From positions 1 through 64,000 of the forward strand of contig WRLF01000003.1 of assembly GCA_009777735.1 (NCBI GenBank): DNA of 64,000 nucleotides. The letters are read 5' to 3'. Below are positions 1-64,000 of this stretch, piece after piece. Position numbers and translations under genes: made by a program. Origin of the DNA: Treponema sp. (GTDB taxonomy: Bacteria > Spirochaetota > Spirochaetia > Treponematales > Breznakiellaceae). Every line of letters starts with the position of its first letter. Position 1 is the first letter of the stretch. The notes beneath the pieces are model-generated. The model ran no database searches. It saw only the letters and a list, made by a program, of their open reading frames with translations, and was not told where the DNA came from.

Positions 1-6
1 GAGAAG

Positions 7-160
7 CGTGTGTGTCCCTCAAAACATGATTAGGCGGGTGTCGGCGACAAGCGTACCGCGAAGCGGTGCGATTGGTCGCCGACGGGCCCCGTATAAGTGT
101 TATTTAAGGGACACACACACGCCGACGGGCCCCGCATAAGTATAATTTCAGGGACACACA
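7..160. repeat. Palindromic and tandem repeat cluster upstream of pullulanase
   Basis: A nested hairpin pairs GTCGGCGAC (40-48) with GTCGCCGAC (75-83), and CGTACCGC (52-59) with GCGGTGCG (63-70). The GTGTGTCCCT stretch at 10-19 is the reverse complement of the AGGGACACAC stretch starting at 107. A 40-base unit at 78-117 recurs at 121-160 with few differences. No reading frame of note crosses it. It looks like a REP/BIME-type intergenic palindromic element; that class is an inference. The rest of 161-222 shows no clear feature. Confidence 0.6.
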
Positions 161-222
161 TTGCTGTGTATAGCCATGCAGCGGTTAATGGGGGATAGCG
201 AAGCGCCCTTTTTGGTGGCTGC

Positions 223-251
223 TTGCAAATTCATATATACTCCGGTACAAT
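223..251 (+). promoter_or_regulatory. Candidate sigma-70 promoter of the pullulanase gene
   Basis: TTGCAA (223-228), a 17-base spacer and TACAAT (246-251) form a good sigma-70-like promoter. Transcription would start near 258, just before the ATG at 265. This argues against the in-frame TTG at 223 as the translation start. Confidence 0.5.
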
Positions 252-264
252 CCTTCATAACTAT

Positions 265-2844
265 ATGAGATCAATGTGCTTCATATTACTGTCCGCTATC
301 ATGTTTTTTACCTGTTCCGGCCGGCCTGCCGGTGAAAATCTGCTGACGATCCATTATTATCGGTTTGACAGAAACTATAACGGGTGGAATGTGTGGGTAT
401 GGCCGGTTGATCCGGACGGAAACGGTTCTGCCCATGAATTCGGTTCATCCCGCCGGGGCGGTTTTGTTACTGCACATATCGACATGAACAGCAGTGTTCG
501 TGAAATTGGTTTTATTATCCGGCGGCGGGAAGGGGAGAATGAGTGGGCCGAAAAAGACCGGCAGGAAGACATTTTTACCCGTGCCAGAGAACTATGGATT
601 ATCCAGGGAGACCCTGAAATTTACACAGAAAGGCCTGCTGTCGGAAAACCGCCCATGCGTTTTGCCGTTGCCGATACGCCGAATACGGTAACGGTTATAT
701 TGACGAGCAGGCCTGGAGATTACCGTTCTTTTTCTGTGTATCAGGACGGGAGGAAGCTGGAAGGGACTTCCGGGCGGGGGCATGACGAGCAGGTCATTAT
801 CGACTTGCATGAACCCATTACCGATCCATCGGCGCAATTAACAGTGCGTGATGAAAGAAGGCGCTTTGCCGACAGAGATGTTACCATGCGGGGTATCCTT
901 GATAAATACTATTATGACGGAGATGACTTGGGACTTGTCCGGACAGAAACGCAAAGCAGCTTCAAACTATGGGCGCCCACTGCCTCGGCAGTGTCGGTGG
1001 CATTATATGACAATGCCGGAGAGTATAATGCTGCGGGAAGAGTCACGAACAATGAAACTGATAATCTCCATCCCATGATGCCGGATCGCATGACCGGAGT
1101 ATGGTCGGCAGTCATAAACGGGGACCTTGACGGAAAATTCTACTTATACCGGGTAGAGTTTGCCAATGGCAGGATAAACTGGGCTGTTGATCCGTATGCA
1201 AAAGCGGTGTCGGCTAACGGGCAGCGCGGCGCTGTTATCAATCTTGCCGAAACAAACCCTTCCGGCTGGCGGTCGGTTAAACCGGACTTTTCCGGAGAAT
1301 TGCAGGACGCCATTCTTTACGAACTGCATATACGGGATTTTTCCATTGATGAAGATTCCGGCATGGCCAACAAGGGAAAATTCCTCGCCTTTACCGAGCG
1401 GGGGACAAGAAACAGCGCCGGTTTTCCCACCGGCGTTGATCATATTGTGAACCTTGGCATTACCCATGTTCACCTCCTGCCGGGTTTTGACTTTGCTTCA
1501 GTCAATGAGCTGACGGTAGATGATCCCTCTTCACCTAACCCAAAATTCAACTGGGGGTATGATCCGCAGAATTACAATGTTCCCGAAGGCTCTTACTCAA
1601 CAAATCCGGCCGACCCAAAAACACGGATTCGGGAATATAAACAAATGGTACAGGCTCTGCACAATGCGGGGATTCGTGTGGTGAAAGATGTGGTTTTCAA
1701 CCATACGTACACCGTTAGCGGCAGTCCTTTTGAAGCAACTGTACCCGGTTATTATTACCGGACAAATGAATTCGGCGCTTTTACCGACGGTTCGGGATGC
1801 GGCAACGAAGTAGCTTCCGAGCGTCCCATGGTGCGCAAGTTCATTGTTGATTCCTGCCTGTATTGGGCGCGGGAGTACAACATTGACGGATACCGGTTTG
1901 ATCTTATGGCATTGCATGACATTGATACCATGGAAGAAATATCAGAAAGACTCCGTTCCGAAGTTGATCCAACATTGATTATATACGGAGAACCATGGCA
2001 TGCAGGCGGTACGCCGCTCGATGAATCACTGCAGCTCCTTGCCGGTGTGCAAAGGGGTATGAATATTGCGGTATTTAATGACCAGTTTCGCGGTGCCATC
2101 AAAGGCGGCAGCGATGATGACTCGCGGGGATTTGCCTCCGGGCAAACCGGTCAGGAAACCGGGATTGTCCGCGGTGTGCGTGGTTCTGTTGATGTTTTTA
2201 CCGGCCAGGCGAACGAAAGTATCAACTATGTTACGGCTCATGACAATCTTAACTTATGGGACAAGTTCAGTATTTCCTGGGGTGCGCAAAATATGCGGGA
2301 GAATCCTTACAGTATGATTGATCCCGGTAAACCCCTGTTTGAAAACAATGCGGTTCGTTCGTCAGTGCTGGCTAACGGCATTGTCTTTACGGCGCAAGGT
2401 GTCCCGTTTTTTCAGGCAGGTGATGAATTCCTGCGAACGAAGTTCGGCGATCATAACAGTTACGAAAGCCCCGACTCCATCAACCGCATCCGCTGGGAAA
2501 ATGCCGGTACATACCGCGAAGTTGTGGAGTATTATCAGGGACTTATTCAACTGCGCAAAGCGCAGCCTGCTTTCAGGATGAACAGCAGGGCCGACATGGA
2601 TCTGATTACTGTTCTGACAGCACAGGATATGCTCGTGGCATTTACCGTTGGTGATAATGCCGGCGGCCGGCAGACTGTTTTTGTTGCGTATAACGGTGCG
2701 GAAACAACGGCAAGCGTCATATTGCCCGGCGAAGGAACATGGTACCAGGTGGTTAACGACAGAATGGCCGGGGTAACTCCGCTTGCTCACGTGCAGGGCA
2801 TTTTGACCCTGCCGCCGCTTTCAATGGCCGTACTGCATGACTAA
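265..2844 (+). CDS. pulA: Type I pullulanase (GH13), putative lipoprotein
   Basis: Debranching enzyme hydrolysing alpha-1,6 bonds of pullulan, glycogen or limit dextrins. In the 859-aa product, an N-terminal hydrophobic signal with a cysteine (FFTCSG) suggests a lipoprotein. A CBM41-like region (HYYRFDRNYNGWNVWVW) follows, then a CBM48-like region (SSFKLWAPTASAV) and the GH13 barrel. The type I signature appears as FNWGYDP (near 428-434). Catalytic blocks are DVVFNH (475-480), GYRFD with nucleophile D546, YGEPW with acid/base E576, and TAHDN (HD at 659-660). The start at ATG 265 is chosen because a promoter -10 box lies at 246-251 and the ATG opens the signal peptide; ATG 274 is an alternative. 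The gene ends 28 bases before pyrB, so read-through into the pyr cluster is possible. Confidence 0.9.
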   Translation: MRSMCFILLSAIMFFTCSGRPAGENLLTIHYYRFDRNYNGWNVWVWPVDPDGNGSAHEFGSSRRGGFVTAHIDMNSSVREIGFIIRRREGENEWAEKDRQEDIFTRARELWIIQGDPEIYTERPAVGKPPMRFAVADTPNTVTVILTSRPGDYRSFSVYQDGRKLEGTSGRGHDEQVIIDLHEPITDPSAQLTVRDERRRFADRDVTMRGILDKYYYDGDDLGLVRTETQSSFKLWAPTASAVSVALYDNAGEYNAAGRVTNNETDNLHPMMPDRMTGVWSAVINGDLDGKFYLYRVEFANGRINWAVDPYAKAVSANGQRGAVINLAETNPSGWRSVKPDFSGELQDAILYELHIRDFSIDEDSGMANKGKFLAFTERGTRNSAGFPTGVDHIVNLGITHVHLLPGFDFASVNELTVDDPSSPNPKFNWGYDPQNYNVPEGSYSTNPADPKTRIREYKQMVQALHNAGIRVVKDVVFNHTYTVSGSPFEATVPGYYYRTNEFGAFTDGSGCGNEVASERPMVRKFIVDSCLYWAREYNIDGYRFDLMALHDIDTMEEISERLRSEVDPTLIIYGEPWHAGGTPLDESLQLLAGVQRGMNIAVFNDQFRGAIKGGSDDDSRGFASGQTGQETGIVRGVRGSVDVFTGQANESINYVTAHDNLNLWDKFSISWGAQNMRENPYSMIDPGKPLFENNAVRSSVLANGIVFTAQGVPFFQAGDEFLRTKFGDHNSYESPDSINRIRWENAGTYREVVEYYQGLIQLRKAQPAFRMNSRADMDLITVLTAQDMLVAFTVGDNAGGRQTVFVAYNGAETTASVILPGEGTWYQVVNDRMAGVTPLAHVQGILTLPPLSMAVLHD

Positions 2845-2872
2845 TGTGCGGTAAAACCATACGGAGGAGATA

Positions 2873-3793
2873 ATGTTAAAGGGGCGATCCCTTATTGAAC
2901 CGGGAAATTTCAGCATTGAAGAAATGGATAGCTTGTTTACTCTGGCTGAAAAAATCGAATCCGATGAACATCACCTGCGGGAATGCTGCCGGGGCAAACT
3001 CCTTGCTACGCTGTTTTTTGAGCCGAGTACGAGAACGCGCCTGAGTTTTGAAGCGGCGATGCTGCGGTTGGGGGGAAACTGCCTTGGTTTTGCCGATCCC
3101 GGTTCAAGCTCCGCAGTCAAAGGCGAAAGCCTTGCCGATACGATACGCATGGCGGCAGGTTATGCGGATGTGATCGTTATGCGAAACCCCAAAGAAGGCG
3201 CTGCACTGCTCGCTTCCCGTTATTCGCCGGTTCCCGTTATCAATGCCGGTGACGGCGGGCATCACCATCCAACCCAAACCCTCACCGACCTGCTGACAAT
3301 CAGGCGTTTGCGCGGCGCTGTTAAAAACCTTACCGTTGGTTTCTGCGGGGATTTAAAATTCGGGCGTACCGTTCATTCACTTGCAAAAACTCTGGCGTAT
3401 TACGAAAACATCACCATGGTATTTATCTCTCCCGAAGAGTTGGTTATTCCGGAATACATTACACGACATCTGCAAAAGCTAAAAATCGAATTTTCGGAGA
3501 CCCGGAATCTTGAGGAATCCATGCCCCGGCTTGATGTGTTGTATATGACGCGGGTACAGCGGGAGCGTTTTTTCAACGAAGAAGATTATATCCGCCTGAA
3601 GGATATTTATGTTCTTAATGCGGAAAGAATGTCTTTGGGAAAAGAAGAACTTATCGTTCTGCATCCACTTCCCCGCGTAAACGAGATTGCCGTTGAGGTG
3701 GATGACGATCCAAGGGCAGCATACTTCAGGCAGGCAAAGTACGGGATGTATGTTCGCATGGCGTTGCTGTCATCAATAATGGGAGTTATCTGA
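2873..3793 (+). CDS. pyrB: Aspartate carbamoyltransferase catalytic subunit
   Basis: Condenses carbamoyl phosphate with aspartate, the first committed step of pyrimidine synthesis in the cytoplasm. The 306-aa length is normal for PyrB. The carbamoyl-phosphate loop STRTR is at residues 52-56 within [13 protein letters not shown], and the HPLPR motif is near 264-268, followed by a normal C-terminal helix ending in MALLSS. A strong ribosome site (ACGGAGGAG) precedes the ATG. The stop overlaps the pyrI start by one base, so the two subunits are translationally coupled. Confidence 0.97.
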
Positions 3794-4230
3794 TGCTTAA
3801 TATTGATAAAATCAGAAACGGAATTGTTATCGATCATATCCGGGCGGGGCAGGGCATACGCATTTTTAACTGGCTTGGTCTTGATAAAGCTTCATATACC
3901 GTAGCCTTTGTTGTTAACGCATTGTCAAAATTAATGGGGAAAAAAGATGTTATCAAAATTGATACCGCAATTGCAATTAACTTTGATGTTCTTGGACTTA
4001 TCGATCCCAACATCACGATAAATATTATCAAGGATCAGGTTGTCATAAAAAAAATAAAGCTCCAGCTCCCGGAACGTGTCGAGAATGTGCTTATTTGCAA
4101 AAATCCCCGCTGCATCACATCAACGGAAAAATACATTAATCATGTTTTTTATCTTGACAACTCCGGGCTGCGAACTTATCGCTGTGAATATTGTGATGAC
4201 ATAAGATCGGCGGATGACTTCAGGAAATAG
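3793..4230 (+). CDS. pyrI: Aspartate carbamoyltransferase regulatory subunit
   Basis: Regulatory chain that binds nucleotide effectors and holds PyrB in the allosteric dodecamer. The 145-aa protein has the N-terminal nucleotide-binding domain (IVIDHI, then LMGKKDVIKI) and a C-terminal zinc domain with Cys102, Cys107, Cys131 and Cys134 (C-x4-C and C-x2-C). Its presence implies feedback-controlled ATCase rather than a free catalytic trimer. The start codon shares a base with the pyrB stop. Confidence 0.95.
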   Translation: MLNIDKIRNGIVIDHIRAGQGIRIFNWLGLDKASYTVAFVVNALSKLMGKKDVIKIDTAIAINFDVLGLIDPNITINIIKDQVVIKKIKLQLPERVENVLICKNPRCITSTEKYINHVFYLDNSGLRTYRCEYCDDIRSADDFRK

Positions 4231-4247
4231 GGGCGGGGAGCCGGGAT

Positions 4248-5654
4248 TTGAATAAGGTTGTTTTAAAAAATTTCAGGATTATTGATGAGGCAAGCGATTT
4301 TTTTGGATCGCTTGTTGTTGAAAATGGTATTATCAGAACAATTAACAGTGATGCTGACAATATTTCCGGTGAGGATTTTATTATTGAAGGACGGAATTTT
4401 CCTTCTTCCGCTGTTGTAATGCCGGCATTTTTTGACCTTCATGCCCATTTTCGCGATCCGGGATTCCCGGAAAAAGAAACGCTTGAGTCTGCTTCTCTTG
4501 CCGCAGTTGCCGGTGGGTTTACTACCGTTATATGCATGGCGAACACCATGCCGGTAATCGATACAATCGAAAAGGCCCGTGAGATTAAATCCCGCAGCGA
4601 CAGGCTGGGATTCGTTGACTTGTATCCGGTTATTTCCCTGACGAAAGGCATGGAAGGTCGGGAGATTTCGGGCATTAAGGATTTACCGGATGTTACCGAT
4701 GTGGACGCAGTCAAACTGCCGTTACTGTTATCTGAAGACGGCAGGGATATTGCCGATGATGATCTGTTTCTTGCTGCAATGCGGCAGGCAAAATGGCTGG
4801 GAATTCCTGTTTCCTGCCATTGTGACTTTGGTGAAACAGAAGTTGCTGCTGTCCGGCGTGTCATTGAAATGGGGAAAAAAGCGGGATGCCATATTCACAT
4901 AGCCCATGTTTCGGCAAAAGAATCAGCGGCATTAATCCGCGAAACGAAAAAAAAATCATCTTCAGACCCGGATTCGGGTTTTCGTGTAACGTGCGAGGCA
5001 ACGCCTCACCATATCGGCGCGGCAGCAGAAGACGCACGGCGCATGGGCGAAGAAAGTTTTGGCAGGGTAAACCCTCCTTTGCAGACCATGGAAGATTGCC
5101 GGGAAATTATTACTGCACTCAACGACGGAACAATTGACGCCATTGCCACCGATCACGCGCCGCACACAAATGAAGATAAAGCCGCAGGCGCGCCGGGATT
5201 TACCGGCCTGGAAACAGCTTTTGCGGTATGTATGACGGATTTATTCCCCTGTTTATCACACAGAGACACAGAGACACAAAGACACAGAGATGAAGAAGGG
5301 GAAATGAATAACATGGAGACGGACACGATACTTTCAAAGCACTCTCCATCCTCTGTGCCTCAGTGTCTTCGTGTGAGAAAAATGGGAGGAAATTTAAAAT
5401 CGTTACAGCATATCTCGGCATTAATGAGCGCGAATCCGGCGCGGATTGCCGGTCTGAACGACAGAGGCAGAATTGCAGCGGGGATGCGGGCAGATTTGAT
5501 AATCGCCGATACCCAGGCTGTGTGGAAAGTTGAACCGGAACAATTCAGGTCGAAAGGAAAATGCACCCCCTTTGCGGGCAGAGAACTGCACGGGAAAATA
5601 TTAATGACGCTTAACAAAGGAAATATTGTTTTTGGAGGAAATTACATTGGTTAA
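4248..5654 (+). CDS. pyrC: Dihydroorotase with an in-frame palindromic insertion
   Basis: Zinc amidohydrolase that cyclises carbamoyl aspartate to dihydroorotate. The metal motif DLHAHFRDPG (His65, His67), IHIAHVSAKES, EATPHH and AIATDHAPH are all present, as in class I dihydroorotases. At 468 aa it is longer than the roughly 430 typical of this class. The excess is a low-complexity block (SHRDTETQRHRDEE to QCLRVRKMGG) between the conserved GLETAFAVCMTDL and LQHISALMSANPARI segments, encoded by a palindromic DNA element at 5256-5376. The TTG start is supported by the GGGGAG sequence just upstream. The 3' end overlaps pyrF by 8 bases. The insert leaves all catalytic motifs intact, so the enzyme may still work. 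Confidence 0.93.
   Translation: MNKVVLKNFRIIDEASDFFGSLVVENGIIRTINSDADNISGEDFIIEGRNFPSSAVVMPAFFDLHAHFRDPGFPEKETLESASLAAVAGGFTTVICMANTMPVIDTIEKAREIKSRSDRLGFVDLYPVISLTKGMEGREISGIKDLPDVTDVDAVKLPLLLSEDGRDIADDDLFLAAMRQAKWLGIPVSCHCDFGETEVAAVRRVIEMGKKAGCHIHIAHVSAKESAALIRETKKKSSSDPDSGFRVTCEATPHHIGAAAEDARRMGEESFGRVNPPLQTMEDCREIITALNDGTIDAIATDHAPHTNEDKAAGAPGFTGLETAFAVCMTDLFPCLSHRDTETQRHRDEEGEMNNMETDTILSKHSPSSVPQCLRVRKMGGNLKSLQHISALMSANPARIAGLNDRGRIAAGMRADLIIADTQAVWKVEPEQFRSKGKCTPFAGRELHGKILMTLNKGNIVFGGNYIG
5256..5376. repeat. Palindromic element inserted in frame within pyrC
   Basis: The left arm (5256-5290) is a run of CACAGAGACA-type units. The right arm (5349-5376) is its imperfect reverse complement (CTCTGTGCCTCAGTGTCTTC). 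The arms flank about 58 bases that differ in character from the rest of pyrC. The reading frame stays open throughout. It resembles in-frame palindromic elements such as those known from Rickettsia genes; membership of any named family is not established. Confidence 0.75.
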
Positions 5655-6528
5655 TATCGACAAACTGTATGAATCCGTTGCTGCAAAAGGCAATGTTTGT
5701 GTTGGCCTTGATACTGCGGCGGACTATGTCCCCCCTGCCGAACGGCGGAAAGCCGCATCCGATGCGGAGGCGGTTCTTGGCTTTAACAAGGCGCTTATTG
5801 ATGCGACATTTGACGCAGCGGCCTGTTACAAGGTGCAAATCGCCTATTACGAAGAAATGGGTATCGCCGGGCTTTCCGTTTACGCAAAAACCCTGCAATA
5901 CATCCGCGAAAAAGGGGGCCTGGTAATTGCCGACATCAAACGCGGTGACATTGCCGATACCGCAACACGTTATGCGAAAGCCCACTTTGCAGGAGAGTTC
6001 GAGGCGGATTTTGTTACATTGTCTCCCTACATGGGCATGGACTCCATTGAGCCCTGGCTGCAATATGCCGGCGCCGGCAAAGGGGCCTTTGTGTTGATGC
6101 GTACCAGCAACAAGGGCATGCGCGATTTTGAATACCTTGCATTGCCTGACAACAAACGTGTGTACCATAAAGTGGGAGACAAACTTTCAGACCTTGCCAC
6201 TGTGCATTTTGGCAAATATGGTTACGGATTGTTTGGCGCGGTTGTCGGCTGCACCGAGCGGGAAGAAGCCGCCGAGATTCGGGCAAATTACGGCAACTTG
6301 TTTTTCCTTATCCCCGGTTATGGTGCACAGGGCGGCGCGGCGGACGATGCAGCATTACTGCTCCGTGACGGAAACGGCGGTGTGGTAAACGCATCAAGAT
6401 CGATACTCAAAGCATGGAGCGCCGGAAGCGTTGATGAATCAAAAGCTGACAATACATTCGCCGCTGAAGCAGCCCGCAAGGCAGCGGTTGAGATGCGTGA
6501 CGCGATATTGGATGCAGTGAAAAGGTAA
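5647..6528 (+). CDS. pyrF: Orotidine 5'-phosphate decarboxylase (type 2)
   Basis: Decarboxylates OMP to UMP, the last step of the pathway. The catalytic Asp-Lys-Asp array is in DIKRGDIAD (D96, K98, D101). The length (293 aa) and sequence (FNKALIDATFDAAACYKVQ) fit the longer type 2 subfamily. The TTG at 5647 is chosen because GGAGGAA lies six bases upstream; a TTG at 5626 in the same frame has no such site. The start lies inside the end of pyrC (8-base overlap), indicating coupled translation. Confidence 0.93.
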   Translation: MVNIDKLYESVAAKGNVCVGLDTAADYVPPAERRKAASDAEAVLGFNKALIDATFDAAACYKVQIAYYEEMGIAGLSVYAKTLQYIREKGGLVIADIKRGDIADTATRYAKAHFAGEFEADFVTLSPYMGMDSIEPWLQYAGAGKGAFVLMRTSNKGMRDFEYLALPDNKRVYHKVGDKLSDLATVHFGKYGYGLFGAVVGCTEREEAAEIRANYGNLFFLIPGYGAQGGAADDAALLLRDGNGGVVNASRSILKAWSAGSVDESKADNTFAAEAARKAAVEMRDAILDAVKR

Positions 6529-6539
6529 GAGGGAAGAGC

Positions 6540-7304
6540 GTGAGTGGTTGTGAGTTGATTTTCAACGATTTTATTAATGAAGAATATTTTCGACTGGGTT
6601 TTGTCTGGAAAGGGGCTGTACCCAAGGCTGGGCAGTTTTTTATGATAAAGCCACGGCGAAGCAGTGTATTTTGGGGCAGGCCGATCAGTGTGGCAAATTG
6701 GCAGCCTGGTAGGGTTTCATTTTTAATCGCTAAACGAGGCAAGGGGACGCAGGAACTGGCTGCAATGAAAAGCGGCGAAGAAGCGGAACTGATCGGTCCT
6801 CTGGGAAATGCCTGGGAAGATTTTCTGCCGCCGGAAAAAAGTGACAAACCAATAGCTTTGATTGGCGGCGGGATTGGGCTTGCTCCGCTTTATGCGCTGC
6901 TGTACGATAATCCAAGGTATGATTTTGATCTCTATGCTGGTTTTAAAAAAGGTTTTAGAAATGATGATGAAGAACATGCGTTGCTGGATGCTGCTGTTTT
7001 TAAAGCACTCAATGTAATTGTCGCAAGCGAAGACGGCAAAACAGGGCACAAAGGCTGCATACCTGATTTTTTGGAGCCGGAAACATTCGCCGCCGTTTGT
7101 GCCTGTGGTCCTGAGCCCATGCTGAAAGCCGTTGCCGAAAAATGCAAAAAAGCCGGAGTTCCCTGCTTTGTCAGCATGGAGCGGCGGATGGCATGCGGCG
7201 TGGGCGCCTGCCTGGGCTGCACGGTAAAAACCATCAGCGGAAATCGGCGCTGCTGTGCCGACGGGCCTGTTTTCAATGCGGATGAGGTGGTCTTTGATGA
7301 ATAA
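6540..7304 (+). CDS. pyrK: Dihydroorotate dehydrogenase electron-transfer subunit
   Basis: FAD and [2Fe-2S] subunit passing electrons from dihydroorotate via PyrD to NAD+. The 254-aa protein shows the FAD motif RPIS (47-50), the nucleotide-binding GGGIGLAPLYAL (109-120), CGPEPM, and cluster cysteines Cys219, Cys224, Cys227 and Cys238 or 239. The GTG start follows AGAGGGAAG. It overlaps pyrD by 8 bases, matching the PyrK-PyrD heterotetramer of class 1B enzymes. Confidence 0.95.
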   Translation: MSGCELIFNDFINEEYFRLGFVWKGAVPKAGQFFMIKPRRSSVFWGRPISVANWQPGRVSFLIAKRGKGTQELAAMKSGEEAELIGPLGNAWEDFLPPEKSDKPIALIGGGIGLAPLYALLYDNPRYDFDLYAGFKKGFRNDDEEHALLDAAVFKALNVIVASEDGKTGHKGCIPDFLEPETFAAVCACGPEPMLKAVAEKCKKAGVPCFVSMERRMACGVGACLGCTVKTISGNRRCCADGPVFNADEVVFDE

Positions 7305-8232
7305 AAACATTACTGCGCCTGACCTTGCAGTTACCATTGCCGGAGTTCGTTTACAGAATCCGGTTATCGCCGCATCGGGAACATTTGGTTACGGGCAGGA
7401 GTACGCAGGTTTTATTGATGTGTCCTGTCTGGGCGGTATCTGCACGAAAGGGCTTACCATTAATCCCCGGCCGGGCAATGACGGTATCCGTGTGTGGGAA
7501 ACCCCCGCCGGGATGCTCAATTCCATCGGGCTGGAAAATCCTGGCATCAGCGCTTTTATCGAAAAAGAACTGCCTTCCCTGAAAAAAATGGGACCGGCGG
7601 TTATCGCAAACCTCTCCGGCTCAACTGTTGAAGAATATGTTGAGGGGGCGGCATTGCTCAACGAGAGCGCTGTTGACATGGTTGAACTGAACATCTCCTG
7701 TCCGAACGTCAAAGCCGGAGGAATGGCATTCGGCCTTGACCCGCAGGCGGCAGAAGCCGTCACCGCCCCGGTGCGCCGCGTCCTGACCGCAAAACCGCTC
7801 ATGGCAAAACTTTCGCCTAACGCACCGGATGTAACTGCCGTTGCCCTTGCATGTGTCAGAGCCGGCGCCGATGCCCTTTCGCTTGTAAATACGTTCAGGG
7901 CAATGGCAATAGACATACACAGCCGCAGACCGGTGTTTAACAACATCAGCGCAGGATTATCCGGCCCGGCAATAAAACCCATTGCCCTGCGCATGGTGTG
8001 GGACCTCTGCCGCGAACTGAAGAAAAGCGGCATTGCCGTTCCCATTGTCGGGCTGGGAGGCATCGCCTGTACCGATGATGCGCTGGAATTTCTGCTTGCC
8101 GGCGCTGCCGCAATACAGGTTGGCGCCGCTACTTTCGTCCGGCCGCAGACAATGATCGAAATCATTGACGGCATTGCAGATTATATGCGGAGCCATGGGA
8201 TCGCCGGGATAGATAAGTTACTTGACAAATGA
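7297..8232 (+). CDS. pyrD: Dihydroorotate dehydrogenase, class 1B catalytic subunit
   Basis: FMN enzyme oxidising dihydroorotate to orotate with PyrK as partner. The 311-aa protein has the catalytic cysteine in NISCPN (Cys135, the position known for class 1B), ASGTFGYG near the N-terminus, and the FMN phosphate site VGLGGI. The ATG at 7297 is preferred over an upstream in-frame ATG because GAGGTGG precedes it and it gives the usual N-terminus. The promoter of hicA starts within the last codons. Confidence 0.95.
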   Translation: MNKNITAPDLAVTIAGVRLQNPVIAASGTFGYGQEYAGFIDVSCLGGICTKGLTINPRPGNDGIRVWETPAGMLNSIGLENPGISAFIEKELPSLKKMGPAVIANLSGSTVEEYVEGAALLNESAVDMVELNISCPNVKAGGMAFGLDPQAAEAVTAPVRRVLTAKPLMAKLSPNAPDVTAVALACVRAGADALSLVNTFRAMAIDIHSRRPVFNNISAGLSGPAIKPIALRMVWDLCRELKKSGIAVPIVGLGGIACTDDALEFLLAGAAAIQVGAATFVRPQTMIEIIDGIADYMRSHGIAGIDKLLDK

Positions 8233-8250
8233 TAGCAAATATGCTATCGT
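8222..8250 (+). promoter_or_regulatory. hicAB promoter with embedded operator-like palindrome
   Basis: A consensus TTGACA (8222-8227), 17-base spacer and TATCGT (8245-8250) form the promoter. GATAGC (8231-8236) and GCTATC (8243-8248) are a perfect inverted repeat lying in the spacer and over the -10. A dimeric DNA-binding antitoxin such as HicB bound here would block RNA polymerase. The -10 ends only six bases before the hicA ATG. Confidence 0.65.
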
Positions 8251-8256
8251 CCTGTA

Positions 8257-8460
8257 ATGAGTAAACGAGAAAAACTCATACAGAAAATTTTGAAAGGTCA
8301 CTCGGATGTATGCCCTGATGAAGCAGAAAGAATTCTTGAAATGCTTGGGTTCAAGGCAGCTCCATCCGGCGGTTCGCATCAAACATACAGGAAGCAAAAC
8401 CGTCCGTCTGTAACAATCGTAATTACTCAAAATCCAATAAAGCCGTACTTGATAGAGTAA
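8257..8460 (+). CDS. hicA: HicA-family mRNA interferase toxin
   Basis: Small (67 aa) double-stranded-RNA-binding-fold protein. The catalytic histidine lies in PSGGSHQTYRK, and the C-terminal VTIVITQNPIKPYLIE matches the HicA/YcfA family; cleavage of mRNA is the known family activity. The C-terminus is short compared with some members. No Shine-Dalgarno sequence precedes the ATG, which lies six bases after a -10 box. It is followed 19 bases later by hicB. More AT-rich than the flanking pyr genes, consistent with acquisition by transfer. Confidence 0.85.
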   Translation: MSKREKLIQKILKGHSDVCPDEAERILEMLGFKAAPSGGSHQTYRKQNRPSVTIVITQNPIKPYLIE

Positions 8461-8479
8461 TTACAGGAGGCATTAAAAC

Positions 8480-8860
8480 ATGAAGGATACGCCAATGACT
8501 AAAAAAAATCTGGATTATTACATGAATTTACCTTACACGTATATTATTGACTGGTCTGATGTAGACGGGTGTTTTTTAGGCAGTATTGTTGAACTTGAAC
8601 GTAATATGACCTGTGGACAGACTCGTGAAGAAGTTTTATCAAACCTAAAAGAAGCTCTTGTTTCTTATGTTTCTACAAGTTTAAATAATAAAATGGATAT
8701 TCCGGAACCGGTTAATATAAAAGATTTCAAAGGGAGTATCACTTATCGTACAAGTAAAGAGCGTCATTACAGGCTTGCAAAACAAGCAAAATTTTACGGT
8801 AAAAGTATTAATGCATTTATTGACGAAGCAGTTGCTGAAAAACTAGAGATGAGGAACTAG
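8480..8860 (+). CDS. hicB: HicB-family antitoxin
   Basis: Neutralises HicA and, by family knowledge, represses the operon. The 126-aa protein has the HicB N-terminal partial RNase H-like fold (YTYIIDWSDVDGCFLGSIVEL, then TREEVLSNLKEAL). A C-terminal ribbon-helix-helix type segment follows (HYRLAKQAKFYGKSINAFIDEAV), the presumed DNA-binding part. AGGAGG lies nine bases before the ATG. ATG 8495 is a weaker alternative start. The GATAGC-N6-GCTATC palindrome in the promoter is its likely operator. Confidence 0.87.
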   Translation: MKDTPMTKKNLDYYMNLPYTYIIDWSDVDGCFLGSIVELERNMTCGQTREEVLSNLKEALVSYVSTSLNNKMDIPEPVNIKDFKGSITYRTSKERHYRLAKQAKFYGKSINAFIDEAVAEKLEMRN

Positions 8861-8864
8861 AGTT

Positions 8865-10829
8865 TTGCAATTTGCTGATGGCCGAACTGAAATGGAAAAA
8901 ACATACCGCATATTATTCAAAACAGAACAGGGCATTGATCAGTCCATTGACGCTTCGCCCGGCGAGTCCCTGCCGGAAGCTGCAAGACGGGCCGGTATTG
9001 CCCTGGACGCACCCTGCGGCGGCAATGGCACCTGCGGTAAATGCCGGGTAAGGGTTTTGAATGGCAGTGTTGCCGGCGGGCAATCACGGCACATAACGCC
9101 GCAGGAATTCAATGACGGCTGGCGGCTTGCGTGTATTAGCTCTGTCTGCTCTGATGCTGCAATACTGGTTCCCGAAACAGCCGGTGCATACGAATGCCAA
9201 ATCAGGGCAGGCGGCAAAGATTCAACGGGCGAAAATATTATTTTTCAAAAACTGCAGACTGAACTTACCGGTACGGGCATTGACAGCGGCATTAAGATCG
9301 TAAAAGCCGAACTTGAAGAGCCCTCTCCCGATAACCCCATGGCGGATAGGGAACGGCTGCTGCGCAGACTGGCGGAGCTGACACATATACCGCAGCAGGA
9401 TATGACGCTGTCTGCCTTGCGAAAACTGCCTTCTGTTTTGCGTGTTAATAATTTTTCTGTATATTGTGTTTTGCGGCTGCAGGCCGAATGTTGTTCTGTT
9501 ATTGACATTTTCCCCGGTACCGGTGACATGCCGGTCATTGCAGGGCTTGCCGCCGACATCGGCACGACAACGGTTTCGGCAATGCTCGTTGATCTTGCAA
9601 ACGGCAATGTCCTGGCTTTCGGGTCTGCGGGTAACGGCCAGATCCGGTACGGCGCCGATGTAATCAGCCGGATAATCGCAAGCAGTGTACCGGCAAAAGA
9701 TAGTGCGCAAAGCGGCCTGGAGCAAATGCGTCTTGCCGTTACTGCCGAATGTATAACGCCACTCATTGCCCGGATCTGTGAAACCGCTGCCATTTCCGCC
9801 GAACACATATACCGTGCTGCCATTGCAGCTAACACTACCATGACCCATCTTTTCATGGGCGTTGATCCGGCATACCTAAGACTGGAGCCGTACACGCCGG
9901 CGTTTTTTGAAAGCGGCACTCTGCGCGGCGCAGACATTGGGCTGCCCCTGCACCCGGATACGGAAGCGGTAATTGCCCCCGCTATTGGAAGTTATGTCGG
10001 CGGCGACATTACTGCGGGCGTATATGCATCTAGCATATTTTCGCAGCCGGAAATTTCCCTTCTCGTAGACCTGGGAACAAACGGAGAGCTTGTTCTGGGC
10101 AATGCTGAATTTTTAATGAGCTGCGCCTGTTCCGCAGGGCCGGCATTTGAAGGCGGAGACATAAGCTGCGGAATGCGTGCAACTGATGGCGCTATTGAAG
10201 CCTGTACAATCGACCCTGAAACAATGGAACCGGCAATAACGGTAATCGGGGAAGCCGGGCTTGCGAAGGGTCTCTGCGGCTCAGGTCTTATTGATCTTGT
10301 TGGCGAGCTTTTCCGCTGCGGCATCATCAACGCAAAAGGAAAGATAATTAAAGACGGAAAACGTATACGCCGGGATGATAACGCTGCATACATCATAGCA
10401 TTTACCGATGAGGCAGCCGGGGGTCGGGAGATTAGCATTACCGAAACAGATATTGACAATTTTATCCGGGCAAAGGGCGCCATTTTTTCTGCGATACAAA
10501 CCATGCTTGCCGCGCTTGATTTTGACATCGGCATGATTGACAATGTGTTTATTGCCGGGGGAATTGGCAGCGGCATCAACATACGGCAGGCGGTACGGAT
10601 TGGGATGCTGCCGAATATTTCCCCCGAAAAATACCGGTACATTGGCAACAGTTCCCTGCACGGCGCGTATGCAATGCTGGTATCAAAGGAAGCAGCCCTG
10701 AAGATCGAAAAAATCGGCAGAGACATGACTTATATCGAACTTTCAACCCATCCCGGTTACATGGACGAATTGATAGCGGCGTGTTTTCTGCCTCATACGA
10801 ACGGAGGTTTGTTTGAAAACATCGAATAA
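8865..10829 (+). CDS. RACo-like [2Fe-2S]/ASKHA corrinoid-protein reductive activator
   Basis: Family of ATP-dependent activators that reduce the cobalt of corrinoid proteins for methyl transfer. The N-terminal plant-type ferredoxin domain has Cys51, Cys57, Cys60 and Cys90. After a linker region comes the ASKHA ATPase part (GLAADIGTTTVSAMLVDL, then LLVDLGTNGELVLG and IFIAGGIGSG-like VFIAGGIGSG). This is the DUF4445 architecture at full length (654 aa). The TTG start is favoured by GAGGA nine bases upstream; ATG 8892 lacks a ribosome site. The end overlaps the following DUF3786 gene by 17 bases. No corrinoid protein or methyltransferase is in the window, so the target is unknown. Confidence 0.82.
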   Translation: MQFADGRTEMEKTYRILFKTEQGIDQSIDASPGESLPEAARRAGIALDAPCGGNGTCGKCRVRVLNGSVAGGQSRHITPQEFNDGWRLACISSVCSDAAILVPETAGAYECQIRAGGKDSTGENIIFQKLQTELTGTGIDSGIKIVKAELEEPSPDNPMADRERLLRRLAELTHIPQQDMTLSALRKLPSVLRVNNFSVYCVLRLQAECCSVIDIFPGTGDMPVIAGLAADIGTTTVSAMLVDLANGNVLAFGSAGNGQIRYGADVISRIIASSVPAKDSAQSGLEQMRLAVTAECITPLIARICETAAISAEHIYRAAIAANTTMTHLFMGVDPAYLRLEPYTPAFFESGTLRGADIGLPLHPDTEAVIAPAIGSYVGGDITAGVYASSIFSQPEISLLVDLGTNGELVLGNAEFLMSCACSAGPAFEGGDISCGMRATDGAIEACTIDPETMEPAITVIGEAGLAKGLCGSGLIDLVGELFRCGIINAKGKIIKDGKRIRRDDNAAYIIAFTDEAAGGREISITETDIDNFIRAKGAIFSAIQTMLAALDFDIGMIDNVFIAGGIGSGINIRQAVRIGMLPNISPEKYRYIGNSSLHGAYAMLVSKEAALKIEKIGRDMTYIELSTHPGYMDELIAACFLPHTNGGLFENIE

Positions 10830-11439
10830 CCAAACGGGAAAACCTCTGGAGCATTATCAATCCATATACCAAGACCTCGATCCGCAGGAAATTGCGCAGC
10901 GCTGTAATCTGGAATTCAACAGTGCAACAGCGGCTTTTTCCCTGCGCATACTCGGGACAGAATACCGTGCGCTGCATCCTGAATTTACATTGCTGGATAA
11001 TGACGGAAATGAAACGGCGGACCCTTACGAAAAAATTCTATTTATCCGTTTTCTGTGTGAAGGAAAACTGTTTCCGTCACAGGGAAAAAAACTGTCGTAT
11101 AACGAAATTCCCTGGGGGCAGGTGTATTACCGCAACTTTGAAGGCCGCTGTCTTAAAAGATGCGCGTTTACTTTTGGCAGGGATGTTTCCGCATTTGTAA
11201 AAATGATTGAATATAACCCCCAGCTTCGCGCCGAAGCGCAAAAGACCGGCGATGCATCTTACCGTCTTGAATTTACCAATAATTTATTTATTACAGTGAC
11301 ACTCTGGCAGGGTGATGACGAATTCCCCCCTTCCGCACAGATTCTTTTTGACGACAATTTTGTGTTTGCCTTTACCGCAGAGGATCTTGCCGTAGTCGGC
11401 GATATCCTGATAAACCGCCTGAAACAACTACGGCGGTGA
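10813..11439 (+). CDS. DUF3786-like protein
   Basis: A 208-aa soluble protein without signal peptide or catalytic motif that I can assign. Features visible are DPQEIAQRCNLEF near the N-terminus, LRILGTEYRALHPEF, WGQVYYRNFEGRCLKR and a C-terminal FTAEDLAVVGDILINRL. This pattern resembles DUF3786, a family I associate with corrinoid or anaerobic methyl-group genes. The TTG start follows ACGGAGG by six bases and overlaps the RACo-like gene, so the two are coupled and probably act together. Confidence 0.65.
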   Translation: MKTSNNQTGKPLEHYQSIYQDLDPQEIAQRCNLEFNSATAAFSLRILGTEYRALHPEFTLLDNDGNETADPYEKILFIRFLCEGKLFPSQGKKLSYNEIPWGQVYYRNFEGRCLKRCAFTFGRDVSAFVKMIEYNPQLRAEAQKTGDASYRLEFTNNLFITVTLWQGDDEFPPSAQILFDDNFVFAFTAEDLAVVGDILINRLKQLRR

Positions 11440-11448
11440 CATTTTTTT

Positions 11449-11598
11449 CTACCAGTGCTTCGGCACAAACCCTTCGGGGACATACTTTCCGCTAATTCGA
11501 TTTCAAATTTTTTTCCCTTCCAGGAACGGATCCCAGAACTGCTCGAAAGTGGGCAAACCCTCTATGTTTATGGTATTTTCTGTTGTTTGTGCTGCCAT
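11449..11598 (-). pseudogene. Possible small gene remnant interrupted by TGA
   Basis: On the minus strand an ATG at 11598 opens a 31-codon frame ending INIEGLPTFEQFWDPFLEGK-KI, with TGA at 11503-11505. The same frame continues to a second stop as ISGKYVPEGFVPKHW. The protein-like composition on both sides of the TGA suggests one broken small gene of about 49 codons. No ribosome site is evident. It sits between convergent genes, so it may be noise. Confidence 0.25.
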
Positions 11599-11613
11599 TT
11601 TCAGGAGTTAGTG

Positions 11614-11656
11614 ACACACAAAAAACCCGGCCTTCTGAGCCGGGTTTTTTGTGTGT
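11614..11656. terminator. Bidirectional rho-independent terminator
   Basis: A perfect 18-base inverted repeat (11614-11631 and 11639-11656) with a seven-base loop. Its GC core GCCGGG is flanked by A6 on one side and T6 on the other, so it can end transcription from both the DUF3786 operon (+) and anything arriving from the minus strand. Confidence 0.9.
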
Positions 11657-11689
11657 GCCGCTATCCGGGGATAGCCGGATAGTGGGCGG

Positions 11690-14600
11690 TTAGTTCGTTA
11701 CGTGGATAACGACGGTATGGTAAAGTATGGGCGTTGGTGTATTAGTTGATGCCGCACTGTTCACCCGCATTAACACATAACCGGGTATAGGCTGTCCTAC
11801 TATGGAACTCGCAGCATTATTAGTAGCATTAACCCAGACCGGTTCGAATTCAGGCGGCCAGGTGGAAGAATAGGCATAAGAATATGTCATGGTATTTGTG
11901 CCTGAAGTTTGCCCGGTAATTTGGGCTGTATTTATTGTAGTTCCGGTTCTGGTAGCCGTACCAGCCACTATGTGAGGCGAAAACTTCCACATGCCGCCGG
12001 GAGTACCACGACTGGCAGCAGCAACGGTTGTACCGTTTATTTGTACAGAAGTGTTACCAGTGGCAGTAGACGGTATCGCCCAGGTAGCGCCATAGGTGCT
12101 AACCTGGAACCGGTAATAACTTTGATTTGTTGTCCAGCCGGTTGAGTTGCCGGCAGTTCCAAGGGATGCGGTCGGTGACATTCGGATATAGGCATACCGG
12201 CTTGCGGTAGCCAAGCCAGCAGTTGTCGTATTGACAGACCATCTGGTCGGATCGTTGGCATCCCTGTTCAGGGGAACCCAGGTATTAGTAGCAGCGGTGC
12301 CAGCCACAGTAGTAGTACCGGTGCCTGGTATAAACACCTGCACTGTATTGGCCGCAGGGGTAGCATACACCACCACGCTTCTGCCTGTATTAGCAGCTCC
12401 TCCGGTACCGCTCATTCGTAAAGTCCCAGTGTTTATTCCTGTTGTTGTAGAATTCCCAGCTGCAGCGATTGTGCCGCCGCCTGGGTTAGCCCAGTTGGGA
12501 ACGCCGCCGAAATACGCGGCATGAATACCTTCCTGGAGGCGCGCCTGATTGGCAGTACCAGTTTTTACCCGGTAGCGGTAATATGCAATAGTGCCGTCCG
12601 GAGCAGTTACCCTGATGGCTAAGTAGTTGTTGTTTGCAACGCTGGTCATAGAGCCTGTTGTATTCCAAGTTGTGGGAAGAGCTGTCCCGCCTGTAGTATC
12701 GGTCGAACCATAGGCAATCGCGGCATCCGGGTGCCTTGCCACAGCGGTAACAGTGACACCAGTTGGTGCGCCAGTGCTATTGGACATTAAGAGATGGGTG
12801 GGTGTGTTAGCATCCCATGATGCAGCCGGTCTGGGGATTCCGAGATCAACATTAGTGCGAGTAGTTCCGCCGGCAGTAAAATTAAACCGTACCGACACCA
12901 AATCAGTCTGGTGTCTTCTGACAATAGGTACTAGTTCCAGCTTATAGAACAGGGTTGCGGTGCCATCCTGGGAAACGGATCGTACCCACAGGTAACGGGC
13001 CGCTTCGTTGGGGTTTCCTACATTGGCCGCTGTAAACCACGGGCCGCCGGTTATGGTAGCGGTGTCAGACCAGGTTGCTGGTATGGTTGTACCCTGCGTT
13101 ACCGCATAGCTGCGGACGGCGTTGTTGGCGGTGGTCGAGCCGACGGCTGGGCTTGCTGTTTGGATGGCAAGTGCGGTGGCTAACCTGATTTCACCGGCGT
13201 CTGCCGAAGTAGTCCATCCGGCGGTCGTTGCGCGGCCTGTTCCCATGCTTGAAGATGCTGTGCCGCCAAAGGTTGCAGCAGTTAATGCGGGGTTATCGCT
13301 CCAGACGGTAACAGCAATCCGGTAGTAGTGGGTTGTTGTGCCGTTTTCGGCAACTACCCTGACAAATACATGCCCGTTGTTTGCTATGGCAGCAGTGGTG
13401 GTAAATGAGCCGCCGTTGACATTGTTCCAGGTTGCGGGTACGCCGCCGGTGGTAATGGCATAACCGGTAACCGTAGCATTGCTGCCGGCTGTTGGTACGG
13501 CGGTTATTACCGCGCCTGCGGCAGCCTCTGCAGTGGTGGTCAGGGTAATTGCTCCACTGGCAGTGGTACCGACATCAGCATTAGTGCCGCCGGTACCGGT
13601 CGTGCCGGTTACCGCGTCTATGGTAAAGGACTCAATAGTCGCGGCATCGCTTTTGCTTTCAACCAGTATCCGGTAAAACAGGGTTGCAGTCTGGTCATGG
13701 GAAACAGATCTAATCCAGATAGTGTTGCCCTGCGCAAGGGTTGGGATTGAGGTAATGTCTGCATAAACAGTTGACGTGGGCGGGGTAGTTGTGGTGGTGA
13801 CGGCGAATGTCTGGGTTGAACCAGACTCGTTTCTGGCTAATGCAATGGCAATGTTTCCTGCGGTCAGGGCTGCCGGGGGTACGCCCACTGAACCTGCTGC
13901 AGCGCCCGCTGCCGTTGTGCCGGGGGTTCCAATGCTTATTGCGGAAACGCCGCCGACAGTGACGGAGGCAAGAGTGGCATCGTTGCTTTGTACGGTGACC
14001 ACAATCCGATAATAGTAAAGATTTATGCCGTTTTCGGCCTGTACCCTGATAAACACATGCTGACCGTTCGTTATTGCTGCCGGGGCGTTAAATGAACTGC
14101 CGGTGACTGTCGTCCATGTAGGGTTATTGTTTGTTGGATCTGCAATGGCATAACCGGTAATTACCGCATTGGCACCGCTCGTTGGTGTGGCAAATAAAAC
14201 TGCGCCTGCAGAAGCTGTCGGGGTGTTTATGGTTATCGCCCCTCTGTCACCGGTGCCGACATTTACAGCAGTGCCGCCGGTGCCGATGGAACCGGCGGGA
14301 ACCCCCCTGATGGTAAAGGACTCAATGGACGCTACGTCGTTTCTCCGCAGAACCAGTATACGGTAATACAGGGTGACGCTCTCGTCCTGTGAAACAGACC
14401 TGATCCAGATTCTGTTTCCTCCCGTTAGAGACGGTATTGTTGCGGGAATGGGCGTAAAAGCAGCAGGCGGGAAGTCATTTGTTGTAATGGCATACGAACG
14501 GGTTGCATTAACATCGCCGGGGGTTACTACAAAAGCAACATTCCCCGGATCCAGGACTGACGGGGGTACGCCTACCTCGCCTGACGTTATTCCCGCCATT

Positions 14601-16213
14601 GTCGTAGACGGGGTTCCGAGGGTTGTTGTCCAGCCGCCGACGGTGACGCCGGTAAGAAGGGCGTTGTCGTTCGCTACACTGACAGCAAGCCGGTGATGGT
14701 AAAGAGTGCCGTCTGCTGCCGCTACGCGCAATGCCAGGTGTTGACCGTTGGCAATTGCTGTTGTGTTGAAGGTTTTACCCGGTGGTATAAGAGCCGTGTA
14801 GCTTGCCGCAGTGGTCGTTGTAGTGCTTGCTACCACTGCCCAGCCGACAACATTGGCGGTATCATCCTCAAATGTAACAGCCACAGAGCCTTCTGCAGCC
14901 TGTGCCGATGTAAGGGATATAGTCCCCCTAAGACCAGTGGCTGTGCCGACATTGGCACCGGATGCGCCTGTGCCAATGGATGTTACCGGAACGCCGCTAA
15001 TGGATATGCCGGTAACCGTTGTGATGTTGCTCCTTAAAGATACATCGAACCGGTAGTACCTGTCCCCCATCCCGTCTACTATGGTTTTTATAAAAATCTG
15101 ATTAATACCGGGGTATCGCAGAAATATCTCTGCGCCGGCCGCATCAAGTTCCGCAAATACGGGAAGCCTGGTACTGCCGGGCAGGAGTACTGTGTATTCA
15201 ACACTTACATCATCAGTGTTGACAACCGTTGCTGATAATATGTTTGTATTACTTTGCAGCGTTACGTCAACTATTATAGGAACGTGATCATCAATTGAGG
15301 AACTTCCGTGATCGGTCACCGTAATGGTTGTTCCGCCGATGTTAACGGAGGTTAGACGGGGGGATGTTGCAATAATAACCCCGTAGAACATGGGGGGAAT
15401 GGTGGTGTCATAAGGCGTTACCCTGACAAATACCCTGTCGCCGTTGTCAAGACTAAAGATGTTGTTGCTGCCGAAAACCGGATTGCCGGTTTCCCTGTGA
15501 CGGAACAACGAATACTCAACACGGGAAGATAGGTCTCTTTGAACAGCTTCAAATTCTACTTCTGTGGTTTCGGTAATTAATTCCAGAGTGATAGTCTTCA
15601 TTTTAGGGGGAGTAAGATTTCTCCAGGAAAGCTCCGAATCGCCCGGTAATACGCCGGTGTCATATTTATCAAGACTGGTGGTAAAAAAAAGATTGTCCAG
15701 AATGGTGTTAGCATCTAATTCATGTATACGCACCCGGTAATAGGTCACCGATATTAGTTCCTCATCTTCATCCCTGAGTGTTAATTCAATATAAACATAC
15801 CGGCTATGTCTTAGATTATAAATATTGCCACTACTCCAGTTTTCGATTGGTTTTGAACCATCAGCCGACAATGTATATCTGAGCGCCGGTATGCCGTCTG
15901 CAACTACTTGTACCAGTAACTGAGTTTCTCTTAGCCAGCCTTCATTGTCGAATTCATGGGGAGGTATAACTAAAATGCCCCGGGGCATTCCTTCTGCTGT
16001 ATCAGGTAGTTCTTCCCATTGTTCGGCAGTCAGGCCCTGGGTCATGGCTCCTGTTGTATAACTTCCATCATTTAAGTTGACCGTTACGTTTATCGTTGTT
16101 TCACGGGTTACTATACTGGCTTCTACCGGCTCATTGATACAACCGGTTACAAATACTGGTAGTGCAATAGCCGCAAATAGCAGAACAATGCTGATTTTGG
16201 TCATTTTTTTCAT
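11690..16213 (-). CDS. Giant modular surface lipoprotein of about 12 beta-sandwich-like repeats
   Basis: The 1507-aa product starts with a lipoprotein signal (lipobox FVTGC, Cys25) and a clear AGGAGG ribosome site. The rest divides into about twelve modules of 105-130 aa. Each opens with a strand like VTVGG or FTIRGVP and closes with an aromatic strand such as YYRILV, YYRIVVTV or FYKLEL (ends near 165, 282, 392, 512, 622, 740, 852, 970, 1093, 1217, 1372, 1505). Modules between about 400 and 970 are most alike and alternate between two types. Cys is nearly absent and Thr, Ala, Gly and Val are abundant. The modules resemble cadherin-like beta-sandwich domains (PF12733 type). Location on the cell surface or in the periplasm and a binding or adhesion role are inferred. 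Confidence 0.8.
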   Translation of the reverse strand: MKKMTKISIVLLFAAIALPVFVTGCINEPVEASIVTRETTINVTVNLNDGSYTTGAMTQGLTAEQWEELPDTAEGMPRGILVIPPHEFDNEGWLRETQLLVQVVADGIPALRYTLSADGSKPIENWSSGNIYNLRHSRYVYIELTLRDEDEELISVTYYRVRIHELDANTILDNLFFTTSLDKYDTGVLPGDSELSWRNLTPPKMKTITLELITETTEVEFEAVQRDLSSRVEYSLFRHRETGNPVFGSNNIFSLDNGDRVFVRVTPYDTTIPPMFYGVIIATSPRLTSVNIGGTTITVTDHGSSSIDDHVPIIVDVTLQSNTNILSATVVNTDDVSVEYTVLLPGSTRLPVFAELDAAGAEIFLRYPGINQIFIKTIVDGMGDRYYRFDVSLRSNITTVTGISISGVPVTSIGTGASGANVGTATGLRGTISLTSAQAAEGSVAVTFEDDTANVVGWAVVASTTTTTAASYTALIPPGKTFNTTAIANGQHLALRVAAADGTLYHHRLAVSVANDNALLTGVTVGGWTTTLGTPSTTMAGITSGEVGVPPSVLDPGNVAFVVTPGDVNATRSYAITTNDFPPAAFTPIPATIPSLTGGNRIWIRSVSQDESVTLYYRILVLRRNDVASIESFTIRGVPAGSIGTGGTAVNVGTGDRGAITINTPTASAGAVLFATPTSGANAVITGYAIADPTNNNPTWTTVTGSSFNAPAAITNGQHVFIRVQAENGINLYYYRIVVTVQSNDATLASVTVGGVSAISIGTPGTTAAGAAAGSVGVPPAALTAGNIAIALARNESGSTQTFAVTTTTTPPTSTVYADITSIPTLAQGNTIWIRSVSHDQTATLFYRILVESKSDAATIESFTIDAVTGTTGTGGTNADVGTTASGAITLTTTAEAAAGAVITAVPTAGSNATVTGYAITTGGVPATWNNVNGGSFTTTAAIANNGHVFVRVVAENGTTTHYYRIAVTVWSDNPALTAATFGGTASSSMGTGRATTAGWTTSADAGEIRLATALAIQTASPAVGSTTANNAVRSYAVTQGTTIPATWSDTATITGGPWFTAANVGNPNEAARYLWVRSVSQDGTATLFYKLELVPIVRRHQTDLVSVRFNFTAGGTTRTNVDLGIPRPAASWDANTPTHLLMSNSTGAPTGVTVTAVARHPDAAIAYGSTDTTGGTALPTTWNTTGSMTSVANNNYLAIRVTAPDGTIAYYRYRVKTGTANQARLQEGIHAAYFGGVPNWANPGGGTIAAAGNSTTTGINTGTLRMSGTGGAANTGRSVVVYATPAANTVQVFIPGTGTTTVAGTAATNTWVPLNRDANDPTRWSVNTTTAGLATASRYAYIRMSPTASLGTAGNSTGWTTNQSYYRFQVSTYGATWAIPSTATGNTSVQINGTTVAAASRGTPGGMWKFSPHIVAGTATRTGTTINTAQITGQTSGTNTMTYSYAYSSTWPPEFEPVWVNATNNAASSIVGQPIPGYVLMRVNSAASTNTPTPILYHTVVIHVTN

Positions 16214-16378
16214 TTTTTGCCTCCTGAACTACTATAAAAAATATTTTTCTAACTATAGCCTGTTAATTTTCGAAAAATCATCCATAGTAAAACAAAATAT
16301 ACTATTAACACACTTGAAAAATCCATGTAATAATTACACATATATTGTATGAATTTAAGGTGAATTATTTATCTCTGA

Positions 16379-16408
16379 TTGGTAAAATAAGAATAATTCC
16401 GGTATAAT
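16379..16408 (+). promoter_or_regulatory. Promoter of the sugar ABC transporter operon
   Basis: TTGGTA (16379-16384), an 18-base spacer and consensus TATAAT (16403-16408), followed by a short leader containing AGGAG before the ATG at 16427. The surrounding 213-base divergent intergenic region (16214-16426) is AT-rich and shows no other clear element. Confidence 0.55.
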
Positions 16409-16426
16409 GACAAACAGGAGATAACC

Positions 16427-17704
16427 ATGCGTAAATTTACTATATTACTATGCATACTTGGCATTTTGATTGCCGGATGCCAAAGGAACCAGGGGAGCGG
16501 GAACGAAATCCGCTTTTCCTGGTGGGGAAACGAAGCACGGAACAATGCCACCATCGAAGCCATCCGCCTGTACGAGTCTTTGAATCCCGGTGTACGGATA
16601 ATACCGGAGTTCGCTGCGGTGGACGGCTATGTCACCAGGATGCAGGCGCAGATAGCCGCCGGCAATGCCCCGGACATTTTTACCGTTTCTCCGGAAGACC
16701 TACCTACCTATGTGGACCTGGGCGCCTGTGCCGACCTCACGGGCCTTGTCGACTTGAGTACCCACAACCCGGAAGTAGCGCGGGCCAGCGCCATAAACAA
16801 CAGTCTCTACGGGGTTAACCTGAGCCTGAACGCCAATGTCATTATCTACAATAAAACTCTGGCGGAAGAATTGGGAATCGTCATGCCGGAATGGGATTAT
16901 ACCTGGGACGAACTTATCAGCCTGCTTGCCGAAGTACACCGCAGGACAAACGGGCAAACATACGGTATGGTCGATATTCGGATGGTCAGACCTCTGGAAA
17001 CATATATACCCGCCTGGAACATGACGTACCGTGACCGGGAACCTCCCTTTCCCTGGACCGATACTCAAATGATTATGACTGGCGAAGATGTCGCCGCGTA
17101 CATGGAATTTTGGAGCAATGTCCCCTATGGCGTTCTGCTGTCCCCCGACGAAACTGCCACACTGCCCTCGCAGATAAATGCGCCCATCGGCACCCGCAAG
17201 ACCTTCCTTGAATGGAACTATTCGGGAACATTTGCGATGATTCAAAGCCAGACAACCGACGAACTGGACATGATACCTTATCCCAACAATCGCAGGGGAA
17301 GGGGTGAGGCGGTAAGCGCCCGACCTGGCCTGGTACAGGTGGTTTTTTCGGGCAGCAGGAACAAGGAACTGGCGGTGGATTTCCTCCAGTGGCTTTCCAG
17401 TGACCCCGAAGCGGGAAAAATCCTCCGGACGGTTAGGGGTGTTCTGCCTTCCAGCGTCCAGGTTGAAGCCCTGCTCGCCGAGCCTGATGTTCTTTCCGCA
17501 GAAGATCAAAAGGTGTTTACCATTACCAACAGAATTTTCGCCGGTACGGTAAACCCGTTTAACCCCGGCTTGCCCGGCATCGCCAATATCTGGAACGAAA
17601 ATCACCTGATTGCGGTTGGCGCAGAGGTAGCTTTCGGAAGGACAACTCCGCAGCAGGCAGGGCAGCGGTTTGATACATTTTTGGCAGATGCCCTGAGCCG
17701 CTGA
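16427..17704 (+). CDS. Sugar ABC transporter substrate-binding lipoprotein
   Basis: A 425-aa family 1 solute-binding protein that captures sugar outside the cytoplasmic membrane for the two permeases downstream. The lipobox IAGC (Cys19) ends the signal peptide. IRFSWWGNEARNN, YESLNPGVRIIPEF and GNAPDIFTV are typical of CUT1-type binding proteins. AGGAG precedes the ATG. The two-base gap to the permease shows an operon. The substrate is not identifiable; proximity to xylAB makes a xylo-oligosaccharide or related sugar possible. Confidence 0.92.
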   Translation: MRKFTILLCILGILIAGCQRNQGSGNEIRFSWWGNEARNNATIEAIRLYESLNPGVRIIPEFAAVDGYVTRMQAQIAAGNAPDIFTVSPEDLPTYVDLGACADLTGLVDLSTHNPEVARASAINNSLYGVNLSLNANVIIYNKTLAEELGIVMPEWDYTWDELISLLAEVHRRTNGQTYGMVDIRMVRPLETYIPAWNMTYRDREPPFPWTDTQMIMTGEDVAAYMEFWSNVPYGVLLSPDETATLPSQINAPIGTRKTFLEWNYSGTFAMIQSQTTDELDMIPYPNNRRGRGEAVSARPGLVQVVFSGSRNKELAVDFLQWLSSDPEAGKILRTVRGVLPSSVQVEALLAEPDVLSAEDQKVFTITNRIFAGTVNPFNPGLPGIANIWNENHLIAVGAEVAFGRTTPQQAGQRFDTFLADALSR

Positions 17705-17705
17705 C

Positions 17706-18590
17706 ATGTATAAAATACCCAAATCACAGCTTAAAGAAGAGCGGGCCGCTTATATTTTCCTTATCCCCTGGATAATCGGAATGATGGTGTTTTTCGCCTA
17801 TCCGTTTTTAAACTCCCTGTGGCTTGCTTTTACCAATTCCCGTTTGCGGGGAGGGGATTTCATCGGTTTTGATAATTTTATCAGAATGTTCACACGGGAC
17901 GCGAACTTTCAAAAATCCCTGCTGGTAACCACCCGTTACGCGCTGGTGGGAATCCCCCTCAAGTTGATCTTTGCCCTTGCCCTTGCGTTGGCACTGAAAA
18001 AAGGCGCGACATTTTTCCGTACCAGCTTTTACATCCCCTCGCTTATCGGCAGCAGCGTAGCCGTCGCTGTCATGTGGCGGCAGTTGTTTGCACGGGAAGG
18101 CATTGTCAGCCAGGCGCTCAGCGTCTTTGGCGTTGAACCGCGGGCCTGGCTGGGCATGCCGGAACATGCCCTCAATATACTTATCATTCTTGCCGTCTGG
18201 CAGTTTGGCTCTTCCATGGTGATTTTTATCGCCGGTCTTAAAAATATCCCCGGTGAGCTGTACGAAGCTGCGCGGATAGACGGCGCCGGCCCCCTACGCA
18301 TGTTCAAAAGTATCACACTGCCCATGCTTTCCAGCGTAATCCAGTTCAACCTTGTCCTGCAGCTTATTGGCGGCTTTCAGGTATTTACCCAGGGGTATGT
18401 CATCACACGAGGCGGCCCCATGAACGAGACACTGTTTACCGTCCAGAACATTTACCAGGAAGCGTTTGAGGGCATCAGAATGGGGTATGCTTCCGCCATG
18501 TCCTGGATTCTATTTTTGGTGGTCGCCTCAATTGCCTTGTTGATTTTTGCCAGTTCCCGTTTTTGGGTCTTTCATACGAGCGAAGGGTAA
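17706..18590 (+). CDS. Sugar ABC transporter permease, MalF/UgpA type
   Basis: A 294-aa inner-membrane subunit with six predicted membrane segments beginning at AYIFLIPWIIGMMVFFAYPF. The EAA loop that docks the ATPase is EAARIDGAGPLRMFKSITLP. It pairs with the permease at 18595. No ATP-binding subunit is encoded here, so a shared MsmK-type ATPase elsewhere is expected from the biology of CUT1 systems. Confidence 0.93.
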   Translation: MYKIPKSQLKEERAAYIFLIPWIIGMMVFFAYPFLNSLWLAFTNSRLRGGDFIGFDNFIRMFTRDANFQKSLLVTTRYALVGIPLKLIFALALALALKKGATFFRTSFYIPSLIGSSVAVAVMWRQLFAREGIVSQALSVFGVEPRAWLGMPEHALNILIILAVWQFGSSMVIFIAGLKNIPGELYEAARIDGAGPLRMFKSITLPMLSSVIQFNLVLQLIGGFQVFTQGYVITRGGPMNETLFTVQNIYQEAFEGIRMGYASAMSWILFLVVASIALLIFASSRFWVFHTSEG

Positions 18591-18594
18591 TGCC

Positions 18595-19437
18595 ATGAAT
18601 AAAAATATGTTTAAAGCGATAAAATTAATCCTGTTAACCGTTCTGGCTATTGGAATGCTGTATCCCATAATCTGGATGTTTCTGTCAAGCTTTCAGGCAA
18701 ACCACGAAATTTTTGATTTTTCCGTTGTGTTTCCCCGGCACTGGATGTTCGAGAACTATGCAAACGGCTGGAATTCCATTCCCGGACACAATTTCGGTGA
18801 GTTTTTTGGCAATTCCCTGCTTGTTTCGCTGGTTATTGTCATGGGGACAGTCATAAGCGCCGCCCTTACCGCCTACCCCTTTGCCCGGCTCAAATTCAGG
18901 GGAAAGAAAATCCTCTTTTCGTTGGTCATTGCTACCCTGCTTTTACCCACGCAAATTCTGCTGATACCCCGCTACATCCTCTTTGTCCGTTTTGGCTGGG
19001 GTGATTCATATCTCCCGTTGACAGTTCCCGCTTTTTTTGCCCAGGTAGCCGGGGCTTTTTCAATCTACCTGATGATACAGTTTATGAAAGGCATACCAAA
19101 AGAGATGGACGAAGCTGCCCTCGTTGACGGCTGCGGTTATTTCAGGCAGTTCTTTCAGATTATCATTCCCAACTGTAAACCTGCACTGTTCACTGTGGGT
19201 ATTTTTGCCTTTATCTGGAGTTGGGACGATTTTCTTAATCATCTGATCTATATCAACAGCACGGCAAAGTTTACCGTGACCCTTGCCCTGCGCATGTTCG
19301 CTGATACTGCTGCCGTAGTTCCCTGGGGACAGATGTTTGCCATGTCAGTTTTGTCCATGTTACCCAGCGCGATTATTTTTGCCTCCGCGCAAAAGTACTT
19401 TGTCGAAGGCATTGTCACAACGGGTCTTAAGGGGTAA
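18595..19437 (+). CDS. Sugar ABC transporter permease, MalG/UgpE type
   Basis: A 280-aa inner-membrane subunit. The N-terminal segment LILLTVLAIGMLYPIIWMFL and a variant EAA loop, DEAALVDGCGYFRQFFQIII, mark it as the second permease of a CUT1 transporter. The start at ATG 18595 gives the usual short cytoplasmic N-terminus and avoids a long overlap with the preceding gene. The operon ends 29 bases before the convergent xylA. Confidence 0.92.
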   Translation: MNKNMFKAIKLILLTVLAIGMLYPIIWMFLSSFQANHEIFDFSVVFPRHWMFENYANGWNSIPGHNFGEFFGNSLLVSLVIVMGTVISAALTAYPFARLKFRGKKILFSLVIATLLLPTQILLIPRYILFVRFGWGDSYLPLTVPAFFAQVAGAFSIYLMIQFMKGIPKEMDEAALVDGCGYFRQFFQIIIPNCKPALFTVGIFAFIWSWDDFLNHLIYINSTAKFTVTLALRMFADTAAVVPWGQMFAMSVLSMLPSAIIFASAQKYFVEGIVTTGLKG

Positions 19438-19466
19438 CCCCGGTCTCAAAGGGTGAAGTCAGTATT

Positions 19467-20816
19467 TTACAAACCCAGCAAATACTGGTTCAGTATATTT
19501 TCCAGGTATTCCTGCTTGCCGCTCGTCAGGCCGGTCTTGCCGTAGCCGGCTTTTGTGCCGATTGCGGCGAGCTGGGTAAGAGTCATCTGCCCTCTGTCGA
19601 ATTTGGCGCCGTCGTCTTTTTTAAACGAAGCGTAGCGTTTTTTCACCAGGGCGGGGATTTTACCGTCGCTGATTATCCGGTGGGCTACTTCCAGGCCGAC
19701 GGCGAAGGCATCCATGCCGCCGATGTGGGCGATAAAGAGGTCAGCCGGATCAACGGAGTTGCGGCGGATTTTTGAGTCAAAATTGAGGCCGCCGGCGGTA
19801 AAACCGCCCGCTTTGAGGATGGCGTACATTGCCAATGCTGTTTCGTAGTAGCTGATGGGGAACTGGTCGGTATCCCAACCGTTCATGGCATCGCCGCGGT
19901 TTGCGTCTACAGAGCCCAAAAACCCGGCTGCTGCCGCAGTTTCCAGTTCGTGGACAAAATCGTGACCGGCAAGCTCGGCATGGTTCGCTTCAATGTTCAG
20001 GCGGAAATCCTTTGCAAGGCCGTAATGCCGTAAAAAGCCAATGACTGTTTCGGTGTCATAGTCATACTGGTGCTTCGTCGGTTCCATCGGTTTGGGTTCA
20101 ATGTAAAATACACCTTTGAAGCCCTGCTTGCGGGCATAGTCCCGCGCCATGATGAGGAAACGGGCAAGATGGTCTTTTTCTTTCTGGAGGTCGGTGTTGA
20201 GCAGGCTCATGTAGCCTTCGCGCCCGCCCCAGAATGTATATCCCAGACCGCCAAGCTCAATAGTGGCATCAATGGCAGCTTTCACCTGGGTAGCTGCGAG
20301 CGCTACTACACCAAAATCGGGATTGGTCGCAGCGCCGTTCATGTAACGGGGATGGGTGAATAAATTTGCTGTTCCCCACAGCAATTTTACTTTTGTAGCC
20401 CTTTGCAGCCTCTTTGCCTTTCTTACCATGGTAAAAAGATTTTTTTCGCTTTCGGCAGGGGTAGCGCCTTCGGGAGCCATGTCACGGTCGTGAAAACAGT
20501 AAAAATTAACCCCCAGTTTGCTGAAGAATTCAAACGCCGCTTCTATTTTATTGGTTGCCGCTTCCATTGGTTTTCGTGCGTTGGCTGTCCAGGGACGTAG
20601 TTGAGTGGCTGCACCGAACGGATCGGAGCCGTCGGCACAGAAACTGTGCCAGTAAGCGACAGCAAAACGCAGATGATCCTTCATCATTTTTTTGCCAACT
20701 TTTTTCTCGGCATTATAGTACTTGAAAGCCAGTGGGTTAGCACTCTTGGGCCCCTCGTATTTAATTTTTCCGATTTTGGGGAAATACTCTTTTTTTCCTA
20801 CATAGTAATCTGACAT
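19467..20816 (-). CDS. xylA: Xylose isomerase
   Basis: Converts D-xylose to D-xylulose using divalent metals. The 449-aa length fits the class II enzymes. The active-site segments NFYCFHDRD (His109, Asp112), [42 protein letters not shown] and GSVDANRGD are intact. The ATG at 20816 is chosen for the AAGGAGTTAACC sequence just upstream. It is the third gene of a minus-strand set: response regulator, xylB, xylA. Confidence 0.97.
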
Positions 20817-20840
20817 GGTTAACTCCTTTTGATACAATAA

Positions 20841-22349
20841 TTAAATATATAAAGGGCTTAAAGCCCCCAGGTACTGTGTATATTCCGCATAAGCCTTGTT
20901 ATATGCGGTAACCTCTTTTTTATTCGGCTTTATGGTCAATCCACCTTCCATTGCAACATGATCCCTGACAAGGTCGGTAATCGCGATTTTATCGCGTGTG
21001 GTTTTTTTGCTGCTTTTTGTGTTTGCCTGAAGACACCACAGGGCTTGAATCGCCGCTCCCAATGCAGCCGCTTCGGCATTGGCCGGAACCCGTACAGGCA
21101 GGTTCATTACATTGGCGGCAATACTCCGCCAGAGGGGGCTTTTTGAGCCGCCGCCGGTCAGCCGTATTTCTTTTGGCTTAAAGCCCAGGCTTTTGAACCC
21201 CTCAAGCCCGATTCTCATACCGAAAATCGCCGATTCAAGGGCGGCGCGGGCGAGGTTTTCCCGTTTAAAATTTGCTGCAGTGATGCCGTTGATACTGGCC
21301 CTGCCATTTGGTAGGTTTGGGGTGCGTTCTCCGTGGAAAAACGGCAGAACCGCAATGCCCTGTGCGCCAATGGGGGCTTTTTCGGCTTCTGCATCAAACG
21401 CTTTGACGTCCAGACCGAACATGGCGCGGAATTCTTCGCTTGCCACGGTGCAGTTCATCGTACACATCAACGGCAGCCAGCCGCCGGTTGACGAGCAAAA
21501 AGCGGCAAGGTTTCCGGTCGGATCAATAACCGGCCTGGCGGAAAATCCAAACAGGGTGCCGGATGTTCCCAGGCTCATGGTAAGGAAGCCGTCCTGCACT
21601 GCACCTGTTCCAATGGCGCTCATCATATTATCGCCGCCGCCGGAAGCAACGAGGGTCCCCTCCGGAATGCCGTACAGCTGCGCCGCTGAGCCGGAAACTC
21701 TCCCTGCTGCAGCATCCGGTTTTATTAACGGCGGCAGCCAGGATTCAAGATCCGGCGAAATAAGTTTGCATATTTTTGATGACCATGTCCGTTCGCGTAC
21801 ATCAAAAAGCGCAGTACCCGAAGCATCGCCGTATTCGGCAGTGAACATTCCGGTCAAAAGGTAGTTGATGTAGTTATGGGGCAAAAGGACATGCCGCAGT
21901 TGTGCGAATGCTTTTGGTTTATGTTTTTTTAGCCACAGGATTTTTGGCGCGGTGTAGCCGGTTCGCATGGGCAGTCCCGCTTTTTCTATGAGTTTTTTTT
22001 CGCCGCCGGCAAGTTTCGTTAGCTCTCCGCATTCAGGCACGGTACTCGTATCGCACCAGAGTTTGATGTTGTAAACGGCTTTTCCTTTTTTATCCAGCGG
22101 CACAAAACCGTGCTGCTGGCCCGATACCCCGACAGCGGAAACGGAGCGCTTAATTGCCGGATTAATTTTTTCAAAACAGGTTTTAAGCGCTGTATCGTAC
22201 CATTCGGTTTTTTGCTCCCTCGTACCGTCGTTTGCCGTAATCATGTCAACAGGTGCCGAGGATTGTTCAATAATTGATTTGCTTTCATAATCGTACACAA
22301 TAATTTTGCAGCTCTGGGTTCCCAGGTCAATTCCGCAGACCGTTTTCAT
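20841..22349 (-). CDS. xylB: Xylulokinase
   Basis: Phosphorylates D-xylulose with ATP, feeding the pentose phosphate pathway. The 502-aa FGGY-family kinase has the N-terminal phosphate loop CGIDLGTQSCKI, GVSGQQHGFVPLD, the adenosine-side SLGTSGTLFGF and GGGSKSPLWRSIAA. ATG 22349 is used because it starts directly at the conserved MKTVCGIDLGTQ. It lies 24 bases upstream of xylA. Confidence 0.95.
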   Translation of the reverse strand: MKTVCGIDLGTQSCKIIVYDYESKSIIEQSSAPVDMITANDGTREQKTEWYDTALKTCFEKINPAIKRSVSAVGVSGQQHGFVPLDKKGKAVYNIKLWCDTSTVPECGELTKLAGGEKKLIEKAGLPMRTGYTAPKILWLKKHKPKAFAQLRHVLLPHNYINYLLTGMFTAEYGDASGTALFDVRERTWSSKICKLISPDLESWLPPLIKPDAAAGRVSGSAAQLYGIPEGTLVASGGGDNMMSAIGTGAVQDGFLTMSLGTSGTLFGFSARPVIDPTGNLAAFCSSTGGWLPLMCTMNCTVASEEFRAMFGLDVKAFDAEAEKAPIGAQGIAVLPFFHGERTPNLPNGRASINGITAANFKRENLARAALESAIFGMRIGLEGFKSLGFKPKEIRLTGGGSKSPLWRSIAANVMNLPVRVPANAEAAALGAAIQALWCLQANTKSSKKTTRDKIAITDLVRDHVAMEGGLTIKPNKKEVTAYNKAYAEYTQYLGALSPLYI

Positions 22350-22367
22350 GCATCCAGTATGTACCAT

Positions 22368-23075
22368 TTAGGAATTATCGGCAAGCTGATTCCGGATACT
22401 TTTTCGCCCCATCATCACAGTGAACAAGGCAAGAACTGCCATCTGAGTACGGTTATGCAGCCCGGTTTTACACTTTACACGGTTTATGCAGTTTCGCACC
22501 GCGCCTTCGCACATATTAATGTTTTTCGCAATTTCCTTGTCTGTATTCCCCAGAAGGATGCCGAAAAATATTTGCAGGTCTGTAAAAGAAAAATAATTAT
22601 CCATAATACTATCGTGTGAATAATATGATACTTCCGGTATAGCCTTTGTTCTTGTAGTTTTTTCCAGCCAGTGTACCGCATGGTTTATTATTGACCGACT
22701 GACGTATAATCCTCCGTGGTATACACATCGCACCGATGACGCAAGGCTTTTTATATCTCCCTGTTTTTGCAGGAATCCCGAAATACCTGCCCTGAAAGCC
22801 AAACCCGCGTTTTTATATTCATCACGTGAATATATTACGATAAGACCGGTTGACGGTGAATTGCGTTTTATTAGGGGAGCAAGATCGGTACTGCATGAAC
22901 CTCCTGTATTGTAATCCATTATGATGATGTCAGGCTGATGTTTTTTTACCGTCATGAGAAGTATATATCCGTCCGGATCAACGCCGGTAACGCGGAAGTC
23001 CGTCTGTTTGGCAAGGATTGTGATTAGGTTTTCCCTGTCTTGTGCCAGATTACAGGTAATAATTACATTAATCAT
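22368..23075 (-). CDS. Orphan response regulator with LuxR-type HTH
   Basis: The 235-aa protein has an N-terminal receiver-like domain with the phospho-acceptor position as Asp54 (DIIIMDY) and the conserved lysine in GFLQKQGD. The acidic pair normally found near residues 8-10 is replaced (VIITCNLAQD), so normal Mg-dependent phosphorylation is doubtful. A NarL/LuxR-type helix-turn-helix follows (FTDLQIFFGILLGNTDKEIA, then CEGAVRNCINRVKCKTGLHN). No histidine kinase is adjacent. As first gene of the xyl set it probably controls xylose genes; that is an inference from position. Confidence 0.85.
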   Translation of the reverse strand: MINVIITCNLAQDRENLITILAKQTDFRVTGVDPDGYILLMTVKKHQPDIIIMDYNTGGSCSTDLAPLIKRNSPSTGLIVIYSRDEYKNAGLAFRAGISGFLQKQGDIKSLASSVRCVYHGGLYVSRSIINHAVHWLEKTTRTKAIPEVSYYSHDSIMDNYFSFTDLQIFFGILLGNTDKEIAKNINMCEGAVRNCINRVKCKTGLHNRTQMAVLALFTVMMGRKSIRNQLADNS

Positions 23076-23155
23076 CGAATAATCCCGGTGAAATTAAGAT
23101 GTTTTCAATTTAATTATAAATTTCCGGAACGACAAGGAAAATTTTCCGGTATATC

Positions 23156-23185
23156 TTGAATAAATAAGTAATAATTCGATATAAT
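23156..23185 (+). promoter_or_regulatory. Promoter of the oxidoreductase operon, close to the start codon
   Basis: TTGAAT (23156-23161), an 18-base spacer and TATAAT (23180-23185). Only ten bases separate the -10 from the ATG at 23196 and no ribosome site is seen there, so the mRNA may be leaderless or nearly so. Confidence 0.6.
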
Positions 23186-23195
23186 CCATATTACT

Positions 23196-23426
23196 ATGGC
23201 AAAAAAAGGTAAAATAGAAATTGACCGTGAGCTGTGCAAGGGGTGCTTGTTGTGTATCCGTGCCTGCCCAACGAAAGTGCTGGACGTTGATACGGAATTC
23301 AATGGATCCGGCTCCTATCCTTCAAAACCGGTGAACAACGAAAAGTGCATCGCCTGTGGGAATTGTTACGAAGTGTGTCCGGATATCTGTATCAGGGTAT
23401 ATGAACAGGGAGAATCAGCGGCATGA
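23196..23426 (+). CDS. 2-oxoacid:ferredoxin oxidoreductase, ferredoxin-like delta subunit
   Basis: A 76-aa protein with two [4Fe-4S] motifs, CKGCLLCIRACP and CIACGNCYEVCP. It carries electrons within the four-subunit oxidoreductase encoded by this and the next three genes. It overlaps the alpha subunit gene by four bases. The short N-terminal extension (MAKKGKIEIDREL) is normal for KorD/VorD subunits. Confidence 0.9.
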   Translation: MAKKGKIEIDRELCKGCLLCIRACPTKVLDVDTEFNGSGSYPSKPVNNEKCIACGNCYEVCPDICIRVYEQGESAA

Positions 23427-24544
23427 GTGAAAAAGTTTTAATGAGCGGCAATGATGCAATTGCCGAAGCTGCGATTCGCGCAGGCTGCAGCGCATATTTT
23501 GGCTACCCTATTACACCGCAGAACCAGATTCCTGCCTATATGGCCAAGCACATGCTGGAAAAGGGCAGGGTGTTTATTCAGGCTGAAAGCGAAATAGCCG
23601 CTGTCTGCATGGTTTACGGGGCTTCCTGCGCGGGGGCACGGGCCATGACCAGCTCTTCCAGTCCCGGCATGAGCCTGAAACAGGAAGCAATTTCCTATGG
23701 CGCCGGAGCCGATGTTCCCATGGTTATTGCAAACATAGTCCGGGGCGGTCCCGGCCTGGGGAATATTGCCCCTGCACAAAGTGATTATTTCCAGGCTACG
23801 AGAGGGGGCGGTCACGGCGACTACCGCTGTATTGTGCTGGCGCCGAAAAGCGTGCAGGAAAGCGCCGACCATACGTATCTGGCCTTTGATCTGGCTGATA
23901 AGTACCGTATTCCGGTAATTGTTCTTGCTGATGGCATGATTGGTCAAATGGTGGAAGGTGTAGTACTTCCGCCTGAAAAATATCCAAGTGAACTGCCAAA
24001 ACGGGACTGGACTGCCGGGAAAATGTATGCGCGGGATGTTCTTGATGACCGCACAACTGCGCCGCGCCATGAAGCCCGGCACATCACCTCAATCGACCTG
24101 GTCCCGGAAAGTCTGGAAGCTAAAACGAGAGCGCGTTTTGCCCGGTACGAGCTTATTCAGGCTAACGAAATCCGTTTTGAGGCTATTGGCTGCGATGATG
24201 CCGACCTGGTTATGGTCGCCTACGGCACTTCCGCCCGTGTCTGCCAGGGAGCCCGTATGCTTGCCGAAAAAGAAGGCATTAATCTGGGTATTTTCAGGCC
24301 AATTACTGTTTGGCCTTTCCCGCGTCAGGAACTGGCGAAAATAGCCGCAAAAGGGAAACCTATTTTAACGGTAGAGATGAGCCTGGGGCAATTGGTGGAA
24401 GATGTAAAACTTTCGGTGCATGAGGCGGTTTCATCCGGAAAGACAACAGCTCCGTCAAAAATATATCTTTTAGGACGTTCGGGCGGGATTATACCTACCG
24501 AAGAAGAAGTTTTTGCCGAAGCAAAGAAGATTATTGGAGTATAG
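23423..24544 (+). CDS. 2-oxoacid:ferredoxin oxidoreductase alpha subunit (VorB/KorA-like)
   Basis: Part of the CoA-dependent oxidative decarboxylation of a 2-oxoacid with ferredoxin as acceptor. The 373-aa subunit begins with LMSGNDAIAEAAIRAGCSAY and has GYPITPQNQIPAYMA, FIQAESEIAAVCMVYGAS and SSSPGMSLKQEAIS, typical of pyrimidine-domain subunits. Whether the substrate is a branched-chain oxoacid or 2-oxoglutarate cannot be settled from sequence. Gene order is delta-alpha-beta-gamma. Confidence 0.88.
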   Translation: MSEKVLMSGNDAIAEAAIRAGCSAYFGYPITPQNQIPAYMAKHMLEKGRVFIQAESEIAAVCMVYGASCAGARAMTSSSSPGMSLKQEAISYGAGADVPMVIANIVRGGPGLGNIAPAQSDYFQATRGGGHGDYRCIVLAPKSVQESADHTYLAFDLADKYRIPVIVLADGMIGQMVEGVVLPPEKYPSELPKRDWTAGKMYARDVLDDRTTAPRHEARHITSIDLVPESLEAKTRARFARYELIQANEIRFEAIGCDDADLVMVAYGTSARVCQGARMLAEKEGINLGIFRPITVWPFPRQELAKIAAKGKPILTVEMSLGQLVEDVKLSVHEAVSSGKTTAPSKIYLLGRSGGIIPTEEEVFAEAKKIIGV

Positions 24545-24545
24545 G

Positions 24546-25301
24546 ATGAAACAATTATACGGCTTCCCTGACAGTTTATACAAAATTCCCACCAAGTATT
24601 GCGGCGGCTGCGGGCACGGGGTGATACACCGGTTGATCGCCAGCCTCATTGACGAGTTGGAGATGCGTGAAAAGACAGTCTTCGTCAACCCGGTAGGCTG
24701 TTCGATCTGGGCAGATCTGTACTTTGATGTAGATACAGTACAGCCGCCTCACGGCAGAACCCCTGCTGCGGCAACCGGTGTTAAACGGATACTGACCGAT
24801 CACCTGGTAATTTGTTACCAGGGAGACGGCGACATGGCCGCTATCGGTACTGCCGAAATGATACATGCGGCGAATCGGGGCGAAAAATTTACCACGATTT
24901 TTGTCAACAATGCCATTTACGGCATGACCGGCGGTCAGATGGCGCCAACCACGCTGCTTGGGCAAAAAGCGACTACCGCTCCGGAAGGACGTGACGCAGA
25001 CAAAGCCGGGATGGGCTACCCCATCCGTGTTTCGGAGTTGCTTGCCACACTTGACGGTACCCGGTATGCTGCCCGCGGGTCGGTGCATAATGCGGCGCAT
25101 GTCCGCAAGACACGGCAATACATTAAAAAGGCTTTTGAAGCACAGCTTTCCGGCCAGGGTTTTACCATGGTGGAAATACTCTCACCCTGTCCTACAAACT
25201 GGAGTATGGACTCACTTGAATCAATTGACTGGCTGGAAAAAAACATGATCCCCGTATTTCCGCTGGGAGAAATTAAAAACACCCTGGGAGGCGCATCATG
25301 A
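24546..25301 (+). CDS. 2-oxoacid:ferredoxin oxidoreductase beta subunit (thiamine diphosphate)
   Basis: The 251-aa catalytic subunit contains the ThDP/Mg motif running from GDGDMAAIGTAE to NNAIYGMTGGQM, and an N-terminal CGGCGHG segment. It ends SIDWLEKNMIPVFPLGEIK, as in KorB/VorA proteins. ATG 24546 is used rather than an earlier in-frame ATG inside the alpha gene. It overlaps the gamma gene by four bases. Confidence 0.9.
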   Translation: MKQLYGFPDSLYKIPTKYCGGCGHGVIHRLIASLIDELEMREKTVFVNPVGCSIWADLYFDVDTVQPPHGRTPAAATGVKRILTDHLVICYQGDGDMAAIGTAEMIHAANRGEKFTTIFVNNAIYGMTGGQMAPTTLLGQKATTAPEGRDADKAGMGYPIRVSELLATLDGTRYAARGSVHNAAHVRKTRQYIKKAFEAQLSGQGFTMVEILSPCPTNWSMDSLESIDWLEKNMIPVFPLGEIKNTLGGAS

Positions 25302-25831
25302 TCGAAAAATCTTTTTTTGCCGGGTTCGGCGGACAGGGGATTATTTCTCTGGGACAGATATGGGTCTACTTTGCCATGCAGGAAGGTAAAAATGTCACAT
25401 TTTTCCCTTTTTACGGGGCTGAAAAACGCGGCGGCATTGCCCGGGCCAGTGTTATTATCTCTGATGAGGAAATTGCCAGCCCTTTGGTGGTAAAACCGGA
25501 TTCGGCGCTTGTAATGAACATCGATTCCCTGCCCCTGTGCGAAGGAATGCTCAAAGAAAACGGACTTTTAGTGGTAAATACAAGCCTTGTTAAGGAAAAT
25601 CCCCGCCGGAATGATATAAAAGTGGTCAAAATTGAAGCAACGCACATGGCTGAACAGGTTGGCAATGCCCAATTTGCCAATATGGTGGCGCTTGGTGCGA
25701 TGGCAAAGCTCACCGGAGCGTTTTCCCTTGGCAATACCGAAGTAATTCTGCGGAAATTCTTTTCATCGGATAAACATCAATTTGTTCCCATGAATGTAAA
25801 AGCCATAGAAGCCGGTGCTAAAGCGGTATAA
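25298..25831 (+). CDS. 2-oxoacid:ferredoxin oxidoreductase gamma subunit
   Basis: The 177-aa subunit begins with FFAGFGGQGIISLGQI, the hallmark of gamma domains, and has FFPFYGAEKRGGIARASVII and NMVALGAMAKLTGAF. It completes the enzyme with the preceding three genes. A sigma-28-like promoter for fliS begins 11 bases after its stop. Confidence 0.92.
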   Translation: MIEKSFFAGFGGQGIISLGQIWVYFAMQEGKNVTFFPFYGAEKRGGIARASVIISDEEIASPLVVKPDSALVMNIDSLPLCEGMLKENGLLVVNTSLVKENPRRNDIKVVKIEATHMAEQVGNAQFANMVALGAMAKLTGAFSLGNTEVILRKFFSSDKHQFVPMNVKAIEAGAKAV

Positions 25832-25841
25832 GAACTTTTCC

Positions 25842-25868
25842 TAAAGTAAATTTTTATTCTACCGAAAA
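25842..25868 (+). promoter_or_regulatory. Sigma-28 (FliA)-like promoter upstream of fliS
   Basis: TAAA (25842-25845), a 15-base spacer and ACCGAAAA (25861-25868) match the flagellar consensus TAAA-N15-GCCGATAA at 10 of 12 positions. It lies directly upstream of fliS, an expected late flagellar gene. Confidence 0.6.
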
Positions 25869-25899
25869 TGAAGTGAAGTATTGTTTTGGGGGGTTTTTT

Positions 25900-26343
25900 G
25901 TGTCATATAAAAATGCGTTATCCACTTACAAAGAAATAAGGATAAACACGGCAAGCCAGGGGCAGCTCATCATTATGCTGTACAACGAGGCGGTGAAACA
26001 GCTTGATCAGGCGCTACACCTGCTTGAGATGAACGACGTTAATAAAGATCCGGGCAGACTCGAGCAAATCAGCAAGGCGATAATGAAAACACAGGAAGTA
26101 ATTACCGAACTGATGGTTTCGCTGGATTTTGAACAGGGGGGCGATATCGCCGTTAACCTGTTTTCGCTGTATACATGGTTCAACCGGGAACTTACCGAAG
26201 CCATAATCAAGCAGGATTCCCGGCGGATTTCCATTATTCGCAATCATATTGAAGAGCTTCGTGTTGTATGGCAGGAAATTGCGGCAACTAATGCCGTTGA
26301 ATCCCCCAGACACGAAATTTTAGGCGTGAATATTGCCGGGTAA
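25900..26343 (+). CDS. fliS: Flagellar export chaperone FliS
   Basis: Cytoplasmic chaperone that binds the flagellin C-terminus before export. The 147-aa protein starts MSYKNALSTYKEIRINTAS and continues QGQLIIMLYNEAVKQLDQAL, the standard FliS N-terminal pattern, then a helical body. The GTG at 25900 is selected because GGGGGG lies upstream and it gives the family N-terminus; an ATG at 25873 would add nine atypical residues. Its client FlaB is encoded at 42734-43594. Confidence 0.93.
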   Translation: MSYKNALSTYKEIRINTASQGQLIIMLYNEAVKQLDQALHLLEMNDVNKDPGRLEQISKAIMKTQEVITELMVSLDFEQGGDIAVNLFSLYTWFNRELTEAIIKQDSRRISIIRNHIEELRVVWQEIAATNAVESPRHEILGVNIAG

Positions 26344-26350
26344 ATTAATT

Positions 26351-26803
26351 ATGGATACCGCACAGCAATCTGCCGTTATTAAACGCCTCATGAAATTATT
26401 CAATCAGCAGAGTGATTGTTATCACCGGCTTATTGGCGTGTTGGAAAAACAACAGGGGTACATAAGGACCGGCAGCGAGGAGAGCATTCTTGCTCATGTC
26501 AGCCTTGGAGAACAGATAATCACAGAAATATTTTCCATTCAAAAATCCATAGATCCTCTGGAAGCAATGTGTCCTGCCGTGACATCCCTTGCGGATGAGA
26601 TTACGGCAATCAAAGCTGTGCTTGATGCTCTGAATAACCGGGCATTGGCACAGTCCGAACAAAACAAGACGCTGCTTTCACAATGCATGACCGCTATCCG
26701 TTCGGAAATAAATGTCCTTGCAACGAACCCGCTTGCCATAAGCGCCAAGCGTTCTCTGTATGCACAGGCAGCCGTTCCCTCATTAATTGATATCAAAGGT
26801 TAA
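26351..26803 (+). CDS. FlgN-like flagellar chaperone
   Basis: A 150-aa helical, acidic to neutral protein with no signal peptide, shaped like FlgN proteins (two or three long helices: QSAVIKRLMKLFNQQSDCYH and GEQIITEIFSIQKSI regions). FlgN escorts hook-associated proteins. The assignment rests on helical pattern, size and position directly after fliS, not on a diagnostic motif. ATG 26351 is used; a TTG at 26333 would overlap fliS. Confidence 0.55.
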   Translation: MDTAQQSAVIKRLMKLFNQQSDCYHRLIGVLEKQQGYIRTGSEESILAHVSLGEQIITEIFSIQKSIDPLEAMCPAVTSLADEITAIKAVLDALNNRALAQSEQNKTLLSQCMTAIRSEINVLATNPLAISAKRSLYAQAAVPSLIDIKG

Positions 26804-26805
26804 TC

Positions 26806-27393
26806 GTGGAAAATGTGCTGACTCTGCTCCGGGATTCCGGAGCGATGCTCGAAGGGCATTTTCTTTTGAGTTCCGGCCGTCATTCCGATCGCTATTTCCA
26901 GTGCGCCAAATTATTGCAATACCCGGACAAGGCGGAAGCGGCACTTTCAGGTGTGGCGGAAAGAATAAAACAGGATATGCAAGCCGGCACACTGGAAATT
27001 GACGCTGTTGTCGGCCCGGCAATGGGGGGGGTTGTTGCCGCTTATGAATTGGGCCGGCAGCTTGGGCTGCCCGCTTTTTTCACCGAGCGTGACGACAGCG
27101 GGACAATGGTACTGCGCCGGGGTTTTGAGATACGGTCCGGTCAAAAAATTCTTATAACCGAAGATGTTATTACGACGAGCAAATCTAGCGGTGAATGTGC
27201 AGCTGCCCTTGAAAGCCTGGGAGCTGTTATAACTGCCATTGCCTGCCTGGTAGACAGGCGTCAGGCCGGTGTGGAAATCACATGGCCGTTTTATCCTGCC
27301 TGCACGGTAGATGTTGCTAATTGGGAAGCCGATACGTGCGATTTATGCAAACAGGGAATCCCGGTTGAGAAGCCCGGGTCAAGAAAAAGTTAA
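26806..27393 (+). CDS. pyrE: Orotate phosphoribosyltransferase
   Basis: Converts orotate and PRPP to OMP. The 195-aa protein has LLSSGRHSDRYFQCA, VVGPAMGGVVAAYE and the PRPP motif ILITEDVITTSKSSGE, with the last part CTVDVANWEADTCDLCK. GTG start two bases after the flgN-like stop. It is separated from the other pyr genes by about 18 kb and is co-oriented with the flagellar chaperones, so it may be read from their promoter. Confidence 0.95.
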   Translation: MENVLTLLRDSGAMLEGHFLLSSGRHSDRYFQCAKLLQYPDKAEAALSGVAERIKQDMQAGTLEIDAVVGPAMGGVVAAYELGRQLGLPAFFTERDDSGTMVLRRGFEIRSGQKILITEDVITTSKSSGECAAALESLGAVITAIACLVDRRQAGVEITWPFYPACTVDVANWEADTCDLCKQGIPVEKPGSRKS

Positions 27394-27420
27394 AAATTAA
27401 AAATTAAAAGTTAAAAGATT
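27384..27420. repeat. AT-rich simple repeat (TTAAAAA units)
   Basis: Several AAAATTA/TTAAAAG units follow the pyrE end. A related kind of simple repeat, with TTACCTC/TTTTACC units, precedes galE at 51144-51174. Neither encodes anything obvious. The remaining gap to 27576 is AT-rich, with TTACAAT near 27529 as a possible -10, and no hairpin terminator was found. Confidence 0.4.
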
Positions 27421-27576
27421 AAACTCCGCATTTTCTTTCATGGTTGTCTCTTTTCCCTGTTTTATATGTAACTCTATTTAAAAACACAGGTTATTCTTCC
27501 GATTTTTATCTATCTGGGTGTATTTTGTTACAATTCCTCTTGCTAATTTGAAAAAAACAAATGAGGAAGTGAAAGC

Positions 27577-28890
27577 ATGGTACAGTCAAGCATTATTTAT
27601 CGCAGGGATTTAGAACCCTTACATCAAAGGGCTGTAGAAATTGCCCGGTATTACGAAAGGGCCGCAGATTGCATTTCTGCAGTTATGGGGGCGGATTATC
27701 ATACAATTGAACTCTCCACTCCCACCGAATCAGCTATTTTTTGCTCGTTTTGCAGCCAGTATCGCGGGAAATCTGCCGGCGCGTTGGCACATTGCCCGTG
27801 TACTCCTTTGCACCGTATTGCAGCAAGAAAAGCCCGTGAATTGGGAGGCTCGTATGTGTACACATGCCATGCAGGGTTTCTCTTTTGGACCAGCCCGTTC
27901 TTTGCAGGGGAGCGTTTTGCCGGAGCTTTTATTTCCGGCGCAATTCCCGATAGAGAACAGCAAGAGATACTGGACAAGTTGTTTGCCATTAACAAGGGTA
28001 CTGTTTCCCGTGATGAAATTGCCCGGCAAATTACCCAGATTCCGGTAAAAACAGGCGAAGAAGTACAGGCTCTTGCACAAATGCTGCTGCTTTGTGCGCA
28101 GAATATTTCAACCAGCGATACATTTTATTCCGGACAGGATTATGGTGTTATTGGCAGTTTGTCAAACAGCGAATCAGCCGATCTGCAGGACAAGGAACGT
28201 TCGCTTCTGGCAAATCTGCGGCGGGGTGACTATGCCGAAGCGAAAAAAACCATAAGTGAAATTCTGAAACATTTTGATGCCTTATGCGAAGGAAATTTTG
28301 AATTGTTTAAATATAGAGTGATGGAACTGGTTGTACTGCTTTCCAGATCCGGAGCCGATTCGCAGAATGCCGATGAAATAACCGGGGCAAACAGCCGGTT
28401 TTTAAGAAAGATAAACGATTCGAAAACCGCAAAAGAAATCACCGAAAACCTGTTCCTGATTATTGAACAGATGGCAGGTAAAATATTTTCTTTCAGGGGA
28501 ATTCGCCATTCTTCTGCGCTGCGCAAAGCGGAGCGGTTTATCTGGGAAAACTATTCAAAAAAATACAGCCTTAAGGAAGCTGCCAGGTCGTCAGGGCTTT
28601 CGGCATCATATTTCAGTACTGTTTTCAGAAATGAAATGGGAGAGAATTTTTCGTCCTATCTTAACCGCCTTAGGATTGAAAAAGCTTCATTGATGCTTCT
28701 TGAAACAGAATCTCCCATTAAAAACATTGCCCTGGCTTGCGGATTTAAAGATCAAAGCTGGTTCTCAAAAACATTCAAGAGTTTTACCGGAATCAGCCCA
28801 TGTAAATACCGGGAAACCGGCGGAGTCTTTCCGCAGGGTTTAAATATGAACGCTGAGGAAAAAAACAATTTTGAGGAGGAGAAAAAATGA
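27577..28890 (+). CDS. AraC-family regulator with N-terminal PocR sensory domain
   Basis: A 437-aa DNA-binding regulator. Residues about 45-150 carry a PocR-type sensor with clustered cysteines (FCSFC, HCPC and YTCHAG) followed by FWTSPFFAGERFAGAF. PocR domains are known to bind small ligands in propanediol and cobalamin-related regulation. The C-terminal about 100 residues are an AraC double helix-turn-helix (YSLKEAARSSGLSASYFSTV, then IALACGFKDQSWFSKTFKSF). GAGGAAG precedes the ATG. The end overlaps the next gene by four bases. Confidence 0.88.
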   Translation: MVQSSIIYRRDLEPLHQRAVEIARYYERAADCISAVMGADYHTIELSTPTESAIFCSFCSQYRGKSAGALAHCPCTPLHRIAARKARELGGSYVYTCHAGFLFWTSPFFAGERFAGAFISGAIPDREQQEILDKLFAINKGTVSRDEIARQITQIPVKTGEEVQALAQMLLLCAQNISTSDTFYSGQDYGVIGSLSNSESADLQDKERSLLANLRRGDYAEAKKTISEILKHFDALCEGNFELFKYRVMELVVLLSRSGADSQNADEITGANSRFLRKINDSKTAKEITENLFLIIEQMAGKIFSFRGIRHSSALRKAERFIWENYSKKYSLKEAARSSGLSASYFSTVFRNEMGENFSSYLNRLRIEKASLMLLETESPIKNIALACGFKDQSWFSKTFKSFTGISPCKYRETGGVFPQGLNMNAEEKNNFEEEKK

Positions 28891-30167
28891 AAACGAAATC
28901 TGTTTTATCGGTTTACAGGCAATCCACAGGAAGTTTCGCACAATTATTTGACAGTAATAATAATCTTGTTGAAACAGACGGAGAGAAGAATGTAGAGCAA
29001 AGTGTTTGCTGTCATTGTGCAAATTACAGTAAATGCCGGGAATTGCATGCAAATGCAATGCGGGAATCCGGAGAAAGCGGCAGGTATATAATTTACCAGT
29101 GTGAATTAGGGCTGCTGTTTTGGACCTGCCCGGTTTACAACGAAGGTGCTTTTTCCGGAGCATTACGGGGGTCAGGTTATTTGACTGACAATATCACCGG
29201 ATTAATTGGTAAATGCAGTGCATTGTTCAATGATGCCATACCTTTTAACGATTTTGCACTTCGCATACTGAGTTTCCCTTTCGGCAGTACGGAAAAAATA
29301 CAATCTCTTGCCGAGATTTTGCTCCTGTTTGCCGAATCTCTTTCTACGGGAAGTGACAATATTCATAAAAAGCTCAGGATGCGCCATGAACAACAGGCAT
29401 CTCTTTCGGTATTGATTGAAGAAATGAAACTCAGGTATCCGGCCGGCTCTGCTCTGCCCGGGTATCCATTTGAAAAAGAGTCTCAGATGCTCTCCCATCT
29501 CCGGCTGGGGAATAAAAATGAAGCAGGTAAATATCTTGATGAAATTATGGCATTTCTAATTGTCAACAGCCCGGAATTTTCCGAAGATGTCCGCCGAACT
29601 TTCAGCGTACATGACTGCAATGTTCATTCAGCACATTTTAAAAACCTCCAGCTACGGGCTCTTGAACTGGCAGTGCTGATTATCCGTGCCGGAAATTCCG
29701 TATATATCATCACCGCAGATGATTATGTCTTCAATATAAAGCAAATTTTTAATGCAAAAACAGCCGGTGAACTTACAGCTGCCCTGCACAGTATTGTTGA
29801 CATCATTACCCGGCAGGTAATTTCATTCCAGGGCATACCTCATGCTTCAGCCATGCGAAAAGCGGAAATGTATATCCGGGAAAACATTATGAAAAAAATA
29901 AGCTTGCATGAAATTGCCGGTTTTGTCGGTCTTTCCGCGCCGTATTTCAGCACCATTTTCAAGGAAGAAATGGGTGAAAATCTTTCAGGATACATCAACC
30001 GGCTGAGGGTAGAAAAAGCGGTCAGAATGCTCCTGGAAACCAGCATCGCTCTGAGCGATATTGCCGGAGAGTGCGGTTTCGAGGATCAGAGCTGGTTTTC
30101 AAAAATATTCAAATCATTTACCGGTATCAGCCCGGGAAAATACCGTCAAATTTATGGGAACATATAA
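28887..30167 (+). CDS. Second PocR/AraC-family regulator, paralogue of the preceding gene
   Basis: A 426-aa protein of the same architecture. It has a PocR-like region with Cys cluster (VCCHCANYSKC, then YQCELGLLFWTCPV) and a C-terminal AraC domain (ISLHEIAGFVGLSAPYFSTI, then IAGECGFEDQSWFSKIFKSF). The close match of the HTH regions shows a tandem duplication; the sensory cysteine patterns differ, so ligands may differ. GAGGAGG lies before the ATG. It ends 29 bases before convergent purH. Confidence 0.88.
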   Translation: MKTKSVLSVYRQSTGSFAQLFDSNNNLVETDGEKNVEQSVCCHCANYSKCRELHANAMRESGESGRYIIYQCELGLLFWTCPVYNEGAFSGALRGSGYLTDNITGLIGKCSALFNDAIPFNDFALRILSFPFGSTEKIQSLAEILLLFAESLSTGSDNIHKKLRMRHEQQASLSVLIEEMKLRYPAGSALPGYPFEKESQMLSHLRLGNKNEAGKYLDEIMAFLIVNSPEFSEDVRRTFSVHDCNVHSAHFKNLQLRALELAVLIIRAGNSVYIITADDYVFNIKQIFNAKTAGELTAALHSIVDIITRQVISFQGIPHASAMRKAEMYIRENIMKKISLHEIAGFVGLSAPYFSTIFKEEMGENLSGYINRLRVEKAVRMLLETSIALSDIAGECGFEDQSWFSKIFKSFTGISPGKYRQIYGNI

Positions 30168-30196
30168 GAACTTCAGCTTTTATATGTTTTCCGGCA

Positions 30197-31798
30197 TTAA
30201 TGTTTAAAATGCCTTGTTCCTGTAAAAACCATTGCTATACCGTGCTTGTCGCACGCTTCTATTGACAGCTTGTCGTTCTGTGAGCCGCCGGGTTGAATGA
30301 TAGATTTAATCCCGGCGGCCGCTGCTGCTTCTACCACATCGGGAAACGGAAAAAATGCATCGGAGGCAAGTATCCTGATTGTTGTATCTTTTCCGGCAGT
30401 TTTTAATGCAGCCGCGCTGCGTTCCAGCGACTGGACTGCCGGCCATATCCGGTTAACCTGCCCGCCGCCAATGCCCGTTGCCGCCTCGTCTTTGACAACC
30501 ATGATTGCATTTGATTTTACGAATGTTACCGCCCGCATGCCGAATAGCATATCCTTGATGTCTTCGGCGGCAGGGGCGGTTTTTGTCACCACTTCCCATT
30601 TATCAAGAAATGTTCGGTCGCATTGCTGTACCAACAGGCCGCCGTCGACGGCGATGTATTCATGAGATTCTACCGGGGCTTTTGCCAGTTTTAGTATACG
30701 GAGGTTTTTTTTCTGCTTAAGCACTTCCAGCGCTTCCGGCTCAAAGTCCGGGGCGGCGACAATTTCAAGGAATAGTTCTCCAAGTTTTTCGGCGGTTGCT
30801 TTGTCTACTTTCGCAGTGCAGGCGACAATGCCGCCAAATATCGAGACCGGATCGCAGGCATACGTTTTCATGTAAGCTTCGAGCAGGGTGTTCCCCAGGG
30901 CAATTCCGCAGGGTGTGTTGTGTTTTACCGCGACACAGCATACTTTTCCATTGGCGGCAGCAGATGGAATCAACCGCCGCACTTCTTCTTCACCCATGGG
31001 CAAAGTTCCGTCAGCGGCAAGCCCAAATGCACAGGCTGCTTTCCAGGCTAAATCCAAATCCCGGATATTGTTGTACCCCAGTTCTTTGCCGTGCAACTGC
31101 TCCATGCTGCCCAATACGCCGGGCCTGTCGGTGTGCAGGTACAATGCGGCGGACTGATGACCGTTTTCGCCGTAACGCAAGCTTTGACATTTTTTCAGGG
31201 ACAGAGGCCAGTATTCCGGGTATTCTTCTTCAAGGAGATAACGGGATACAGCGGCATCGTACGCCGATGTAAGATTAAAAACCTTGCCTGCCAGCCGTTT
31301 TTTAAATTCCGGCGGGACATTTCCTGCCTTTAATCCGTTTATCGCTTCGGCATAATCAACCGGGTCGGTAAGGACAATGACATCACGGTAGTTTTTTGAC
31401 GCCGAACGGAGCATGGTCGGCCCGCCTATGTCGATAAACTCAACGGTTTGTTCAAGAGTTAAACCAGCTTGTACTTTTTCAAAAAATGGATACAGGTTGA
31501 CGCAGACCAGATCGATGGTTGACAGGTTCAACTCATGCAGGGTTTCCATGTGGCTTTTTTCATCGCGGCGGGCCAACAGGCCGGCATGAATGGCCGGGTG
31601 CAGTGTTTTTACCCTGCCGTCAAGGCATTCGGGAAAGCCCGTTACCGAGGAAACATCGCTCACCGGGATATTGTTATCCTGCAGGTATTTTGACGTGCCG
31701 CCTGTCGAAAGAATTTCCCAGCCGGCTCCGTTTAAATACGATGCCAGTTCTAGAATACCGTCCTTGTCAAATACGCTTAGTAAAGCCCGTCTTTTCAT
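30197..31798 (-). CDS. purH: Bifunctional AICAR transformylase/IMP cyclohydrolase
   Basis: Catalyses the last two steps of IMP synthesis. The 533-aa protein opens with RALLSVFDKDGILELASYL and has ILSTGGTSKYL, the cyclohydrolase region GGPTMLRSASKN, the transformylase motif VAVKHNTPCG, SNAIMVVKD and GIGGGQVNRI. ATG 31798 is favoured by AGAGGAGGAG upstream over an in-frame ATG at 31819. Last gene of the purM-purN-purH set. Confidence 0.97.
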   Translation of the reverse strand: MKRRALLSVFDKDGILELASYLNGAGWEILSTGGTSKYLQDNNIPVSDVSSVTGFPECLDGRVKTLHPAIHAGLLARRDEKSHMETLHELNLSTIDLVCVNLYPFFEKVQAGLTLEQTVEFIDIGGPTMLRSASKNYRDVIVLTDPVDYAEAINGLKAGNVPPEFKKRLAGKVFNLTSAYDAAVSRYLLEEEYPEYWPLSLKKCQSLRYGENGHQSAALYLHTDRPGVLGSMEQLHGKELGYNNIRDLDLAWKAACAFGLAADGTLPMGEEEVRRLIPSAAANGKVCCVAVKHNTPCGIALGNTLLEAYMKTYACDPVSIFGGIVACTAKVDKATAEKLGELFLEIVAAPDFEPEALEVLKQKKNLRILKLAKAPVESHEYIAVDGGLLVQQCDRTFLDKWEVVTKTAPAAEDIKDMLFGMRAVTFVKSNAIMVVKDEAATGIGGGQVNRIWPAVQSLERSAAALKTAGKDTTIRILASDAFFPFPDVVEAAAAAGIKSIIQPGGSQNDKLSIEACDKHGIAMVFTGTRHFKH

Positions 31799-31828
31799 GT
31801 TTGCTCCTCCTCTGTCCATTCTGCTTAT

Positions 31829-32437
31829 TTAAGATAATTTTTGTACCATTATCTTCACTGCCTCAACAATGGCGATATGCTCCTGTTTATGTATCCGTAC
31901 TGCAAGCGAACCCGGCGTGTCATCAGGCTGTACCGGAACCCGCCGCTGCAGTAGAATCGGGCCGGTGTCCGTTCCCGCATCCACGAGATGGACGGTGCAG
32001 CCGGATTCCTTTTCCCCGGCTTCCAGCACGGCCCGGTGTACCCGTTCTCCGTACATCCCGTCACCGCCGAATTTGGGCAGCAGCGACGGATGCAGATTGA
32101 TGATTTTACCGGAATACCTCTGAATGATTTCCCCTGCAAGTATCGAAAGAAAACCTGCCAGCACTATCAGGCCGATGCGGTATGTTTCGGCAAGGTCCAA
32201 AATACGATCCGACAATTCCTGCCGCCGCAGCTTGCCGGAAATAGTTTTGTCCGGCGCTGCTGTGAGCGCCGGTACCCCGGCTGCCTGCGCCCGTTCCAGC
32301 GCATACACTCCGGGGCGGTCGGACACGACAATGGAAATATTGCCGCCCTCAAGAGCGCCGTTTTTTTCGGCATCAAGCAGGGCCTGGAGGTTGCTGCCTC
32401 CGCCGGACACCAATGCCATTATCCTGATGTTATTCAA
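31829..32437 (-). CDS. purN: Phosphoribosylglycinamide formyltransferase (10-formyl-THF)
   Basis: Transfers formate to GAR in purine synthesis. The 202-aa product has IMALVSGGGSNLQALLDA, the catalytic INLHPSLLPKFGG, and VDAGTDTGPILLQR. Several upstream in-frame starts exist, but they lie inside purM. The TTG at 32437 overlaps the purM stop by eight bases, has AGG at suitable spacing and gives the usual N-terminus, so it is preferred; ATG 32461 is possible. Confidence 0.9.
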   Translation of the reverse strand: MNNIRIMALVSGGGSNLQALLDAEKNGALEGGNISIVVSDRPGVYALERAQAAGVPALTAAPDKTISGKLRRQELSDRILDLAETYRIGLIVLAGFLSILAGEIIQRYSGKIINLHPSLLPKFGGDGMYGERVHRAVLEAGEKESGCTVHLVDAGTDTGPILLQRRVPVQPDDTPGSLAVRIHKQEHIAIVEAVKIMVQKLS

Positions 32438-33536
32438 AGCGTAACCTGGTTTTTTCGGCATGTGTACCGGATGCAGTTTCCACATAACCGATTTCCCATG
32501 ACGGGAAGCCCATGCCGTCCAGATAATCCATTGCCTGTCTGATGTCTTCCGGCGCGACAGCAAGTACAAAGCCTATCCCCATGTTAAATGTACTGAACAT
32601 GTGTTTTTTCAGGGCATTGTCGTTTTTTAACAGTGTCGCGCCGAATTTTTGCGCCATTGGCCCGATACTTCCTGCGTTGTAACAACCTGCGGCAATCCGT
32701 GAAAAGATAGGCGGAATGACCCATGACCACTCGCTTATCACTGCGGACATGCGCGACTCAGGCTGTAATGGATTCCTGTGAAACATCCGGGGAATATTTT
32801 CGTAAAAGCCGCCGCCGGTTATATGTGCCATACCGTGAATTGAAACCCTCTCCATCAAATGTAACAGGGGTTTTGCGTATAGGCGTGTTGGTTCCAGCAG
32901 AACTAAACCTATGGGGCTGCCTTCAAAGTCTTCGTTAATATCGGGGATTACCTTACGGATTAGGCTGTAGCCGTTTGAATGGGGACCGGAAGAGGACAAT
33001 CCTAAAAGTTTGTCTCCCTCACGGATGTTTGAGCCGTCTATGATTTTTTTCCGGTCAACAATGCCCACGGAAAAACCGGCAACATCGTACTTCCCGGCAT
33101 CGTAAAAACCGGGCATTTCGGCAGTTTCGCCGCCAAGAAGCGCACAGCCTGTTTCCCGGCAGCCAACTGACACACCTTTGACAATTTCTCCCGCGATATC
33201 TGCATCCAGTTTTCCGCATGCTATATAATCCAGAAAGAACAGAGGTTTAGCTCCGTGACACATTACATCATTGACACACATGGCAACACAGTCTATTCCC
33301 ACAGTGTCAAATTTATTCATTTTAAAAGCAATTTCCAGCTTTGTTCCCACGCCGTCCGTGCCTGACACCAGTACCGGCTCTTCCATAGTGAAGTATTCTT
33401 TAAGCGTATACATTCCGGCAAAACTGCCGATTCCGTTCAAAACCGCAAAGTTTAATGTTTTTACGGAATGATCCCGGTATTTATTTACAGCTCGGCTGCT
33501 TTCCTCGATATCTACGCCTGCCTGCTTATAATCCAT
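32430..33536 (-). CDS. purM: Phosphoribosylformylglycinamidine cyclo-ligase
   Basis: ATP-dependent ring closure giving aminoimidazole ribonucleotide. The 368-aa protein shows DYKQAGVDIEESSRAV, VSGTDGVGTKLEIAF, GIDCVAMCVNDVMCHGAKPLFFLDY, GGETAEMPGFY and HITGGGFYENIPRMF. The ATG at 33536 lacks a ribosome site and lies six bases after a TATATT box, so it is another candidate leaderless gene. It starts the purM-purN-purH operon. Confidence 0.95.
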   Translation of the reverse strand: MDYKQAGVDIEESSRAVNKYRDHSVKTLNFAVLNGIGSFAGMYTLKEYFTMEEPVLVSGTDGVGTKLEIAFKMNKFDTVGIDCVAMCVNDVMCHGAKPLFFLDYIACGKLDADIAGEIVKGVSVGCRETGCALLGGETAEMPGFYDAGKYDVAGFSVGIVDRKKIIDGSNIREGDKLLGLSSSGPHSNGYSLIRKVIPDINEDFEGSPIGLVLLEPTRLYAKPLLHLMERVSIHGMAHITGGGFYENIPRMFHRNPLQPESRMSAVISEWSWVIPPIFSRIAAGCYNAGSIGPMAQKFGATLLKNDNALKKHMFSTFNMGIGFVLAVAPEDIRQAMDYLDGMGFPSWEIGYVETASGTHAEKTRLRFE

Positions 33537-33542
33537 TGGTGA

Positions 33543-33548
33543 AATATA
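33543..33548 (-). promoter_or_regulatory. Putative -10 box of purM
   Basis: TATATT on the minus strand, six bases before the purM ATG. The -35 region is T-rich with TTGCTT at a short 15-base distance, so the promoter call is weak. Confidence 0.35.
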
Positions 33549-33653
33549 CCATAAAAAAAGAAAAAGCAACAGGAGAAAATGGGATTTTCCCGCTTGCTAT
33601 CATTTCCATGTTTGTGGTATTATTTATTAATTATTGATTTCCAGGAGAAACAT

Positions 33654-34412
33654 ATGGCAAAGAAAGGATTATTTGTATTACTTATTGTGGTGATTGGGAC
33701 CGGAGCGGTTTTCGCACAAAACAACACGGTTACCGTTGACTTTGGGCCGACAATTGCCGGCATCATTTTAGGAACTGCGGGAGATATCGTAGATGTGGAA
33801 GGATTCAAAAGCAGTTCCGGTTTTGGTATTGGGGCACAATATGAACGGGATTTAAGTAAAAACCTGAGTTTTGCCGCAAGATTTGCCTTTCTGCAATCAG
33901 GATTTAGCTTTGAAAGAACAGAGGATTATTTTGACGGGGGAGGGTTGCAAATAGTAGACGGCAAAGCCGAACTGGGAATGGATTTTTCTTCATTTTCTTT
34001 TGAAGGTCATCTCCGGTATTACCCTTCTGCGGGATCATTCTTTTTGGGCGGCATGCTGGGGTATGCATACATGAAAACGATGTTTTCCGGCGATGTCATA
34101 ATTACCGATCTTACGAACGGTCAAAACAGAATAGAAGATGTAGAACGTACCGCAATAAGAAATTTTTTCAAAACCGGTGTTAAGCTTGGGTGGCGGATTG
34201 ATTTTGGCAGACCGGGCGGATTTATCTTTGAACCGGCGTTTGGTTATTATTTCGGAGTGGGAAGCGGTGACACTGTCGGGACTCAACTGGCGAGTACTTT
34301 TGTCGGGGATTTAGGTTATTCAGATTACATTGATGACATATCAAATGCGCTTGAAAAATTAATTTTTGTGGGCGGTCCCCGAGCCACATTTTCTTTCGGC
34401 TGGAGATTTTAA
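33654..34412 (+). CDS. Outer-membrane beta-barrel protein, paralogue 1
   Basis: The 252-aa protein has a signal peptide cleaved after AVFAQ, then alternating amphipathic strands and aromatic girdle residues (FGIGAQYERDLSKNLSFAAR, FSFEGHLRYYPSAGSFFLGG, GWRIDFGRPGGFIFEPAFGY). The last residues ATFSFGWRF end in Phe, the usual outer-membrane signal. CAGGAG precedes ATG 33654. Function is unknown; small channel or structural barrel is likely. It is followed by a close paralogue. Confidence 0.8.
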   Translation: MAKKGLFVLLIVVIGTGAVFAQNNTVTVDFGPTIAGIILGTAGDIVDVEGFKSSSGFGIGAQYERDLSKNLSFAARFAFLQSGFSFERTEDYFDGGGLQIVDGKAELGMDFSSFSFEGHLRYYPSAGSFFLGGMLGYAYMKTMFSGDVIITDLTNGQNRIEDVERTAIRNFFKTGVKLGWRIDFGRPGGFIFEPAFGYYFGVGSGDTVGTQLASTFVGDLGYSDYIDDISNALEKLIFVGGPRATFSFGWRF

Positions 34413-34451
34413 TTCTGCTTGTTATCATTTTTGTGTTTAAAGGAGAAACCT

Positions 34452-35198
34452 ATGGTAAAGAAAGGATTATTAACATTATTAATCGCAGTGCTTGTTGCCG
34501 GAACGGCTTTTACGCAAAACAACACGGTTACCGTTGACATTGGGCCGACAATTGTCGGCATTGCACTTGGAGCGGTAGGAGATATGGTAGGCGAGGATGG
34601 CCTTAGCAGTTCCGGTTTTGGTTTTGCGGCGCAATACGAACGGGGTTTATCCGATAGATTCAGTATAACCGGAAGGTTTGCCTTTCTGCAGGCCGGGGTT
34701 GGTTATGCGACGACAGAGTCTTATGTAGGAATTCCAGCAGAGGGTAAAGTTGTGCTTGATATGGATTTATCTTCATTTTCCATTGAAGGCCATGCCCGGT
34801 ATTACCCTTTTGCGGGAGCTTTCTTTATAGACGGCATGCTGGGGTATGCAAGTATGACAACAAAATTTTCCGGGGATGTCGTTGTCAGGACTGATTTTGG
34901 TCACAATGAAAGAGATAGTGTGGACTTTTCCGCATCAAGGGGTTTTTTTAAAACCGGCGCACTCATGGGGTGGCGGATAGATTTTGGCAGACCGGGCGGG
35001 TTCATCTTTGAAACAGCGCTGGGATATTATTATGGCGTAGGGGGAGGTGACTCTCCGGGGAAACAATTAGCGAAGGAACTTGAAGATAAAGGGGAATTAA
35101 GTTACGTAGATTCTATTGATGAAGTGTTCAAATACCTTGAACAATTTATATTCATTGGCGGTCCCCGCGCCACCCTCTCCTTTGGCTGGAGGTTTTAA
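34452..35198 (+). CDS. Outer-membrane beta-barrel protein, paralogue 2
   Basis: The 248-aa protein is closely similar to the previous gene: signal peptide ending TAFTQ, NNTVTVDIGPTIVGIALGA, FSIEGHARYYPFAGAFFIDG, GWRIDFGRPGGFIFETALGY and C-terminal ATLSFGWRF. AAAGGAG lies before the ATG and the spacer between the two genes repeats the same kind of leader (GTTATCATTTTTGTGTTTA near 34420). This is a tandem duplication with diverged loops. Confidence 0.8.
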   Translation: MVKKGLLTLLIAVLVAGTAFTQNNTVTVDIGPTIVGIALGAVGDMVGEDGLSSSGFGFAAQYERGLSDRFSITGRFAFLQAGVGYATTESYVGIPAEGKVVLDMDLSSFSIEGHARYYPFAGAFFIDGMLGYASMTTKFSGDVVVRTDFGHNERDSVDFSASRGFFKTGALMGWRIDFGRPGGFIFETALGYYYGVGGGDSPGKQLAKELEDKGELSYVDSIDEVFKYLEQFIFIGGPRATLSFGWRF

Positions 35199-35218
35199 TA
35201 ATTACCGCGAGGGAACGT

Positions 35219-36673
35219 ATGCATTATTCCGGGTTTGATGTCTATGAAAAGTCGATCTGCACAGTACAGATTGACGGGTCGGAAGCAGAAATCTTCATGG
35301 CAAAAGATTCCCCGCCGGACGGTGCGGATTTTCTCGTCATCGGTACAACAATTCCCGGTTTTTCCGGCGAGCGGCTTGCTGACGGGAAAATAAAAGCGCC
35401 GCTTACCAACGATAACGCCAATGCGTTACGAAAACTTTGTCCTTTTACTGCGCCGGGCCGGGTGCTCTGCAAAGATCGCAGTTTCGGGCTGGGCGACCGC
35501 CTTGGTATTGCGACACCCGGTCACATCAAGCTCTTTGAGCAGTATGACGTATATCCGGTTTTTGCCCAGCAATCTATCCGGGAATTAAACCTGACAAACC
35601 GCAAGTACGAGGATGTTCTTGATGCCGCTACTTTTGCCGTGTTCCGCGAGGGCTTTCGGAAAAGCTGGGGAGCGGACGGGGATCATCTGAAAACACCGGA
35701 AGACATTGCCTATGCCCTGGGTCTGGGCTTTACCATGATAACCCTTGACTGTTCCGAACATATCAAGAGTGATGTTACCAAAGAAAATGCCCCTGCGCTG
35801 CCGGAAAAATACCGGGACAGGTACTTGGAGAAGCAGTTCGATATTGGCGAAGGGATCAATATCAGTTTTACCGAAGCGGAATTGCAGGTAATCGCCGCAA
35901 TGTACGGCGGAGTAATTGACTTTGTTACATCCATGTACAACCGTTTTTTGAAAGGAAGCCCGGCTTCGGGAGAAGCCGAGTACAGCGCCGACTTTGAAGT
36001 TTCGATTGACGAAACTTCAACCCCAACCACCCCGTCACAGCACTATTTTATTGCCAGAGAACTTGTTGAGGCAGGGGTTTCTTTTGCAACCATTGCCCCC
36101 CGATTTTGCGGTGAATTCCAGAAAGGCATAGACTATGTCGGCGATATTGCCCAGTTTGAAAAAGAAATTAAAATCCACGCGGCAATAGCCCGGCACTTCA
36201 GGTACAAGCTGAGTATTCACTCGGGGTCGGATAAATTTAATGTCTTCCCGTACATCAGCAGAGAATGCCGGGGGGCGTTTCACATCAAGACAGCCGGCAC
36301 GAATTGGCTTGAAGCGATGCGTGTAGTCGCCCAAACGGATCCGGCACTGTACCGCGAAATTCACCGGTACGCACTGGCCGCTTTTGATGAAGCCCGTCAA
36401 TACTACCATGTCTCTACCGATGTTTCCAACATTCCCGATGTAGATGCACTTGGCGATGCCGAACTGCCGTCACTTTTTGACAATAACGATTCGCGGCAGT
36501 TGATACATATAACATACGGCCTCATCCTCAATAAAAAGAACCCTGACGGTTCCTGTGCTTTTAAGGATCGTTTGTTCGGGATTTGGCGGCAAAACGAAGA
36601 TGTATACGCTCTGGCGCTCGAGAAGCATATCGGGAAACACCTGGAATTGCTGGGTATAAGTAAGCAACTATAG
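35219..36673 (+). CDS. uxaE: Tagaturonate epimerase-like protein (UxaE family)
   Basis: UxaE enzymes interconvert D-tagaturonate and D-fructuronate, linking galacturonate to glucuronate catabolism. The 484-aa protein shows FGLGDRLGIATPGHIKLFEQ, SIRELNLTNRKYEDVLD, SIDETSTPTTPSQHYFIARE, FAPRFCGEFQKG-like TIAPRFCGEFQKGIDYVGD and KLSIHSGSDKFNVFPYIS, which I recognise from this family. GAGGG precedes the ATG. It lies 20 bases after the barrel gene, likely in one operon, and meets purF stop to stop with no gap. Confidence 0.8.
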   Translation: MHYSGFDVYEKSICTVQIDGSEAEIFMAKDSPPDGADFLVIGTTIPGFSGERLADGKIKAPLTNDNANALRKLCPFTAPGRVLCKDRSFGLGDRLGIATPGHIKLFEQYDVYPVFAQQSIRELNLTNRKYEDVLDAATFAVFREGFRKSWGADGDHLKTPEDIAYALGLGFTMITLDCSEHIKSDVTKENAPALPEKYRDRYLEKQFDIGEGINISFTEAELQVIAAMYGGVIDFVTSMYNRFLKGSPASGEAEYSADFEVSIDETSTPTTPSQHYFIARELVEAGVSFATIAPRFCGEFQKGIDYVGDIAQFEKEIKIHAAIARHFRYKLSIHSGSDKFNVFPYISRECRGAFHIKTAGTNWLEAMRVVAQTDPALYREIHRYALAAFDEARQYYHVSTDVSNIPDVDALGDAELPSLFDNNDSRQLIHITYGLILNKKNPDGSCAFKDRLFGIWRQNEDVYALALEKHIGKHLELLGISKQL

Positions 36674-38086
36674 TTAATACCCAACAGGAATGGGATATTC
36701 CCCGGTAAAACAGCCGAGGCAAAAACCGCACTCGCCGGGTGTGTCTGTAGTGTCGATTGATTCAAGGAGGCCTTTTTCGCTGATAAAGGCGAGACTGTTT
36801 GCTCCCAGGGATTTGCATAATTCTTCCGGTGTGGTCATATTGCTGATTAGGTCTTTGCGGTGCGGCGTGTCGATACCAAAATAGCAGGGGAAGCGCACCG
36901 GCGGTGAACAGATTCGTATATGGACCTCTTTTGCCCCTGCTGATTTTAGCAGCATGACCAGCCGTTTACTTGTGGTGCCGCGGACAATTGAGTCATCAAT
37001 TAGCACGATTTTTTTCCCTTTTACCTCACTGCGGATAATAAAATGTTTAAGTAAAACCGCTTTTTCCCGTGCCACCTGCCCTGGATTGATAAATGTCCTG
37101 CCGATATACTTGTTTTTGACTATACCCATGCCAAAAGGTGTGCCGGTTGCCCTGCCGTAACCAATGGCTGCCGGAATGCCCGAATCGGGAACCCCGATAA
37201 CAAGGTCTGCCGCTGCGCTTGATTCCCTGCCGAGAATTTCGCCGGCACGAATTCGGGAGTGGTACACATCAATGCCGTCAATGACACTGTCGGGGCGGGC
37301 AAAGTACACATACTCAAATGTACAAACTGCCCGCCGGGTTTTTTCGCTAAAGCTGAACGAAAGCACCTGATCGCGGCTGATGATAATAACTTCGCCGGGT
37401 TCTATGTCACGGACATATTTACCGCCTGCCGCTTCAATCGCACAGGACTCGCTTGAAAGCATCCATCCGTTGTTTTTGCTTTTTCCGTCGCCAAATTGTC
37501 CCAGGCACAAAGGGCGGATCCCGTTGGGATCACGTGCTCCCACAAGCGCGTTTTCGGTTAGAACCAGAAGCGCATAAGAACCTTTGATGAATTTGATAGT
37601 ATCGGTTATCGCTTTTTCCGGCCCTTTTTTGTAATTTTTTGCAATTAAGTTGACAATAACTTCGCTGTCACTCGTAGAGGTAAAACCAATTCCCGCGTCC
37701 TCCAGGAGTTCTCTTACAGTATCGGCATTTGTGAGCATCCCGTTATGCACAACGGCAATCGAGCCAAGTTTGAAGCGGCTGACAAACGGCTGGGCGTTTT
37801 CCAGAAGGTCTGTTTCAGATGTCGAATAACGCACATGACCGACAGCGGCGGATCCTTTTAATTTTGCCAGAACATCGGAATTGAAAATATTGCCGACAAG
37901 CCCTACTTCCTTGTGGATGTCAATGCCGTTATCCCGTGAAACGGCTATCCCGGCGCTTTCCTGCCCGCGGTGCTGCAATGAAAACAAACCGTAGTACATC
38001 GGTAAGACGGCATCCTGTTCGGGTTCACTGCAGAATACCCCAAAAACTCCGCACTCTTCATGCAATTTATCATCGTTATTGATCAT
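36674..38086 (-). CDS. purF: Amidophosphoribosyltransferase (Fe-S type)
   Basis: Makes phosphoribosylamine from PRPP and glutamine, the first purine step. The 470-aa protein has an 11-residue propeptide (MINNDDKLHEE) before the nucleophile Cys12 of CGVFG, as in Bacillus subtilis. The PRPP motif is KKIVLIDDSIVRGTTSKR. Cysteines in VCTFEYVYFARPDS, RFPCYFGIDT and FCLGCFTGEYP match the B. subtilis [4Fe-4S] ligands, so an oxygen-sensitive cluster is likely. Last gene of purE-purK-purF; it overlaps purK by four bases. Confidence 0.96.
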   Translation of the reverse strand: MINNDDKLHEECGVFGVFCSEPEQDAVLPMYYGLFSLQHRGQESAGIAVSRDNGIDIHKEVGLVGNIFNSDVLAKLKGSAAVGHVRYSTSETDLLENAQPFVSRFKLGSIAVVHNGMLTNADTVRELLEDAGIGFTSTSDSEVIVNLIAKNYKKGPEKAITDTIKFIKGSYALLVLTENALVGARDPNGIRPLCLGQFGDGKSKNNGWMLSSESCAIEAAGGKYVRDIEPGEVIIISRDQVLSFSFSEKTRRAVCTFEYVYFARPDSVIDGIDVYHSRIRAGEILGRESSAAADLVIGVPDSGIPAAIGYGRATGTPFGMGIVKNKYIGRTFINPGQVAREKAVLLKHFIIRSEVKGKKIVLIDDSIVRGTTSKRLVMLLKSAGAKEVHIRICSPPVRFPCYFGIDTPHRKDLISNMTTPEELCKSLGANSLAFISEKGLLESIDTTDTPGECGFCLGCFTGEYPIPVGY

Positions 38087-39201
38087 GATTCAGGCCTTAC
38101 CCATATGTTAGATTGATCAATGATTCTTAATGAACTGTCTATATCTCCCAGCATAGTAACATGCCCCATTTTTCTTTTTTCCTTTGCATCTGCTTTCCCG
38201 TAAAGGTGCAGTTTTCCGTTTGACAACAGAGGCAGGTATGGATCAAGCCTGGACATTTCATTGCTGTCCATGTGGTCTCCCAGTATATTAACCATTACAA
38301 CCGGGCTGTGTAAACCGGTATCTCCCAGGGGCAAACCACAGACTGCCCTGATATGCTGTTCAAACTGGCTTGTAACACAGGCATCTATTGTATAATGCCC
38401 GGAATTATGAGGTCTTGGTGCAAGTTCATTGATGTATATATCATCACCTGCAACGAACATTTCTATGGCTAATACTCCAATAACATTCAGGGTTTCCGTG
38501 ATTTTACAGGCGTAGTTTACGGCTTTATCCCGCAAATCCCCTGAAATTCGCGCAGGCACAATACTTTGGTGCAAAATATTATTTACATGAATATTTTCCG
38601 GTATTGGGAACACGGAAATTTCGCCGTTTGTACTGCGGGCTGTAATGACCGATATTTCCCTGTCAAATGGTACCCGTTTTTCCAGGATGCATTCATGTTT
38701 TTCTGCCATTTTTTTTGCCGAATCAAAATCTTCTTTTGTTTTAATTACAAGCTGTCCTTTCCCGTCATAACCGCCGGTTGTTGTTTTTAACACGCTGGGA
38801 TAAAAAAAGTGTTCTTTCAGAGATTCTGCACCGTTTATCAAAAAAAAATCCGTAACCGGTATTCCCATGTTTTTAATTGCGCTTTTTTCCCTGTAACGAT
38901 GCTGGGTAACTTTCAGCACATCGCTTCCCTGGGGTAAATAAGCATGGTTTTCCAGATAGGTTAGTGCATCATAATCAATATTTTCAAACTCATAGGTAAT
39001 AACATCGCTTAACTCTGCCAGTTTTTTTACCGCTTCCATATCATTGTAATTCGCTGTAATTTCCGTGTCCGCCACCTGTCCGCAGGGGCAATTTGGCGTA
39101 GGATCAAGAACCGCAACATAATACCCCATTGCTTTGGCAGCCAGACACATCATTCTGCCGAGCTGCCCTCCGCCAATAATTCCGATGGTCTTATAGGGCA
39201 T
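38083..39201 (-). CDS. purK: N5-carboxyaminoimidazole ribonucleotide synthetase
   Basis: ATP-grasp enzyme that carboxylates AIR at N5. The 372-aa protein opens with IGIIGGGQLGRMMCLAA and has FPSVLKTTTGGYDGKGQ-like YPSVLKTTTGGYDGKGQ, FVAGDDIYINELAPRPHNSG and LGDTGLHSPVVMVNILG. The ATG at 39201 shares a base with the purE stop. It works directly with PurE. Confidence 0.95.
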   Translation of the reverse strand: MPYKTIGIIGGGQLGRMMCLAAKAMGYYVAVLDPTPNCPCGQVADTEITANYNDMEAVKKLAELSDVITYEFENIDYDALTYLENHAYLPQGSDVLKVTQHRYREKSAIKNMGIPVTDFFLINGAESLKEHFFYPSVLKTTTGGYDGKGQLVIKTKEDFDSAKKMAEKHECILEKRVPFDREISVITARSTNGEISVFPIPENIHVNNILHQSIVPARISGDLRDKAVNYACKITETLNVIGVLAIEMFVAGDDIYINELAPRPHNSGHYTIDACVTSQFEQHIRAVCGLPLGDTGLHSPVVMVNILGDHMDSNEMSRLDPYLPLLSNGKLHLYGKADAKEKRKMGHVTMLGDIDSSLRIIDQSNIWVRPES

Positions 39202-39692
39202 TACCACGATAATTCACATTCCAGGACAGATTTTTCTCTTCTCTGCCTGCGATGGTGCAACTTTTCATACACTCTCTTGTCAAAAGTCCCAATAATGTGT
39301 GCCGCCAGCAATCCTGCGTTTTTTGCACCTGCTGTTCCTATTGCTACTGTCGCAACAGGAACGCCGGCAGGCATTTGCACAATGGAGAGCAGGGAGTCCA
39401 GCCCGTTCAGTACTTTTGACTGAATTGGCACACCGATTACCGGCAGGAGTGTTTTAGCCGCTACCATGCCGGGCAGATGGGCTGCGCCCCCTGCCCCCGC
39501 GATAATGACCTTTATCCCTCTATCCGCCGCTTTTTCTGCATAGGAGAACATATAATCAGGTGTACGATGTGCGGATATAACTTCTTTCTCGTAAGGAATT
39601 ATCAATTCTTCAAGGATATGGCATGTATGCTGCATTGTATCCCAATCTGAAGAACTGCCCATTATTACTCCGACTAAAACTTTATCACTCAT
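39201..39692 (-). CDS. purE: N5-CAIR mutase, class I PurE
   Basis: Moves the carboxyl group of N5-CAIR to carbon 4. The 163-aa protein has [39 protein letters not shown] and the class I pattern consistent with a neighbouring purK. No ribosome site precedes the ATG, which lies six bases after a -10-like TATTTT. First gene of the purE-purK-purF operon. The C-terminal tail ([19 protein letters not shown]) is basic. Confidence 0.96.
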
Positions 39693-39698
39693 GGGTAA

Positions 39699-39727
39699 AA
39701 AATAACATATTTGCGGCTGTTTAACAA
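39699..39727 (-). promoter_or_regulatory. Candidate purEKF promoter close to the start codon
   Basis: On the minus strand TTGTTA (39727-39722), a 17-base spacer and TATTTT (39704-39699). The -10 ends six bases before the purE ATG and no Shine-Dalgarno sequence is visible. Confidence 0.4.
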
Positions 39728-39766
39728 GCAGCTAAGGGAAACTGTATACCGTCCTGGGGCCGGTCT

Positions 39767-40057
39767 CTAACGGCGTCTGCCGGAAAAAATCGGAGCAAAA
39801 TACTTGTCTGCATCGATCTTTTTCATCAGAAATTTTATGGCAAACCGGTAAATGAAAAATGATAATACCATTCCGCCGATAAAACTCAGGATAAATTGCC
39901 AGAGTACTATTTCATCGCTTTTGATGCCGTCAGGCAGTATCCAATTAATCAACCGTGAACTGATAACTATCAGTATAATAAAAGCCAGCACTGTGATGAG
40001 AATGTTGAACAGGGTGGCGCCTGCGACAAACAGGAGGGTGTTTATTTTCTTGTTCAT
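39767..40057 (-). CDS. Small two-helix membrane protein downstream of lspA
   Basis: A 96-aa protein with membrane segments LLFVAGATLFNILITVLAFI and FILSFIGGMVLSFFIYRFAI and a basic C-terminus (FSGRRR). Its ATG overlaps the lspA stop (ATGA), so it is translationally coupled to signal peptidase II. I recall similar small genes beside lspA in treponemes under the loose name leader peptide processing enzyme, but no activity is demonstrated by the sequence. Confidence 0.6.
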   Translation of the reverse strand: MNKKINTLLFVAGATLFNILITVLAFIILIVISSRLINWILPDGIKSDEIVLWQFILSFIGGMVLSFFIYRFAIKFLMKKIDADKYFAPIFSGRRR

Positions 40058-40626
40058 TGGGAGGTCTCTTTTTTTTGGTGCGGAGTTATGAGAATGGAGA
40101 TAAACAGCATTATACAACAGACCACGACGCTCGAATCGGCAATATTAAAAGTAGGCCAGCGCTCAAAACCCAAAAACCCATAAAAGTTTACACTGATAAA
40201 ATCCACAACACCATCTGATCTAAATAGTCTGTCTATGATGTTGCCAATGCCGCCGCCGAGTATGCCGGCGGTTGCCCACCTTTGCATCCGGGTGAAATCA
40301 TCGGAACTTAGGTAATACAATACCAAAACAAGCAGCACCACTATGGGCATGACTATAAACAGCACAGGCCTCAAGGATTCGGGAATGGTCTGCCCCAGAC
40401 TGAAGGCAATAAACGGGTTTCGGACGTGTATGATATGCAAAAAACCATTATCAAAAACATCGACAATTGGTTCATCAAATCTGCCGGTTATGGGAAAACG
40501 TGCGATAATAGCTTTCGTAATCTGGTCGATAAGTATGATCGCTCCCGTCAGAATCAATGGCAAGGTGCGCGCTCTGTCAAATCGTATGTTTGTAAAGATT
40601 GATTTCAGTTTTTCACCGGCTTTCAT
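40054..40626 (-). CDS. lspA: Lipoprotein signal peptidase (signal peptidase II)
   Basis: Inner-membrane aspartyl protease that cleaves prolipoproteins before the lipidated cysteine. The 190-aa protein has four membrane segments and the catalytic aspartates in GIGNIIDR (Asp132) and FNIADSS (Asp164). The usual NTGAAFS motif appears as RNPFIAFSLG. AAAGGAG precedes ATG 40626. Many predicted substrates (for example the products of 11690, 16427, 41559, 45216) lie in this window. Confidence 0.93.
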   Translation of the reverse strand: MKAGEKLKSIFTNIRFDRARTLPLILTGAIILIDQITKAIIARFPITGRFDEPIVDVFDNGFLHIIHVRNPFIAFSLGQTIPESLRPVLFIVMPIVVLLVLVLYYLSSDDFTRMQRWATAGILGGGIGNIIDRLFRSDGVVDFISVNFYGFLGFERWPTFNIADSSVVVCCIMLFISILITPHQKKETSQ

Positions 40627-40636
40627 AATTTCTCCT

Positions 40637-41428
40637 TTATAATCCTGTCGGAACGTCAATAAATGCGACATCAACATTCAATTCTTCGGCACAATGGCGC
40701 ATAACAGCACGTACCCCCCAGACTTCGGTAGAGTAATGCCCTCCTGCAATCATGTTGAGCTTTGATTCGAGGCATGTATGGTACATCATGTGAGACATTT
40801 CGCCGGTGACGTACATGTCTGCGCCTTCATCAATTGCCTGTATACCGTCTTTTGCCGCACCGCCGGACATTATCGCACAGCTTGTATTTTTTTCTTTTCC
40901 AAACGGGTATATTCCCAGCGCCGGTATGCCTTCAAAGGCTATTTTTCGCGCTGCCTCGTCAATTGTTACCGGCTGGGGAAAATTACCCTTAAACCCGATT
41001 TTTTTACCGTGATGTTCACCAAAAGGCTCGATATTTTCAAGGCCGAGCAAACCGGCAAGTACGGCATTGTTACCGTATTGGGGATGCTGATCCAGAGGTA
41101 AATGCACCGCATACAGGCAGATGTTATGATCCAGTAAAAACTGTATCCGCCGCCGGTGGTTCCCCGACACACGAAGAGGCGCACCACCTCCGGATGGCGA
41201 GCCCCAAAGCAACCCGTGATGCACAAAGAGCATCCCCGCACCTGCAGCGGCGGCACGTTCAAATGTCTCCATGGCAGCGTCCGTCCCAAACGCTATTTTC
41301 CCGATTTCGCTCCCGTCATTATCAACCTGAATCCCGTTCAGGGAGTTGTCGGTTCCCTTAAATCCATCTAAATCAAGGAAACTTCTGAAGAATGTGTCTA
41401 ATTTGGCGCTGGTAAGTTTGCTGCCCAT
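40637..41428 (-). CDS. NIF3-like dinuclear metal centre protein
   Basis: The 263-aa protein belongs to the NIF3/YbgI family: NSLNGIQVDN, GTDAAMETFERAAAAGAGML, FVHHGLLWG, VHLPLDQHPQYGNN, and C-terminal GEMSHMMYHTCLE followed by GGHYSTEVWGV. Conserved histidines and acidic residues bind two metals. The physiological role is unsettled (it is sometimes named a GTP cyclohydrolase I type 2 homologue). No ribosome site; a TATACT box ends six bases before the ATG. It is the probable first gene of the set leading into lspA, ten bases on. Confidence 0.88.
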   Translation of the reverse strand: MGSKLTSAKLDTFFRSFLDLDGFKGTDNSLNGIQVDNDGSEIGKIAFGTDAAMETFERAAAAGAGMLFVHHGLLWGSPSGGGAPLRVSGNHRRRIQFLLDHNICLYAVHLPLDQHPQYGNNAVLAGLLGLENIEPFGEHHGKKIGFKGNFPQPVTIDEAARKIAFEGIPALGIYPFGKEKNTSCAIMSGGAAKDGIQAIDEGADMYVTGEMSHMMYHTCLESKLNMIAGGHYSTEVWGVRAVMRHCAEELNVDVAFIDVPTGL

Positions 41429-41434
41429 AACGAA

Positions 41435-41440
41435 AGTATA
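41435..41440 (-). promoter_or_regulatory. Putative -10 box of the nif3-lspA operon
   Basis: TATACT on the minus strand, six bases from the start codon; no convincing -35 was found at 16-18 bases. Confidence 0.35.
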
Positions 41441-41523
41441 GTGAAAAGTAGTTCGTTATACTAGTGCGGTGCGAAGTTGCCTTGGTTCAGCGTTATACCA
41501 TTGGTATCAGCTCCCAACAGGGC

Positions 41524-41553
41524 TTGTCATTTGCTCTTTCATTTTGTTATAAT
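41524..41553 (+). promoter_or_regulatory. Promoter of the cyclophilin-FKBP gene, -10 abutting the ATG
   Basis: TTGTCA (41524-41529), an 18-base spacer and consensus TATAAT (41548-41553). Only five bases separate the -10 from the ATG at 41559, so transcription would start at or beside the A of the ATG. Confidence 0.6.
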
Positions 41554-41558
41554 GGGGT

Positions 41559-42626
41559 ATGAAGAACACCATTAAATTCTTATTGATCGCCGTTGTTGGC
41601 GGTCTGATGATTGTCTCTTTTGGTTCCTGTAATAGAACCAATTCATCAAATCGGCAGGTATCTATGAATCAAACGCGAAACGACTCAGCCCTTGGCGGCG
41701 GGATGTTTGCCAGAATAATCACCAATAAGGGTGAAATTGTGGTGCAGCTTGAATTTGAAAAAACACCGCTTACCGTGTGTAATTTTGTTGCTCTTGCGGA
41801 AGGCACAATGGACGCAGCCGGAGGAAGGCCTTTTTACAACGGCCTGAACTTTCACCGGGTTATTCCTGATTTTATGATTCAGGGAGGATGTCCGCAGGGG
41901 ACGGGAACCGGCGGCCCCGGCTACCGTTTCCCCGATGAAATTGATCCTGAGCTAAGGCATGACAGCCCCGGAATTCTCTCCATGGCAAATTCCGGGCCGG
42001 GAACAAACGGCAGCCAGTTTTTTATCACCCATGTGCCCACTCCCTGGCTGGACGGGAATCATACCGTTTTTGGCAGGGTCGTTAATGGGCAAAATGTGGT
42101 TAATGCCATCGAGCAGGGTGATATAATTGAAAGCATCACGATAATACGGAATGGCTCCCTGGCCACCCAGTTCAGGGCGGATCAGGCAGCATTCAACACA
42201 TTGCTGGAAGCAACAAACACTGCTGCTGCCGCAAGGGCAGAAGCGCAGCGAAGCGCCGATATTGACCAGATCGCCGCCAGGTATCCCAATGCGGCACAAA
42301 CTCCTTCCGGCATCCGGTACGTCATTGACGAACAGGGAACAGGTGCAAGGCCGTCTTCCGGTCAAAATGTACTGGTACACTACAGGGGAACCTTCCTTTC
42401 AGGCGATGTTTTTGATGAATCTTATCCGCGCAATGAACCGCTTATGTTCAGTGTTGGTACCGGACAGGTAATCAGCGGCTGGGATGAAATGGTCATGGAC
42501 ATGAGAGTGGGTGAAAAACGGACAGCAATTATCCCGCCGAATCTTGCTTACGGAGAGCGAGGCGCCGGCCCCATTCCTCCCAACAGCTTTCTCGTTTTTG
42601 AGATGGAACTTGTCGGAATTAGGTAA
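41559..42626 (+). CDS. Dual-family peptidyl-prolyl isomerase lipoprotein (cyclophilin-FKBP)
   Basis: A 355-aa lipoprotein (lipobox FGSC, Cys24) with two proline isomerase domains. Residues about 50-205 are a cyclophilin ([29 protein letters not shown] and [13 protein letters not shown]). An Ala/Arg-rich helical linker ([20 protein letters not shown]) leads to an FKBP domain at about 250-355 ([34 protein letters not shown] and [13 protein letters not shown]). It presumably assists folding of exported proteins. Fusions with this domain order have been described in a few bacteria. No ribosome site precedes the ATG. Confidence 0.92.
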
Positions 42627-42643
42627 ATTTTAACAAAAAGAAA

Positions 42644-42725
42644 CCCAGCACCTAACTTAGTACCCAATTATTTAGGTGCTAGGTTAGGCGCTGGGCGCTT
42701 TTCCGAGACAGCTCTGTAAAGCTGT
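42644..42725. terminator. Convergent terminator hairpins between the PPIase gene and flaB
   Basis: CCCAGCACCTAAC (42644-42656) pairs with GTTAGGCGCTGGG (42683-42695) with one mismatch or wobble. AGCACCTAA (42648-42656 region) can pair alternatively with TTAGGTGCT (42672-42680). A second perfect hairpin, ACAGCT (42708-42713) and AGCTGT (42720-42725), is followed on the plus strand by a T-run and suits termination of the isomerase transcript. Confidence 0.7.
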
Positions 42726-42733
42726 ATTTTTCG

Positions 42734-43594
42734 CTATTGCAGAAGCTGGAGAACCATTTGTCCTTTCTGATTTGCCTGTGCCAGCATTGCTGTACCGCTT
42801 TGTGAGAGGATCATGTTTTTGGTGTAATTGACCATCTCAAAGGCCATGTTGGCATCCCTTATGCGGGATTCTGAGGCTTGCAGATTTTCGGCTCCGATAT
42901 CGATGCCGCGGATTGCATGTTCCAGCCGGTTCTGGTAGGCGCCGAGATCAGATCGTTGTTTACTGACTTTTCTTAGCGCTACGTCGAGGGTTCCAATGGC
43001 ACGGTTGGCATTGTCCGGTGCAGACAATGAAATAAATGTATCGTCACCAGGATTACGGATCCCAAGACCCTTTGTAGTCATGGTGCCGACATACACTTGT
43101 GTCCGCTGATCCATGTTGGCGCCGATATGGAGCCACATAGAGGCGGTGATCACATTTTCACCCGCTGGTCGGGCGAAACGTCCGGTTAACATGTTCATTC
43201 CGTTAAACTGGGCAACCGAGGCAATTCTGTCTATCTCGGCGACCAAAGCCGAAACTTCGATCTGGATGTACATACGATCCTCTTCGGTATAAATACCATT
43301 TGAGGCTTGCACTGCCAATTCACGGAGACGCTGGATGATGTCATGGGTTTCCTGGAGATAGCCTTCTGTAACTTGAATGAATGAAATACCATTCTGGGCA
43401 TTGAAAGATGCCATATTCAAACCACGGATTTGAGCACGCAATTTCTCAGAAACAGCGAGTCCCGAAGCATCATCACCGGCACGGTTAATGCGTAAGCCGC
43501 TCGATAGTTTTTCCATGTTTTTGCCCAGGTAAACCTGGGTAACTTTGAGGGACCTCTCGGCAAACATCGCACTTAAATTGTGATTAATTATCAT
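42734..43594 (-). CDS. flaB: Flagellin core protein FlaB
   Basis: Core filament subunit of spirochaete periplasmic flagella. The 286-aa length is the FlaB size. The N-terminal D0/D1 helices ([20 protein letters not shown], then [20 protein letters not shown]) and the C-terminal helices ([20 protein letters not shown], then [17 protein letters not shown]) are intact, with a short central region. Leu-rich hydrophobic ends fit export without a Sec signal. AAAGGAGTG precedes ATG 43594. An open frame extends 106 codons further upstream but lacks flagellin character. Transcription probably begins at a sigma-28-like promoter about 260 bases upstream. Confidence 0.95.
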
Positions 43595-43852
43595 ATTCAC
43601 TCCTTTGGCTTTTCCGGCGCAACGCTGCTTTATGCAGCTTTTTACGCCGCGGCTTCCATGCCGTTCGACTGTTTTTGCCTTCCAATTAAGAAGACGCGCC
43701 TTCAGAGAAGGCGATTTGTGCCATTGTGTTCGCGCAGGAACACTCGTGCTGCCCATAGGAAGCACGCACCCCCTACCCAACTGTCCCCGGAAGGGTGAGG
43801 AATACCGGACAAAACGAGGAGGCCCAACGGGCGCACGTATTATTCCGGTTCT
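43595..43852 (-). promoter_or_regulatory. Long structured 5' leader of flaB
   Basis: About 258 bases lie between the predicted transcription start and the flaB ATG. Visible hairpins are CGCCTTC/GAAGGCG (43697-43703 with 43707-43713), CGTGCT/AGCACG (43745-43750 with 43761-43766) and GCTGC/GCAGC (43624-43628 with 43634-43638), the last near the ribosome site. No conserved riboswitch was recognised. The plus strand holds no credible gene here. Confidence 0.5.
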
Positions 43853-43859
43853 ATGTTCA

Positions 43860-43886
43860 ATATCGGAATTTGGAGAAAAGGCTTTA
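43860..43886 (-). promoter_or_regulatory. Sigma-28 (FliA)-like promoter of flaB
   Basis: On the minus strand TAAA (43886-43883), a 15-base spacer and TCCGATAT (43867-43860) match TAAA-N15-GCCGATAA at 10 of 12 positions. This is the expected promoter class for a late flagellar gene. Confidence 0.65.
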
Positions 43887-43961
43887 GGGGAAAAATGTCC
43901 CATAATCACCATTGTTTTTTATGTTAAAATGGCGGATGATTGGTAACAAGGAAATAAATGT

Positions 43962-45215
43962 ATGAAAAAGATAATTTTTCCCATAATATCCTTCTTCATA
44001 TTGTGTGCCGCAGTATTCTCCCAGGATGCGGATTCTTCGGGAACAGGTTTTTTCATTAATGCCAATGGTGTAATTGTAACCTGTGCTCATGTAATAGAAG
44101 ATATGGACAGGGTTGTCGTTCTTATAAACAACCAGGAATATTCTGCGGAAATTCTGAGGATGGATTTAGAAAAAGACATCGCCATTTTAAGCATTAGTTA
44201 CAGAAACCCGTTTCATTTCAGGCTGGCAAATTTCAATACAGCGAACCTTGGAGACAGATTATCGGTACTGGGCTATCCTTTATCATTTATTCTGGGTTCG
44301 GATATTCGTTATACGGAGGGGAGCGTTTCTGCACGAAACGGTATAAATTCAGACCCTGTTTTTTTTCAGCATAGTGCTCCTACCCAGCCGGGAAACAGCG
44401 GCGGCCCAATTATTAACGGCAGATTCGAGGTTATAGGCATAAATGCAGCGGTAATTAATGATGATATGATAAAAAGAAACGCCGGAACTATCCCTCAAAA
44501 CATCAATTTTGGCATTAAAAGTGAATATATACCCCCGATTCTGGGAAATATACGAGCCGGGAACGGGAATGTAAGGAATATCAATGACGCAGCTAACGCA
44601 ACTGTGTTGATTCTTGGCTATGCCTCGCAAATAAATCAAACAATAATAACCGCCGTAAACAGAACAGGGTACACAGGGTTTTATTTATACATCAGCCCGA
44701 CCTCATCTGATGCATGGGGACCTGACAGGCTTGGAGAAAGCATTCTTTCCAACAGACAATCAATAACATTGCAAAATATTCCCGCAAGTTCAAATAATCG
44801 TTACGATGTTAGGCTTATAGATTCAGATGGTGATTCTTATACAAAATGGAATGTTCTTATAATGCCTAACGAGAGAGTAGAATTTACATTTGATGATTTA
44901 GACAGACAGAATGCCGAATCTGCTCCTCCCGTCTACAATGGACCCCCGATAACCATAGTCAATAACACAGGATATACAGTTTATTACCTGTATATCAGCC
45001 CCACATCAGATGATGTATGGGGACTGGACAGGCTTGCGGCAAATCAGACCCTTGGTAACAGACAGTCGGTAACGGTGAATTTGCCCCACCCGTTAAATGT
45101 TACCAATAGATATGATATTATGCTGCAGGACTCCGACGGAGATACTTATTCAAAATTTAATGTGGCGGTAACGGCAAACGGCAGGGTTGTTTTTACCTCC
45201 AGAGATATTGATTAA
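43962..45215 (+). CDS. Secreted trypsin-like serine protease with duplicated C-terminal domain
   Basis: The 417-aa protein has a signal peptide (ILCAAVFSQ) and an HtrA-like protease domain with His43 (VTCAHVIED), Asp72 (DLEKDIAIL) and Ser146 (TQPGNSGGPI). Instead of PDZ domains it carries two copies of an about 87-residue domain at 228-314 and 329-417. Both contain NxTGYTxxYLYISPTS, RLxxxxxLxNRQS and DSDGDxYxKxNV. The acidic DSDGD motif could bind calcium. AAGGAA lies upstream of the ATG. It likely acts in the periplasm; the repeats probably bind a substrate or cell envelope partner. It meets the next gene stop to stop. Confidence 0.85.
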   Translation: MKKIIFPIISFFILCAAVFSQDADSSGTGFFINANGVIVTCAHVIEDMDRVVVLINNQEYSAEILRMDLEKDIAILSISYRNPFHFRLANFNTANLGDRLSVLGYPLSFILGSDIRYTEGSVSARNGINSDPVFFQHSAPTQPGNSGGPIINGRFEVIGINAAVINDDMIKRNAGTIPQNINFGIKSEYIPPILGNIRAGNGNVRNINDAANATVLILGYASQINQTIITAVNRTGYTGFYLYISPTSSDAWGPDRLGESILSNRQSITLQNIPASSNNRYDVRLIDSDGDSYTKWNVLIMPNERVEFTFDDLDRQNAESAPPVYNGPPITIVNNTGYTVYYLYISPTSDDVWGLDRLAANQTLGNRQSVTVNLPHPLNVTNRYDIMLQDSDGDTYSKFNVAVTANGRVVFTSRDID

Positions 45216-46280
45216 TTAGATTTCCAGCGCTATTACCAGCCGCTCCCTTCCCGACGGGCCTCTTTTTGGCATTGACTTTGCTGCGGTGATAAATTCTGGC
45301 AGGGTTTTACCGGATTTTTCAAACAGGTCGGCGATGTAGTCATCTTCCGCATAATACAGGCGATATAGTTCTAAATATGCATTGTTTATTTGCAGAGAAG
45401 AAAAGCCCCGATAGTTTTCACCGGTGAAACGGCTTTCATATTCATCTTCAAACCGCTGTTGGGCAGCTTTGATTATCCGTTCTTTTTCACGGAGTATTTC
45501 TTCCCCGCCGGTGCTGCTTTCATACAACATCTGGAGTTCTGCAATTAGCTCCCTGACAAAAACTACAAAATGCCGGTTGTCCTCATCTGAAAAAATCATT
45601 GCCTGATATTCATCGGAATCAATACCAAAACGGTTTTCCATGTACAGCCGGGCGCCTTCGCTGCCGATAAATTCCGCCAGTTCTTCATTGAATTGTACCT
45701 GTCCCTTTAGAAACACTGTCGCATGGACGGATTCGTGGATAATCAGATCGGCAAGCCGATGCGGCGGATAATCACGCATCCAGGTAAACAGGGGATCTTT
45801 GAACCAGCCTAAAGTGCTGAATGCGGAGACTCCCCGGATCCATACATCCAGACCTTTTTTTTCAAGTTTTTCTCTCTCGTTGTGCGCGTTTTTAATTTTG
45901 AAAAAACCTTTATAGGGCATTCTCCCAACAACCGGGAATCGCCACTCATAACGGTTAAAAGAATCCGCTGCCGATGCCGATACCACCGCTGCCAGATAAT
46001 CCCTGTCCATACTCACATAGCGGGTGTAGTTTTTAGTCATATTTAAACCAAGTTCCTCCGTGGTAAAACGGCGGATATCATGAACCAGTTCCACAAAACG
46101 GCGGTTTTCTTCCCGTTCCTTGCTGTCACTGCCGGTTTCCAGCAGCGATTCGAGAGGAACAGCCCGTCCCAAATAGCCCAGGTAGGTTGTTCCCTCCCTG
46201 ATCGTGTAGCAGCCGAAGAATAGATAAGAGGTAATAACCAATAGGGGAACGAACGATCTTTTTCTTTTACTTTGATCCAT
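45216..46280 (-). CDS. Putative zinc aminopeptidase lipoprotein (gluzincin)
   Basis: A 354-aa protein with an N-terminal membrane anchor and lipobox-like FFGC (Cys24). The zinc motif is HESVH (182-186), with Glu199/Glu200 in FNEELAEFIG as the likely third ligand, as in HExxH-x(12-18)-E enzymes. GYLGRA near the N-terminus and the region WIRGVSAFSTLGWFKDPL match the predicted aminopeptidase family PF10023. No Shine-Dalgarno sequence; a promoter -10 ends eight bases before the ATG. Substrate unknown. Confidence 0.78.
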   Translation of the reverse strand: MDQSKRKRSFVPLLVITSYLFFGCYTIREGTTYLGYLGRAVPLESLLETGSDSKEREENRRFVELVHDIRRFTTEELGLNMTKNYTRYVSMDRDYLAAVVSASAADSFNRYEWRFPVVGRMPYKGFFKIKNAHNEREKLEKKGLDVWIRGVSAFSTLGWFKDPLFTWMRDYPPHRLADLIIHESVHATVFLKGQVQFNEELAEFIGSEGARLYMENRFGIDSDEYQAMIFSDEDNRHFVVFVRELIAELQMLYESSTGGEEILREKERIIKAAQQRFEDEYESRFTGENYRGFSSLQINNAYLELYRLYYAEDDYIADLFEKSGKTLPEFITAAKSMPKRGPSGRERLVIALEI

Positions 46281-46288
46281 GCAAATAC

Positions 46289-46317
46289 ATTATCGCTTGT
46301 CAGTCTTGCTTAGACAA
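46289..46317 (-). promoter_or_regulatory. Promoter of the gluzincin gene close to its ATG
   Basis: On the minus strand TTGTCT (46317-46312), a 17-base spacer and GATAAT (46294-46289). Eight bases separate the -10 from the start codon and no ribosome site is present. Confidence 0.55.
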
Positions 46318-46353
46318 CCCCGAAAAGATATTATTTACGAAAGGAGATAGACG

Positions 46354-48321
46354 ATGATGTTATTATTTCTTCGCATTTTACTTATAGCATCAATGTTTAT
46401 TGCTCTTTACATGATGTCTGTTACACTAAGACGATGCCGAAGTGAAAAACGCTACGGGTTTATTTACTGTTGCGCCCTTTCTTTTATTTATACACTTGGT
46501 TACTTTATCGAAATAACCTGCGGAAATCTTGAAGTTGGAATAATCGCCGTAAAAATACAATACGCCAGTTCCAGCTTTTTGACACCGGTATTCTTTTTCT
46601 TTATAGCGGAATATTGCGATATTAGCCTGTCTAAAAAATATTATCAGATTCCAATGCTGGTTATTCCGGTATTATTTTATTTATTGGTTCTGACATTGGA
46701 ACATCATACATTGTTATATTCCCGGTATGATTATGATGCCGGGAGAGATATACCGGGTATAGAAAAAACACCCGGCACTCTTTATTTTGTCCAAACATTT
46801 TATCATATACTTTATATGGTTATTATTTGTACGGTTCTGGTTCGCAATTTAATGAAAAAGAATCAAAGGCATCGTCTTGGATTAATCCTGCTCATGATCA
46901 GCGCGGTAGCTCCTCTCATTGGCAATCTAACTTATATTACGCTGACGTTTTTTAGCGACAGCAGCTTTGGGCAGATTAATTATACCGCATTTTTAATAGT
47001 AATCAGCAATTTAATATTTTTCTACAATGTTGTCCGTAATGATATGTTTGACCTTGCTCCAACAGCCTATGCGGTTACTTTGAATCTGATAAGGGATATT
47101 TTCATTTTTATTGATCAAAATATGGTTTATAGAGGATCAAACAATAAAGCTTCGGAATTGTTCCCCGTTTTATCTGAAAAATTTAAGGGAACTTCCATTT
47201 TTCAAATTGAAACATGGCCGAATGAACTTAGACTTGAAGAAAAAGATCTGAACGAAATATATATTAAAGATTCAATGCATGAAATTGAGTTTACCCTGGA
47301 TCATAAGCCCGGAAAAAATTATTCAAGTTGGTTAAACCGCGTTGTTTCTAAATCGGGGACAACTCTGGGTTGGATAATACTTATTCAGGATGTTACAAAA
47401 ACTGTAAAAATGACAAAGGAGCTTAAATATTTTAATGATCAGCTTCACAGGGCATTTTCTATATATCTATCGGAAGATGTGGTAAATGAAATTATTGACG
47501 ATCCTGCAAAACTCCAGTTAGGCGGCGTAAAACGCCACATGACGGCAATGTTTACCGATATAACGAATTTCACAAAAATATCAGAGGAATTGTCGCCCGA
47601 ACAACTGGTAGAAATGCTCAATCATTACCTTTCTTCAATGAGCAATGTAATTCTGGATCAAAAGGGAACTATTGATAAATACGTAGGAGATGCGATACTC
47701 GCCTTTTTTGGAGCTCCCGCAAAACTGCCGGATCATGCTGTACGGACTTGTACTGCGGCAATACTCATGAAACGGCTGGAAACAGAAATGAATAAACTTC
47801 TTAAAGAAAAAAATCTATGTCCCATGCCTGTTATTACACGCATTGGAATCAATACCGATTATATGGTAGTTGGAAACATGGGAACGCAAAAGAAAATGAA
47901 TTACACAGTCATTGGCGATGCGGTTAATTTAGCGTCAAGACTGGAAGGGGTAAACAAGCAATACGGAACTTCAATTATTGCATCTGAAAACACAGTAAAA
48001 GAAACAGGCGATAAATTTCTTTCAAGGCGGCTTGGCTGGATAAGGGTAGTTGGAATCAGCAAGCCGGTGCGTATTTATGAGATACTTGACTTAACGGCGG
48101 ATGCCAATCCGTCTTTGCATAAACTTACCGATCTTTTTCATAATGCCCTTGACGTTTTTGAGCTGCAGCAATGGAAAAATGCAGAACATGCGTTCAATTT
48201 AGTACTGGAACAATTTCCCGATGATAATCCGTCAAAATTATACCAAAAATACTGCAAACATTATTATCAAAATCCGCCGCCAAATAATTGGAACGGTGTG
48301 ATTGACATAAAAGAAAAATAA
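46354..48321 (+). CDS. Membrane-bound class III adenylate cyclase with 7TM sensor
   Basis: Makes cAMP from ATP in response to an unknown signal. Residues about 1-230 hold seven to eight membrane segments of the 7TM histidine-kinase sensor type, followed by a PAS-like region (FIFIDQNMVYRGSNNKASEL). The cyclase domain runs from about 385 to 580. Metal-binding Asp402 (FTDITNFT) and Asp446 (DKYVGDAI), Lys442 for adenine, and Asp522, Asn525 and Arg529 (VIGDAVNLASRLE) are all present, indicating an active ATP-specific enzyme. A helical tail (NAEHAFNLVLEQFPDDNPS) resembles one TPR unit. AAAGGAG precedes the ATG. Confidence 0.9.
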   Translation: MMLLFLRILLIASMFIALYMMSVTLRRCRSEKRYGFIYCCALSFIYTLGYFIEITCGNLEVGIIAVKIQYASSSFLTPVFFFFIAEYCDISLSKKYYQIPMLVIPVLFYLLVLTLEHHTLLYSRYDYDAGRDIPGIEKTPGTLYFVQTFYHILYMVIICTVLVRNLMKKNQRHRLGLILLMISAVAPLIGNLTYITLTFFSDSSFGQINYTAFLIVISNLIFFYNVVRNDMFDLAPTAYAVTLNLIRDIFIFIDQNMVYRGSNNKASELFPVLSEKFKGTSIFQIETWPNELRLEEKDLNEIYIKDSMHEIEFTLDHKPGKNYSSWLNRVVSKSGTTLGWIILIQDVTKTVKMTKELKYFNDQLHRAFSIYLSEDVVNEIIDDPAKLQLGGVKRHMTAMFTDITNFTKISEELSPEQLVEMLNHYLSSMSNVILDQKGTIDKYVGDAILAFFGAPAKLPDHAVRTCTAAILMKRLETEMNKLLKEKNLCPMPVITRIGINTDYMVVGNMGTQKKMNYTVIGDAVNLASRLEGVNKQYGTSIIASENTVKETGDKFLSRRLGWIRVVGISKPVRIYEILDLTADANPSLHKLTDLFHNALDVFELQQWKNAEHAFNLVLEQFPDDNPSKLYQKYCKHYYQNPPPNNWNGVIDIKEK

Positions 48322-48334
48322 TAACACCCGAGGT

Positions 48335-48358
48335 AAACGTGCCGCTCGCGGTGCGTTT
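48335..48358. repeat. Intergenic hairpin related to the 40-83 element
   Basis: AAACGTGCCGC (48335-48345) pairs with GCGGTGCGTTT (48348-48358), using two G-T wobbles, around a two-base gap. The core resembles the inner hairpin at 52-70 (CGTACCGC and GCGGTGCG). It may serve as terminator for the cyclase gene or belong to the same repeat family. Confidence 0.45.
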
Positions 48359-48373
48359 GCCGCTGACAGGCCT

Positions 48374-49192
48374 CTAATCTTTCCAGGGAAAAATAAAATT
48401 CCTCAAAGATCTTGTGCCTGTTTTTTCCCTTTCCGCTATCAAAATGGCATCCCACGGAATAACCCGTCTTTTTCGGGTGTTTTCAGTATCAGGGTTTGCT
48501 TCCAGCCAGTCATATTTCATCAAACGCAGGCGCAAAGCCTGATCAAGAAAGAGCAGTATTCCCGCAGGGCCGGGAATTAGAAATGCAAGGAATAGCGAAA
48601 GAACAAATGTTGCCAGCGAGTGCAGGAGGACAAAAATTGCAAAGCCGGTATTGTCGAAAAATATTATAAAACATTTTTTTACAATTTTTGATATTTTTAT
48701 ATCCAGCCGGGCGCGAACCGCGAAAAAAAATTGAAACGATACCAATGCAAGCACAAATGCCCAGAATATTATTACGGCAAGCAGTACTCCGATTAAGGAA
48801 TTCATCTCCAGGTAAAAAGGGATGGTGACCCTGGCAATAAGGTAAATAACAAAACCTATCAGTCCAATTGCAATACCGGACGGCAAGCCGGCTTTAAGGT
48901 TTGCAAGGAAATCGGCAAATACGAATGATCCGTAGTCCGAAATTTTCTTTACCGAAAGAGCTGCAGCACAAAGGTAGATACAGCACCAGAAAACCCCCGC
49001 CGAAAAAACAACAATTGATACAAATTGAACAGGGATGATGCCGGGGATAAATACCGGTATTGACAACGATGCGATAAATCCAAGATTCAACAGGATTATA
49101 CGAAACATATTGTCCCACAGGTCATAAAAATTTTTTCTGATAAGGAAACCAATCATTATAGTATGATAGAGGATTTTACCAACATCGTCCAT
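48374..49192 (-). CDS. Multi-pass inner-membrane protein of unknown function
   Basis: A 272-aa protein with about six hydrophobic segments (IILLNLGFIASLSIPVFIPG, FVSIVVFSAGVFWCCIYLCA, SGIAIGLIGFVIYLIARVTI, LLAVIIFWAFVLALVSFQFF, FVLLHSLATFVLSLFLAFLI) and a charged C-terminus. The FYDLWDNMFRIILLN start and overall layout recall DUF624-like proteins, but I cannot assign the family. ATG 49192 is chosen; its alternatives are in-frame at 49225 and 49159. It is divergent from the DUF4062 gene, with only 35 bases between the start codons. Confidence 0.65.
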   Translation of the reverse strand: MDDVGKILYHTIMIGFLIRKNFYDLWDNMFRIILLNLGFIASLSIPVFIPGIIPVQFVSIVVFSAGVFWCCIYLCAAALSVKKISDYGSFVFADFLANLKAGLPSGIAIGLIGFVIYLIARVTIPFYLEMNSLIGVLLAVIIFWAFVLALVSFQFFFAVRARLDIKISKIVKKCFIIFFDNTGFAIFVLLHSLATFVLSLFLAFLIPGPAGILLFLDQALRLRLMKYDWLEANPDTENTRKRRVIPWDAILIAEREKTGTRSLRNFIFPWKD

Positions 49193-49221
49193 TGCTTCAT
49201 AAGCAGGGGTTGATGTATAAT
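49192..49221 (+). promoter_or_regulatory. Promoter of the DUF4062 gene close to its ATG
   Basis: TTGCTT (49192-49197), an 18-base spacer and consensus TATAAT (49216-49221). Six bases separate the -10 from the ATG at 49228 and no ribosome site is visible. The promoter overlaps the start region of the divergent membrane-protein gene. Confidence 0.55.
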
Positions 49222-49227
49222 GCATAC

Positions 49228-50244
49228 ATGAAATACCACATTTTTATTGGTTCAACATTGGATGATCTTAAAAACGAACGAAGAGAGCTTCTTCGGATTG
49301 TGACAGAGCTTGGTCATGTTCCGGTTATTGCCGACTATCTGGATAATTCCGCAAGAAACACCCCAGCGCTTCTTAGGAAGATGATTGAAGAATGTGATTA
49401 TTTTATTGCACTTGTCGCCCATAAATATTGCGCCAAAGACGGAAATGCATTGCCCCTGATTCATGAATGCCGTATTGCGGCAAACAGCGGTGTACCTGTT
49501 TTGGCCCTCATCATTGATGAAAAGGCCCGGTGGAAACCGGTAAAAAAAGAAAAAGACGCCTCTTTTATCGGTAAACTTGACGATTTTAAGGCAACGCTTC
49601 GGGGCGGACCTTTTGAGACCTGGTGTAATACGCCCGATTTATGCCAAAAGACTCAGTATCTTCTGCTGCAGGAATTCTGCATCAATAACCGGTCTGGCTG
49701 GGTAAAAAAAGACAAAACAATTGAACCGGGGGTTGCCAACGAGCTTTCCCGCCTTAGTATAGAAAACAGCATCCTTCGCCGTCAGTACTGCAGTGAAGAC
49801 CGGGAGATTGATGTCAGGTTTCATGACGAATTAACGCGAACCCTTAAAATGATTGCCCTGAATAAAGTGTCACTGAGCTTTTATTACACCACCGGTGATA
49901 ACTGGGAAAACACACGGCAGTTCAGGTTAGTACGCATTTTTAAACTCCTTGTTCCCGAGATTTCTCCCGGTAAAACTACTGCAGAAATTTCCCGTTTCCT
50001 TGGCGCTGTTCTTAACCCTGATCTGCAGAAAATGGTTCGCAAGGACTACCCCATTCCGTCCAATACGGTGAAAAAGATCATGGCTGATTTTTCACTGCTC
50101 AAATTGGTCAGGCATGTCAACAATGAGGAAGTAAAAGCCGGTAACGAAGTATGGGAGATCACTGAACTTGGCAAAGAACTTTTTTCATTATACCGTTTAC
50201 GGCAGCTTGAAAAAGTCCTGGCAAAAAAAACGGAAGATATCTAA
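49228..50244 (+). CDS. DUF4062 protein with C-terminal winged-helix-like region
   Basis: The 338-aa protein begins KYHIFIGSTLDDLKNERREL, followed by MIEECDYFIALVAHKYC and HECRIAANSGVPVLALI, the DUF4062 pattern. DUF4062 has a flavodoxin/TIR-like fold and usually heads large ATPase proteins. Here no NACHT or other NTPase motif follows. The C-terminal about 120 residues look like a winged helix (IPSNTVKKIMADFSLLKLVR, then VWEITELGKELFSLYRL). The central part has LSIENSILRRQY, a short helix. A signalling or regulatory role is inferred; function unknown. Confidence 0.7.
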   Translation: MKYHIFIGSTLDDLKNERRELLRIVTELGHVPVIADYLDNSARNTPALLRKMIEECDYFIALVAHKYCAKDGNALPLIHECRIAANSGVPVLALIIDEKARWKPVKKEKDASFIGKLDDFKATLRGGPFETWCNTPDLCQKTQYLLLQEFCINNRSGWVKKDKTIEPGVANELSRLSIENSILRRQYCSEDREIDVRFHDELTRTLKMIALNKVSLSFYYTTGDNWENTRQFRLVRIFKLLVPEISPGKTTAEISRFLGAVLNPDLQKMVRKDYPIPSNTVKKIMADFSLLKLVRHVNNEEVKAGNEVWEITELGKELFSLYRLRQLEKVLAKKTEDI

Positions 50245-50250
50245 CCCGCC

Positions 50251-51132
50251 ATGAGCCGCTGTTTTTCCTCCCTTCACACCCATACCACTTTCTGTGACGG
50301 CAAGGATGACATCGAAGCAATGTGCAAGTCGGCGTTTGAAAAAGAGCTTGCCGCCATTGGCTTCAGTTCTCATGCTCCCGTCGGAAAAGCCGGGTTTGAA
50401 ACGAGCTGGCACATGAAAGACGGGCGGCTGGGAGAGTATATTGATGAAGTTAAATCCGCCCGCCGCCGCTGGGAGGGAAGGATAGCAGTTTACCTGGGGC
50501 TGGAGGTTGATTACATCAAGGGCTTGCGTTCGCCGTTGGACAAGGACATTCAGGATTTAAACCTGGATTATATCATCGGGTCGGTGCATTATGTGATGCC
50601 GCTGCGCGAGGAGCCGTTTACTGTTGACGGTTCTGCGGAAGAACTGGAAAAAGGCATAACGGAAGGTTATAACGGCGATGGTGAGGCAATGATGCATGAC
50701 TACTGGAATGCGGTTCTTGAAATGACAGCCCTTGGCGGTTTGGACATAATAGGCCATCTGGATCTGGTTAAAAAAGGTAACTTCCGGGGCAATCCGGTAA
50801 AATGCCTGTTTGACATGAAAAGCAGAGTATATATACAGCGGGTTGAGGAAGCTGCCCAGGCCATTGCTGCCGGTGGTTTTGCGGTTGAAGTCAACACCGG
50901 AATGATGAACCGCGGCTATTGTACCGAGACCTGTCCGTCATTGCCGGTTTTACGTCTGCTGCGCCGGTACAATGTGCCGGTTATGATCAGTGCCGATGCC
51001 CATTGTGCGGATCACCTGGACGGTAATTACGGGGAAGCCCGGCAAATCCTGCTCAATGCAGGTTATACCACCCATGCCATGTTTGCAGGCAGGAAGGACG
51101 GGAAAGCGGTATGGCGTGAAACGCCGCTTTAA
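50251..51132 (+). CDS. PHP-family histidinol phosphatase-like protein
   Basis: The 293-aa metal-dependent phosphoesterase has the PHP motifs LHTHTTFCDGKD, GFSSHAP, GLEVDYIKGL, IGSVHYVM, DIIGHLDLVKK and VEVNTG, then ISADAHCADHL. This matches HisK/HisJ histidinol phosphatases. With no other his gene nearby, activity on another phosphate ester is possible. It starts six bases after the DUF4062 gene. Confidence 0.85.
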   Translation: MSRCFSSLHTHTTFCDGKDDIEAMCKSAFEKELAAIGFSSHAPVGKAGFETSWHMKDGRLGEYIDEVKSARRRWEGRIAVYLGLEVDYIKGLRSPLDKDIQDLNLDYIIGSVHYVMPLREEPFTVDGSAEELEKGITEGYNGDGEAMMHDYWNAVLEMTALGGLDIIGHLDLVKKGNFRGNPVKCLFDMKSRVYIQRVEEAAQAIAAGGFAVEVNTGMMNRGYCTETCPSLPVLRLLRRYNVPVMISADAHCADHLDGNYGEARQILLNAGYTTHAMFAGRKDGKAVWRETPL

Positions 51133-51143
51133 TACTCCCTCAC

Positions 51144-51181
51144 TCTTACCTCTTACCTTTTACCTCTTACCTTTGTATAAT
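51144..51181 (+). promoter_or_regulatory. Simple repeat and -10 box before galE
   Basis: TTACCTC/TTTTACC units (51144-51174) run into TATAAT (51176-51181), which ends five bases before the galE ATG. The -35 region falls in the repeat and is a poor match. No ribosome site is visible. Confidence 0.45.
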
Positions 51182-51186
51182 AACCC

Positions 51187-52200
51187 ATGAACGTATTGAT
51201 TATCGGTGGTGCCGGGTATATAGGCAGCCATGTGGCAAAGGAATTTCTTGAACGGGGATGCTGCGTCACAGTGTTCGATAACCTTTCCAGCGGCTTGCGT
51301 GAAAACCTTGATTCCTTGTCTGCGTTCGCCAAAGGCAGATTTGCGTTTACTTACGGAGACATCCTTGATTATCCTGTCCTTGCAGAGACAATGAAGGGCG
51401 GAATGCAAAACGCACCTTTTGATGCTCTCGTGCATCTTGCCGCTTTCAAGGCAGCCGGGGAATCCATGCTGAAACCGGAAAAATATTCCCGCAACAATAT
51501 CACCGGAACACTAAACATCCTCAATGCCGCAGCGGAAACCGGTATAAATAATATTGTGTTTTCATCCAGCGCCGCAGTGTACGGTGAACCTGTATATCTG
51601 CCCATTGACGAAAAACACCCAACCAATCCGGAAAATTACTACGGCTTTACGAAGCTGGAAATTGAACATTTTTTGGGTTGGTACGAAAAGCTCAGGGGCA
51701 TACGCCACGCCAGCCTGCGCTATTTCAATGCTGCCGGTTATGATGTGCAGGGGTGTATCAAAGGGCTTGAGCAGAACCCGGCAAACCTGCTGCCCGTTAT
51801 AATGGAAGTTGCCTGCGGCATGAGGGCAGAACTGCAAATTTTTGGAAATGACTATGATACACATGACGGAACGTGCATCCGGGATTACATCCATGTCACA
51901 GACCTTGCTGCCGGCCATGCCGCCGCGCTGGATTATATCATCAATAATAAAAAAAGCCTCATTGTAAACCTTGGCAGCGAGACAGGGAGTTCGGTGACTG
52001 AAGTTGTCGAAGCGGCCCGGCGGGTAACCGGTAAAACCATCCCCGCTAAAATTACCGGCAGACGAGCCGGCGATCCGGCAAAACTCACTGCGTCATCCGC
52101 CCTTGCGCGTGAACTCCTTGGCTGGGAGCCCCGGCACTCAGATATGGAAACGCTTATAAAAACAAGCTGGGAAGTGTACAAATTAAAAGGTAAGAGATAA
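51187..52200 (+). CDS. galE: UDP-glucose 4-epimerase
   Basis: Interconverts UDP-glucose and UDP-galactose with NAD bound. The 337-aa short-chain dehydrogenase-type protein has the dinucleotide motif IIGGAGYIGSHVAKEF, catalytic Ser in FSSSAAVYGE and the YxxxK pair in NYYGFTKLEIE, plus CIRDYIHVTDLAAGH. The 337-aa length is standard. M20 peptidase gene follows after 13 bases. Confidence 0.95.
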   Translation: MNVLIIGGAGYIGSHVAKEFLERGCCVTVFDNLSSGLRENLDSLSAFAKGRFAFTYGDILDYPVLAETMKGGMQNAPFDALVHLAAFKAAGESMLKPEKYSRNNITGTLNILNAAAETGINNIVFSSSAAVYGEPVYLPIDEKHPTNPENYYGFTKLEIEHFLGWYEKLRGIRHASLRYFNAAGYDVQGCIKGLEQNPANLLPVIMEVACGMRAELQIFGNDYDTHDGTCIRDYIHVTDLAAGHAAALDYIINNKKSLIVNLGSETGSSVTEVVEAARRVTGKTIPAKITGRRAGDPAKLTASSALARELLGWEPRHSDMETLIKTSWEVYKLKGKR

Positions 52201-52213
52201 AAAAAAGGGGTAT

Positions 52214-53458
52214 ATGAAAGAGAAACTTTTTGCGTGGATTGATGAGGCGCTTCCTCTGGCAGTAGAACTGGAAACAGAGCTGACGAAACGGCCGGCAGTT
52301 GCCCCCGATTCTGAAGGCGAAGGCGAATTGGATAAATGTGTTTTTCTTGAAGGTTGGTTGAAATCTCAGGGCATTACCCGACTGGAACGTTACGATGCGC
52401 CGGACGAGCGCGCGAAAGGAGGGGTCAGGCCAAACCTCATTGCGACAATACCTGGCGAGAATGAAAACAATGGCTGCCTCTGGATAATCAGCCACCTTGA
52501 CGTGGTGCCGCCCGGCGAGGCATCACAATGGAATAGCGATCCCTGGACAGCAGTTGAAGCCTTTGACGAGCCGGGACACAGGCTCATTGGCAGGGGAGTA
52601 GAGGATAACCAGCAAGGGCTGGTGTCTTCGGTGCTGGCAGCGCTTGCTTTTGTCAGGTTGAGATTGCAGCCCCGCCGGACGGTAAAGCTGCTGTTTGCCG
52701 CTGATGAAGAAATGGGCAGCAAGTACGGCATGGGCTGGCTGCTGGAAAACCACAGCGGCCTGTTTCACAAAAATGACATTGCGCTTATCCCCGATTCAGG
52801 TGATTCTAAAGGTGAAACCATTGAAATTGCCGAAAAAAATTTAATCTGGGTGCGTTTTGTGACGAAAGGGACACAAACCCATGGTTCCAGGCCGGATCAG
52901 GGGGCAAATGCCCACCTTGCAGGAGCCGATCTTGCCCTGCGGCTCCATTACGGGCTTTCCGAAAAATTTTCCGGCCGCGACAGGCTATTCGATCCGGATT
53001 ATTCCACTTTTCAACCCACTAAAAAAGAAGCAAATGTTCCCAATATCAACACCATTCCCGGTGAAGATGTTTTTTGCATGGATATGCGGATTCTCCCCCG
53101 TTACCCTGTAAAGGCAGTACTTGATGAAATTGACCGGATAAAAGCAGAAATTGCCGCAAAACACAGGGTTACCATCGATTACAGTATAATCCAGTCAAGC
53201 GAGTCTCCTGCCACCCCGGCACAGGCTCCGCTTGTGTTGTCCCTTTCAAATGCTATTGGTGAAATATATAATGTACAGACACGCCCAGTCGGCGTAGGCG
53301 GCGGCACTGTGGCGGCGTACCTTCGCAGGATAGGTATTGACTGTGCGGTTTGGGCACGATTGAGTGAAAGCGCCCATGAGCCCAACGAATTTGTTCTGCT
53401 GAAAAATATCCTTGGTGACGCGAAAATAATGGCATTACTGGCGTTAGATAGTCTATAA
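52214..53458 (+). CDS. M20-family metallopeptidase/deacylase
   Basis: A 414-aa dinuclear zinc hydrolase. Metal ligands lie in ISHLDVVPPG, GRGVEDNQQG and FAADEEMGSKYG, with IPDSGD and the dimerisation-domain histidine in TKGTQTHGSRPDQGANAH. GGGTVAAYLRRIGID and LSESAHEPNEFVLL complete the M20 pattern. Amino-acyl dipeptide or acylated amino acid substrates are typical of the family; the exact one is not determinable. AAAAGGGG precedes the ATG. Confidence 0.88.
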   Translation: MKEKLFAWIDEALPLAVELETELTKRPAVAPDSEGEGELDKCVFLEGWLKSQGITRLERYDAPDERAKGGVRPNLIATIPGENENNGCLWIISHLDVVPPGEASQWNSDPWTAVEAFDEPGHRLIGRGVEDNQQGLVSSVLAALAFVRLRLQPRRTVKLLFAADEEMGSKYGMGWLLENHSGLFHKNDIALIPDSGDSKGETIEIAEKNLIWVRFVTKGTQTHGSRPDQGANAHLAGADLALRLHYGLSEKFSGRDRLFDPDYSTFQPTKKEANVPNINTIPGEDVFCMDMRILPRYPVKAVLDEIDRIKAEIAAKHRVTIDYSIIQSSESPATPAQAPLVLSLSNAIGEIYNVQTRPVGVGGGTVAAYLRRIGIDCAVWARLSESAHEPNEFVLLKNILGDAKIMALLALDSL

Positions 53459-53479
53459 TTATTTAATAAGGAGATTTGT

Positions 53480-54211
53480 ATGGATTTATTTGCGGAAGAA
53501 CAGCAAATATATGATGATGCCAAAAATCACACAATGGATGTCCATAACGGCGCTGTTTTTGAATTTGAGAAATATATAACCCTTGCGAACGACTATGGCA
53601 AACTCCTTAAACAGCTTCGCCGTGCAACCCGTCTTGCCGACAGAACCACATTGGATTTATTTGAAACGAATCAGGATTTGGCCAGCAAGGTTCATTACGA
53701 TACATTAACCGGCATTTATAACCGGCGTTATTTGGATGACAGCCTGGGGCGGATTGTAAAATCGTTGTCCCGCTCCAATGGAATGTTAAGCATAATGATG
53801 GTGGATATTGATTTTTTTAAAAAATATAATGATACCTACGGTCATAGTGCCGGTGATATCTGCCTGAGAGAAGTAGCTGAAATACTCTCAAGGAGCATAA
53901 CAAGGGAAGTTGATTTTGTAGCACGGTATGGCGGGGAAGAATTTATTATTGTATTACCCCACACCGATGAACACGGCTCGCATATTATGGCAAGCAGGCT
54001 GCTTAAAAACATTATAGAACGCGGCATACCCCATGAACAAAATGAAGTGGCAGGTTGTATAACCGTTTCAATTGGAGTTACAACAGTCAAGGTGCGTTAT
54101 AATCATAAAGTAGAGCACTACGTTAATCATGCGGACAAAGCATTGTACATGTCAAAGCAAAATGGGCGTAACAGGTATACGTTTCTTAAATTTACGGAAC
54201 CTGACGAATGA
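53480..54211 (+). CDS. Diguanylate cyclase (SiaD-like)
   Basis: Makes cyclic di-GMP from GTP. The 243-aa cytosolic protein has an N-terminal coiled-coil stretch (about 1-70) and a GGDEF domain with HYDTLTGIYNRRYLDDSL, Asp metal site MMVDIDFFKKYNDTYGH and an active GGEEF at 151-155. The inhibitory I-site RxxD is REVD, five residues upstream, so product feedback is expected. Coiled-coil plus GGDEF and the SiaC gene 28 bases downstream match the SiaD/SiaC arrangement. AAGGAG precedes the ATG. Confidence 0.9.
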   Translation: MDLFAEEQQIYDDAKNHTMDVHNGAVFEFEKYITLANDYGKLLKQLRRATRLADRTTLDLFETNQDLASKVHYDTLTGIYNRRYLDDSLGRIVKSLSRSNGMLSIMMVDIDFFKKYNDTYGHSAGDICLREVAEILSRSITREVDFVARYGGEEFIIVLPHTDEHGSHIMASRLLKNIIERGIPHEQNEVAGCITVSIGVTTVKVRYNHKVEHYVNHADKALYMSKQNGRNRYTFLKFTEPDE

Positions 54212-54239
54212 TCACTTACTGCTATAGGAAAAACAGGTA

Positions 54240-54620
54240 ATGGCATTTTTAATGGAAAGAGAAAAAACAGCTTCAACGCCGTATGTATTAATTGATGAAA
54301 AAAATGGATACATAAAGCTTGAGGGGCGGTGTTTTCATGAAAAAATCGTGGAGTTTTTTTCCGAAATCTTCGATTGGCTGAATGCCTATCTCGCATCAGA
54401 TTTCAGCAGCCTTACTTTTGACTGCGCCATTAATTATTTCAATAGCTCCACCACAAAACTTCTGTTCAATATGCTTTTGAAAATGGATAAATACGCCAAT
54501 GCTCAAAACAGAATCATGGTAAACTGGATTACTACCGAGGATAATCATATCATGGTTGAATGCGGCAGGGATTTTCAGGAAGAAGTAAGCAATCTGGAAT
54601 TTAACCTGGTAATAAATTAA
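54240..54620 (+). CDS. SiaC-family regulatory phosphoprotein (DUF1987)
   Basis: A 126-aa protein with the family motif INYFNSSTTKLLFNMLLKMD (about 64-83). In SiaC of Pseudomonas the equivalent Thr/Ser is phosphorylated and the dephosphorylated form activates the diguanylate cyclase SiaD. Here the candidate residues are Ser69, Ser70, Thr71 and Thr72. The N-terminal STPYVLIDEKNGYIKLEGRC is also typical. No kinase or phosphatase (SiaB/SiaA) is seen nearby. Confidence 0.87.
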   Translation: MAFLMEREKTASTPYVLIDEKNGYIKLEGRCFHEKIVEFFSEIFDWLNAYLASDFSSLTFDCAINYFNSSTTKLLFNMLLKMDKYANAQNRIMVNWITTEDNHIMVECGRDFQEEVSNLEFNLVIN

Positions 54621-54644
54621 CCCCCGAATGCAGCTCCCCGGGAG

Positions 54645-54683
54645 AATGACGATACTCATCCCTTCATGGCGGGGTTCGTCATT
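54645..54683. terminator. Convergent hairpin between siaC-like gene and hpf
   Basis: AATGACGA (54645-54652) pairs perfectly with TCGTCATT (54676-54683). An inner CCC/GGG pairing adds stability. It overlaps the hpf stop codon and lacks a long T-run, so termination is plausible but not certain. Confidence 0.4.
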
Positions 54684-54972
54684 GCCGTTTCTCTTTTACC
54701 TTTTCTTTTTCCTTCGTTATTTTTGTTTCAAGCTTGTCCATCATTTTATCAATGGCGGCAAGGAGGTCAAAGTCATTTTCCTTAACATGGATTGAAACAC
54801 CCCAGCGGAAATTAACAGTGGCATCCGCTTCATAGTCCTTTTCTTTCTTAATGGTAACAATAAGATCCACCATCATGTTTTCGGCATGGCGGATACGCTC
54901 AAGCTTTTTACCAAGGTAATCCTTCGTACTCTCATCCATACTGAAGTGCAGGGATTTAATGTCTGTGTTCAT
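54679..54972 (-). CDS. hpf: Ribosome hibernation-promoting factor (short HPF/RaiA)
   Basis: Binds the 30S subunit to stabilise idle ribosomes. The 97-aa protein has the fold of short HPF: SLHFSMDESTKDYLGKKLER, beta strands VDLIVTIKKEKDYEADATVN and a lysine-rich C-terminus (ITKEKEKVKEKRQ). CAGGAGG lies before ATG 54972. It follows rpoN, as in many bacteria. Confidence 0.88.
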   Translation of the reverse strand: MNTDIKSLHFSMDESTKDYLGKKLERIRHAENMMVDLIVTIKKEKDYEADATVNFRWGVSIHVKENDFDLLAAIDKMMDKLETKITKEKEKVKEKRQ

Positions 54973-55038
54973 TTTTTCCTCCTGAATAATCTGTCTGTTT
55001 TTTGCCGCCACTGCGGCTTATTACTGTAATCACTCTCG

Positions 55039-56442
55039 TTAACGTGTATATGAAGATCCAAGATCCAGTTCCTTGCGGTACTTTGCCACGGTTCTGCGGG
55101 CAAGCGGTATGCCGTGCTCATGCAGCAATTCGGCAATTTTATTATCGGAAAGATTGACATTTTCCTTGCTTACCATTTCCTTGATAATTGCCTTGACTCC
55201 TTCCTTGGAAAAACGCGAACCGGATGATCCGGTGCCGCTGATTGAATTGGTGAAAAAATGGCGAAGCGAAAAAATGCCCCATTCGGTCTGCATGTATTTT
55301 TCGCCGGCTGCCCGTGAAACGGTTGTTTCATGTATTCCCAGTTCTTTTGCAATGTCGCCAAGAGTCAGGGGAACAAGATGTCGGGGGCCGTTTGCGAAGA
55401 AAGGCCGTTGAAATTCCACTATCGCCTGAGCCACCCTTTTAATGGTATGGTTTCGCATGGCAATTGAATTGATAAAAACTTTTGCCTCATTGACATTTTC
55501 CCGGATGAAATCCCGGGCCGGACGATTGGCGGAATCCCTGCTGCGGGTTTTTCGTCTTCCCGAATCAAGCTTTTTAAAAAAGGGATCTATCCCCAATGCG
55601 GGAATAACCTCGTTGTTGATGATGATCTTAAAATCACCGTCACTTCTGACAACCCGGATATCGGGAATTACAAATCGTACTTCTGCAGCGGTAAAGCGCC
55701 TTCCGGGGAAAGGAGAAAGTTTTTTTATTATTGCAAAACAGGTACGTGCTTCTTCCTCGCTGCAATGAATTAATTTAGCCGCTTCGGAAAATTTCCCCCG
55801 GTCAAAGAGGTCAAGGTGATCCAGCGAGCAATTCAGGCAGGCGGGTTCATCGCGGATGAGTGCGATCTGGACACGCAGGGATTCGAGGTACCCGGCTGTA
55901 CAGCAGCCTATTGGTTCAAGCGATTGAATGAGGATTTCGGCTTCCTGCAGCCGGGGTGGGGGAAGCGCCGAACCCCCGGTTTCCTTTTCCCTGAAAAGGG
56001 TTTCAGGCGGTTCTTTGTGAAAACCGTCATCGTCAAGGTTCTGGATTAAAACAGCGGCAATGGAGCGAAGTTCGTCATCCACAGGTTCCAGTTGCAACTG
56101 CCAGAGGAGATGCTCCTGGAGGGTCTCGGGGCGGGTAAGCACACCTTCCATGAACTGCCGGTGCTTTTCCGAAACATCATCTCGTGCCGCCGGTTTGTAT
56201 AAAAACCCAGGATCTGAGCTGGTCTCAAAATATTCTTCAACTTCCTTCTGTACCGGTTCAGCCTCTTCCAGTGAGACAGTACTCGAATCCTTCAAAACTT
56301 CCAGAGCAGGGTTCCGTTCAAGCTCTTCTTCTATTTTCTCTCTTAGATCAACAAGCGGTAATTCCATCAGCTTTATGGACTGATAAATCTGCGGGTTCAT
56401 CTTGATACCAAGTTGCTGCTTTTGAATGAAAGAAGCCTGCAT
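55039..56442 (-). CDS. rpoN: RNA polymerase sigma-54 factor
   Basis: Directs transcription from -24/-12 promoters with AAA+ activators. The 467-aa protein has region I (QASFIQKQQLGIKMNPQIYQ, then LREKIEEELERNPALEV), the core-binding region, the helix-turn-helix (LTLGDIAKELGIHETTVSRA) and the RpoN box ARRTVAKYRK near the C-terminus. ATG 56442 has no ribosome site but follows a strong promoter by eight bases. No -24/-12 site was spotted in the window. hpf is next in the operon. Confidence 0.96.
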   Translation of the reverse strand: MQASFIQKQQLGIKMNPQIYQSIKLMELPLVDLREKIEEELERNPALEVLKDSSTVSLEEAEPVQKEVEEYFETSSDPGFLYKPAARDDVSEKHRQFMEGVLTRPETLQEHLLWQLQLEPVDDELRSIAAVLIQNLDDDGFHKEPPETLFREKETGGSALPPPRLQEAEILIQSLEPIGCCTAGYLESLRVQIALIRDEPACLNCSLDHLDLFDRGKFSEAAKLIHCSEEEARTCFAIIKKLSPFPGRRFTAAEVRFVIPDIRVVRSDGDFKIIINNEVIPALGIDPFFKKLDSGRRKTRSRDSANRPARDFIRENVNEAKVFINSIAMRNHTIKRVAQAIVEFQRPFFANGPRHLVPLTLGDIAKELGIHETTVSRAAGEKYMQTEWGIFSLRHFFTNSISGTGSSGSRFSKEGVKAIIKEMVSKENVNLSDNKIAELLHEHGIPLARRTVAKYRKELDLGSSYTR

Positions 56443-56450
56443 ATACTTCA

Positions 56451-56479
56451 ATAGTACCTCTGATGGGGGGATTTGTCGA
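56451..56479 (-). promoter_or_regulatory. rpoN promoter close to its start codon
   Basis: On the minus strand TCGACA (56479-56474), a 17-base spacer and TACTAT (56456-56451), each hexamer one base from consensus. The -10 ends eight bases before the ATG at 56442. Confidence 0.55.
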
Positions 56480-56576
56480 GAAGAATTTTGCCCGAAAACC
56501 CCATTTTATCATTTTGTTAGTGACGCCGATGACACCATTTACTAAAAGTGATAATATGTTAATTGGAGAAAGAAAT

Positions 56577-57251
56577 ATGAAAAAAGCGGTTTTATGCGGC
56601 TTACTCCTGCTGTTTTTTATTTACGGCGCACTGCCTGTGTTTTGTTCTGACTGGGATATTGATTTACTGGATACTGCCAGAGATGTCCAATATCTGACAG
56701 ATGAAGAAAAAAACGTCATACTTGAAATGAACAAGGCAAGAAACAACCCGGGAGTATATGCCCGATCATATATAGAGCCAAGGCTTGCGTGGTTTGGCGG
56801 CCCTTTTGGAAATGATCATTATCTGAGGCCCGGTGACACTATATACATCAGGCAAACGGGCGGCAGATCCGCTGTTGTGTCGGCCATTAACGCACTGTCT
56901 CGGCTTCCGGCCTTGCAGCCTTTATCGCCTTCGCGGGGAATGTCTCTGGCTGCACGTGATCATACACTTGATACCGGCCCCAGGGGCATGGTCGGACACA
57001 CCGGCAGCGACAGAAGTTCCTTAACCCAGCGGCTGGAACGATACGGAAGATGGAACGGCAGGACCGGAGAAACGATCAGTTATGGTTTTAACAATGCGCG
57101 GGAAATTGTTATACAGCTTCTCATTAGTCAGGGGCACAGGGCTATTATAATGACTGGCACTCATTCGCATACCGGACTTTCAATAGGCACTCACTCCCAA
57201 TATAATTATATGTGTACAATAAAATTTGCAGATGGGTACACTGACAGGTGA
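56577..57251 (+). CDS. Secreted CAP/SCP-domain protein
   Basis: A 224-aa exported protein (signal peptide GLLLLFFIYGALPVFCS) with a CAP domain: EMNKARNNPGVYARSYIEPR, SAINALSRLPALQPLSPSRG, ARDHTLDTGPRGMVGHTGSD, GETISYG and ISQGHRAIIMTGTHSHTGLS. These histidine- and glutamate-containing blocks match the conserved CAP cavity. GGAGAAAG precedes ATG 56577. The role of bacterial CAP proteins is mostly unknown; extracellular ligand binding is inferred. Confidence 0.82.
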   Translation: MKKAVLCGLLLLFFIYGALPVFCSDWDIDLLDTARDVQYLTDEEKNVILEMNKARNNPGVYARSYIEPRLAWFGGPFGNDHYLRPGDTIYIRQTGGRSAVVSAINALSRLPALQPLSPSRGMSLAARDHTLDTGPRGMVGHTGSDRSSLTQRLERYGRWNGRTGETISYGFNNAREIVIQLLISQGHRAIIMTGTHSHTGLSIGTHSQYNYMCTIKFADGYTDR

Positions 57252-57278
57252 GTTTTTTCATTCAAACGCCTTTGCAAA

Positions 57279-58199
57279 TTATTCCAATGTATCCAAATCA
57301 TACGGCGTTTCCTGATACACATAGTTGAGCCAGTTATTAAAAAATAAATTGGCATGGGCCCGCCAGCGGACTATCGGCGGTTGTAATGGATCGTTATTTG
57401 GATAATAGTTTTTTGGCGGATCGATGGGCAGCCCTTTGGCAACATCACGGCGGTACTCACGGTCCAAAGTTAATGTATCGTACTCAAGATGCCCGGTGAC
57501 GTACACTTCTCGCGCATCACGCGCTGTAATGATAAAAACACCGGCTTCGTCTGTTTCGGATTGAATGGTCAGGCACGGTTCTGCTGCAATTGCATCACGG
57601 TCACTGGCAGTATGACGGGACTGCGGAGCGAGAAATTCATCGTCAAAACCCCGGAACAGGGCATGGTGCTGTTCGTTCACTGCATGGGGAAAAATGCCGA
57701 ACAGCTTTTTGCACAGCGGCTGTTTGGGGATATTGTAACGGCGGTACAATCCTGCCTGCGCTCCCCAGCAGATATGCATAACGGAAAAAATATTTTTTTT
57801 CGAGTAATCAATTATCCGCGCAAGTTCATCCCAATAATCAACTTCTTCAAAGGGCAGGGTTTCCACCGGCGCTCCGGTGATGATAAGTCCGTCAAAACGC
57901 TGCCCTGAGTTAACCGCCTCTTCAGCGCTGATGTAAAATTTTTCCAGGTGACCCGGAGGTGCGTTTTTTGATTCATGACTGCCCATCCGCAAAAACGTGA
58001 TGTCCACCTGCAGCGGGCTGTGTCCCAATAAACGCAGGAGTTGAATTTCCGTGTCAATGGTTGTGGGCATAAGGTTGACCAGCGCCACTTTCAACGGACG
58101 GATATCCTGATGTTCGGCGCGATCTTCGGTCATTACAAAGACCCGCTCCCTGCTGAGTGCATCGTAGGCCGGCAAAGCCCGCGGTATTTTTATCGGCAT
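57279..58199 (-). CDS. metA: Homoserine O-acyltransferase, MetA family (probably acetyl-CoA type)
   Basis: Activates homoserine for methionine synthesis. The 306-aa protein has the catalytic Cys144 (HICWGAQAGL) and His237/Glu239 (TGHLEYD), equivalent to Cys142, His235 and Glu237 of E. coli MetA. At the position of E. coli Gly111, the specificity residue, this protein has Glu113 (TGAPVETL). Glu here is known in Bacillus cereus MetA to give acetyl-CoA use. Hence homoserine O-acetyltransferase activity is likely although the family name says succinyl. Confidence 0.9.
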   Translation of the reverse strand: MPIKIPRALPAYDALSRERVFVMTEDRAEHQDIRPLKVALVNLMPTTIDTEIQLLRLLGHSPLQVDITFLRMGSHESKNAPPGHLEKFYISAEEAVNSGQRFDGLIITGAPVETLPFEEVDYWDELARIIDYSKKNIFSVMHICWGAQAGLYRRYNIPKQPLCKKLFGIFPHAVNEQHHALFRGFDDEFLAPQSRHTASDRDAIAAEPCLTIQSETDEAGVFIITARDAREVYVTGHLEYDTLTLDREYRRDVAKGLPIDPPKNYYPNNDPLQPPIVRWRAHANLFFNNWLNYVYQETPYDLDTLE

Positions 58200-58219
58200 A
58201 AGTACATCCTGCCGCTCAG

Positions 58220-58248
58220 TTTAACATGGTATGTATCTTTTCTACAAT
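58220..58248 (+). promoter_or_regulatory. Candidate promoter of the Lhr helicase gene
   Basis: TTTAAC (58220-58225), a 17-base spacer and TACAAT (58243-58248). Transcription from here would begin near 58255, downstream of the in-frame ATG at 58231, supporting the start at 58273. Confidence 0.35.
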
Positions 58249-58272
58249 TCCCAGAGCTGTTACCATGACAAA

Positions 58273-61200
58273 ATGTCCGCTGTACCCTCGTCCTTTCACC
58301 CGATTATCCGTTCATGGTTTGCGGAAACGTACCGGAAACCCACAGCGGTGCAGGAACAAGCCTGGCCGCTGATTGAACAGGGCAGGAATGTGCTGGCGCT
58401 GGCCCCAACCGGCAGCGGTAAAACACTCACCGCCTTTTTGTCGGCGATTTCCCGCTTTTGTCCGGGTGAAGGCAATACCGAACCGTACCCGGCAGACAAA
58501 CTTACCGTATTGTACGTTTCCCCGCTCAAGGCATTGAATGAGGACATCAAACGGAATCTGCTTGAACCCCTGGCTGCTATCCGCTTGCGTTTTGAACAGG
58601 CAGGACTTTCTTTTCCTGCCATTCGTGTAGAGACCCGCTCCGGGGACACTCCCCAGTCACAAAGGCGGCGTTTCCTCGCCCATCCCCCGTCAATTCTTGC
58701 CCTTACACCTGAAAGCCTGGCGATACTTCTTTTGAGTCCCAAAGGCCGGCAGGTTCTTTCAACAGTGCAGTACCTCATTCTTGATGAAATCCACGCCGTA
58801 TTGGGAAACAAACGGGGCGCATTTCTCTCCTGTCAGATCGACCGGCTTGCGCTGACAGCCGACGAGTTCCAGCGGATAAGCCTTTCCGCCACCATACGCT
58901 CGCCGGAAATTGCCGCCTCCTTCGTTGCCGGCAAAGCTGCCGATGACAAGAAGCGGGAAGTTAGCATTGTCGCTCCGCCGGCGGAAAAGCAAATCGACTT
59001 AACCATTGCGTTTCCCGATGCGGTGCACAATTTCGACCGTATCGACCAATACGGGAAACGCTACACGGGTCTTATTAATTACATTTTAAACCGGATTTCC
59101 GAACGCTCCACGATTTTGGTGTTTACCGATTCCCGGCGCCGCGCGGAACGGCTCTGTTTTTTTATCAACCGGGAAGCGGCGTCTTTACATGACGGGAACA
59201 TCGTTGCCTTTACCCACCACGGCTCGCTTTCCAAAGAACTACGGCAAAGCGTGGAGCGGCGGCTGGCTGCGGGGGAACTTCCCTGTGTGGTTGCCACCGC
59301 TTCGCTGGAACTGGGCATCGACATTGGCAGCGTTGACGAAGTGGTGCTGGCGGGAAGCCCCTCAAGTGTATCCCAGGCCCTGCAGCGGATTGGACGATCG
59401 GGTCACGGCGTTGGTCAGATCAGCCGGGGCAGGCTTTTTCCTTTTCACGGAATGGACCTTTTGCAGGCTATTGCGCTCAAGGGCGCTGTTGCAGACCGTG
59501 ACATCGAGGAACTGCATCCCATAGAAAATCCCCTCGATATACTTGCTCAGATGATCCTTGCCCTCTGTGTCGAAAAAAACCGAAACATTGACGAGCTGTA
59601 CCATGTACTCAAAGGTTTTTATCTGTTCAGAAACCTCAACCGGGAATCATATATGCGGACGGTGCGTATGCTTGCCGGTCTGGTCTCTGCTGCGGCAGGA
59701 GAGACGGGACGGCTGCGGGAAATCAAACCCCGTATCTGGCTTGATGCCATCGCGGGTGAAATCGGCGCTCTTGATGGAAGCCTGCTCCTGCTGTACTCCT
59801 CCGGCGGGGTCATAACCAACCGGGGGATGTATTCGCTGCGGCTTGCCGATGGTACGAAAATCGGGGAACTGGACGAGGAATTTGTCTGGGAGCGCCGCAT
59901 TGGCGATCACTTCCATTTTGGCGGACGGGGATGGCGGATTAACGGTATTGACGCGGAGTCGGTGCAGACCGTTCCGTTGGAAAACTCCTCTGACTATATT
60001 CCCTTCTGGAGGGCCGATGCGGTTTTTCGCAGCCCCAATCTTACGGAACGGATACTGGAAATTCTCGACAATCACAATGCTGCACACACCAATACAGCGC
60101 TGAGTTTGACAAGGGAAAACGGCGAAGCATCGGCAGCACTTGCCGCATTTCTCGATTCGCAGCGCGGTACACAGAACGGTCTCCCCTTGAGCGGCAGTAC
60201 GGGCATCACCGTGGAGATTATCGACAGCCCTGAAACCCGCGGTGATTTTTACGCAGTGGTAATTCACAGTTTTCGGGGAGGGGCGGTCAACTATCCTCTG
60301 ACACTGGCGTTGTCTCAGGAACTGGAAGAAAGGATCAAGCTGAGGGTAGAATCTTTTTCCAATGACGATGCGCTGCTCTTTCTGATTCCCCGCCTCGGCC
60401 TTGCCGAAGGCGGTATTTCGCAAATGGAGGAAATGATCCGCAGCGCCTTTGTGACGCTTAACAGCAGCAGCAGCGGAGACCTTTGCCGGGGGGAACGCTT
60501 GTTCAGAAACCGGTTGGAAGCTTCCGGCATTTTCGGGGCAAGCTTCCGCGAGGCGGCGGAACGGTGTCTTCTGCTGCCCAAAGCAGGTTTTGGAAAACGT
60601 ACCCCGCTGTGGATTATGCGGCAGCGTTCAAAGCGGCTGTTTGATGCTGTCTGTACAAATGACGGTTTTCCCGTTACTGCCGAAGCATGGCGGAGCTGCC
60701 TGGTTGATATGTTCGATATGGACGGTTTCCGCGAGCTACTGAGCGCTATTAACGATGGCGGTATTACTTTGTCTTTTTTTCGTACCGCCATTCCCAGCCC
60801 CTTTTCGCGTGACCTTGTGCGGCAGGAAACGAATGCACTGATGTACGACTATGACGAGCGTAAAGGCCTATCCGGAGCGTCTCTTTCAGATAAAGTTATC
60901 GAGGAAGCTCTGGGGGATGCTGCTCTTCGTCCAGTACTCAAGCAGGAACTGCTTGACAGCTTTAGCGCCCGGCTTCGCAGGGAACTGCCGGGCTGGACGC
61001 CGGAGGATGCACTCTCCCTGTGCGAATGGGTTAAAGAACGGATTGCCATCCCCCTGGATGAATGGGAAACCCTCTGCGCCAATCTGCCGGAAAAACTTAA
61101 GCTGGAAATTTCCCCTCAGGGCGGAGACGATATACCGCAGCAGATAGCGGAGCATTTAAGCAGCCGCCTGCTCATTATCAAGCGGAACGAAACGGCCATT

Positions 61201-62871
61201 GCCTCGGTAGTCCACCGGGAATGGGAAACAGCGTGGAAAGACGAATGCTTCGCCAATGATAATTGGCGCACCAACGAAAGCTGGCGCACCCTGCTGGGCC
61301 CCTGGCTTCGCTACGAAGGGCCGGTTTCACTGCAGCGCATTACCGAAGTGTTCGGCATCAGCCTTAGTGCCGCAGAAGATGCCGTCAATACCCTTGTCGA
61401 AGTCGATGAGATTGTCAGCGATGTTCTCGTGGAAAACGGGGAAAAATGCATCTGTGACCGGGAAAATCTTGAAATGCTGCTGCGTCTTTCCCGCAGAAAA
61501 TTCCGCACTGAAATCAGAGAAAAATCTGCTGCGCTCATTATACCCTTCCTTGCTCTTCGCCAGGGGCTTGCAGGAAGCCGATCCGGGGGTTCAGGTGACG
61601 CGGTTTTCCTGACAAAGCTTACCGCCTGCTCCGCTCCGGCCAAATTGTGGGAAACAGAATTCTGCACTGCCCGCTGCGGTAATTACAGCCCGGATATCAT
61701 TGACCGGGAAATTAGCGAGGGCCGCCTGGCCTGGTACGGTGCAGGCAGGGAAAGAATAGGTCTGTGCCGGCCTGAGGATCTCGACCTGGTATTCACCGAT
61801 ACGGAACAGCAGCACAAAGCGGTAAGCACCCCGCATGGCGTGTTTTTTGCACAAGCCATCCAATCCGGCTTTTTTGACCGTCCCCGCGATTTCTGGGAAA
61901 TTAAAGATGCTGCCGCTGCTTTTCCGGATATTCAGCCGGGTACGGTCCGCAGCACAGACCTTGCCAAGGCTCTGTGGCAGGAAGTGTGGCAGGGGCGGCT
62001 TTCTTCGGATTCCCTTGAGCCTGTTCGCCAGGGTATTAAATCCGGATTTGTACCCAAAGACCCGCAAACCGATGAACTCACCCGCAGGCCTGCAGTTTCC
62101 GGCCCCCGCCACCCTGAGGCGGCACGCTTTCAGCGCATCCCCCGTTCGCTGCGGGATCGATGGAAAAGCGGCGCGCCGGTTCGGGGCAGATGGTTTTCGC
62201 TTTTGCCGGATGATGCACAAATCGCAAACAGCGGTGCACAAGATATTGTGCCCGACCCGCTGGACAGGGAAAGCAGAAACCGGGAGTGTGTCCGCCTGCT
62301 TCTGGCGCGCTGGGGTATTCTCTGCCGTCCACTGCTGGAAAGGGTTTCCAGGGATGAGCCTTCGCCTTTTAGCTGGTCGGGCCTGTTACCAACCATGCGC
62401 CGCATGGAACTGGCAGGTGAACTTGTTGCCGGCCGTTTCTTTGCGGGCATCAATTCCCTGCAATTTGCCTCACCGGTCATTGCCCGCGAACTTGCAAACG
62501 CCGAATCATTTGACGGCATCTACTGGATGAATGCCGCCGACCCGGCAAGTCCCGCAGGGCTGGAAATTGAGGGCCTTGATCCCCGCCTCCCTGCCCGCCT
62601 GCCGTCCAGCCGCGTCTATTTCCGGGGGGCGCAGCTAATCGCTGTGTCAAACCGCAACGGCAAGGAGCAGCAAATCTTCATAAGCCCTGAAGACTCTTCC
62701 ATTGCCGCACTGATCGATTTCCTGAAAATACCCCGCAGCAGAAAAGTCCTTCCCGAGAAAAAAATTCTTGTTGAAACCATTAACAATTCAGAAGCGGCTC
62801 GAAGTGACTATGCTCCGGCTTTTGTGGCTGCCGGTTTCGTGTCCGACCGGGGCAGGCTTTGTTTCTGGTAG
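58273..62871 (+). CDS. lhr: Large Lhr-type superfamily 2 helicase
   Basis: A 1532-aa ATP-dependent helicase, about the size of the long Lhr of E. coli. The N-terminal helicase core has the Q-like KPTAVQEQAWPLIEQ, Walker A APTGSGKT (44-51), motif II DEIH (171-174), SLSATIRSPEIAASF, TASLELGIDIGSVDEVV and the motif VI QRIGRSGHGVG. The winged-helix and Lhr-specific domains follow, with a long C-terminal region (from about 900) that includes RFRTEIREKSAALI-like FRTEIREKSAALIIPF. Lhr proteins act in DNA repair. Start at 58273 chosen because FHPIIRSWF follows directly, as in homologues. Confidence 0.92.
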   Translation: MSAVPSSFHPIIRSWFAETYRKPTAVQEQAWPLIEQGRNVLALAPTGSGKTLTAFLSAISRFCPGEGNTEPYPADKLTVLYVSPLKALNEDIKRNLLEPLAAIRLRFEQAGLSFPAIRVETRSGDTPQSQRRRFLAHPPSILALTPESLAILLLSPKGRQVLSTVQYLILDEIHAVLGNKRGAFLSCQIDRLALTADEFQRISLSATIRSPEIAASFVAGKAADDKKREVSIVAPPAEKQIDLTIAFPDAVHNFDRIDQYGKRYTGLINYILNRISERSTILVFTDSRRRAERLCFFINREAASLHDGNIVAFTHHGSLSKELRQSVERRLAAGELPCVVATASLELGIDIGSVDEVVLAGSPSSVSQALQRIGRSGHGVGQISRGRLFPFHGMDLLQAIALKGAVADRDIEELHPIENPLDILAQMILALCVEKNRNIDELYHVLKGFYLFRNLNRESYMRTVRMLAGLVSAAAGETGRLREIKPRIWLDAIAGEIGALDGSLLLLYSSGGVITNRGMYSLRLADGTKIGELDEEFVWERRIGDHFHFGGRGWRINGIDAESVQTVPLENSSDYIPFWRADAVFRSPNLTERILEILDNHNAAHTNTALSLTRENGEASAALAAFLDSQRGTQNGLPLSGSTGITVEIIDSPETRGDFYAVVIHSFRGGAVNYPLTLALSQELEERIKLRVESFSNDDALLFLIPRLGLAEGGISQMEEMIRSAFVTLNSSSSGDLCRGERLFRNRLEASGIFGASFREAAERCLLLPKAGFGKRTPLWIMRQRSKRLFDAVCTNDGFPVTAEAWRSCLVDMFDMDGFRELLSAINDGGITLSFFRTAIPSPFSRDLVRQETNALMYDYDERKGLSGASLSDKVIEEALGDAALRPVLKQELLDSFSARLRRELPGWTPEDALSLCEWVKERIAIPLDEWETLCANLPEKLKLEISPQGGDDIPQQIAEHLSSRLLIIKRNETAIASVVHREWETAWKDECFANDNWRTNESWRTLLGPWLRYEGPVSLQRITEVFGISLSAAEDAVNTLVEVDEIVSDVLVENGEKCICDRENLEMLLRLSRRKFRTEIREKSAALIIPFLALRQGLAGSRSGGSGDAVFLTKLTACSAPAKLWETEFCTARCGNYSPDIIDREISEGRLAWYGAGRERIGLCRPEDLDLVFTDTEQQHKAVSTPHGVFFAQAIQSGFFDRPRDFWEIKDAAAAFPDIQPGTVRSTDLAKALWQEVWQGRLSSDSLEPVRQGIKSGFVPKDPQTDELTRRPAVSGPRHPEAARFQRIPRSLRDRWKSGAPVRGRWFSLLPDDAQIANSGAQDIVPDPLDRESRNRECVRLLLARWGILCRPLLERVSRDEPSPFSWSGLLPTMRRMELAGELVAGRFFAGINSLQFASPVIARELANAESFDGIYWMNAADPASPAGLEIEGLDPRLPARLPSSRVYFRGAQLIAVSNRNGKEQQIFISPEDSSIAALIDFLKIPRSRKVLPEKKILVETINNSEAARSDYAPAFVAAGFVSDRGRLCFW

Positions 62872-62923
62872 ATAACTAAATATTGAAAATATGATACTAT
62901 ATATACATAAGAGGTTGTATACA

Positions 62924-63403
62924 ATGAAAAAAGATTGGTTATTTTCTGATGAACACAGTATTTGTAGTTACAGAACATCTGGAGTCCTGATAAGAAATAA
63001 TAAAATATTGGTACAAAGAGAAAAAGATGGCAGGGAATATGCTTTGCCTGGAGGTCATGTTATTATAGGTGAAACATCTGAACAATCACTCATCAGAGAA
63101 TATAAGGAAGAAACAGGAGCAGATATTATATGTACTCGAATGATATGGATTGAAGAAACATTTTGGAAATGGAAAGAAAAAAAAGCACATACAATTGCTT
63201 TTTATTACCTTATATCATTGATAAATGAATCAGATATTCCTGATAATTATTTTGAATCTCATAAAGATAATTGTAATGTAATGCTTGAATGGATGGAAAT
63301 TGATAAAATAAATGATTTAACAATTTATCCTCAATTTATAAAAGAGAAAATTAATAACATTTTTGATAATAATATAGAGCATTTTATTTGTTATGACTAT
63401 TAA
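62924..63403 (+). CDS. NUDIX hydrolase
   Basis: Hydrolyses nucleoside diphosphate derivatives. The 159-aa protein contains the complete Nudix box (residues 44-66, GGHVIIGE then REYKEETG), with the metal-binding glutamates Glu59, Glu62 and Glu63. GAGG lies eight bases upstream of ATG 62924. Base composition is much more AT-rich than the neighbours (Lys-, Asn-, Ile-rich protein), which suggests acquisition by transfer. It overlaps the trpS stop by four bases in convergent orientation. Substrate unknown. Confidence 0.87.
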   Translation: MKKDWLFSDEHSICSYRTSGVLIRNNKILVQREKDGREYALPGGHVIIGETSEQSLIREYKEETGADIICTRMIWIEETFWKWKEKKAHTIAFYYLISLINESDIPDNYFESHKDNCNVMLEWMEIDKINDLTIYPQFIKEKINNIFDNNIEHFICYDY

Positions 63404-64000
63404 TCAATCCCCGCTGCTTTTCGGAAACGCTTCACCGTAGCGGCTGCGATAGGCCGTGCTTTCTCGGCGCCCTGTTCAAGAATTTTGTCCAATGCGGGAA
63501 TGTCCGCCATTATCGCGTTATAGCGTTCGCGCATGGGAGCAAGCAGGCGGTTTGCCGCAAGGAACAGCTCTTCTTTGGCCATGCCCCATCCCATGCCTCC
63601 GGCACGGTAATGGGCGGCAAGAGCGGCCTGTTCTTCCTTGTTTGCAAAAAGCCTGTACAACTGGAAGATCTGGCAGGTATCCGGATCCTTGGGTTCCTCG
63701 ACTGTTTGGGAGTTTGTTAACATCCGCATGATGGTTTTTTTTAGGGTATTTTCCGGGGCAAACAGGGGGATGGTGTTGTTGTAGCTTTTACTCATTTTCC
63801 TGCCGTCCAGCCCCGGCACAACAGCGGAATCCGGCTGCACGCCGGCGCGGGGTATTTTCAGCACCGGTTTGCCGTAATTGGCATTTACCGATTGGACTAT
63901 GTCAGCGGCCATCTCGATATGCTGTACCTGGTCTTTGCCCACCGGCACCACATCTGAATCAAAAATAATAATGTCGGCAGCCATCAGTATGGGATAGGTA
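63400..64000 (-). CDS. trpS: Tryptophanyl-tRNA synthetase, C-terminal part (cut by window edge)
   Basis: Charges tRNA-Trp. The visible 200 residues hold YPILMAADIIIFDSDVVPVG, KDQVQHIEMAADI and the ATP motif GRKMSKSYNN, then the anticodon-binding helices ending RPIAAATVKRFRKAAGID. The frame continues to the window end, so the N-terminal about 40 percent with the HIGH motif lies outside. Convergent with the NUDIX gene. Confidence 0.95.
   Translation of the reverse strand, partial: TYPILMAADIIIFDSDVVPVGKDQVQHIEMAADIVQSVNANYGKPVLKIPRAGVQPDSAVVPGLDGRKMSKSYNNTIPLFAPENTLKKTIMRMLTNSQTVEEPKDPDTCQIFQLYRLFANKEEQAALAAHYRAGGMGWGMAKEELFLAANRLLAPMRERYNAIMADIPALDKILEQGAEKARPIAAATVKRFRKAAGID

Follow-up and report, generated by a model that had tools for sequence, protein, structure and literature searches.

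How can a SiaD-SiaC pair work when the two proteins that switch SiaC are missing? In Pseudomonas aeruginosa, unphosphorylated SiaC activates the diguanylate cyclase SiaD, phosphorylation of SiaC by SiaB leads to shut-down and SiaA reverses this modification (PMC8457831, PMC7647112). The 64-kb stretch of Treponema DNA that was analysed here (the window) carries a siaD-like and a siaC-family gene as intact open reading frames on the same strand (Table 1). An earlier reading of the letters alone (the sequence-only reading) had proposed that the pair may be a stripped-down c-di-GMP switch with a distant or different kinase.

Table 1. Features of the siaDC locus in the window and SiaD stalk-kinase fusions in other loci
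Feature	Coordinates	Strand	Details
siaD-like diguanylate cyclase	53480..54211	+	243 aa; GGEEF, residues 151-155; I-site REVD, residues 142-145
Stalk helix of SiaD (residues 29-62), containing a single SiaC-docking motif, LRRATRLADRTT	53564..53665	+	From stalk alignments and AlphaFold model
siaD-siaC gap, 28 bases	54212..54239	+	Slot of siaB in congeners
siaC-family regulatory phosphoprotein	54240..54620	+	126 aa; YFNSSTTK from residue 66; Ser69 corresponds to P. aeruginosa Thr68
galE (51187-52200), then M20 peptidase (52214-53458)	51187..53458	+	Pair conserved in genus
Terminator-like hairpin, boundary of siaC and convergent hpf-rpoN	54621..54644	-	Such sites are no commoner in real than in shuffled sequence
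Stalk-kinase fusions	L122:2866-5022, L131:1533-3521, L135:978-2711		Hybrid histidine kinases; stalk E 3e-28 to 2e-19
Stalk-kinase fusion	L042:1683-2573		LytS-type kinase; stalk E 2e-15

The window SiaC matched PF09345 over positions 2-118 of 120 (E 3.6e-35, 120.7 bits vs a cut-off of 24.5), and with NF038265, the equivalog model for P. aeruginosa-type SiaC, it scored 73.1 bits, which does not reach the cut-off of 150. Judged by these scores, it is a member of the same family and not the Pseudomonas equivalog. The eight best PDB matches of its AlphaFold model (mean pLDDT 92.5) were all P. aeruginosa SiaC chains (6k4f, 6kko, 6kkp, 7e6g) with a TM of about 0.9. In the fold search, E-values below 1e-6 were obtained for SiaC crystal structures alone and the next match had an E of 0.02. 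In the P. aeruginosa complex, SiaC places T68 between the two stalk helices of SiaD, where it forms bonds with S82 and Q86; N67 and S69 also touch the stalk, and phosphorylation of T68 abolishes SiaC-SiaD binding (PMC8457831). The contact positions N67-T68-S69 are occupied by Asn68-Ser69-Ser70 in the window protein. Here, we found serine as the phosphorylatable residue in all aligned relatives and threonine in P. aeruginosa SiaC alone. Since SiaD binding depends on these very residues (PMC8457831), retention of YFNSS is uninformative on this modification, and the intact motif does not imply that SiaC is phosphorylated. SiaC proteins from operons that lack siaD (L041, L039, L067, L069, L071) often carry YFSSST instead of YFNSST, so that serine replaces the asparagine that contacts the SiaD stalk.

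The GGDEF domain of the cyclase was recognized by PF00990 (E 4e-49). Its best NCBIfam model was that of SiaD (NF038266), the match beginning at residue 29 and thus including part of the stalk, and the score of 172.5 bits lies below the equivalog cut-off of 290. In the functional sense of a docking stalk combined with an active GGDEF domain, the protein is a SiaD-type cyclase, the catalytic motif being intact by sequence. A stalk model matched it with an E of 2e-32. The AlphaFold model consists of N-terminal helices (residues 3-22 and 29-62, with low confidence around residues 51-70) and the GGDEF domain, and its structural matches were WspR and SiaD (7e6g). When the docking motif LRRATRLADRTT was aligned with P. 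aeruginosa LEKVARISDRYQ (PDB 7e6g) and with other SiaD stalks, D54 (P. aeruginosa D83) was invariant, and S82 and Q86 corresponded to A53 and T57, replacements that are typical of the clade. The P. aeruginosa stalk carries two similar motifs and forms a SiaD2-SiaC4 complex (PMC8457831). In the window protein one motif is recognizable and a second one was not recognizable in its clade; the more distant L035 and L038 gave two weak stalk matches each. From the single motif a 2:2 SiaD-SiaC complex is therefore predicted. Compared with P. aeruginosa SiaABCD (6k4f, 6kko, 7e6g), the window shares the SiaC fold, the docking-stalk cyclase with GGEEF and I-site and the adjacency of the genes, but it lacks siaA and siaB, has one recognizable docking motif instead of two, serine for threonine at the phosphorylation site and Ala/Thr for S82/Q86 of SiaD. 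The sequence-only reading had described a GGDEF enzyme with intact active site and I-site 28 bases before a SiaC-family gene with YFNSSTTK, beside rpoN-hpf, and the motifs, the reading frames, the PF09345 match and a convergent hpf-rpoN pair just 3' of siaC bear this description out.

siaA and siaB are gone from the locus. The gap between siaD and siaC contains a ribosome-binding-like AGGAAAAACAGG; neither this gap nor the surroundings of the locus hold a siaB remnant, and neither a gene nor a remnant of siaA or siaB was found anywhere in the 64-kb window. The corresponding draft genome (G000; 2.69 Mb in 39 contigs, 83.07% complete, 1.54% contaminated) contains one siaC gene and no second one was found. 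PF19788, NF038262 and a genus-built SiaB alignment gave no SiaB match in this 83%-complete assembly. The NF038262 search performs in congeners, where it detected SiaB in 11 of 40 genus genomes, and the congener SiaBs match PF19788, the family of SiaB, which is distinct from HATPase_c_2. With a SiaA alignment (A4) no SiaA orthologue was detected in the same 83%-complete genome: its PP2C proteins scored at most 70 bits compared with several hundred bits for true SiaAs, although some of these high-scoring loci were sources of the alignment itself. The two strongest A4 matches, a chemotaxis receptor (C1) and a hybrid histidine kinase (C2), are not phosphatases; they matched in the sensor region only and were rejected as SiaA. 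PF07228 identified three PP2C proteins of the generic SpoIIE type, all with Cache and HAMP domains. The sequence-only reading had called SiaA and SiaB absent and had named a genome search for SiaB-like kinases and PP2C phosphatases among the ways to check its proposal. The absence holds for the window and, with respect to SiaB and a SiaA orthologue, for the 83%-complete genome, in which the counter-case it had named, standard siaAB genes controlling a different siaC, was not found either.

Among 40 genomes of the genus, SiaC was present in 12 and SiaB in 11, and for 197 genomes of the order the corresponding numbers were 10 and 9. In both sets, G000 was the sole SiaC-bearer without SiaB. siaB adjoins siaC in all 11 other SiaC-bearing genus genomes, and the usual order is siaA-siaD-siaB-siaC. 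Full-length relatives of the window SiaD, stalk included, occur in five other genus genomes, all inside Sia operons. Three of them (G214, G222, G009) show the usual order, G200 has the same order with siaD only 132 bases from the contig end, so that siaA is out of view, and G116 carries siaA-siaD-siaC-siaB-siaC. At the level of loci, we read siaA-siaD-siaB-siaC in L065, L066 and L040 and siaD-siaB-siaC in L068. The operon was mostly the same in 38 loci of a contig collection (Treponema, Fibrobacterota, several Clostridia and a Deltaproteobacterium), which were retrieved with the genus SiaC alignment; the single window SiaC as query gave no matches in this collection. Among the fetched stretches, which come from several phyla and include some places twice, 57 of 58 contain SiaB, and the exception (L144) is a contig-end fragment. 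The Sia operon is spread over several phyla, mostly in bacteria that, judged by bin names, apparently live in termite guts. L107-L143 carry closely similar siaA-siaD-siaB-siaC operons, and the SiaD tree mixes phyla here (L114 with L108 and L125, support 97/93), which may reflect transfer. The full operons of Treponema, Fibrobacterota and Clostridia (L065, L066, L107, L108 and others) have the same stalk and the same serine as the window, and the closest are 52-57% (SiaD) and 65-69% (SiaC) identical to it. These operons carry siaA and siaB, whereas the window lacks both and has its pair behind galE-M20.

Only 21 bases separate the end of the M20 gene from the start of siaD, and for this reason siaD is likely to be co-transcribed with galE-M20. 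A conserved linkage of siaDC to rpoN-hpf or to galE-M20 was rejected, since siaDC was never found behind galE-M20 in congeners, and the rpoN-hpf neighbourhood looks incidental. galE-M20 is kept elsewhere in the genus without siaDC, and in G214 and G222, which are among the closest genomes by M20 identity (80%), the Sia operon lies on contigs other than galE-M20. Because the galE-M20 pair is conserved, is followed by siaDC only in the window and is separate from the operon in G214 and G222, siaD and siaC have either moved here or are what was left by a rearrangement that involved the loss of siaA and siaB. The G+C content is low (siaD 0.41, siaC 0.36, window 0.48), but this sign of horizontal origin is weakened by some neighbouring genes that are equally low. 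The placement of the window in the SiaD and SiaD+SiaC trees is not firm and does not decide on inter-phylum transfer. The window also encodes (46354-48321) a 655-aa protein that combines an N-terminal 7TM histidine-kinase sensor region with an adenylate/guanylate cyclase domain.

To the reading we prefer we give about an even chance: a SiaABCD operon has been reduced by loss of siaA and siaB, and the SiaD and SiaC that were kept form a pair in which SiaC acts as constitutive unphosphorylated co-activator. The constant neighbourhood of siaB and siaC in the other SiaC-bearing genus genomes and the failure of three SiaB models in G000 argue for the loss. Highly conserved positions are largely kept, with departures at 1 of 38 in SiaC (a unique E110R) and at 6 of 81 in SiaD, the latter being within the range of the other SiaDs in the set. 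The behaviour of the P. aeruginosa system, in which SiaD is activated by unphosphorylated SiaC (PMC8457831) and aggregation is strong once SiaB is lost (PMC7647112), is consistent with this reading. Without SiaB, SiaC would stay unphosphorylated, would bind the single SiaD stalk motif and would hold SiaD in an active dimer. The output of SiaD would be set by gene expression, in which siaD is probably coupled to galE-M20, and by feedback of c-di-GMP on the I-site. Because SiaA and SiaB are missing, such a constitutive SiaC-SiaD complex would be the simplest outcome; since their genes are gone from the locus and were not found in the draft genome, SiaD probably has its activator bound at all times or is otherwise controlled. 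Against this stands the replacement of both T68-bonding residues in the docking motif, although these replacements are clade-typical. In the SiaC tree, the window protein falls within the clade of siaD-containing operons (support 96/95), but its end branch (0.32) is somewhat long, the longest of the group, with 0.17-0.21 for single-copy neighbours. The long branch and E110R are compatible with altered or relaxed constraint.

The main caveat for the reduced operon is the completeness of 83%, since separate siaAB genes could be unsequenced. The 17% of the genome that the assembly lacks may contain another Sia locus, complete with siaA and siaB, that controls the window SiaC in trans; several separate Sia loci, two or three per genome, do occur in G009 and G200. 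We consider such a locus rather unlikely, since a single locus is the rule in SiaC-bearing genomes of the genus, siaB always lies beside siaC there and no second siaC was found in G000.

Alternatively, a replacement kinase and phosphatase might act on SiaC, which would correspond to the distant or different kinase of the sequence-only reading. Two of the three PP2C proteins of G000, encoded on contigs C9 and C20, also carry an RsbW-like HATPase_c_2 domain, so that each unites the two activities required to act on SiaC; no gene for a STAS antagonist adjoins that of the C9 protein, and the SiaC fold is similar to that of anti-sigma-factor antagonists (PMC7647112). On the other hand, a double-STAS protein encoded beside the C20 gene already serves as partner of the C20 protein, SiaB belongs to a different family and no genetic link ties either candidate to siaC. 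The stripped-down switch is well supported by the congener operons, which show the missing genes, and by the failure to find SiaB or a SiaA orthologue in the 83%-complete genome; a substitute kinase, although possible, is unlikely. For the more specific version, in which one bifunctional sensor-PP2C-ATPase membrane protein elsewhere replaces SiaA and SiaB in a rewired switch, we see a slim chance.

It is quite unlikely that siaDC is a decaying remnant of a broken operon heading to loss. Such decay exists in the genus, since the congener G116, which also has an intact Sia operon, carries a solitary SiaC gene that is interrupted by four in-frame stops (L018, G116:C24:15137-15391), and the long SiaC branch fits this scenario. 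However, both reading frames are intact, catalytic, I-site and docking residues are kept, and in comparison with each of the relatives non-synonymous change is well below synonymous change, a result whose weight is limited by saturation of synonymous sites in most pairs and by the uncertain date of the siaA/siaB loss. The genus has many GGDEF genes, but an ordinary one standing by chance beside an unrelated SiaC gene is excluded for practical purposes because the best NCBIfam model is SiaD and the SiaC fold matches SiaC structures, and the stalk match, the congener operons and the restriction of full-length alignments to Sia-linked cyclases contradict it as well.

The locus comparison shows that the docking stalk occurs not only on cyclases but also on histidine kinases. 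With a stalk model built from SiaD alignment A7, the stalk was recognized at the start of four non-GGDEF proteins, all in loci with siaA, siaB and siaC (Table 1). The hybrid fusions combine HisKA-HATPase-REC with either another REC or an Hpt domain, and no SiaD gene was present in the fetched stretches of L122, L131 and L042. These data suggest that SiaC is able to control kinases as well as cyclases, and it may dock on exchangeable outputs. A limited literature search found no published account of a fusion between SiaD stalk and histidine kinase, and these fusions are possibly worth more than the main finding. HsbA-HsbD and BgrV-BgrR (PMC8457831) follow the same logic, in that a diguanylate cyclase has an antagonist-like docking partner, but they belong to the STAS family and are likened here by description, not by sequence. 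Should the Treponema pair prove functional in the absence of SiaA and SiaB, it would represent a partner switch that nature has reduced to a two-component core, and it would allow a direct test of SiaC as an obligate structural activator of SiaD, and not only a phospho-relay, and of whether one docking motif suffices.
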